A stretch of DNA of 31,260 bases from positions 1 to 31,260 of IMG/VR virus record IMGVR_UViG_3300044801_000032. One strand, written 5' to 3'. The stretch's first letter is position 1. Every line of letters begins with the position of its first letter. Of the stretch, positions 1 through 31,260 are shown piece by piece. Both the position numbers and the translations under genes were made by a program. The DNA is from a virus. Below the pieces are notes generated by a model, which saw nothing but the letters and a program-made list of their open reading frames with translations, had not been told where the DNA came from and searched no databases.

Positions 1-474
1 TCATCTTTCACCTCGCGAGAAACCCCGCCGTTCAGGGCGGGGAGGTAAGCGAGAGCGCCCATCGGGCGCTTCTCTTTGGGATTTGACATATTCAGCGATG
101 ATCGCCAGCGGAGCGCCGCCGCACGATCCGACGAAATAGGAAGGCGACCAAAGAGCCTTGTCCTTGCCGCGCATGTGGACTTCTGGCCGCCATTCCCGAA
201 GCAGTCGGCTCGAAACGCCCTTGAGCGAATTGACGAGTTTCGGCAGAACCACGGTCGGCGGGTAGGTAACGAGCAAATGCACATGATCGTCTTCGCCGCC
301 GCACTCTTGCAGAGTTGCGCCGAAGTCGCTGCATACCTTGGAGAAGATGCCGCGCAAGTCGCTGATTGCCAGTTCAGACAGCACGTCGCGGCGGTATTTT
401 GTGATAAAGACCAAATGCGCGTGAAGGGCATAGACGACATGCCGCCCCTTACGGATTCCTGCATTTTCTGGCAT
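1..474 (-). CDS. tnpA: IS200/IS605 family Y1 transposase TnpA
   Basis: 157-aa HUH-type single-strand transposase. The start is the ATG at 474 (MPENAGIRKG...); the longer open frame upstream is antisense to tnpB and is ignored. Visible family marks are the N-terminal strand segment YALHAHLVFITKYRR (15-29), the HUH pair in DDHVHLLVTYPP (His64 and His66) and the segment SYFVGSCGG (112-120). The nucleophile candidate is Tyr129 in IIAEYVKSQRE. Family members cut single-stranded ends and transfer them through a 5'-phosphotyrosine. The length is at the upper end for the family because the frame runs through the left-end hairpin. It is divergent from tnpB with a 36-bp gap. No damage is visible. Confidence 0.93.
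   Translation of the reverse strand: MPENAGIRKGRHVVYALHAHLVFITKYRRDVLSELAISDLRGIFSKVCSDFGATLQECGGEDDHVHLLVTYPPTVVLPKLVNSLKGVSSRLLREWRPEVHMRGKDKALWSPSYFVGSCGGAPLAIIAEYVKSQREAPDGRSRLPPRPERRGFSRGER
23..42. repeat. IS605 left-end hairpin
   Basis: The arms CCCCGCC (23-29) and GGCGGGG (36-42) form a perfect 7-bp stem with a 6-nt loop. It sits inside the 3' end of tnpA. It matches the position and composition of the imperfect-palindrome hairpins bound by TnpA as single-stranded DNA. The right-end hairpin has a related CCCCGG/CCGGGG stem. Confidence 0.6.
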
Positions 475-510
475 ATTGCAAACCTCAAGACCGATATCTA
501 TATCGGCAAT
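475..510. promoter_or_regulatory. tnpA-tnpB divergent intergenic region with palindrome
   Basis: This is the 36-bp gap between the two divergent IS genes. It holds a near-perfect palindrome, CCGATAT (491-497) / ATATCGG (500-506). The gap is too short for two full non-overlapping promoters, so any promoters must extend into the coding ends. The palindrome could be an operator or form a transcript hairpin; its role is inference. Confidence 0.35.
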
Positions 511-1755
511 ATGCAAATGCGAGGCTTCCGTTTCAAGCTCCATCCTACGCCAGAACAGGAACGCGCCTTTCGGTCGTTCGCTGGCGTTTGCCGCCTTGTC
601 TACAATCTCGCGCTCGAACAACGCCGCGACCATTGGCGAAACTACCAGCGCAAGACGGGGCAAAAGCTGAATTACGTTGCGCAGGCGCGTGAACTGACGG
701 CGCTGCGTTCCGAGTTCGATTTCGTCGCCTCCGTCTCGCAGACATGCCAGCAACAAGCCCTTCGCGATCTGGATCGGGCTTTCGCCAATTTCTTCGCCGG
801 CCGTGCCAAATACCCGACTCCCCGTAAAAAGGGCTTGAACGACAATTTCAGGTTTCAGAGCCGTGAAGTTCAGATTGAACGCCTCAACGGCAAGTGGAGC
901 CGTGTCCGCCTCCCCAAGATTGGTTGGGTGAAATTCCGCGACACGCGCCAGCGCATTGGCAGGATGCTGAACGCGACCGTAAGCGCCGACGCCCTCGGCT
1001 GGCATATCTCCTTCGCCTGCGAAAACGAGTACGAGGCTCCCGCGTCCGAACTTCCCGGCGTTGGCATTGATCGCGGCGTCGCGAACACGCTGGCGCTGTC
1101 CAATGGCGAATTGCTGTCCCTGCCGGCGAACCTCGTCTTGCTGGATCGGCGCAAGCGGAAAGCGCAGAAAGTTCTTGCTCGAAAGAAACGCGGTTCCAAT
1201 CGACGGAGGAAGGCGTTGGGCCGTGTTGCGAAGATTTCGGCAAAGACCGCCCGCGTCCGCAAGGACTGGCAACACAAAGCCGCGCTGTCCATCGCGCAGC
1301 GGTTCGGGCACGTCGCGCTTGAAGACCTGAAAATCCGCAACATGACGGCAAGCGCGAAGGGAACGCTCACCGAGCCGGGCCGCAACGTGCGGCAGAAAGC
1401 CGGGCTGAATCGCTCGATCCTCGCTCAAGGCTGGCAATCGTTTGAAACGATCCTTGCCTACAAACTCGAAGAACGCGGCGGAACGCTGACGAAAGTTCCC
1501 GCCCCCTTTACGTCGCAAACCTGTTCGGTGTGCGGCTGCATTGACCGGAGAAGCCGCAAAAGCCAAGCGCGCTTTTCCTGTGTCCACTGCGGCCACGAAG
1601 CCCACGCCGACACGAACGCAGCTATCGAAATCTTGAGGCGGAACACGCCTTCTATGCGCATGGAGGAAGGGCATAAGCTCTCCGGTGAAGTGCGAACTGG
1701 ACGGGGTTTTAGGACCTCGGAAAATCCCCGGTTTTCAAGCCGGGGAAGATGTTAA
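511..1755 (+). CDS. tnpB: RNA-guided endonuclease TnpB, IS605 type
   Basis: 414-aa TnpB, the transposon-encoded RuvC nuclease related to Cas12. The start is the ATG at 511 (MQMRGFRFKL); a second ATG lies at 517. The N-terminal half is the wedge/REC-like region. The RuvC acidic residues can be placed at Asp187 (GVGIDRGVAN), Glu271 (HVALEDLKIRN) and Asp367 (HADTNAA). A four-cysteine zinc ribbon lies between the last two (CSVC at 338-341 and CVHC at 357-360). All catalytic positions are present, so the protein is probably active. In characterised relatives TnpB cleaves DNA guided by an omega RNA made from the right end and preserves the element at donor sites. The 3' end of the gene includes the right-end hairpin, so coding sequence and guide scaffold overlap. 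Confidence 0.93.
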   Translation: MQMRGFRFKLHPTPEQERAFRSFAGVCRLVYNLALEQRRDHWRNYQRKTGQKLNYVAQARELTALRSEFDFVASVSQTCQQQALRDLDRAFANFFAGRAKYPTPRKKGLNDNFRFQSREVQIERLNGKWSRVRLPKIGWVKFRDTRQRIGRMLNATVSADALGWHISFACENEYEAPASELPGVGIDRGVANTLALSNGELLSLPANLVLLDRRKRKAQKVLARKKRGSNRRRKALGRVAKISAKTARVRKDWQHKAALSIAQRFGHVALEDLKIRNMTASAKGTLTEPGRNVRQKAGLNRSILAQGWQSFETILAYKLEERGGTLTKVPAPFTSQTCSVCGCIDRRSRKSQARFSCVHCGHEAHADTNAAIEILRRNTPSMRMEEGHKLSGEVRTGRGFRTSENPRFSSRGRC

Positions 1756-1775
1756 GGCGTCGCTTCCGGCTTGGG
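1650..1775 (+). ncRNA. Candidate omega RNA (right-end RNA) of TnpB with guide
   Basis: TnpB guide RNAs come from the right end of the element, overlap the 3' end of tnpB and end with about 16-20 nt of flanking DNA as guide. The stem CCCCGG (1726-1731) / CCGGGG (1740-1745) lies just before the tnpB stop. If the element ends at 1755, the guide would start at 1756 and read into the 3' end of the neighbouring minus-strand gene. The scaffold start at 1650 is a guess. Placement follows family knowledge; expression cannot be seen here. Confidence 0.4.
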
Positions 1776-2066
1776 AAGCACAGGGAGGATGCCGAGTTTC
1801 CGTGCTGTCTCCTTGGCCTCGTGTAGGTCAGGATTGCTCGCTTCGTCCGCATCGTCGCGCTTTTGAGCCGCCTCGTGGTATTTTTTTACGAGATCACTGC
1901 AAAACTCGTACCCCGGATGATACGGAGGATGCTGCCCGATGCCGACGCTCTGGTTTTTCAAACAGATGGCATTCGCCCTCTGCAATTCCGAAAACGAAAC
2001 GTCGTCGGCGCGCGCGGCACCCGCGATAAGTGATCCGAGTAAAGCGAGGGTGATGGATGTTTTCAT
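1752..2066 (-). CDS. Small secreted hypothetical protein
   Basis: 104 aa. The start is the ATG at 2066, with AGGA about 9 nt upstream. The N-terminus is a clear signal peptide: MKTSITLALLGSLIAG, then ARA before DDV, a good signal peptidase I site near residue 20. The mature part is charged with two cysteines (CLKNQ and FCSDL), consistent with one disulfide in the periplasm. No family is recognised. The stop codon (1752-1754) lies exactly at the presumed right end of the IS605 element, so the C-terminus (KPEATP) may have been cut or altered by the insertion. It is not obviously phage-derived and could be a host gene or cargo caught between the two insertion sequences. Confidence 0.65.
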   Translation of the reverse strand: MKTSITLALLGSLIAGAARADDVSFSELQRANAICLKNQSVGIGQHPPYHPGYEFCSDLVKKYHEAAQKRDDADEASNPDLHEAKETARKLGILPVLPKPEATP

Positions 2067-2090
2067 TTCGCATGGTCCTATGAGATCGTT

Positions 2091-2666
2091 CCAAATTTAG
2101 CCGATGGTCACCGATATGCGAAACTGGACGACCGGCGGAAGGAACTTCTCGAAGAATGGTTTGAGCAGACGCCTGTGCTTCGGCAAGCCTTTTGGTGCAA
2201 AGAGCAATTCTTTGATCTTTACGACAACCCAACAGCGGCGCACGCTCAAAGGGCTTACCGGGATTGGATTGCGGCGATGCCCGTAGAGGTCTCGACCGCT
2301 TTTGCCCCAATTCCAACCGCGATGAAACGATGGTCGGGCAATATCTTTGGCTATTTCGACCACCCCTACACGAATGCCTATACGGAGTCGGTGAACCGGC
2401 TGATCGGAGACTTTGAGCGGGCTGGACGTGGCTATTCGTTCGAGATCTTGCGGGCGAAATCTCTTCTGTCGCACGGCGTCTTTAAGGTCGAGCGCCCAAA
2501 GTTCTCCCGCTTTTCGCGCCCGGCCGGCGTCGTGGACTTTGGGACGATGGCGCCAGCGGAGACCGGAAAGAACTACGGCATTCCGATTGATTGGCTGGCC
2601 GACGCTCTCAGATCAACCCCTGAGGCCTTTCAGACGGCCGAAGACGCAACGATCAAATCAACCTGA
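2091..2666 (+). pseudogene. ISL3-family transposase remnant, 5' truncated
   Basis: An open frame from about 2091 has no proper start but reads as the C-terminal third of an ISL3-type DDE transposase. It opens NLADGHRYAKLDDRRKELLE, continues through a helical segment (WFEQTPVLRQAFWCKEQF) and contains the hallmark YTNAYTESVNRLIGDFERAG, which carries the catalytic Glu of the DDE triad. It ends at the TGA at 2664-2666 after a tail of about 75 residues. The first two catalytic Asp residues and the N-terminal zinc/HTH region are missing, so it cannot be functional. Identification rests on the C-terminal motif and is firm. An internal ATG-type start is possible but would not restore the catalytic domain. 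Confidence 0.85.
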
Positions 2667-2681
2667 AATTACGCATACCCT

Positions 2682-2708
2682 AAAAAAGCCGCCTTGCGGG
2701 GCGGCTTT
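2682..2708 (-). terminator. Rho-independent terminator of the phage structural operon
   Basis: Read on the minus strand, a GCCGCC/GGCGGC stem of 6 bp, extended by A-U pairs, is followed by six T residues (2682-2687). It lies about 35 nt past the stop of the last tail gene. On the plus strand the same hairpin has only a weak T run, so it may also slow transcription from the ISL3 remnant. Confidence 0.85.
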
Positions 2709-2741
2709 GGTCTCCAGAGAGATGGCGCGAGGTTGGGTAGG

Positions 2742-5363
2742 CTAGAACCCCATACAGTAATAAATAACAGCATCAGCAGCAGCAATCGTTGTCGCTTGGA
2801 ACGTCACGGACGTTGTTGTGTACGCTGTTTGCTTCAGTGTGCCTGAAGGCGTCGTCATATCCTGCGCTTCGCACGCATAGCCAGTCGGGGCAGCTGGGAG
2901 CGCGCTAAGAATGATCGTCCCCGCAGTACAAATAACAGCGGAGAATTTGCCTGCTGTTGCACCGCCGACGAAGCTGGATGCTGCGCAAGAGCCTGTGGTT
3001 CCAGTTGGGGCCGTTCCGGTTGCGATATGCGCTGTTGCTGAAACTTCGCCAACGATAGCAAGGCCGCTGGCATTCAGCGTTGCGAGCGTTACCCCCGCCG
3101 TATTACGCCAGACGTGCGTATTAACGTCTTGGTACCAAGTGCCGACGCCAGAGCCAAAGACGGTTTGATAGTAAGGCGTCCCGTTGTTGTCGTGTAGCGC
3201 TTCGTACGCTGTTGAATTTGCGGACCCTGTGGATAGCTGCCATTGGCTGACAACACCGACGCCAACCGATGGGTTTGCTAGCCCGAAGGCCAGCGTCCCC
3301 GTCGTGGGCTGATTTATCCGGTTTAAGTTCGTCCCAGTGTACGAGTTTGGCTCGATTAGATCAGCGTACCCCGTTTGGCTCCCGCCCAAGTCGTTGATCG
3401 CGCCCGTCGTCACATACCGCGCGTCTATTTGATGCGCCTGGACGCCCGTCGCTCCGCTTTCGATCTGGACGCAATAATTAGCGTTGAGCGAGCTACCGAA
3501 TTCCTGGCATCGGATATTCGTTGCTTGGAAATCGTTAGTCGTCCCGAGAACGTCTATAACCGGATATGTCCCCGATAGCGACGTTCCGAAAAACTGGACA
3601 TTCGATAGTTGAACATCACGCGCGGCGCTGCTCAGTCCGTTGGTTCCGCTGGCCCCAAGCCGCGAATTGCTGATCTCGACGCCGTGCGTGATCGAGGCAC
3701 CAGCATCGGCTAAAACTTGAAGAGCGGAACCGTCTGCCGATCCTTGCGCGCCCACGCCATGAGCGTTGGTGATGTCAGAGTTGACAAACTTAAACTCCTC
3801 CCCGCCCTCGATCGAAACACAGTGCTGCTTGGCCCCTTCGCATTCAAGATCGTCAGCATTGAGAAAAGCGGGGAAATATGACGCACTCGCAGCGGAGTTA
3901 ACAACACGAAGGCCATAATTGAGCTGCAACGCCGCGACGTGGTGCATGCTCATGGTGTTAGCAAGTCCATCCCATTGGATGCCGACCGTTGTAGACCCTG
4001 CGTAATTCTGGCCGGAAATCGCCACGTTATCCAGAATGAGTTGGTCCGAGCGTGTCGCGCCCGTCGCCGCATCATGCCAGTAAATGCCGTAATCGCTCGT
4101 CGGCTGGTTCACCGTCATGACAACATCGCGGAGCGTTACCGTGTTGTTCCCGGTGTCAACGTCTGCCCCACGGATCATGTTGTCTAGGTTCACCCGCTGG
4201 ACGAGGGCGTTGTATGTGTTCTGGATATGGATACCGGCCCCGGCTGTTTTCGATCCGTTACCGATAATCCCAAGGTTCGTTACTCGTTGATCGCGTGTAT
4301 TAGCTGCTGGTGCAGGTTGCCCAAGTTGCACGCAATCCGACGCGCCGTTCGCGCAATTGATGTATGATGTTTGCGGGTTCTCGCCGTCCAGACAAACAAA
4401 GCTTGTCGATATAACCAGCGTCCCGAGCAGATTGTATGGGCTATACTGCGCTGGGTAGTATACGCATTTTCCGCCTGAATTTCCGCTATTCAAGGCTATC
4501 TGCGCCGCCGCTGCATTGATCGCGTTTTGCGCGCAAGTCGTAATATCAGTGGCCGCTTGTGCTGCCGTGCAAAAATCCATAACCGATATGCGGTCTTGCG
4601 CCCAATTTTGGATTGATCGCGATAGCGCCGAAGTACCGCCCTGCGTGTAATTGACACCAGCCGCAGGACCGCCGTAACCGAGAAGCCCCCCGCTAGCATT
4701 GAGCGCATTGGTCAGCGCCCCCGAGACCCCCGTTCCCGGCGTAACCGCCGAAGTCCGCCCCGCCGTGCTCGTTGTGGTTACGATCTGCCCCGCCGTTGTG
4801 CTGGGGAGGGTGGTTGCGATGGAGGACGAAACCTGAGCCCCTGTCTGGAATCCACCAGACGTTCCTGTGTTGGACGTAAGCGCCGGAAGCACGCCGCTGC
4901 CAAGCGCGGCGGAGTTTCCGAGATTGCCGCCGTTGTTGAGGAGGAGACCGCTTGGCGTCCCGCCGACGATGGGAGCGCCGACCGTAAGAACGTTCCCCGC
5001 CGGTGTCGTCAGCTCCGACGTGGCCCCGCCGATTTGAACGAACAACCCCGATGATGTCGCCCACATATCGCCATTGTTCGGCGAAGAAGGGGCAATGCCC
5101 GGCAGGATATTGAAACCGGTCCCGGCCGCCGAAGACGCGACCGTGCCGAGGCCGCCGAGCATGATATCTCCGGCCTTGTTTAGAGCCGTATAGCCCAGGA
5201 CGTCTTGCTTGGCTTGGAATGCCTGAACCCACTGCCCAGGCGTCGGGACGTAGCCGTATTGAGCAAAAAAAGGCAAAAAGGACTGAGCCGAGACCGGTGC
5301 CGGTCCGATCGCGAGAATCGCTCCGCACAGCGCCGCCCAAATCGATTTTCTACCGTAGCTCAT
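2742..5363 (-). CDS. Tailspike-like right-handed beta-helix protein with signal peptide
   Basis: 873 aa, last gene of the operon. The start is the ATG at 5363 with GAGGT 8 nt upstream. A TTG five codons further up is less likely. Residues 1-27 form a signal peptide (MSYGRKSIWAALCGAILA, then PVSAQ). Next come a short segment typical of tail-fibre bases (PGQWVQAFQAKQDVLGY) and a Gly/Thr-rich linker. From about residue 250, after NWAQDRISVMDF, there is a long beta-helix-like region of the tailspike type with repeated V/I-x-N-x turns (RVTNLGIIGNGS, LILDNVAISGQN, GVEISNSRLG). The C-terminal ~200 residues look like a trimerisation or receptor-binding knob ending YYCMGF. The role is probably host surface binding or polysaccharide degradation; no catalytic residues can be named. 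A signal peptide is odd for a cytoplasmically assembled tailspike. Confidence 0.8.
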   Translation of the reverse strand: MSYGRKSIWAALCGAILAIGPAPVSAQSFLPFFAQYGYVPTPGQWVQAFQAKQDVLGYTALNKAGDIMLGGLGTVASSAAGTGFNILPGIAPSSPNNGDMWATSSGLFVQIGGATSELTTPAGNVLTVGAPIVGGTPSGLLLNNGGNLGNSAALGSGVLPALTSNTGTSGGFQTGAQVSSSIATTLPSTTAGQIVTTTSTAGRTSAVTPGTGVSGALTNALNASGGLLGYGGPAAGVNYTQGGTSALSRSIQNWAQDRISVMDFCTAAQAATDITTCAQNAINAAAAQIALNSGNSGGKCVYYPAQYSPYNLLGTLVISTSFVCLDGENPQTSYINCANGASDCVQLGQPAPAANTRDQRVTNLGIIGNGSKTAGAGIHIQNTYNALVQRVNLDNMIRGADVDTGNNTVTLRDVVMTVNQPTSDYGIYWHDAATGATRSDQLILDNVAISGQNYAGSTTVGIQWDGLANTMSMHHVAALQLNYGLRVVNSAASASYFPAFLNADDLECEGAKQHCVSIEGGEEFKFVNSDITNAHGVGAQGSADGSALQVLADAGASITHGVEISNSRLGASGTNGLSSAARDVQLSNVQFFGTSLSGTYPVIDVLGTTNDFQATNIRCQEFGSSLNANYCVQIESGATGVQAHQIDARYVTTGAINDLGGSQTGYADLIEPNSYTGTNLNRINQPTTGTLAFGLANPSVGVGVVSQWQLSTGSANSTAYEALHDNNGTPYYQTVFGSGVGTWYQDVNTHVWRNTAGVTLATLNASGLAIVGEVSATAHIATGTAPTGTTGSCAASSFVGGATAGKFSAVICTAGTIILSALPAAPTGYACEAQDMTTPSGTLKQTAYTTTSVTFQATTIAAADAVIYYCMGF

Positions 5364-5379
5364 CGGCGGTGACCTCAAT

Positions 5380-5399
5380 AAAAAACCGCTCGGAGGCGG
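5380..5399 (-). terminator. Weak rho-independent terminator before the tailspike gene
   Basis: The minus strand reads CCGC-CTCCGA-GCGG followed by six T residues (5380-5385). The stem is only 4-5 bp. It sits between the 5428-6198 gene and the tailspike gene, so it could lower tailspike expression relative to the rest of the operon. Confidence 0.5.
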
Positions 5400-5427
5400 C
5401 TGCTTTTAAACGCGGAGAAGACTTGAA

Positions 5428-6198
5428 TTAGAGCTTTTCGCAGTAAAGAAGCGCGACGTTCACGGGTCGTGTTTCCAAATCCACATTTGCGGCGGCATTG
5501 GTTGCCGCTGATATCGGACTGGTAGAACTGTAGATCTGTGCTCCGTATCTCGGGCTAGTTTCGCTGCCCGCGCCGGATGGGCTATAATATTCCGTTGTCG
5601 CGGGAATTGATGTATTCACATAAAAATTCTGCATCGCGAAAGCTTCGATGGAACCCAGCGTCCGTGCGTTTGGATCAATAATGCCAGCCGTATCGAGGCC
5701 GCGAATGAAATAACCGACCAGATTGACCGTGCCCCCTGAACCATTCGCCGCCGCCCATCCTGAAGGGCACGAAGAGAGATGGAACGCCTCGACGACATGA
5801 GACGGCACTGTCGTGACAGGATTCGGCGAAAGGAGCTGAAACTGTACGCCATCATAGAGAATGCTCGCGCCGCCGCCGCCAAGTTCGCCGCCCGTTAGCG
5901 GGACGAGCCCGGTGGGGGACGGCTTCAAAATGTTGGTTGCGGTCAGCCCAGAAAGGATGACGGTTGCCGCCGAAGTGTTCGCCGCACCGGGGATGAAATT
6001 GATGACGACGCCAAGGACATCGCTCAATTTCTGAACGTTGGGGATTGTAATTATTTGAGCGTTGGCGGTGCCCGCCGCGTTCCCGCCCCATGTTGCTTGC
6101 TGGTAGAATTGGGCTTGGGCCGGAGCGGCAATTAGCGATGCCGCGAAAAGTACGGCGGTAAAAAGCGCCCCTAATTTTTTGAAGGCGGTCTTGATCAT
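5428..6198 (-). CDS. Tail collar/fibre-tip-like protein with signal peptide
   Basis: 256 aa. The start is the ATG at 6198 in an ATGA overlap with the upstream gene. The N-terminus is a strong signal peptide (KTAFKKLGALFTAVLFAASL, ending AQAQ, cleavage near residue 30). The central part is a beta-rich domain (IITIPNVQKLSDVLGVVINF). The C-terminal half resembles phage tail-collar or fibre-tip domains: SSCPSGWAAANGSGGTVNL, GYFIRGLDTAGIIDPNAR, TLGSIEAFAMQNF and the closing ETRPVNVALLYCEKL, a common end of receptor-binding tips. Probable role: distal part of a tail fibre. It lies between two other fibre genes that also have signal peptides. Confidence 0.8.
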   Translation of the reverse strand: MIKTAFKKLGALFTAVLFAASLIAAPAQAQFYQQATWGGNAAGTANAQIITIPNVQKLSDVLGVVINFIPGAANTSAATVILSGLTATNILKPSPTGLVPLTGGELGGGGASILYDGVQFQLLSPNPVTTVPSHVVEAFHLSSCPSGWAAANGSGGTVNLVGYFIRGLDTAGIIDPNARTLGSIEAFAMQNFYVNTSIPATTEYYSPSGAGSETSPRYGAQIYSSTSPISAATNAAANVDLETRPVNVALLYCEKL

Positions 6199-6983
6199 GG
6201 TGCGAAGCTCCAATTAGTCTGGGCTGAATAATAGGTGAAGCAGCCGCTTTGTCCATTGATATTGAGAACGACGCTCGCGGCGCCCCCAATCGTCGTGCCT
6301 CCTGGAGCCGTAATTGTCACAGGATAAGGATTGAAATTACGCGCAAGATCTTGGATGCAGAATTTCTTGCCATTTGGCGCGTTGGCTAGAAGGGTTGCGG
6401 ATGATGCTGCTGGAGATAATGTTCGCTGAAGTCCAATATCGCCATCAGTCGCGCCAATAGTAAACGCACCGGAAACCGTGATGACGCGCGCGCTGGAGCC
6501 AATAGGGCTGAAGCTCGTCCAGCCAGCCCCTCCAGTATCAGGATCCGTCGTATTATTATCAACCGTGTTGAACCAAAGATTGCCGGGCGTGGCGGAGGAC
6601 AGAACCGCCCCTAAAGGATACCCCCCGATCGAAGATGAGAACGCAGAATCATAAACAATGGGACCGCCTGCCGCTTGCCATTGCGCCCATTGTGTAATCT
6701 GCATCAAAATGCCGTTGAAGTCGCTCCCGAACGGCGGCGCGCCGCCCGCGCCGACCGGTAGAAAGGTCAGCGGCGGGAAGCCGTCCGTCAGCGATGCAGC
6801 GCCGTTTTGAATACCGATTTGGGAGGTCTTGGGAATCGAGTGGATATAGCTTGACCCCGCCGAGTTACCCCATGGGATCGGGAATTTTGGCGGGACCGCA
6901 GACGCATTGATTGCCCTGGCCGTGGGCGCGAAGCCGCCGGCCAGGATACAGGCCAATATAATTCTTCGGATCATCTGGCTCAC
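6195..6983 (-). CDS. Tail fibre protein with signal peptide
   Basis: 262 aa. Residues 1-24 are signal-peptide-like (MSQMIRRIILACILAGG, then TARA). The next region matches a common fibre base domain found after baseplate genes: KFPIPWGNSAGSSYIHSIP, ASLTDGFPPLTFLPVGAGG, PPFGSDFNGILMQITQWAQW and the NNTTDPDTGGAGW motif. The C-terminal ~90 residues are beta-rich and of unknown fold. It starts 3 nt after the DUF2612 gene and overlaps the next gene by 4 nt. The family match to fibres is firm; the signal peptide is the unusual part. Confidence 0.85.
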   Translation of the reverse strand: MSQMIRRIILACILAGGFAPTARAINASAVPPKFPIPWGNSAGSSYIHSIPKTSQIGIQNGAASLTDGFPPLTFLPVGAGGAPPFGSDFNGILMQITQWAQWQAAGGPIVYDSAFSSSIGGYPLGAVLSSATPGNLWFNTVDNNTTDPDTGGAGWTSFSPIGSSARVITVSGAFTIGATDGDIGLQRTLSPAASSATLLANAPNGKKFCIQDLARNFNPYPVTITAPGGTTIGGAASVVLNINGQSGCFTYYSAQTNWSFAP

Positions 6984-6986
6984 CTA

Positions 6987-7751
6987 TTAGGGGGGGTTCT
7001 GAACAACGCTTGCAGTAACCCCAACGGGTTTGGGGATGACCCCGGATTGCTCGACAATAGCAAGCTCCCCCGGCGTCAGTGTGAAGTTAAAGACGTAGAA
7101 AATCGTCATGTTTGGCTTTGCGCCGATGTCGCCAAAAGAAGCCTGTCCAAAGGGTTGTCCGGCCCCCGTTTCGTTAAAGCTGAAGGATGGACCGGCCGCC
7201 GGATTTTTATCCGTAACGTAAGCATTCCCCCGATTTGGAAAGAGCAGGAGCAAGATCTGATTAATGCTCGGAACGGACCCATTCGAAATATTCGAAAGGG
7301 CCTTGGCGAGAATCAGCGTGCGATAGACGCTATCGCTGAGCTGATAATTTCCGGTCGAAACCTCGCCGTTGTAGAAGGGCGATTCCCCGAATGTTCCGAC
7401 CGTGTTGCCTTGCCCTTCGAAGCCAAGATAAGTCCCATTCGGGACGCTCAAGGTCCGTGAGACGTTGACGATCCGGCCACAGCAATCGAGGCCGTATCCT
7501 TGTGCCGTATCGACGTTGAACATGAGATCGAAGAACGCATCGATATTCGCTGACTGGTCGAGATAGGAATAGAAGTTTAGAAGCAGTTGCGTCAGGATTT
7601 CGGAATTTGCATATTGACTCAGGACTGTTGCCCAAACGTCAAATTTTGGGATCGTTCCCAACGGGGAAACGCCGATCGCGAATTGCCCGATGCCGTTGGA
7701 CCCAGCGCCCGGCCCCGGTGGATATGAAGGGCCTGACATTGGCCAGCTCAC
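6987..7751 (-). CDS. DUF2612 baseplate/tail protein (tail protein I-like)
   Basis: 254 aa. In contractile-tail phages this family follows baseplate J and links the wedge to fibres, as P2 gpI does. Family-like segments are [59 protein letters not shown] and [11 protein letters not shown]. The C-terminus ([20 protein letters not shown]) is also typical. It overlaps the J-like gene by 4 nt (ATGA), which suggests translational coupling. Confidence 0.85.
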
Positions 7752-9205
7752 ACCAACGTCACGACAATATCGGCTGCGGCGACGGTAGGCACTTGGTTGA
7801 TGTTGGTCTGCGCCGTGAAGGCATTTGCCACCGCCGAAGCCATTGTCTCGCTTGAAACCGTCTGACTGTTGCTAACCGTATAGGTGCCAGTGCCGCCGGA
7901 CCCTGTTCCAAGGGCTATAATGGTTGTGCCGACCGTGATGCCGCCCGTGGTGTCGAGAATGGTCTGGCCAACAGCAAGGGTACCGGAAGCGACGGCCGAA
8001 ACCGTCAACGTCAGGCCACTGATCAAGCCCGTGAAAACCGCCGCCGCGGCATTCGTCGAACCGATCTCAATGGAGATAATCTCCGCCCAAACGCCCAGGG
8101 CGGCCACAGGCGCGTAAAATCGGCTTGCAAAGATCTTGTCCCCGATACCAGCGCGCGCGCCGCCGTCGCCGCCCGCGAAAGCGTTGACAATAGCATTCTG
8201 GATCAATGTTGCGGCATTGGACGGAACCATGGCACTATTGACGATCGAGACTGAAAAGAGAATCGCGAGCCCCGTTGGAATCTCGAAACTCACAGCGTAG
8301 GCCGGGTATGGCGGATTGTAACCCTTGCTTTGATCCAAGACCGTGACCGTTGTATTGCCATTATAAGCACAGCCCGGCGCTTTTCGAGACCAAATGGCTT
8401 GAGCAACCGCTGTCGAGATTCCGCCGACGACGGCGACATATACGGAGTTCGCGGCCAACGTGACGCCGCCGATTGTCGCCGGGGACGAGCTATCGTTTTC
8501 GGTCACATAGGCGTCAATGACATTCGGAACGCTCAGCACGGCGCCGAGGATCGAAGGAAGCGCGCCAATCGAGTTCTGAGCGACCGAGGCCGCGCGGCGC
8601 GACTCGAAAGCGGCCCGGCTCTCGACGTTCTGCCCAAGCACGCCGGAGATGACAGAGACCGTGTCCCATCCCGCGATATATTGGTAAATCGAAACGGTAT
8701 CCGTGCCAGGGACCGCGATCGGGCCAGGCACAAGATTGGCGAAAGGCAGCGCTATTGTCTCACTGGCTGGGATCGTCCCGGCTTCGGTGCAGCTATAGAT
8801 ATTTCCGGATTGATCTTGAATCAGCGCATTGACCGGGATGGCAACGCCGGTCAATCCGCCGCATTCGATCTGAAGTACGGTTGGCTGAGACGGAATCCGC
8901 GTCAGAAAATAGTATCTCGCGATACCGTCTTGCCATCGCCCCATTGCATAGGCCGGATCGAGCTGCGTTGTCAGGTATTGAAAAAGCTGATCTGCATTGA
9001 GAACGACGGCGGCCGTCGTGGAAACGAGCTGCCCTTGCGGCGTCGCCAGCGTCGAAGGAACCGCGATATTGAGATTGAGGCTATTGCTGAAGGCAGCCTG
9101 ATAATCATCGGCCACGCCTTCAAGGATTGCTGTCGGCGCGGGGATCGTGAACCCCGTGGCACCAAAAACGGGGGCGGGCACATTGGTCGTGACGTCAGTG
9201 GTCAT
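7748..9205 (-). CDS. Baseplate J-like wedge protein with inserted beta module
   Basis: 485 aa, the usual size for Mu gp47/P2 gpJ-like wedge proteins. The N-terminal part has the family pattern ([60 protein letters not shown]). The middle reads [20 protein letters not shown], followed by [18 protein letters not shown] and [13 protein letters not shown]. Near the C-terminus, residues ~402-456, a Gly/Thr-rich module ([15 protein letters not shown] ... [14 protein letters not shown]) interrupts the usual fold; related modules occur in three other virion genes here. The start overlaps the stop of the gp25-like gene by one base (TGATG). Confidence 0.92.
7838..8002 (-). repeat. Beta module copy in baseplate J-like protein
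   Basis: This stretch encodes residues ~402-456 of the J-like protein: [17 protein letters not shown], a Gly/Thr stretch, then [18 protein letters not shown]. It shares the GTY-[TA]-V-x-x-[SA]-x-QTV-x-S end with the other copies. Confidence 0.7.
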
Positions 9206-9561
9206 CAGAACCCCGCAGCCGCGACAACGGTTTCTGTCTCATCGAAAATCTGCACTTGGCCCGTTACCTGTCTATCGCTAATGCTTGAAATGAAGCATTC
9301 CGCCGACGTCACGCCAGGAACGGATTCCGCTGCCTGGACGAACTTGGTTTTCATCAGTGAGATTGGCGGCGATTTGGCGAGAATTTGCGTCCAATAAGGG
9401 ACGCCAACCGAAGCGTTCCACCAAAGTTCGCCCTGGAAAAGCTTGATCGCGGTCGCGGCATCTTGCGCGAGCTGATAGGGCGCCGTCGCGACCGCGATAT
9501 TGCCGTTGTTGTCAACGAGCAAATCCCAGTTCACCGTGTCCAAAATTAATGTGGTCGCCAC
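9205..9561 (-). CDS. gp25/gpW-like baseplate wedge protein
   Basis: 118 aa, the family's usual length. The sequence has the gp25-like layout: an N-terminal [19 protein letters not shown], the [20 protein letters not shown] segment that contacts the sheath initiator site, then [18 protein letters not shown] with a C-terminal beta pair. In Mu (gp46) and T4 (gp25) this protein nucleates sheath polymerisation on the baseplate. Its place between spike and J-like genes agrees. Confidence 0.92.
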
Positions 9562-9590
9562 GGCTTACACCTCGAAATGTGATGGTTGGC

Positions 9591-10250
9591 TTACGTGCCG
9601 GGCGTCGGCACTGGACCGCCGCCGTGCGAATGATTTTGGAGGGTCACGCTATCCGCGCCGCCCTCTCCGGCCGTAATTTCGCCCGTCGCTTGGATTTGGC
9701 CCGCAACTTTGAAGATCGGCGTCGTCAGCGTTGTGACGCCAGCCGCCATGACAAGCGTGTTGCCGTTGAGATCGGTCAGCGTGATCCCGGTATCGGTGAA
9801 TTGCAGGAATTGCGTCGGCGACCCAGAAGCGCCCCAGCAACCGATGTAAAACGAATCCGCGAGATTAAACCGCCGCCGCGAGCCTGGATTGGCCTGAGCA
9901 CCGGTCTTGACGACGGACGACGTGTCGCGCGCGCAGACGTGGATGGTTCCGAGGTCGCCGACTTTCGGATCGTTGATGATCGCGAAATTGCCGCCCTGGA
10001 GCCGCTGGCACGGGATGCCATAGATGACGCCGTGCGGCGTTGCCTTTCCGACCCCGTCGATTTGATTGACGAGCGGTCGAACATCGACGGTTGGGATTGA
10101 GGCCGTTCCGCCGCCGTGGACGGCAACGACCATGACCGGCATCGTGGTATGGAGCTTGCCGAGGGCCTGCTTGGTCGCGAAGGCCGCTGCGTGATAATCA
10201 GAGACGGCGTCCGAAGTGCCGTCCTGCCCATAGAAATCCTGATCGCTCAT
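9591..10250 (-). CDS. Baseplate central spike (gpV/gp138-type)
   Basis: 219 aa. The start is the ATG at 10250 inside an ATGA overlap with the hub gene; the long upstream extension of the frame is antisense-free but overlaps the hub and is rejected. The N-terminal OB-like part (TTMPVMVVAVHGGGTASIPT, GVIYGIPCQRLQGGNFAII, DLGTIHVCARD) resembles the Gp138 N-terminal domain of spike proteins. The C-terminal half is a beta-helix stalk (DTGITLTDLNGNTLVMAAG, TPIFKVAGQIQATGEIT). It ends with NHSHGGG, the His-x-His metal-binding apex motif of membrane-piercing spikes. Confidence 0.9.
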   Translation of the reverse strand: MSDQDFYGQDGTSDAVSDYHAAAFATKQALGKLHTTMPVMVVAVHGGGTASIPTVDVRPLVNQIDGVGKATPHGVIYGIPCQRLQGGNFAIINDPKVGDLGTIHVCARDTSSVVKTGAQANPGSRRRFNLADSFYIGCWGASGSPTQFLQFTDTGITLTDLNGNTLVMAAGVTTLTTPIFKVAGQIQATGEITAGEGGADSVTLQNHSHGGGPVPTPGT

Positions 10251-11146
10251 GGGGGGGGGCCCTGCGGTGTCCCTTGCGGCGCGGCCTTCTTGTAGGCCTG
10301 GATCTCCTGAAACCAGCGACCTTTCGGCATCAGCGAATCGAGTTCGTAATCGAGCTTGATGCCGATCCATGACCCGCAAGCGGCTGGAATGCTGCTTTGA
10401 ATTTGGATCTCTTGGCCAAATTCGAGTGTCGGATTGAATAGGGTTTTCACGACGATATTGGTCGCGTAGAATGACGGATATCCGACCATGCCGGTTTGCG
10501 GCGAGATCATCACGGGGCCGCCGGGCCGGGCGGTGCCTGTTGGCCAGATTGCGAGCTTTCCCTTGCTGACGATATGCTGGATGGCTGCGGCTTCCGCGAT
10601 TTCCATTGCCTGCATGCGGGGAGCGCCGCTCGAATAGTGATTGAGCAATTTGACAAAAACATTGTTGTTTTCAAACGAATATCCCATAGTAGCCGCGAGG
10701 CTTCCCATCATTGTCGCAACGTCGCCAGATCCGGCTACGGAGGTCGAGGGGGCCGGGATAACGCGCTGCAAGCCGTCTGCCGAGGCTGCGATTTGGAAGG
10801 GGACATTCGGCTGTCCTTGCCCGTCCATGAAGCTGGCATAGAGATGGCCGGTGAAGACCGTCGTCATCGCGCCAACCGGGTTGCCATTTCCGTCACCATC
10901 GCCGGCCTGAACCGTGATGGTGTTCCGGCCCCAGCTTTTAAAACTCGGCAGACAGGTCAATTGATTCATCTGAGACGGCGTCATGCCGAAGATCGCGCAT
11001 TGCATGACGCCTGACGACGCGCCGCCCATCTCGGAAATTTTACACGACGCCCGGAGATTCGAGAGCATCAGAGTGTTACCCCCGCCTTCGAACTGCCCGT
11101 TGGCGAGCGTGATCGTGAAGATCAGGAGGCGTTGGGCGAAGGACAT
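10247..11146 (-). CDS. Baseplate hub protein (gp27/gpD-like)
   Basis: 299 aa. Its location between plug and spike genes is diagnostic for the hub that carries the spike trimer. The sequence is beta-rich, with FTITLANGQFEGGGNTLMLS near the start and RASCKISEMGG, CAIFGMTPSQMNQLTCLP, TITVQAGDGDGNGNPVG and TVFTGHLYASFMDGQGQPNV later, the pattern of gp27-like hubs. Near the C-terminus GQEIQIQSSIPAACGSWIG and LDYELDSLMPKGRWFQEIQA are typical hub segments. The last codons run through a G-rich tract (plus strand) into the overlapping start of the spike gene. Confidence 0.85.
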   Translation of the reverse strand: MSFAQRLLIFTITLANGQFEGGGNTLMLSNLRASCKISEMGGASSGVMQCAIFGMTPSQMNQLTCLPSFKSWGRNTITVQAGDGDGNGNPVGAMTTVFTGHLYASFMDGQGQPNVPFQIAASADGLQRVIPAPSTSVAGSGDVATMMGSLAATMGYSFENNNVFVKLLNHYSSGAPRMQAMEIAEAAAIQHIVSKGKLAIWPTGTARPGGPVMISPQTGMVGYPSFYATNIVVKTLFNPTLEFGQEIQIQSSIPAACGSWIGIKLDYELDSLMPKGRWFQEIQAYKKAAPQGTPQGPPP

Positions 11147-11155
11147 GCCTCTAGA

Positions 11156-11470
11156 TCACCCTTCGCCCGCTGGTAAATCCGCCACTTCAAGGTAGGCCAG
11201 ATTGTAGCGCGCGCCGAGGCCCGTATAGACCGGGTCGGTCGTTCCCTGGCTATCGATGAAGCAGAGATCGCCCTGAAATCCAAGATAGGCGTCCCGCACG
11301 ATGCGGTTCAAGTTCTGGCAAATCACGCCGCCGATGATCAAGACGTTGCTGACATAGAGATCGAGGAACAAGCCGTAATTCGTCGTGTAAACGTCGATCT
11401 GCGCGTTCTGGCCGTCGAGATCAACAAGAAGTGTCTGGCTTGGAACGGGCTGGAGCGGAATGATTTGCAC
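11156..11470 (-). CDS. Baseplate plug protein (Pam3 gp18-like)
   Basis: 104 aa. Key segments are MQIIPLQPVPSQTLLVDLDG, QNAQIDVYTTNYGLFLDLYV, IIGGVICQNLNRIV and YLGFQGDLCFIDSQG. These match the small baseplate plug family described in the simple contractile cyanophage Pam3, where it closes the tail channel between tube and hub. It lies 8 nt after the preceding gene and 9 nt before the hub gene. Confidence 0.85.
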   Translation of the reverse strand: MQIIPLQPVPSQTLLVDLDGQNAQIDVYTTNYGLFLDLYVSNVLIIGGVICQNLNRIVRDAYLGFQGDLCFIDSQGTTDPVYTGLGARYNLAYLEVADLPAGEG

Positions 11471-11478
11471 ATCCTCTC

Positions 11479-12096
11479 CTATTGCACGGCCGGGACGGCC
11501 GCAGTCTGCGCCGGCGTCGGGGTTGTCGTCTGGACGGTGCCGTTATTGGTCTGGGAGGCCGCGCCGGGCGCCGCCGTGCTGCTTGTCGTGCCGACGCCGG
11601 ACTGATTAATCTGAATCGCCCAGACATCGACCTGGATCAGCCCGACGCCGTTCGTTGCCGTTCGCTTGTAATCGTAATGCGAGACGCAGACGCTCGAATA
11701 GGTCTCTTCCGGCGTGACGGCATCGTAGACGGTTGTCGTTCCGGCAATCGCCGCGACGGAATCAAGGAGTGCTTGCCGGTCAGACTCGGAGCCACCGGCC
11801 GAAAACCGGAACCGGCAATCGAACGGCAGGGTGACCTTGTTGTAGGATTGGAAGCCGCCTTCCTCAACGGCATAATCCGAGATCGACCATTCCTGCCGGT
11901 ATTCGAAACTAATCACACTATCAGCAACGATGGCCGGCTCGCCATCAAGAAACAGGCCCCATTGCGGCCCGAACTGGCTTGAAAAATAGGACGCGGTATC
12001 GCCGGTTAGAAGCTCGATCCCAAACTCGGCGCCGGCCGCGAAGTTGAGCGCCGGGACACCGGGCACATCAGGGACATTCGCTGGAGGAAGAGCCAT
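11479..12096 (-). CDS. Baseplate/tail protein upstream of the plug
   Basis: 205 aa. It starts one base inside the stop of the tape measure gene (TGATG). The body is beta-rich: AAGAEFGIELLTGDTASYFS, WGLFLDGEPAIVADSVISFE, VEEGGFQSYNKVTLPFDCRF. The C-terminal 35 residues are a Thr/Ala/Pro/Gln-rich, probably disordered tail. Position between tape measure and plug suggests an initiator or hub-associated baseplate protein, like the protein at this place in other simple myophages. I cannot name a catalytic activity, and the exact role is inference. Confidence 0.75.
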   Translation of the reverse strand: MALPPANVPDVPGVPALNFAAGAEFGIELLTGDTASYFSSQFGPQWGLFLDGEPAIVADSVISFEYRQEWSISDYAVEEGGFQSYNKVTLPFDCRFRFSAGGSESDRQALLDSVAAIAGTTTVYDAVTPEETYSSVCVSHYDYKRTATNGVGLIQVDVWAIQINQSGVGTTSSTAAPGAASQTNNGTVQTTTPTPAQTAAVPAVQ

Positions 12097-13682
12097 CAGG
12101 TCGGGCCGTAGTTCGCTTGTGCCGTCCAGCCCATGTTTTTAAGGGCTGGAGACAGGCTTCCGGCAACGCCATTGGCGTCGGTCGCCTGCGTCTGAACGTT
12201 GATCGATCCGATATGCATTTCGGACGTCGAGGACCGGTTGTCGTTCGAGAGCGTCGATCCCGCGATTGCACTGCGGGCGGCGAGGCTCGTCTTGGCGAAG
12301 TCGTTGATCCAAAAAGCAGACCGGTCACCTTGAGGAGAGGCAGTAACGGGCGGAGGCGCGGGGGTTGGCATCGGCTTATAGCCAGCGTCTCCCCATTGAG
12401 GATCAGCGTCGCGGGGGCCACGATAGCCCATCCACTGACCGTTCGTTCCGTTGTGAGCTTTGATATAATTTGCCACCCACCGGGCTTGAGCGGGGATGGT
12501 GCGAGGATCGCTGACGTCCAGTCCCGTATCCTTCTCAAATTCGACGCCTAATCCATTTCTGCGATTAAGCTGAAACGGACCCCATGAGGATTCAACATCG
12601 TCGTCTTTCACGTCATATTTGCTGCCGTGCCCCGACTCGCCCGCTCGGATGCCTTCCATGATGCGGGGGTCTATCCCGGCGTTTTTCGATACATTGTCGA
12701 TGAGCTTCGTCAGACTGCCGGCATCGCTTGCCGCGCCAGGCTCTTTAGCCGTGTCTGGCTCGTCATCGGCATCGTCCATGCCGAAATATTTTTTGAGCGA
12801 TCGCACCCACGCCGGACGGCGGCTGTAAATACGCTTCTGGCTCTGATCATCCTCCGCTTTGTTCGCGGCAGTCGGGTTGAGGATATGCTCGATCCCCGTC
12901 GTGATCCCGGTCATAAGGGGTGCAAAATAATCGAAAATGTAGCGGCCGAGGCTATGAAGTTCCTGGGAAACTTTGGTCCAAGCAGTCTGAAGATCTTGAA
13001 CCGCTTTAACATCGGCTTCGCTTGGTGCAAACTTTTCATTGCCAGCAACGATACCCCGCAGAGCGCCGCCATATTTGATCATTAGATTGACGGTTGATTC
13101 GTCGAGGAACTGGCGGCCTAAGAAGCTCGCCGCGGCGGGCCCCTGTGTCTTCGCGATGTTCTGCAACCCCTCCGATATTTCGAAAAACTGCTCAGAGGTC
13201 TTTTGGTTGATATCGAATGCGTGCCCCGATGCTGTGATGACCTGAGCATAAGCATTCGGCAATTGTCCCATGCCGTGTTTTGCGGCCTGGATTTTGTCGC
13301 TTAGGGTTTGGAATGAAACTTCCGTGGCATCCGCTGATCCACCCAATTGTTCAGCGGCCAACCCAAAAGCGCCGACCACTTTGGGTGACTCTCCGAGATT
13401 CTTGGAGAGTCGGCCTAAGGCCGCGTCGCTCTTGATAAGATCATCGGCAAATTCTTTGACCCCTCGCGCGCCGAGCAAAATACCGAAAAGACTAAGCGCC
13501 TTAACCCCCACATCCTGAAGAGCTTCCGCGTTCTTTTTGGCCTGTTCGGCCATATCCTTTTGGTCTTGGGTCAGTTTCTTCTTGGTCTTGGATGATGTCT
13601 CCTCGGCCGTCTTGCTGTTCTTTACGAACTGCGACGGGTCGAGGCCCAGCGTCACGACCAGGGAATCGATAATCGTCGCCAA
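12096..13682 (-). CDS. Tape measure protein with lytic transglycosylase-like domain
   Basis: 528 aa, short for a tape measure, which predicts a short tail. The start is the TTG at 13682 with AAGGA about 10 nt upstream. Residues 1-60 are a charged coiled-coil-like head, followed by hydrophobic helices (VGVKALSLFGILLGARGV at 58-75). Residues ~325-440 look like a goose-lysozyme/SLT-type muramidase: IDNVSKNAGIDPRIMEGIR, the candidate catalytic Glu349 in RAGESGHGSKYD and SSWGPFQLNRRNG. The final ~100 residues are Pro/Ser-rich, then a conserved-looking end. The enzyme part would open peptidoglycan during DNA entry. Its place after the chaperone genes fits a tape measure. Confidence 0.88.
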   Translation of the reverse strand: MATIIDSLVVTLGLDPSQFVKNSKTAEETSSKTKKKLTQDQKDMAEQAKKNAEALQDVGVKALSLFGILLGARGVKEFADDLIKSDAALGRLSKNLGESPKVVGAFGLAAEQLGGSADATEVSFQTLSDKIQAAKHGMGQLPNAYAQVITASGHAFDINQKTSEQFFEISEGLQNIAKTQGPAAASFLGRQFLDESTVNLMIKYGGALRGIVAGNEKFAPSEADVKAVQDLQTAWTKVSQELHSLGRYIFDYFAPLMTGITTGIEHILNPTAANKAEDDQSQKRIYSRRPAWVRSLKKYFGMDDADDEPDTAKEPGAASDAGSLTKLIDNVSKNAGIDPRIMEGIRAGESGHGSKYDVKDDDVESSWGPFQLNRRNGLGVEFEKDTGLDVSDPRTIPAQARWVANYIKAHNGTNGQWMGYRGPRDADPQWGDAGYKPMPTPAPPPVTASPQGDRSAFWINDFAKTSLAARSAIAGSTLSNDNRSSTSEMHIGSINVQTQATDANGVAGSLSPALKNMGWTAQANYGPT

Positions 13683-13686
13683 GACA

Positions 13687-14312
13687 TCAATCCTTCTTAT
13701 TCATCGCCTTAGACATCGCCCGGCGATTATGGGCGTGAATGACTTCGACCTCTAAAATATCATAGACGTCTTGCAAGCTTAGGATGGTTTGAAGTTCTAC
13801 GGCCGATGCCTTACCAGACGCGAGGGCTTGGCTGATCGTTCGCGGGACGTTGGGGCAGTCTTTGAGGTCGGCGCCGCCGTCGTCTCCGCTGTCGATTTCG
13901 ATCCGGCGGCGGCTTTGGAAAAATCCATGTGTAAATTTAAGACCTCCTTGCGCAGAATGATACGGGTCTTGACTTCTTCGATATCGTCGCCGGTTCCATC
14001 GTCAACGAGTGCCCGCGTGAACGCCACCGATGGATTCGGGCGGATCTGGATGCACCGGAACATCTCGCGCATCAGGGGCTGGATATCGGCGTAATTGACG
14101 GCTGGAAGTGATTGGATGCCGAGGAAGGCGATCCCGGCAAAACCTGACGAAAGGACATCCTCTGAGATCTGGGCGCCGCCCTTCGCCATCGCGATAAGGG
14201 CTCGCGTCGCCCATTCCTCGGCCTGCCAGGACGGCATTTCCGTGATCACGAAGACCTTGCCACCATCCCGGCCGCCATCAGCGCCGATCATGACGTCTTT
14301 TGTTTTTCTCAC
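13687..14312 (-). CDS. Tail assembly chaperone G-T fusion by probable -1 frameshift
   Basis: A -1 shift at the T-run 13919-13923, after codon 131 of G, gives a 208-aa product ending at the TGA 13687-13689. The shifted frame reads GDDGGADLKDCPNVPRTISQ, then ALASGKASAVELQTILSLQD, then VYDILEVEVIHAHNRRAM. The last segment is the typical T-domain pattern of short phage tail chaperones (L-x-D-x-Y-D-[IL]-L-E ... HNRR). I found no ATG, GTG or TTG in this frame between the region upstream of the slip site and the conserved part, so independent translation is unlikely. In lambda and many other tailed phages the tape measure needs both G and G-T. The exact slip site is inference. Confidence 0.7.
13797..14312 (-). 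CDS. Tail assembly chaperone, G product
   Basis: 171 aa. The start is the GTG at 14312 with GGAG upstream. The body matches the tail-chaperone G type found between tail tube and tape measure: GGKVFVITEMPSWQAEEWAT, RALIAMAKGGAQISEDVL, FAGIAFLGIQSLPAVNYADI and PLMREMFRCIQIRPNPS, ending with IILRKEVLNLHMDFS. After residue 131 the frame continues as a low-complexity Ala/Thr/Ser tail to a TAG at 13797. The chaperone coats the tape measure before tube assembly. The low-complexity end and the slippery run at 13917-13923 suggest this is the unshifted product of a G/G-T pair. Confidence 0.85.
   Translation of the reverse strand: MRKTKDVMIGADGGRDGGKVFVITEMPSWQAEEWATRALIAMAKGGAQISEDVLSSGFAGIAFLGIQSLPAVNYADIQPLMREMFRCIQIRPNPSVAFTRALVDDGTGDDIEEVKTRIILRKEVLNLHMDFSKAAAGSKSTAETTAAPTSKTAPTSRERSAKPSRLVRHRP
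13917..13923 (-). other. Candidate -1 ribosomal slippage site
   Basis: The minus strand reads T-TTT-TCC in the zero frame (GAT TTT TCC AAA). A P-site Phe tRNA on TTT can re-pair with TTT one base back. It is not a perfect X-XXY-YYZ heptamer, so the site is suggested, not proven. A change of frame somewhere in this area is needed to reach the T domain. Confidence 0.5.
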
Positions 14313-14315
14313 GCC

Positions 14316-14750
14316 TTATGCTCCGGTTGGGGCATAGGAGAAGGCCTCCCAGCCAATGGTATATTTCACCGGCTTCAAGGTCTTGCCCGCCCCAGCCATC
14401 GCGGGACCATTTTTCAGGAATCCTTTAGGAAGAGTATAGATCAGTTTCAGGTCGGGCATAGTAATTGTCGCGTTGGCGGAGACCTTCGTTTGATTCTGCT
14501 TTTCGTAGGCCCACCATTGCGCAAAGACGCTGATCGATTTCGAATCCGCCTGGAGGGTGATCGTTTGCATTGTTGGCGTATTGACGAAACCAGCCGATAG
14601 AATGCCGTCAGCGCCCATCAGAAGCTCACCAATATCCTGATTTTCCGTATCGAAAAGCTCGTCCGCCGCGAAGCCCTGGAGCTTTTGCGGTGACGAAAAG
14701 ATTCCGGGGATGGTCAATGAAAAATTGGCATTGACGCTTGTAATGGACAT
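14316..14750 (-). CDS. Tail tube protein
   Basis: 144 aa. The start is the ATG at 14750 (MSITSVNANFSLTIPG) with AGGA upstream. A TTG six codons earlier is less likely. The protein is beta-rich: FSSPQKLQGFAADELFDTEN, LLMGADGILSAGFVNTPTMQ, TITLQADSKSISVFAQWWAY and MPDLKLIYTLPKGFLKNGPA. The pattern, length and position directly after the sheath gene identify the major tube subunit of a contractile tail. It ends 3 nt before the chaperone start. Confidence 0.88.
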   Translation of the reverse strand: MSITSVNANFSLTIPGIFSSPQKLQGFAADELFDTENQDIGELLMGADGILSAGFVNTPTMQTITLQADSKSISVFAQWWAYEKQNQTKVSANATITMPDLKLIYTLPKGFLKNGPAMAGAGKTLKPVKYTIGWEAFSYAPTGA

Positions 14751-14783
14751 GAGAATTGGTCCTTTCAATCAGCGCTGGGCGCC

Positions 14784-16730
14784 TTACTGGATTTCCGTCG
14801 AATTCAGCGCGATCGTCTGGACGTCGCCGCCATCGCAATAAAAGAACGTGATTGCCAGCGGCCCGCGCGCGGCGCGCACTTGCGGCGAGGAAATCTGAAT
14901 GAGCAGATACCACCCAACTTGCTGGATCGTCGTCGCGATATCGAACCCGGCCGCATTATTGACTTCGGCAATTTGAGCAGAAGATAGCGTGACCCCAGCC
15001 CGGATCGCGCCGAAATTGATCCCGGCTGCAATCGGCGTTTGAAGCGAGCCGTAGACCAAGGATATCCCATCGGCGTTGAACGGAACCGAATTGACCGTCG
15101 TCAGCAATTCCATGAGCGCGAGCTGGAGGGCGGCGTTGAGCCAGATCTGATTGACGTAGGTATTGGCCCAAAGGAATTCGCCGGAGATCGAGCCCGGATT
15201 GAAGATGACGAAACCGGTCGCCGCCGTCGCGTATGCGCCGACATAGTTGTAATTGTTCGCAATGAGGTTGGCCGCGACCTGCGCGTTCGTGACGCCCGCC
15301 ACGAGGCCAGACTGCCCTTTGCCGAAGAGCGTTATGCGCCCGTTAGTCGCGTTGAAATTGATCGAGGCGATCATGCCGGAAACGAAGGGGGCGCCGTAAA
15401 GATCAGATGGTTGATAAACAAGGATAGTGCCGTTCGATTGGTTCGCGGCGAGGATCTGTCCAAGAGACGCCGTTGCATCGTTGTTCAGGGTCGGCGTGAT
15501 GTCGGTATCCCAGCACACATAGGCGAACTGATCCGTCGTCGAATTTACCCACGCCGCGAAGAGCTGCTTCTGGGCATTCCCAGACCCGCCATCTGGGTTG
15601 AAATCGGTATAGAACGTCGCCCAATCCTGGGTTTGGGCAATGATGCTGTTCATGAAAACACCGGGCAGTTCGGCCGAGGCGCCTTGCGAGAGAACCGCAC
15701 CGGTTGCCGAGGTCAGAAGCAAAGACGCGGCGAGAGACCCAGTGGCGAAAGCGGCCGACGATGCTGATCCGATAATGCCGGATGTGATAAAAAACGATCC
15801 AGACACGGAATCGAACGTGACAACAAGCGGCATTGGCTTCGCGAGAATGGCGCTTTCGCTTACGACCGTCTGACTGATATTGACGGCATAGGTGCCATCT
15901 CCTCCAGCGGTCCCTGTAAGCTGGCTAGTGATCTGTGTTCCGGTCGTGATGCCGCTATCGCTGATCGTTTGGCCGGCTGAAAGCGTACCGCTGGCAACGG
16001 CGGAGACGGTCAGGACGCCATAGGCCGCTGCGATGGATGTGGCGGCCACGGTCTGCGCAATCGAGACGGCATAGGTCCCGAGGCCGCCAGGCGTCCCGCT
16101 GAGCTGAGAGTTGATGACGGTGTTGGCCGTAACGCCGGTACCGGATAAGGCCGCGCCGGGAACAAGAGACCCGGTCAGCCCCCCGGTAGCCGTCATGACG
16201 TTGCCCGCAACCGAAGCGGTCACGGAGGCAGTTGCTGGAGCGATGGCACCGGTCACGCTGGCTTCGGTCGGGAGCGCGGTGTTGAGCCCGGTTTGAATTA
16301 GGCCGGCCGCGGACGAAAAGCTTGTTGCTCCCGATAGGCTGAGCGATCCGTCCGTGAACGTGTAGCCATCCATGACGACCGTGAGCGTGCCGGTGAGCGC
16401 CTGGATCGCGGCGAGACCGAGCGAGGCAACATTGCCGCTCTGAAGATAGGCCGGAACCCCCGCGCTGGGAAATTGAGCAAAAAGCAGCGCGGCCGGATAG
16501 GCCGTCGCCGTCGAGTAACCTTTGAAATAAACCGCAGCGACGGCTGCTTGATGGGATGCGGCCCCGAAGAACGCCGCGACGGCTGCGGCGGACGTGAAGG
16601 ATGGCACGGTCCCGATTGGAACGCGAGTGCTTTTGGTCACTTGCAGCCCGATCAATTCGAGCGCGTTGCCGCCTGCGTTGAGAACGCCGGGGATTACGGA
16701 GACGAGCGCACTTGCCGGGATGGTCGACAT
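14784..16730 (-). CDS. DUF3383 tail sheath protein with two beta modules
   Basis: 648 aa. The start is the ATG at 16730 (MSTIPASALVSVIPGVLNAG) with AAGGA upstream. The N-terminal and C-terminal parts follow the DUF3383 sheath family: TVPSFTSAAAVAAFFGAASH, AVYFKGYSTATAYPAALLFA and, later, TQDWATFYTDFNP, KQLFAAWVNSTTDQFAYVCW and NYNYVGAYATAATGFVIFNP. The end is LAITFFYCDGGDVQTIALNS. Between them, residues ~171-295 hold two tandem Gly/Thr-rich beta modules that are extra to the sheath core and probably project outward. Contraction of the sheath drives the tube through the envelope. Confidence 0.92.
   Translation of the reverse strand: MSTIPASALVSVIPGVLNAGGNALELIGLQVTKSTRVPIGTVPSFTSAAAVAAFFGAASHQAAVAAVYFKGYSTATAYPAALLFAQFPSAGVPAYLQSGNVASLGLAAIQALTGTLTVVMDGYTFTDGSLSLSGATSFSSAAGLIQTGLNTALPTEASVTGAIAPATASVTASVAGNVMTATGGLTGSLVPGAALSGTGVTANTVINSQLSGTPGGLGTYAVSIAQTVAATSIAAAYGVLTVSAVASGTLSAGQTISDSGITTGTQITSQLTGTAGGDGTYAVNISQTVVSESAILAKPMPLVVTFDSVSGSFFITSGIIGSASSAAFATGSLAASLLLTSATGAVLSQGASAELPGVFMNSIIAQTQDWATFYTDFNPDGGSGNAQKQLFAAWVNSTTDQFAYVCWDTDITPTLNNDATASLGQILAANQSNGTILVYQPSDLYGAPFVSGMIASINFNATNGRITLFGKGQSGLVAGVTNAQVAANLIANNYNYVGAYATAATGFVIFNPGSISGEFLWANTYVNQIWLNAALQLALMELLTTVNSVPFNADGISLVYGSLQTPIAAGINFGAIRAGVTLSSAQIAEVNNAAGFDIATTIQQVGWYLLIQISSPQVRAARGPLAITFFYCDGGDVQTIALNSTEIQ
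15846..16019 (-). repeat. Beta module copy 2 in tail sheath
   Basis: This stretch encodes residues ~238-295 of the sheath: [19 protein letters not shown], then TGTQITSQLTGTAGGDGTYA and VNISQTVVSES. Its VSAVASGTL-[SA]-[AV]-GQTI start is nearly identical to the copy in the baseplate J-like gene. Confidence 0.7.
16032..16220 (-). repeat. Beta module copy 1 in tail sheath
   Basis: This stretch encodes residues ~171-233 of the sheath: SVAGNVMTATGGLTGSLVPG, then ALSGTGVTANTVINSQLSGT and GTYAVSIAQTVAAT. It resembles the copy in the cement protein (SIAGNVLTTSGAVTNTIYPG). Confidence 0.7.
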
Positions 16731-16744
16731 GATTTCTTGATCCT

Positions 16745-17476
16745 TCAAGCCAGCTGGTATGCGGCCAAGACGTTGACGAAAGTCAGTTTGGTGCTTGATG
16801 CGAATTGCTGCGGGACGGTTACGGTCTGATCGGCCTGCAGAACTGCCTCTATTATCCAGCGATCCTCGTAAGCCTGCTCTCCGTCCAAAAACGGCGCTTG
16901 GCGGGGGTCATCGGCATAGAGCGGCGAGATCCCGGCGAAACCATTTTCTTTGAAATAGATCGCGGCATAGGAATCGCGGAATAGCGTCGAGATCGTTTGC
17001 GCGTTGTCGGCGGAGTTTGGCCCATGCACGTCGACCTGAAACGTCAGCCTCGTCGGCTGCGTGATGTCCTTGACGCCGGATGCCATAACCTCGGAAGCCA
17101 CGGTCTGCGATTGGCTTAGGGTGTACGTGCCCGCGCCACCAGTTGGCCCTGTGAGTTGGGTTAGGATCGTTGTCGCCGTGACATTGACGCCGAAAAGCGT
17201 GTTGCCGATTCCGATGATCCCGAATTGAACCGCCGTGACATCGAGCCCTGTTTCAGAGATTGATGCCGTGAACGCGCAATCCGCGTAGACATCGACGTTG
17301 GTCGAGAGACGCTCGCGGCGCATTGGGGTGAAGACGACGAAGTCAGGTCCCGTTGGCTCTGGAACGCGATTTTGCTGGCCAAGAACAACTTCGGTGCCAG
17401 ACGGAAGGATATTGGTCAGAAAGCTCCAAAGCGCCGTCTGGATTGACGACTGGTTCGGCGCCGGGACGAAAGACAC
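16745..17476 (-). CDS. Neck/tail terminator protein with inserted beta module
   Basis: 243 aa. The start is a GTG at 17476, 3 nt after the preceding stop. The flanking parts read SIQTALWSFLTNILPSGTEV, VVLGQQNRVPEPTGPDFVVF, the conserved MRRERLSTNVDVY, then RLTFQVDVHGPNSADNAQTI and FRDSYAAIYF. This is the pattern of LIC_12616/gp12-like neck terminator proteins that cap the tail at the head side. Residues ~80-133 are a beta module that splits the family core. Position just before the sheath gene fits. Confidence 0.85.
   Translation of the reverse strand: MSFVPAPNQSSIQTALWSFLTNILPSGTEVVLGQQNRVPEPTGPDFVVFTPMRRERLSTNVDVYADCAFTASISETGLDVTAVQFGIIGIGNTLFGVNVTATTILTQLTGPTGGAGTYTLSQSQTVASEVMASGVKDITQPTRLTFQVDVHGPNSADNAQTISTLFRDSYAAIYFKENGFAGISPLYADDPRQAPFLDGEQAYEDRWIIEAVLQADQTVTVPQQFASSTKLTFVNVLAAYQLA
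17078..17239 (-). repeat. Beta module copy in neck terminator protein
   Basis: This stretch encodes residues ~80-133: GIGNTLFGVNVTATTILTQL, then TGGAGTYTLSQSQTVASEVM. It interrupts the terminator fold between its N- and C-terminal halves. Confidence 0.7.
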
Positions 17477-17479
17477 GTT

Positions 17480-17770
17480 TTACCCGGCGATGCGGTAATA
17501 GGACACGTTTAAGATGGGCGACCCGGATTCCGCGATAAACTGCAAGTTCGCGAGCGTCCCGGAATATTGAAAGGGCGCCACGCCATTCACAAGCGACATA
17601 CCCACGGATGTGGTCGGCGCGGCTCCATCATCACGCCAGCGGACCGGCGCAGTGTCGGCACTGATCAACGCAACATTGGCGCCAGCCGGGACGGCGAGAG
17701 ACGTTGCCTCTGCAAGGGTTGCGGCAACGATTTGCTGAAAACCGAGTGGGACAAATCTCACGGCATCCAT
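17480..17770 (-). CDS. Small conserved phage structural protein
   Basis: 96 aa. The ATG at 17770 follows the preceding TGA by one base. The protein is a compact beta-rich domain: FVPLGFQQIVAATLAEATSL, then ALISADTAPVRWRDDGAAPT, then SVGMSLVNGVAPFQYSGTLA, ending ILNVSYYRIAG. Proteins of this shape are common in phage head-tail regions and resemble small adaptor or decoration domains. I do not recognise a named family with certainty. Confidence 0.75.
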   Translation of the reverse strand: MDAVRFVPLGFQQIVAATLAEATSLAVPAGANVALISADTAPVRWRDDGAAPTTSVGMSLVNGVAPFQYSGTLANLQFIAESGSPILNVSYYRIAG

Positions 17771-17771
17771 G

Positions 17772-18158
17772 TCAGTTCCCTGTCTGTAAGGTTATGGCGA
17801 TAGAAACCCAGTCCGGCCAGGATTCGAGTGCAAGCGCGGCGAGCCACGTATTGCCTTCGGGCAAGGTTCCATTCGGAAAGATGATAAGATCGCCGCCGCG
17901 TCGATCCGCGCGCACGATGCCTTCGACATTTCCGGTCAAGTAAATTTTGCGACGGACACCCTGGATGCTCAGCCCATCCAGCTGGGTAATGTCCGTATAA
18001 GACAGGGCCTGGACCTGACACGATATCAAGAATGTCGTGTAAGTTGGCGTCTGGATACCTCCAGGAGCCAATGAGTATCCAGCCGAACGCTGGACCGTCG
18101 CGGATACAAAAGGATTTATTGTTCCTATCGCGCCCGCGACGATACCATGTAAATTCAC
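17772..18158 (-). CDS. Conserved phage neck/head-tail region protein
   Basis: 128 aa. It begins MNLHGIVAGAIGTINPFVSA and contains FLISCQVQALSYTDITQLDG, LSIQGVRRKIYLTGNVEGIV, and RADRRGGDLIIFPN. The end is ALALESWPDWVSIAITLQTG. I recognise this as a widespread prophage protein found between head-completion genes and the tail terminator, without an experimentally assigned role that I know. A connector or head-closure function is inference from position. Confidence 0.75.
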   Translation of the reverse strand: MNLHGIVAGAIGTINPFVSATVQRSAGYSLAPGGIQTPTYTTFLISCQVQALSYTDITQLDGLSIQGVRRKIYLTGNVEGIVRADRRGGDLIIFPNGTLPEGNTWLAALALESWPDWVSIAITLQTGN

Positions 18159-18173
18159 AACAGCCGCCGGATC

Positions 18174-18680
18174 TTACGAGTTCGTACCGGTGCCAACGCT
18201 TTGCAATGTTGCGGTTTGCGCTGTCAGAGACGTCAGTGTCACGAGGAACTCGCGCCATCCGCCGACGGCAACCGTCGCCGTCCCACCGATCGTCCAGCCC
18301 GTGTTGGTCGTAATCGTGAAGACGCCCGAAGAGGTCCCGCCGACGTTGATAACGCGGAGCTTCCAAGCTTGGCCGACAGCTCCGTTTTGAAGAAGAGCTA
18401 CTAAAGCAGCAACGGTCGGAAGCTGCACATTGATTGCGGTCGTGATCGCACCCGTCAACCCTAGGTCGACCTCGACAAATCCACCGCTGATATTGGGCGC
18501 TGTCAGGACAATCCCCGACGTGCCGGAATTGGTATTGTAGACCTGAGCGCCGACAAGGCCCGAGAAGGTCGCGGCTTCCGGCGTCGTGGCACCAATCACC
18601 ATGCCGTCGATTGAGGTTGGCGTGATCGGAAGTTTGATGTCGCCGATCGAGGAGGACCAAAGCGTGGTTGAGCCGGACAT
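18174..18680 (-). CDS. Phage decoration/appendage-like beta protein
   Basis: 168 aa. The segment SIDGMVIGATTPEAATFSGL is a motif shared by many phage decoration and tail fibre proteins. The rest is beta-rich and Gly/Thr-heavy: QVYNTNSGTSGIVLTAPNIS, VGQAWKLRVINVGGTSSGVF and GGTATVAVGGWREFLVTLTS. It lies between the tail-completion and neck genes, an unusual place for a fibre, so a head or neck decoration (whisker-like) role is proposed by inference. Confidence 0.7.
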   Translation of the reverse strand: MSGSTTLWSSSIGDIKLPITPTSIDGMVIGATTPEAATFSGLVGAQVYNTNSGTSGIVLTAPNISGGFVEVDLGLTGAITTAINVQLPTVAALVALLQNGAVGQAWKLRVINVGGTSSGVFTITTNTGWTIGGTATVAVGGWREFLVTLTSLTAQTATLQSVGTGTNS

Positions 18681-18691
18681 GGTGGAATTCC

Positions 18692-19231
18692 TTATTTTAC
18701 GACGTGATCGATGCTTTTGAGAAGATTTCCCGAATCGACCAGTGGCTTAGTGGACGCGCCATAGGTGGTTTTACCGGCAGCAACACGGGCGCGAGCCTCA
18801 GCCATCAATTCCCAGAAACCTTTGTCTTTGAATCGCTTTTGCTTACGCATCCCGCGAAGCATCACGGTCACTGGACTAAGTGCCGGTCCCGTTGTGTTGA
18901 TGATCGATTCCCGAAGCTGCCCTGCAATAACAGCGCCTATTTTATTGAGAGTCTTTTCGGCATCATAATTCTTCTCTTTGAGCAGAGCGGCAACAGCCAC
19001 GGGCCATTCGTCGCTTTTTGCCGCGATCATGTTGCGAAAGAACGGACGAGGCGGGATACCGCGCGACGGCGCTCCGAATTCTTGAATAGCAGCCACGAGG
19101 GGCACGGACGTTCCATCCTGATAGGTGGCGCCTTCAAGAAATCCGACCTCGACAGAAGCCGCCTTGTTCGCGTTTTTCGAGATCTCGGCCAGGAGGGCCG
19201 TCAGCTTTTCCCCTCCGGAGATCTCAACCAT
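18692..19231 (-). CDS. Tail completion/neck protein (HK97 gp10 or virion morphogenesis type)
   Basis: 179 aa. The ATG at 19231 directly follows the TAG of the DUF4054 gene. The family marks are an N-terminal helix (LTALLAEISKNANKAASVEV), GFLEGATYQDGTSVPLVAAI and then QEFGAPSRGIPPRPFFRNMI, the conserved P-x-R-P-F-[FL] core of this neck family. The C-terminal part has KPLVDSGNLLKSIDHVV, also usual. These proteins join tail and head after packaging. Confidence 0.88.
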   Translation of the reverse strand: MVEISGGEKLTALLAEISKNANKAASVEVGFLEGATYQDGTSVPLVAAIQEFGAPSRGIPPRPFFRNMIAAKSDEWPVAVAALLKEKNYDAEKTLNKIGAVIAGQLRESIINTTGPALSPVTVMLRGMRKQKRFKDKGFWELMAEARARVAAGKTTYGASTKPLVDSGNLLKSIDHVVK

Positions 19232-19657
19232 CTATTGATTGAGCCAAGGATTGAACACGCGGCGCGGTCCTGGAATATAACGCATCGTCCGGTACGGTGC
19301 CGCGGCTTGCCAAAATGCCGCCCCGAAAGGTGTTTGAACGTACCAAGCATTATTGGGCGTCGTGGGGAAATCGGTCCCAACGGAGACCGATCCTTCCGTT
19401 GCATTGCTGATACGCCCAACCAAGGGAGAGGGGGTCTGCCCATTCGAGCCAAAGAACAGTTGGCAGATATGAGCGACCATCAGGTTTAAAAGATTGGTCT
19501 GTATCGCGGCGGCCGAAACAGGACCGCCGCCATCGTTGCGGCAATATTGTTCCGCGAGAGGTAAAATGAGCGTCGTCAATTGATCCGAAGTGGTCGAGGC
19601 AAACTGTGGAAACAGCGCGACGAACGCCACGGGATCGAATGTGACTTGAACGCCCAT
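19232..19657 (-). CDS. DUF4054 head-completion/connector protein
   Basis: 141 aa. It begins VTFDPVAFVALFPQFASTTS, the hallmark of DUF4054 head-tail connector proteins, followed by LAEQYCRNDGG, NLLNLMVAHICQLFFGSNGQ and GRISNATEGSVSVGTDFPTT. The final part YRTMRYIPGPRRVF is typical. Such proteins form the adaptor ring under the portal. Confidence 0.88.
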   Translation of the reverse strand: MGVQVTFDPVAFVALFPQFASTTSDQLTTLILPLAEQYCRNDGGGPVSAAAIQTNLLNLMVAHICQLFFGSNGQTPSPLVGRISNATEGSVSVGTDFPTTPNNAWYVQTPFGAAFWQAAAPYRTMRYIPGPRRVFNPWLNQ

Positions 19658-19663
19658 GGCTGG

Positions 19664-20098
19664 TTAGGCCGCTTCGACGGCAGAACCGGATTTGATCCCG
19701 CGCGGCAGCTTGTTGCGATCGATTGGTTCCAAACCGCATTTGAAATGGGGATTCTGGTCCTTGGCTTTGTGCTGGACGTAATCCGTTTTTTCGGACGCGA
19801 AGATCAGCTTGTTTTTGACCATATCGAGATCTTGGTTCTGCTTCAACCATTCATCGAAAAAATCTTTGTCGATGCCGTGAGTCAGAGCATAAGAACCGGG
19901 CATGGCCGGAGGGGCGGGTTCATCACCCTGAGCGGGCTTCAAATAGCCGTTCAGCTTGATCGTGCTGCCAGTTGGCTCCGCGCGCTTGACGGCTTTGGTG
20001 CCTCCGCCGGGCAACGGCTCCTCGACATCGACCATCTTGAATAGGCGACAGATGATCCCATGTGGCATTTTGCAGGCGACGGTAACAATACCTGGCAT
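19664..20098 (-). CDS. Conserved phage hypothetical protein, head region
   Basis: 144 aa. The start is the ATG at 20098 (MPGIVTVACKMPHGIICRLF) with GGAG about 10 nt upstream. The longer upstream frame overlaps the capsid gene and is rejected. Middle and end contain SYALTHGIDKDFFDEWLKQN, then LDMVKNKLIFASEKTDYVQH and FKCGLEPIDRNKLP. The same type of protein follows the capsid gene in many related prophages. No function is known to me; a head-completion role is a guess. Confidence 0.75.
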   Translation of the reverse strand: MPGIVTVACKMPHGIICRLFKMVDVEEPLPGGGTKAVKRAEPTGSTIKLNGYLKPAQGDEPAPPAMPGSYALTHGIDKDFFDEWLKQNQDLDMVKNKLIFASEKTDYVQHKAKDQNPHFKCGLEPIDRNKLPRGIKSGSAVEAA

Positions 20099-20160
20099 TT
20101 CAAATTCTCCGAATTGGGAAAGAAGCGGCCGAATAGCATCGGCCGCGCGAAATATATCGG

Positions 20161-21258
20161 TTAGACGCCGATCATCTGAGCGATGTTTTGTGGCTGCCGG
20201 ACGATAGCCCCCCAAGTCCCCGCCGTCATCTTCTTCTTCCAAGACGACAGCGCACGAATGATTGGATGAGCCCGCAGCTTTTCGTTATAGGCCATGTAGC
20301 CGGTCTTCTGACCTTCGACCTCTTCGGCGATCAGCTGGACTTCGTTGCCAGCCGCGATGCCCTGCGGGTTGGTTGCCGTCAGTGCATTATATTGCACGGC
20401 GGATTCGATCCGGATATTTGGGAAGTTCTTCTTCAGCAAATCACTGACGTTGACGTTGAACGAGTTCGTCGCCGTCAGAGCAACTTGCGAGGCAGTTCCC
20501 AAAGCAAGAACCATTTTAGTATCCTGCTCGACCAAGCCGTCTGTTTGATTGACGAGCTGGAGATAGAGCGCCTGGATATCGGCATAGACCTCATTCGCGG
20601 TCGCAACGATTTGGCCGTTGTTTACCCACTTGACGCCGCCATAGGCTTTGGTCGCTGGCGTGATCGCGGCGGAAAGGCCAGGATCATTGAGGATGCCATA
20701 ATTCTGCAAGCCTTGGACGCCGTAGAAATAGGTCGTATTCATGAACCGGCTGAGGACCTGAATTGCCGAGCCATCGACTTCGCCAACCCAATTGATACGG
20801 CCAAGACCAGCACGCTCGATCTCGCGTTCCCCATATTCGGGAATCGTCTGGAAGAGATAGGACTGGCGTTGGGGCCAATTGGTATTGGCACCGGCGCGTC
20901 CGTTTTCATTGAAGTCGCCATAGCTGGAAACTTCGCCGGTCGCTTCCACGATGGGGAACATTGCGGTCTCATCGATCCACGTTCCCTTGCGGGCTTCGCC
21001 AAAAATAACGGCTCCTCGCAAGGGCGCGAAAAGTACGCGATAAACCGCTGGGTCGATCATGGTCGTCAACATGGCCGGGACGGCTGAGTTCGGATCGGTC
21101 GACAAGGACGGAAGAGCATCCATGGCAAGACGGTAATCCGTCTTGTATTCATCGAGGGCATAGCTCTTGACGTCGGGCAGAAAGATACCCGCGCCTTCGA
21201 ACGTCGCCTTATGCGCCTGCCATGCGGCGGCTGCTTCCGCGTATGATTGAAAATTCAT
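20161..21258 (-). CDS. Major capsid protein (DUF2184 type)
   Basis: 365 aa. The DUF2184 pattern is visible: KTDYRLAMDALPSLSTDPNS, then AMLTTMIDPAVYRVLFAPLR, then FPIVEATGEVSSYGDFNENG, NTNWPQRQSYLFQTIPEYGE and YFYGVQGLQNYGILNDPGLS. The C-terminus is IIRALSSWKKKMTAGTWGAI. It follows the protease/scaffold-like and cement genes. It is probably an HK97-fold shell protein. It has no obvious long N-terminal delta domain, in line with scaffolding supplied by the separate upstream protein. Confidence 0.92.
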   Translation of the reverse strand: MNFQSYAEAAAAWQAHKATFEGAGIFLPDVKSYALDEYKTDYRLAMDALPSLSTDPNSAVPAMLTTMIDPAVYRVLFAPLRGAVIFGEARKGTWIDETAMFPIVEATGEVSSYGDFNENGRAGANTNWPQRQSYLFQTIPEYGEREIERAGLGRINWVGEVDGSAIQVLSRFMNTTYFYGVQGLQNYGILNDPGLSAAITPATKAYGGVKWVNNGQIVATANEVYADIQALYLQLVNQTDGLVEQDTKMVLALGTASQVALTATNSFNVNVSDLLKKNFPNIRIESAVQYNALTATNPQGIAAGNEVQLIAEEVEGQKTGYMAYNEKLRAHPIIRALSSWKKKMTAGTWGAIVRQPQNIAQMIGV

Positions 21259-21327
21259 GTCATTCTCCTAAGCCGCCGGTGCCTTCGCATGCGGTCGATA
21301 TCTGGTGGATGGGATTGATTCCTGGAT

Positions 21328-22308
21328 TTAGCCGAGAGGCGTTGAGCTAATCTTGACGACTTCGCCCGGAAGAGCGCTCGACCGCGCATACCATTTCGTC
21401 TCGACGTTCGAGGCGAGAACGATGGTTCCGGACGTGACGGTTCCACCGCCAGTCGAAACGATATATTTGCCGGTCGCGGGCGTATTAACCGCCGTGACCC
21501 CGGCGCCAACAACGGTTCCGGTTGCCGTGCCAGCCGCTGATTGTACAGTGGACCCGAGAACGATGGTTCCCGTCACCGCGCCGCCCGTCGTATCGAGAAC
21601 ATAGGGAGTTGCCGTCAATGAGGCCGATGCAACTGTTTGTTCCGCAATGCTGACCGCATAGGTGCCCGCGCCGCCAGTCGTCCCGGAAAGTTGAGAAACG
21701 ATTGTGGTGCCGGATGCAACGGTTCCCCCGGAGAGAACAGCGCCGGGGTAGATCGTATTAGTGACCGCACCCGAGGTCGTCAGCACGTTTCCAGCGATTG
21801 AACCCGAGAAGGTTGCGGCAGTTCCGGCGGCAATGATTGAGCTCGTCGCGCTTGCTATCGTCGGAGCGCCCGTGGCTGCAAAGGTCGCTTGGCCAGTCGT
21901 GAAGTTGGCATAAGCCTTTTGGCCAGGAACAGCCTGAGTCGCGCCGTTGTTCAAGACCCAGAAATCGCCGTTATCAAATAGCGTGACGGGAAATCCAGGA
22001 GGGACCACCATCGTTGCGTCTTGCAAATAGACGGTGATGAGACCTTGCTGTTCGCGATGCACGAATCCGGCAACCAGACCGCTACCATAATTGTTGACGA
22101 TTTCGGGCGAGCCATCCGTATCGAGATAATTGGCAAGAGTCCACGCGAAAAGGCCAACGGAAACACCGCTCGGTCCCGCCACGAGACCGCCGGGACCGGC
22201 AAGAACAGCGAACCGGTTCGTGTTCGCCGATGCAAAATCACCAGCGATTCCCGGCACGGGTTGATAATAGACTTGGGACTGCCCAAGACCGCCATTTAAT
22301 CCAGACAT
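21328..22308 (-). CDS. Structural cement protein (Gp24-like) with C-terminal beta modules
   Basis: 326 aa. Residues 1-150 match capsid cement/decoration proteins: VYYQPVPGIAGDFASANTNR, FAVLAGPGGLVAGPSGVSVG, GFVHREQQGLITVYLQDATM and VVPPGFPVTLFDNGDFWVLN. The C-terminal ~175 residues are extra: one clear beta module at ~168-232 (GTYAVSIAEQTVASASLT), then further Gly/Thr/Val-rich beta sequence. The base family is usually about half to two thirds this length, so the tail is an accretion probably exposed on the capsid surface. Confidence 0.85.
   Translation of the reverse strand: MSGLNGGLGQSQVYYQPVPGIAGDFASANTNRFAVLAGPGGLVAGPSGVSVGLFAWTLANYLDTDGSPEIVNNYGSGLVAGFVHREQQGLITVYLQDATMVVPPGFPVTLFDNGDFWVLNNGATQAVPGQKAYANFTTGQATFAATGAPTIASATSSIIAAGTAATFSGSIAGNVLTTSGAVTNTIYPGAVLSGGTVASGTTIVSQLSGTTGGAGTYAVSIAEQTVASASLTATPYVLDTTGGAVTGTIVLGSTVQSAAGTATGTVVGAGVTAVNTPATGKYIVSTGGGTVTSGTIVLASNVETKWYARSSALPGEVVKISSTPLG
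21613..21807 (-). repeat. Beta module copy in capsid cement protein
   Basis: This stretch encodes residues ~168-232: SGSIAGNVLTTSGAVTNTIY, then SGTTIVSQLSGTTGGAGTYA, then SIAEQTVASASLT. It is closest to sheath copy 1. Confidence 0.7.
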
Positions 22309-22368
22309 TGGTGAGATTTCCTTATTCAGTGCCGGGCGGACCGGCGCGTTGATATATCCAGCCTAGGA

Positions 22369-24417
22369 TTAGAGGATCTGGACCGGGCGGGCGTTGGGGA
22401 ACATTTCAGCGAAAGACTTGGCGCCTGCCGAATCCTGAGCGATCTTGATAGGGCGAGGATTGGTACCGGGAACTGGAAGCGCTTCGAGAATGGCATGGAA
22501 AGCCGAAGGGTGAACGCCATCAACCTTGCGGCCAAGGACGGTCAGTGCCGTGCGATACACGTCGTCGGCGCTATCATGAGCCATCGCGAGCTTACCGACA
22601 TAAGGACGAATAACATCTTCGGCTTCGCGGATTTCGCGTTGCGACTTCATCGCGGCGTCGTGGGCCGTCTTGGCGATCGCGGGAGCGGCGCGTTTGACCG
22701 CATCGGCAATTGCCGCGTCCATCGCGCCCTTGGTGACCATATCTTTCATTTCGGCATCCTTCGCGGTTTTGGCTTTCTCCGCGTCGTCCTTTTCCTTGGC
22801 CTCGCGGGCCTTCTTTTCTTCCTCGGACTCGTCCATAGCCTCCTGGTCGTCCCACATCTCGTCACAGACCTTCATGTCGTCGGCGCTGATCTTGTCCTTG
22901 AGGAATTCCTTGATCTTGGACTTGGGATCTTCGTCCTTGGCAGCTTTCTCTTCCTTCTTGCCGCCAACGGCGGGGGTGCCACTATTGGCTTCGAGTTCCG
23001 CGTCCTCGACGGGGTTTTCCTTGTCGAGGGAATCCAGGAAATCGTGCATGTCGTCGAGCTTCGCGTCCTTGGCGAGCTTTCCCGTGGTCAAGCGGCGGAT
23101 ATCGGCGACAAGCGTCGGCTTGATCGCGAGATAATTTGCCGTGGTAACCTTTGCCACGACGGGCGTCAGATCAATTCGCGCATCGGCAGCCAATTTCGGG
23201 CGAAGATATGCGGACAAAACACCCTGAGTCAGGGCGGCCTTGCGGCTCAATACAACTTTTGACATATTCAGGTTCTCCATGCTGTCGCCGACGACGGCGC
23301 CTTTTACCCGCCCCTCGACGACGAGAGCGACGTGATTGAATTCAATGTCCGTCATGACGCCGTCGTACGAAACGCCCTCAAACGTTCCTGGCGTCATCAC
23401 CGGCACATAGTGGTAGCCGCAGGACAGGTCGCTCTGTGACTTGTCGTCGATGACTTTGATCGCCTCGCCGGGCCAGACAACGAGTTCGGCCCGGATCTCA
23501 TCGTCCGCGAAAACCGGGTTGATGATGGCGCCCGCGACGATCTCAGAGGGATGATCGTTGGCATCGACGGGTTTGTGAATGAGCAGGAGCGGCTTGCCTT
23601 GTAGGCTTTGCGTTCCAGTTTTAAGCGCCTTTGGGTCACGGAAAAGGCGGTAAACCCGCTCTGGATCGAGACCGAGCGCTTCGAAATTCGGGATCTCTTT
23701 TCCATTGTAAGGATCGACCGCCGCGCGGGTCATCACGCTTTCATTGACGTGAAGATGACCATCGCGATCAATCCGGCGGTTTTCCGGTGCACGGTCGAGC
23801 GCGATAGAGTCGCGGGCTTGCGCCTTGTGTTCGGGTTCCTGCTCTTCCTCGCGGGTCCATTTCGCGAAGCCGGAACGCAGACCCCTCCAGTCTCCCGGCG
23901 ACATGTCTTCCGCCAAACCAAGGCGATCTTTCAGTGTCGCGGTGACACCGGGATGCATAGGTTGCGGCAAACTGTCGAGAGGCGCCCACGCATACCCCGA
24001 GTGCTCCTCGTTCAACTTCGGAACGAACTTCTCATCGACCGGTTGCGCAAATGTGTGGAAGGCCATCCCGGTCGGCGTCACGCGGCTATCGAGAAGTTTA
24101 CGCTTGCCTTCCGGGCATTCGCCCATTTCTTCTTTGGCTTCGCGCGCCGCGGTCTGCTCTGGTGTCTCGCCGTCGTCACCGCCGCCGCCGGGCAACGCCC
24201 AATGACCGGCAAAATTCGCTTCCGATGACGATCGGCGCAAAACCAAGACATCGCCGTCAGGCGCAACGAACAATGTCCCGGCCGCATGACCCTTGGCATC
24301 CTTGCCGACAAACTCCTCACCGACCTTGCGCGGGATACCCAAACGGCTCTTGCCTTCGGCCGCCGCGAACATCGCTTTGCGCTGGGCTTCAGAAACAGGA
24401 GGCATCGATTTTCCCAT
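22369..24417 (-). CDS. Nudix hydrolase fused to DUF2213 prohead protease/scaffold-like protein
   Basis: 682 aa in one open frame. The annotated start is the ATG at 24417; an ATG at 24405 (MPPVSEAQRKAMFAAAEG) has a better GGGAAA spacing and may be the true start. Residues ~45-170 are a Nudix domain with a complete Nudix box: Gly78-x5-Glu84-x7-Arg92-Glu93-x2-Glu96-Glu97-x-Gly99. Residues ~225-380 match DUF2213, the prohead protease-like family (DANDHPSEIVAGAIINP, DLSCGYHYVPV, YDGVMTDIEFNHVALVVEGR). Residues ~420-600 are acidic and helical (EEEKKAREAKEKDDAEKAKT), like an internal scaffold. The position before cement and capsid fits head maturation. What the Nudix part does in the prohead is unknown. 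Confidence 0.85.
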   Translation of the reverse strand: MGKSMPPVSEAQRKAMFAAAEGKSRLGIPRKVGEEFVGKDAKGHAAGTLFVAPDGDVLVLRRSSSEANFAGHWALPGGGGDDGETPEQTAAREAKEEMGECPEGKRKLLDSRVTPTGMAFHTFAQPVDEKFVPKLNEEHSGYAWAPLDSLPQPMHPGVTATLKDRLGLAEDMSPGDWRGLRSGFAKWTREEEQEPEHKAQARDSIALDRAPENRRIDRDGHLHVNESVMTRAAVDPYNGKEIPNFEALGLDPERVYRLFRDPKALKTGTQSLQGKPLLLIHKPVDANDHPSEIVAGAIINPVFADDEIRAELVVWPGEAIKVIDDKSQSDLSCGYHYVPVMTPGTFEGVSYDGVMTDIEFNHVALVVEGRVKGAVVGDSMENLNMSKVVLSRKAALTQGVLSAYLRPKLAADARIDLTPVVAKVTTANYLAIKPTLVADIRRLTTGKLAKDAKLDDMHDFLDSLDKENPVEDAELEANSGTPAVGGKKEEKAAKDEDPKSKIKEFLKDKISADDMKVCDEMWDDQEAMDESEEEKKAREAKEKDDAEKAKTAKDAEMKDMVTKGAMDAAIADAVKRAAPAIAKTAHDAAMKSQREIREAEDVIRPYVGKLAMAHDSADDVYRTALTVLGRKVDGVHPSAFHAILEALPVPGTNPRPIKIAQDSAGAKSFAEMFPNARPVQIL

Positions 24418-24483
24418 TGTTTATCGAGAACGATATTTAAACATCGCGTATTCAATCGCGCGGATCTTGGCGCGCGGTTGTCA

Positions 24484-26244
24484 TCACGAAAATCCTTTCA
24501 CGACCGGCCTGCAAACGCACCGGCAGTTTTTTGCCTGGACATACGCATTGGATACACTATAGAATCCAGTATCGGTTTCCATGGTGTAAACATGTCCAGA
24601 AAAATACCTGATGCTCTTATCGCTCACGCTTCTAAGCTCATAGATTCTGGAGTTAAGCTGCAAGACGCGGCTGTATCTATCGGGTTTACGGCTGACGAAC
24701 TTGGTATCAAGCTCCGAGCTATCGGCGTCGCAACCGACAGGCGCAGAGACTGGAACGCTTCGGCCCCTGAAATCATCGCCATGTATCAAAGCGGGTTGGG
24801 GTCCACCGCGATCGCCGCAAGGCTTGGCGCCCCCCGTCATTCCGCCGCGAATATTCGCGACGTTTTGATCCGTCACGGCATCATGCGCAGCCGAAGCGGC
24901 GCGAACCTCACTCGCTATAGCCAAGAGAGCATTGAGAGCAAACGACAGTCCATCGCCAAAGCCCGCGCCAAGCGGCGCGATAACATGGCGCTTGGCGCCG
25001 TTACCGGGACCGGGAGACACGGCGTTGGGTTTGGCGAGGTTGAGGTCGCCAACATCTTGGAACGCGGCGGCATCAGCGTTACTCGACAAGCCGTCGTCGC
25101 CGAAAACTATCTGATCGACATTGCCGTTGGGGCGGTGGCCGTGGAAGTCAAAACCTCCTCCATCCAGGCTCACGTGACCAAAGGCAACGCGGCCCGCTTC
25201 AAACAACTCAGAGAAAGTGGCTACGCGCTTGTCTTTGTTGTTGTTAACGACATCGCCACCCTGATGCGACATGCAGACGACTTGGTCGCCATCATTAACG
25301 TCGCCAAGAGCAATCCACCCGCGGGCCGTGAGTATTGGGTGGTTAAATGTACCCTTGAGCAGATCGGCTCCAACTTTGATGTAGACCATTGGTCCGTTGA
25401 ACGGCGCGCGCCAAAGCTTACGGACACCATTCTCTAGGCCGACCGTCATATCCCCCGTGAAGCAATTTGGAAGCTCCCCAGGCAGCACGAACTTTCCAAC
25501 CTCGGGGTCGTACCAGCCCTTAGCGACGTCATAGCGTTGCTTGTCGGCGCCGGCCTTCAGATGACTCTTGCGAGGGTGCTTGCCGCCGCCTGAGTGGACC
25601 CAGACAGCTTCGGTGATCCCAAGCTCGGCCTGGCGAGCCCGCGTCAGACTTGCCGTTGCGAGGTTGTTCTGCGACCGCGCGATGAATTCGGCCCGGCGCC
25701 GCGTGACGCCAAACTGCTCCTGCAAATCCTTCGTCAACTGCCCGAGATCGCGCCCGGTCTGCACCGATCGCATCACGTAGCCCTCAACCTGCGTCAGATA
25801 TTGCTCTGGGATACTTCTGATCAGTGAGACATTCTCGCCAATCGTGGCCTGGAGCACATCGTTCTGAGCCCGCGTCATCCGGAACTCGACCGAAATACCG
25901 CTGCGCTTCAGAATCGAGCGCAGGGCCGCGTCAGACCGGTCAGAGACCGCCGTCGCGAAATAGTCGGCCATCTCCTTCGACGCCGTATCAAACCGCGCCA
26001 GCCATCGCTTTCTGAGCCCACGAATGGTGCGAAGAATTTCGGCCGCCGGGCTCGCGTCCTGGGCAATCTCTGGCTCATTCGCCCGGTACGCTGCTTTGAC
26101 AAAATAGGAGACAGACGCCGCCATTTCATCAATCAGCTTTTCGAGCTTCCGCTGATAGGCGATCTCAATCCCAACGTTCGGCCGGACCGGTGCGAGCGTC
26201 TTCTCGTTAGCCGGGCGCCTTTTCCTCGATGTAGAATGCGCCAT
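24484..26244 (-). CDS. MuF-type minor head protein precursor interrupted by an intein
   Basis: 586-codon frame. The exteins are residues 1-260 and 574-586, 273 aa after splicing, the normal size for Mu gpF/SPP1 gp7-type minor head proteins. The extein marks are EAVWVHSGGGKHPRKSHLKA, YDVAKGWYDPEVGKFVLPGE and, across the junction, LPN+CRCVCRPV, the conserved C-terminal Cys-Arg-Cys. The intein starts at Cys261 (CFTGDMTV) and ends at Asn573, with Cys574 as the downstream nucleophile. The whole frame is open, including the 282 codons antisense to the plus-strand nuclease ORF. Its place between portal and protease/scaffold genes is the usual one. The spliced protein is probably bound to the portal and injected or involved in assembly. 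Confidence 0.92.
   Translation of the reverse strand: MAHSTSRKRRPANEKTLAPVRPNVGIEIAYQRKLEKLIDEMAASVSYFVKAAYRANEPEIAQDASPAAEILRTIRGLRKRWLARFDTASKEMADYFATAVSDRSDAALRSILKRSGISVEFRMTRAQNDVLQATIGENVSLIRSIPEQYLTQVEGYVMRSVQTGRDLGQLTKDLQEQFGVTRRRAEFIARSQNNLATASLTRARQAELGITEAVWVHSGGGKHPRKSHLKAGADKQRYDVAKGWYDPEVGKFVLPGELPNCFTGDMTVGLENGVRKLWRAPFNGPMVYIKVGADLLKGTFNHPILTARGWIALGDVNDGDQVVCMSHQGGDVVNNNKDKRVATFSELFEAGRVAFGHVSLDGGGFDFHGHRPNGNVDQIVFGDDGLSSNADAAAFQDVGDLNLAKPNAVSPGPGNGAKRHVIAPLGAGFGDGLSFALNALLAIASEVRAASAAHDAVTDQNVANIRGGMTGGAKPCGDRGGPQPALIHGDDFRGRSVPVSAPVGCDADSSELDTKFVSRKPDRYSRVLQLNSRIYELRSVSDKSIRYFSGHVYTMETDTGFYSVSNAYVQAKNCRCVCRPVVKGFS
24526..25464 (-). other. Intein in the MuF-type protein (313 codons)
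   Basis: Block A is CFTGDMTVGLENGV, starting with the Cys nucleophile. Block B is LKGTFNHPILTARGW, with the T-x-x-H pattern (Thr299 and His302 of the precursor). Block F is SGHVYTMETDTGFYSVSNAY and block G is VQAKN followed by Cys of the C-extein. The usual penultimate His is Lys here; such changes are known in some active inteins. The middle ~200 residues show no LAGLIDADG, HNH or other nuclease motif in this frame; their sequence is the complement of the antisense ORF. Insertion is exactly in front of the conserved extein Cys, a functional-site choice typical of inteins. Confidence 0.92.
24592..25437 (+). CDS. Putative homing endonuclease (PD-(D/E)XK-like) antisense within the intein
   Basis: 281 aa. 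The start is the ATG at 24592; the frame further upstream is closed by a TAA near 24585 only in another register, so the start is chosen from where the protein pattern begins. Residues ~19-45 and ~60-95 look like helix-turn-helix units (LQDAAVSIGFTADELGI and STAIAARLGAPRHSAANIRD). A basic linker follows (SKRQSIAKARAKRR). The core is GFGEVEVANILERGGI, then Asp176 in LIDIAVG and Glu185-Val-Lys187 in VAVEVKTSS, a PD-(D/E)XK-like set, then RFKQLRESGYALVFVVVND, a typical following helix-strand. Nested placement inside an intein suggests homing. A weak promoter, TTGCCT-16-TACACT (24531-24558), precedes it. No good Shine-Dalgarno is seen. The first ~45 codons are more A/T-rich at third positions than the rest. 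Nuclease activity is inferred, not shown. Confidence 0.82.
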   Translation: MSRKIPDALIAHASKLIDSGVKLQDAAVSIGFTADELGIKLRAIGVATDRRRDWNASAPEIIAMYQSGLGSTAIAARLGAPRHSAANIRDVLIRHGIMRSRSGANLTRYSQESIESKRQSIAKARAKRRDNMALGAVTGTGRHGVGFGEVEVANILERGGISVTRQAVVAENYLIDIAVGAVAVEVKTSSIQAHVTKGNAARFKQLRESGYALVFVVVNDIATLMRHADDLVAIINVAKSNPPAGREYWVVKCTLEQIGSNFDVDHWSVERRAPKLTDTIL

Positions 26245-26267
26245 AACCCAGACAACTCCGGTGCTCT

Positions 26268-27797
26268 TTAATCATGGCCTCGCACGACAAGGCCCTCTTC
26301 CTCCTCCTCTTCAAGATCCGGGATATTCAAAACGTCAATCGTCTCGTATCCAGATCCTGGATCGGAGGCAACGCGCTTGCGTTCCTCTTCCGACGAAATC
26401 GTCCCATCGTCTATCAGGATCTGGCCGGTTTCCGCCTCGATCTTACGGACCTCCGCCTCGCCCTTTTCATCCAAGGCCCAAAGCGATTCGAACTCGAAAT
26501 CAATACCGTCGTCAACCTCGCCCCAAAGCGAAAGCATGACGAGGCCCATGAGACGGTGCAATTTGTCGCGAAACAGATGTTCTTGATAAGCGCGGATATA
26601 ATCGTAAAATGACCGGATCTCGCCATCCGACGAGGCGTTGAGCCCCGAAGGGGTTACACCCAGCAACTTGACGAGCGGAATGCGCGCAACAGCCGCCATA
26701 TGCTCCTGAGCCTGAGCTTGTAGCTTATCGAGACTGCCGAGAGGCGCGGCGATGTTTTTAAAGTCCTCACTTTCCTTGTCCAACATCATCAAGCCGCGAT
26801 TGTCGCGGAGATTGTTGAACAGATCGGCGCGGTCAAAAAGCTGTTGCCCATCGCCCTGCAACGATTCGGACAGGTTCGTCATCAACGCGAAGATCGAGAA
26901 CCCGCTGATAATATCGTTGACGCTTTGCCGCGTCTTCAGCCAATTATCGACGTAGGGTTTTGCCATCTGAGACATGCTCAGACCGCCAAACGAATAAGTT
27001 GGTTTTAAAAGGTCCGACACCTCATGCCCGATGAACGTCAGAAGGCGGGATGAATGAACCAGACTTGCTTGGACATACCACGTGTCAGGCCGATACCAAT
27101 TGTCCTTTAATGGGTTGTTCGAATTGTAAGCGGTGGGATAACACCAGACCGCCTCGACCGTCCGAAGAGATTTGATCCCGCCCTTTTTGATCTTGCCTTT
27201 GCTAGCATCATCCCAACCATCGCCGATCGTTGTTGCTAGCTCGTTAGGGTCGTCGGTGTCGCCGGTGTCGATATAGATATGACCGCGCCCGAAAAACCCA
27301 TCTTGTTGCGCGGCGCGGCAGAACATATCTCGAACGTGAAGCCGCTTCATCTCCGCTTCGAGTTCGGCGATTTTCTCCGCCTTGTCGTCCCCCCCGCGCG
27401 ACGTGAACTTGACCCATTTCCGGGTCATTTCCGTGGCGATCGTTTCCGAGATCACCCTGTATTCCGGGCGTTGGGCTAGTTCGGAAAGATAGGCGTACCC
27501 GAGAAAAGTAATCCCTTCCGTCCAAAAACCTCCGAGAGCATAGCCATTCGCCCAAGTCTGGGCACCCGCAATGTTCGTATCCATCGCCATCAAGGGCTTT
27601 TCACCCGATGGCCCCACACTGGGGGGATGCGATGGGAGCGCAAAAACCTTGCCCTGATCTATAGACTCGCTACGCGCCGGTTTCTTCCGCGCAAGAGCGG
27701 CAACGCCCGGCGGAATGCGCAGCGGCTTGCTGCTCTTGTCGGCGGCGGCAGGAGCTGGAGCGTCTTGAAGAGGTTTGCGAGAGAACCAGCCCCACAT
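26268..27797 (-). CDS. Phage portal protein (DUF1073 type)
   Basis: 509 aa. The ATG at 27797 shares one base with the terL stop (TAATG). After a 90-residue variable N-terminus the family core is clear: GYALGGFWTEGITFLGYAYL, SELAQRPEYRVISETIATEM, AAQQDGFFGRGHIYIDTGDT, SLVHSSRLLTFIGHEVSD and GGLSMSQMAKPYVDNWLKTR. Later come LAPLGSLDKLQAQAQEHMA-like and RIPLVKLLGVTPSGLNASSD segments of DUF1073 portals. The C-terminus is acidic (DLEEEEEEGLVV). It forms the dodecameric DNA gate and docks TerL. Confidence 0.92.
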   Translation of the reverse strand: MWGWFSRKPLQDAPAPAAADKSSKPLRIPPGVAALARKKPARSESIDQGKVFALPSHPPSVGPSGEKPLMAMDTNIAGAQTWANGYALGGFWTEGITFLGYAYLSELAQRPEYRVISETIATEMTRKWVKFTSRGGDDKAEKIAELEAEMKRLHVRDMFCRAAQQDGFFGRGHIYIDTGDTDDPNELATTIGDGWDDASKGKIKKGGIKSLRTVEAVWCYPTAYNSNNPLKDNWYRPDTWYVQASLVHSSRLLTFIGHEVSDLLKPTYSFGGLSMSQMAKPYVDNWLKTRQSVNDIISGFSIFALMTNLSESLQGDGQQLFDRADLFNNLRDNRGLMMLDKESEDFKNIAAPLGSLDKLQAQAQEHMAAVARIPLVKLLGVTPSGLNASSDGEIRSFYDYIRAYQEHLFRDKLHRLMGLVMLSLWGEVDDGIDFEFESLWALDEKGEAEVRKIEAETGQILIDDGTISSEEERKRVASDPGSGYETIDVLNIPDLEEEEEEGLVVRGHD

Positions 27798-29039
27798 TAG
27801 CGGCGCGCCGGCTGGGCAGAGCGGCGAAGAATGGAATCGGAAATGGCCATCGGCCGCTTACCCTTAATGTAGCCGTCCAGCGAGTACCGCACCGCATCCC
27901 AGCCGTGATTATGCTTGTCGACGATAACCGGGAGAATATCCCCGCTCAATTTGTCGGTCTTGTAGGAATAAAGCCGCGCTTCCCGCGCCATATTCGGGCA
28001 ACGGTCGTGGATCACGATGCTCTTAAATCCCCTGAGATGAGCAATGCCGTCCTCGACACTTCCCGCCCATTTGGTAGCCGCTGAGATATCGAACCCGCTT
28101 CGTTTCATGTAAGAGATCAATTCAGGCCGGGCCCCGTCCGCCTTGATGGGCCATTGCCGGATGCCAGGAACTCGCTCAAACAGCGCGCCGGTTTCGTCGA
28201 TCTCGACGCTATACCCAAATTCTTCCTGATCGATATACAGGATATCGTCTTGGATAAAGCTCCTGATCACAACAAGCGGATCGTTGGCAAATCCCCAATC
28301 GACCCCATAGAAAAATCGACCGACAGTCGCGGGCGTCTCGAATGACTTGAAAACCGTTCGCTTATTGAAGATGATCGCATCAGAGACAGTCTGATATGCA
28401 CCATTCCAAACGTGATCATATGTCTCAGGCGACCTCTCCAAGTCGCTTGCCATTTCGTCCCGTAGCTCTTGCGGGAACCATGGATTATGCAACCAATTCG
28501 CCTCGACGACAATTACACCACCGTCGCTCTTAATCGCATTCGGACCTCGCAAAAGATCATCCACGGCATCGGTCGCCAAGCCTGGGTTCCACGAAAACCA
28601 AAGCTCGGACCCGGCCTTGCGGATCGTCGGGCGCAGCAAACCGAGACTACGCAACGAGATCGACTGCGCTTCTTCGACCCACGCGACATCGAATCCCTCA
28701 AGGGACTTGATCGATTCCGCCGTATGGTCTTGCATGCCTTGGAATATGATCTGGCCGCCATATGGCGTCTTAATCATATCGACCTGGATATCGAAGTAGC
28801 TGCCGACGCCAAGCGATTGTATCTTGTTCTCAATAAGCCGCTTGACCGATTGCTTTAGTGACTTTTGGACTTCACGGACACAGACAGCGAAGGTCTTTTC
28901 CGTCAGGCACCTTTCAACCAGCATCTCGGCGAAGAAGTGGCTCTTGCCGGAGCCTTCGACCCCCCCATGCACCCTTGTAGCGAGCGGGTCGCAACAAGGG
29001 CACAAACGCGCGGGGCGTTTCGATTCTAAGGGTTGTCAT
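27797..29039 (-). CDS. terL: Terminase large subunit (PBSX type) with apparent +1 frameshift at Walker A
   Basis: Packaging ATPase/nuclease. The natural start is the ATG at 29039 (MTTLRIETPRAFVPLLRPAR, then YKGAWG). That frame is lost at a run of seven G on the minus strand (28960-28966) and would stop about 15 codons later. The rest reads in another frame: VEGSGKSHFFAEML (Walker A), FDVAWVEEAQSI (Walker B Glu), ELWFSWNPG (coupling), GVDWGFANDPLVVIRS and HNHGWDAVRYSL (nuclease acidic residues). Removing one G gives a normal 413-aa protein with GAWGVEGSGKS in register. A TTG at 29005 could start the second frame but would lack the conserved N-terminus. Sequencing error, real mutation and programmed shifting all fit. 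Confidence 0.88.
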
Positions 29040-29097
29040 GATCGGAAATCGTGGCGGCTAAAGCATCTGTCCAAACTAATCCTCGTAAGCGATGCAA

Positions 29098-29832
29098 TCA
29101 ATCGCGGGTAGAGACCTTTGGTAGCCTTTCCACAAAGCCCAACGCAGCAGGACTATCGTCGTTAGCGATGGGGTCAATGATGACGCGCTCGATTTTCTTG
29201 ATGGTCACAGCGCCGGTATGTTCGACTTCATGCTTGTCGCGCCAAACATCCTTCCGGCGGTTTTTCAGCCAAAGGCTTGCCGCCGAGACATCTGGCGCGA
29301 CATGCTCGCGGTATGGCACCAGGAGCGGCTTCCCAGCGACTTGGAAGACTTTGACGACATCATGCGAATAGCCGACAGCCCGGTGATACAAGCTCCGCTC
29401 CACGCGGTCGTCGCAAGAATCCTTGCCGACCCGAAGCGCCTGACAGAACTCTGGATATGAGGCCTGCCACCTATAGATGGTGCGCGCGTCCACCTCGAAA
29501 AAATCAGCGATCTCAGTGTCCGTCGCGCCAAGGGTGCAAAGCTTCATGGCTTCCTTGGAAAACTCTGGATCGTAACTCGTCGGACGCCCTTTTGACTTGG
29601 GCTCATCCCTTGCAATTTTTTCGCTCTCGCTGGGCTTAGTACGCACTTTTGGCTGCGCACCGTTTTTGCGTACCGCGCCCTTATTGCTGCGTACCCAATT
29701 TTCAGCGTCGGCTCTCTTCCGGATAGCCCCTTCGCTCACCCCATGAACGCGGCCAATGGCCCGGACCGAGAAGTCACCGATGCGGTAGTCCGCTTCGATC
29801 CCTTCCCAATCTATCCGCTTACGCTCGACCAT
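29098..29832 (-). CDS. terS: Terminase small subunit
   Basis: 244 aa from the ATG at 29832 (MVERKRIDWEGIEADYRIGD); a TTG four codons upstream is less likely. The N-terminal part has a helix-turn-helix of the TerS type (SVRAIGRVHGVSEGAIRKRA followed by DAENW). After a basic linker a second unit follows: GRPTSYDPEFSKEAMKLCTL, then GATDTEIADFFEVDARTIYR, then WQASYPEFCQALRVGKDSCD. The end has ASLWLKNRRKDVWRDKHEVE, a common terminase small subunit signature. It binds the packaging site and loads TerL; the large inverted repeat just upstream is a candidate site. It lies 58 nt before terL. Confidence 0.88.
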   Translation of the reverse strand: MVERKRIDWEGIEADYRIGDFSVRAIGRVHGVSEGAIRKRADAENWVRSNKGAVRKNGAQPKVRTKPSESEKIARDEPKSKGRPTSYDPEFSKEAMKLCTLGATDTEIADFFEVDARTIYRWQASYPEFCQALRVGKDSCDDRVERSLYHRAVGYSHDVVKVFQVAGKPLLVPYREHVAPDVSAASLWLKNRRKDVWRDKHEVEHTGAVTIKKIERVIIDPIANDDSPAALGFVERLPKVSTRD

Positions 29833-29860
29833 GACCGCTTTCAATTCTGAGGGGGCTGGC

Positions 29861-29947
29861 CTCTCAACGCATCCCCGGCATGGCCTTTAGAGGCGCGCGT
29901 CATGAGGGCGGCCTTTAGGGTGTCGACCTGCCGGGGAGCGTTGAGAG
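29861..29947. repeat. Large inverted repeat upstream of terS
   Basis: Left arm 29861-29880 and right arm 29929-29947 pair over 19 bp with a single bulged A (arms CTCTCAACGC[A]TCCCCGGCA). The 48-nt loop holds a direct repeat GGCCTTTAG (29882-29890 and 29910-29918). No T-run follows on either strand, so it is not a simple terminator. Candidate roles are packaging recognition site (pac/cos) or a folded leader of terS; both are inference. Confidence 0.75.
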
Positions 29948-29957
29948 AGGGGAGGGG

Positions 29958-30182
29958 TTACTTGGCGGCTTCTAGCGCGGGTTCGCGGACGCACATGATT
30001 TTCATGTATTGCTTACCCGGCTCCGGCGCGACGGAGGTCGGGGCTAGCAACGCCTGCCCGAGAAAACCGCATTGCTGCGGCGTGGGGGCTTCGGTGGTGG
30101 CGATGACATCGACGGCGGTACGCTGATCACAATCCGCGCCAGGTGTGCTCATCGAACAAATCAAGACGAGGACTTTTAGCAA
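29958..30182 (-). CDS. Small conserved alphaproteobacterial prophage protein
   Basis: 74 aa. The start is a TTG at 30182 with GGAGAG about 8 nt upstream. The sequence MLKVLVLICSMSTPGADCDQ, then TAVDVIATTEAPTPQQCGFL, then GQALLAPTSVAPEPGKQYMK and IMCVREP has the pattern of a small family I have seen in rhizobial genomes and phages. It has four cysteines that may form disulfides. The N-terminus is hydrophobic but short, so export is uncertain. Function unknown. Confidence 0.7.
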   Translation of the reverse strand: MLKVLVLICSMSTPGADCDQRTAVDVIATTEAPTPQQCGFLGQALLAPTSVAPEPGKQYMKIMCVREPALEAAK

Positions 30183-30509
30183 GGCAGGCTCTCCGAATCG
30201 GAGGGGAGATCGTCGATGGTTGGTTCGGGCCGGATTGCGGGGCCTCGAAAATCATGAGTGGGGCCCGTCGAACCGGCACCCGATCTACCGTAGGTAACTC
30301 CGCGGTCTTTGGTCGGCGGCGGATTATCGTCGGGATGCCCTTGCGCGGCAGCTTGGGCAGCGTGCTCGGCGTCAGGCTTGAGGGCAACCCCAAAACCCAA
30401 AAACGCGCCGCCGTTTCCGGGGCGCGCTTGGTGATTCTTAATTACAACATTACTCCGCTTACAATTGATTTGTAAAGCCCTATTTTGAAAGTTTTCCACA
30501 GCGGGGCCT
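30183..30509. other. Intergenic stretch with terminator and palindrome
   Basis: No convincing gene is seen. It holds the terminator at 30399-30426 and, upstream of it on the minus strand, an A/T-rich part with a perfect palindrome TTACAA-TTGAT-TTGTAA (30459-30475), which could be an operator. A minus-strand open frame ends at 30176 but has no acceptable start after the terminator. Confidence 0.5.
30399..30426 (-). terminator. Rho-independent terminator with GAAA tetraloop
   Basis: The minus strand reads CGCGCC-CCG-GAAA-CGG-(C)-GGCGCG followed by five T. The stem has nine pairs with one bulge and a stable GAAA loop. It lies about 85 nt after the stop of the 30510-31079 gene and separates that gene from the terS transcript. 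Confidence 0.85.
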
Positions 30510-31079
30510 TTATGCCGCCGAACGGTAGGGATGCAGGCTTCGTGTCGATCCGCAGAGGATGACTGGCAGCTCCGCCAGCGCCGATTTGATCCGCTCCGGG
30601 TCATGCTCCCCCGTGAACTCTTCGTCGTCGATCACAAGACGCCGAACGGCTTCGAATATGGTTTTCCCAAACTTCGGGTTTCCTATAATCGCGCGCTCAA
30701 CCTTTTCGAGCTTCGTCAGCCATGTTTTCATCTGTTCGGCGGTTGGCCCGGCCCCCGATCCCCCCGAATGCTTCTCGTAACCCATAGGAACGCCATAACC
30801 GGCCTGCCAGCGGCGTTCGATGTTCAGCCACTCGTCACAGGCCGCCTTGACTTCTTCGTGTACCCCATGGCGGCGGCAGAAGCGTCCAGCGGCAAACGCC
30901 AGCCATTCGTCATCCGGGTTCTTAAACCCGCGCCGGTGAGGCTGAGACCATACCGTCGATTTTTCATCGGCCAGCTTTTGGCGGTTCAACTCGTTCAAGG
31001 CTTCCTGAGTCGGCGGCCGAATGCGCCCATTCGGATAGCGCGCCTGGCCCGCCTTCATCTTCGCTCCACGCTTCCCCAT
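30510..31079 (-). CDS. Hypothetical protein upstream of the terminase module
   Basis: 189 aa. The start is the ATG at 31079 (MGKRGAKMKAGQARYPNGRI) with GGGGGAA about 6 nt upstream; an earlier ATG at 31250 would add a poorly conserved-looking 57 residues. The N-terminus is very basic, the middle has KNPDDEWLAFAAGRFCRRHG, VKAACDEWLNIERRWQAGYG and a Gly-rich GYEKHSGGSGAGPT. The C-terminal half is helical (MKTWLTKLEKVERAI, TIFEAVRRLVIDDEEFTGEH). No family is recognised. Position before the packaging genes suggests a late regulator or a packaging accessory, but this is a guess. Confidence 0.7.
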   Translation of the reverse strand: MGKRGAKMKAGQARYPNGRIRPPTQEALNELNRQKLADEKSTVWSQPHRRGFKNPDDEWLAFAAGRFCRRHGVHEEVKAACDEWLNIERRWQAGYGVPMGYEKHSGGSGAGPTAEQMKTWLTKLEKVERAIIGNPKFGKTIFEAVRRLVIDDEEFTGEHDPERIKSALAELPVILCGSTRSLHPYRSAA

Positions 31080-31260
31080 GATTTTCCCCCGTGATGATAG
31101 CCTAACGACAATAATGGTAACGAACCGGCCATTGCAGCCGATCGGTATGGTTTCCCGCGATGTGGTTTCGCGGTGCATCGCCCAACCCCGACCAAACATG
31201 CTTTGAATCGTGTGGGGCGAGAATGTGGGAGGAACTTGAAAAGAAATCATCTTTTACCTC
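31080..31260. other. Region upstream of the hypothetical gene, no gene seen
   Basis: Only an upstream extension of the minus-strand frame is open here, with an ATG at 31250 preceded by GAGG. I see no clear promoter or RNA gene. The next gene must lie beyond the window. Confidence 0.4.

Follow-up and report, generated by a model that had tools for sequence, protein, structure and literature searches.

A MuF-type minor head protein gene on the minus strand of the window, by which we mean the whole 31 kb viral record that was analysed (IMG/VR IMGVR_UViG_3300044801_000032, 31,260 nucleotides), very probably carries a mobile intein whose homing endonuclease is encoded antisense on the same base pairs. 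The two strands of one DNA stretch would then each encode a conserved protein, with no relationship between the two. The assignment comes from comparative sequence analysis, from which we also infer the expression of the plus strand, the cleavage of empty sites and the splicing of the head protein. The locus had been singled out in a sequence-only reading, whose observation of two overlapping genes is confirmed and whose interpretation as an intein with an antisense homing-type nuclease is supported by the evidence described in the following.

The head gene, its intein and the antisense nuclease

The head gene (24484-26244, minus strand; 586 aa with the intein inside) matches Phage_Mu_F (E=1e-6) and the head morphogenesis family phrog_324 (E=2e-75). 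Its N-extein of 260 aa (25465-26244, minus strand) ends in ...GELPN, and its C-extein (24487-24525, minus strand), which is followed by the stop codon at 24484-24486, reads CRCVCRPVVKGFS. Among the N-exteins of 59 members of the family, the matches to MuF-type minor-head families were Phage_Mu_F in 37, Phage_min_cap2 in ten and VG15 in four cases. The intein that the sequence-only reading had placed between the exteins (24526-25464, minus strand) is borne out by its splicing blocks and by an AlphaFold2 model: its 313 codons extend from Cys1 to Asn313 and are followed by Cys+1 (...AKN|C), with TFNHPIL as block B (T39/H42) and GHVYTM as block F (H291). The penultimate residue before the terminal Asn is Lys and not His in the lineage of the window. 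The inteins of the family share the splicing blocks C1, TxxH, H and N|C, and the reading frame of the head gene continues on either side of the intein in every complete locus examined, bar one with a frameshift (L188).

In the AlphaFold2 model, the two ends of the intein confidently form a HINT fold, and residues 80-120 are also modelled with confidence. The N-terminal splicing half with blocks A and B and the T39xxH42 motif (residues 1-68; 25261-25464, minus strand) reaches a pLDDT of 91-98 for residues 1-60 and of 77 for residues 61-70, the C-terminal half with blocks F and G (residues 267-313; 24526-24666, minus strand) mostly 82-97, and in both halves the changes are synonymous for the intein frame. 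The middle (residues about 135-266; 24667-25062, minus strand), which is the antisense of the DNA-binding half of the nuclease, has a pLDDT of only about 30-50, and its changes are synonymous for the plus frame; such a predicted disorder is as expected if this region is kept open merely for read-through. RecA, DnaX and RadA inteins are the top PDB matches of the model (probability 0.9-1.0), with E-values that are modest because the middle is disordered. An endonuclease domain in the intein frame was not detected, as the minus-frame middle has no match to any nuclease family and is predicted to be disordered. A split intein of the fractured-gene type was considered and ruled out, since every complete two-half locus except the frameshifted L188 has a single continuous minus-strand ORF.

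On its plus strand, this stretch of DNA contains an ORF for a protein of 281 aa (24592-25437); it lies wholly within the intein, and its codons are the exact reverse complements of the minus-strand codons. The helix-turn-helix-like segments and the PD-(D/E)XK-like core that had been read from its sequence reappear in the AlphaFold2 model (mean pLDDT 89.7), in which two helix-turn-helix units and a long helix are joined to a PD-(D/E)XK core. The first unit (helices 7-43; 24610-24720, plus strand) is seen in the model, the second (helices 58-94; 24763-24873, plus strand) in the model and in a domain search, and both agree with Pfam helix-turn-helix families that are matched by relatives. The predicted nuclease core (residues 149-257; 25036-25362, plus strand) with E149, D176, E185 and K187 is delimited by conservation, model and profile. 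Among PDB structures, the model comes closest to the catalytic domain of I-Bth0305I, 3r3p (probability 0.99 and E 0.016 in Foldseek, with a TM-score of 0.62 over the 3r3p chain), and a profile match to 3r3p has E=3.8e-7. In 69 relatives, the acidic residues D176 and E185 are invariant and E149 is conserved in at least 90%, and the third catalytic position, K187, is variable. As to the His/Asp positions that would mark the EDxHD subgroup, compared here at the level of sequence, GGxWH follows the Glu in many relatives, and the window has EVKTSS.

Searches of Pfam, NCBIfam and PHROGs with the single protein yielded little, and helix-turn-helix and nuclease families emerged only with profiles and many members; these matches are mainly to helix-turn-helix models and weakly to REase_MTES_1575 or DUF559 (Pfam/PHROGs), and no PHROG or Pfam family spans the whole nuclease. 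A PADLOC search for defence systems gave no match for the nuclease. As the alignment of the entire nuclease family was too diverse for pattern scans, narrower alignments and the IMG/VR loci were used.

Distribution of the element and selection on its two frames

Homologues of the plus-strand protein, whose absence would have spoken against a gene, are abundant. A tblastn search with this protein matched 65 phage records, where most of the features beneath the matches carry an annotation as head or MuF protein and lie on the opposite strand, and further scans added about 110 IMG/VR loci. In 114 of 118 nuclease-centred loci, which were collected by nuclease homology and are in part related and hence not fully independent, the nuclease is antisense to both intein halves, in the same codon register and with one open intein frame; of the other four loci, three are truncated at the end of a contig and L046 is free-standing. 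An intein-centred scan, which was queried with the whole intein and therefore is biased towards nuclease-bearing members, found the antisense nuclease in all 74 loci with both halves. Stops inside eight intein-centred loci are natural ends or lie upstream of the start codon, except for L188, in which a frameshift destroys both frames. Thus relatives keep both frames with few exceptions, the other one being L118/L119, where the intein frame is open and the nuclease frame has an internal stop, which on sequence grounds is one rare case of nuclease decay.

Two further sites in MuF-type genes have the same architecture, one in L018 and one in mycobacteriophage Sejanus. At all three sites thus known, the nuclease is inside an intein. 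In L018 (3360-6218), a single MuF gene is interrupted by inteins at two sites, both of which have an antisense nuclease of their own, and the nuclease of the first site is longer (328 aa). The third site is found in the "capsid maturation protease" of Sejanus (L133, 794-4138), where FDVED replaces the FHGD motif described below. In Salmonella phage PK2 (L126, 1019-1828), a 269-aa antisense ORF has been called as a gene for a "hypothetical protein", and most other records that we checked miss the nuclease. The free-standing homologue (L046, 3495-4178) is arranged tail-to-tail, i.e. convergently, with an intein-less MuF gene. It may be an ancestor of the intein-borne nuclease or an escapee from it, two origins which a nuclease tree left unseparated, and its use as query for further free-standing relatives returned only L046 itself. 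A scan of genome contigs gave only three loci, all of them actinobacterial and all antisense within an intein, and three full-length members were obtained when 395 genomes of one class were searched with a profile, which suggests that the element is mainly phage-borne and rare in host genomes; a search of plasmids gave no matches.

In this codon-aligned antisense overlap, position 3 of plus-strand codons is opposite position 1 of minus-strand codons. We counted, in 38 independent pairs, the codons with a single difference that are synonymous for the nuclease or for the intein. In the middle of the element, nuclease-synonymous changes prevail over intein-synonymous changes by 1440 to 516 in plus-aligned and by 1372 to 584 in minus-aligned comparisons, and they are mostly at plus position 3. 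At the C-end of the intein, 65-70 nuclease-synonymous changes are opposed by 245-256 intein-synonymous changes (minus-aligned 65 vs 256), and at the N-end 251-254 by 456-463 (minus-aligned 251 vs 463). Selection restricted to the minus frame, which would have argued against the nuclease, is therefore not what the pairs indicate: judged from these substitutions, it is the nuclease frame that is under selection in the middle, and the intein frame at both ends.

The openness of the two frames could in principle be fortuitous. Using neighbouring genes as source of the expectation and of codon-choice controls, 585 TTA, CTA and TCA codons, each of which would terminate the intein frame, are expected in the nuclease genes and none is seen, and the free-standing L046 has two; the intein frame is thus held open by selection. 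For the plus ORF of the window alone, none of these codons is seen and about 3.3 are expected (P about 0.04), so that its open antisense frame, taken by itself, could be due to chance, and the two-gene claim rests on the relatives. How often neighbouring genes have this antisense register open over 240 codons varies with base composition, from 47% of cases above 62% G+C to 17% at 55-62% and about 1% below 55%, and the register is open in all 45 distinct inteins below 55% G+C. Codon avoidance and the neighbour control windows thus led us to reject a chance antisense ORF for the family, for which the window alone is insufficient. Taken together, the 114 of 118 loci, the pattern in the 38 pairs and the avoidance of stops place the antisense architecture far beyond chance.

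Conserved elements of the two genes share base pairs as well. The start codon of the nuclease (ATG, 24592-24594, plus strand) is the complement of the CAT codon of block-F His291, and, of 89 distinct inteins whose block F was identified, 80 have the start exactly opposite this His (74 ATG, 6 GTG). A GGAGGTTATAAACATG-like sequence commonly precedes it: the Leu of block F is encoded by CTC, i.e. GAG or GAGG on the plus strand, in 64 of 81 cases compared to 25% in exteins. The nuclease of the window has a weak ribosome-binding site, GGTG. Within the last codons of the intein, 26 bases upstream of the start codon, there is a putative sigma-70-like promoter (TGGACA-18-TAGAAT, 10/12 matching positions; 24536-24565, plus strand), for which one occurrence was found in the window and 0.6 are expected in shuffles of the region. 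Among the relatives, an exact TATAAT occurs upstream of the nuclease start in 33 of 89 inteins and in 1% of control windows, and with up to one mismatch in 69 of 89 compared to 12% of the controls. These hexamers have two preferred places in the last codons of the intein, and Ile codons in this stretch are biased to ATA and ATT. From such promoter-like sequences we infer that the nuclease may be transcribed separately from the plus strand.

A second coincidence concerns the catalytic strand of the nuclease. The intein motif D106-F-H-G-(D/H)110 (25135-25149, minus strand), of which residues 107-110 are conserved by at least 90% in 50 inteins and which lies in the confidently modelled part of the intein, is complementary to nuclease residues 182-186. 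The nuclease codons for V/I182-A183-V184-E185 are frozen (GTC or ATC in 65, GCC in 66, GTG in 60 and GAA in 63 of 69) and read F-H-G-D on the intein strand, and thus a conserved motif of both proteins resides on the same 12-15 bp. At the conserved nuclease residues E149, Q166 and A124, synonymous codons are used freely, and in the free-standing L046 the codons at the catalytic strand are not frozen.

Mobility, proposed mechanism and alternatives

An alignment of MuF loci with and without the insertion is possible in Jersey-type phages (Guernseyvirinae), where it reveals an exact presence/absence polymorphism of 816 bp. In these phages, 364 records match the MuF gene of LP31, 58 of which cover at least 80% of it and thus bear the intein, and most of those sampled below this cover lack it. 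LP31 on the one hand and MA12 and SF4 on the other have the exact junction HPN|CRS with or without the 816 bp. The Salmonella phages vB_StyS-sam and dunkel have inteins without a single difference over 816 bp, whereas their N-exteins differ at 212 of 729 positions (29%) and their C-exteins at 10 of 315, which indicates a recent transfer with one-sided co-conversion. For the lineage of the window, empty MuF homologues were found only at 43-49% protein identity (e.g. Amjad_SA, GF-2), and no relative close to the window itself was found that lacks the intein. Homing is thus supported by exact empty sites and by recent transfer, as deduced from sequence comparisons.

In the mechanism that we propose, the minus strand, as part of the late transcript, would be translated to a single long precursor, whose intein ends would fold into the HINT domain and excise the 313-residue intein, leaving the head protein intact. 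The plus strand would be transcribed from the promoter in the C-terminal codons of the intein and translated from the ATG opposite the block-F His to give a helix-turn-helix and PD-(D/E)XK/EDxHD endonuclease. The target of this enzyme would be the conserved ...N|CRC site of MuF alleles without an intein, and after the cut the intein would be copied in by recombination and repair. Separating nuclease supply from head-gene expression could offer an advantage in timing, and the architecture predicts that splicing and homing are regulated separately. A more far-reaching idea, which we put forward tentatively and regard as somewhat less probable than its negation, is that of a widespread, so far undescribed class of two-strand mobile inteins, in which the proteins are obligatorily interlocked on the same base pairs (by shared catalytic motifs and by start codon, ribosome-binding site and promoter within splicing codons) and the choice of the strand would serve as timing switch, with the nuclease being made early from a separate promoter and shut off by late head-gene transcription from the other side.

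What else could account for these observations? If only the intein frame were a gene, the plus ORF and its homologues would be an antisense echo of a conserved intein, and it is true that a codon-aligned register always mirrors similarity and that antisense ORFs of such length are frequent where G+C is high. The frame test refutes this idea, which we regard as practically negligible: the substitution pattern is frame-specific, and the similarity is therefore not an echo. Between the window and L002, identity in the middle is 0.59 in the plus frame and 0.34 in the minus frame, the plus protein folds into a known nuclease structure where the minus middle is disordered, the free-standing L046 has no intein on its opposite strand, and the register is invariably open at G+C contents where chance openness is rare. 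Conversely, only the nuclease might be functional, with a dead intein or a disrupted head gene and a minus frame that is open by chance, which would agree with a minus-strand middle that evolves like non-coding antisense and is predicted to be disordered. This is extremely improbable in view of the conserved splicing blocks, the constraint on the intein frame at both ends, the complete avoidance of TTA, CTA and TCA that the free-standing homologue does not share, and the head gene that remains in frame on both sides in all complete loci examined except L188.

With both frames being real, the nuclease could still be a defence, anti-competitor or regulatory protein and not a driver of homing, as helix-turn-helix domains could regulate transcription and as the two invariant acidic residues indicate a nuclease but not specifically a homing nuclease. 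We consider this improbable, because the nearest structure is that of a homing endonuclease, PADLOC gave no match, and the location in inteins, the exact empty sites and the recent horizontal transfer speak for homing, as does the finding that relatives at three sites in MuF-type genes are always inside an intein. There is a small but somewhat greater chance that the family is real elsewhere and that the element of the window itself is decaying or domesticated, with an inactive nuclease; the weak ribosome-binding site, the non-canonical penultimate residue and the lack of a close empty allele of its lineage point in this direction. However, the window, L002, L003, L014 and L016 all keep the frame together with E149, D176 and E185, K187 is present in the window, L002 and L003, and 67 of the 88 single-difference codons between the window and L002 are plus-synonymous. 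A mobile intein with an antisense homing endonuclease thus remains our preferred reading.

Relation to known homing systems

The components of the element are of known kinds, and it is the genetic architecture that appears to be new. The sequence-only reading knew of no described example, and we likewise found no description of an antisense endonuclease in an intein in the literature searched, which was open-licence only, so that an earlier description is possible. In this literature, mobile inteins without exception either contain the nuclease as one of their domains or, if split, have it next to them. As its ends and its middle are dominated by different frames, the element ranks among the cleaner natural examples in which the co-evolution of antisense proteins can be studied. 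The antisense nuclease also accounts for the conserved "DFHGDG" motif of head-protein inteins, and it belongs to a nuclease family that gene callers overlooked in well-studied phages. The same intein at the same site is annotated in the MuF or head morphogenesis proteins of the Escherichia phages Snoke and fEg-Eco06, whose records list the intein and omit the antisense nuclease.

Canonical homing inteins such as PI-SceI contain a LAGLIDADG or HNH endonuclease domain in frame. The element described here shares with them the HINT domain, the insertion into a conserved motif of a conserved protein, the presence/absence polymorphism and an endonuclease encoded within the intein DNA. While intein endonucleases are made as a fusion with the surrounding intein according to a review (PMC3943268), the endonuclease here is encoded by the opposite strand as a protein of its own and is not an intein domain.

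The predicted fold and the profile match to 3r3p, together with the association with phage inteins, relate the nuclease to the EDxHD homing endonuclease I-Bth0305I (3r3p) and to the nucleases of "fractured genes", which Dassa and colleagues are said to have described in 2009 as lying between split intein halves. Unlike in fractured genes, the intein is contiguous here and the nuclease overlaps the intein coding sequence in antisense, and in comparison with EDxHD homing endonucleases the order of domains is helix-turn-helix repeats followed by the nuclease. With respect to orientation, the closest parallel and, in the literature searched, the only setting reported for antisense homing nucleases are nuclear rDNA group I introns with antisense homing endonuclease genes, e.g. 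that of I-DsqI (PMC9548176), where the homing endonuclease is likewise opposite in strand to the self-splicing element. In these introns, however, the gene resides in a peripheral loop of the ribozyme and overlaps no protein frame, whereas in the MuF inteins two proteins share their codons.
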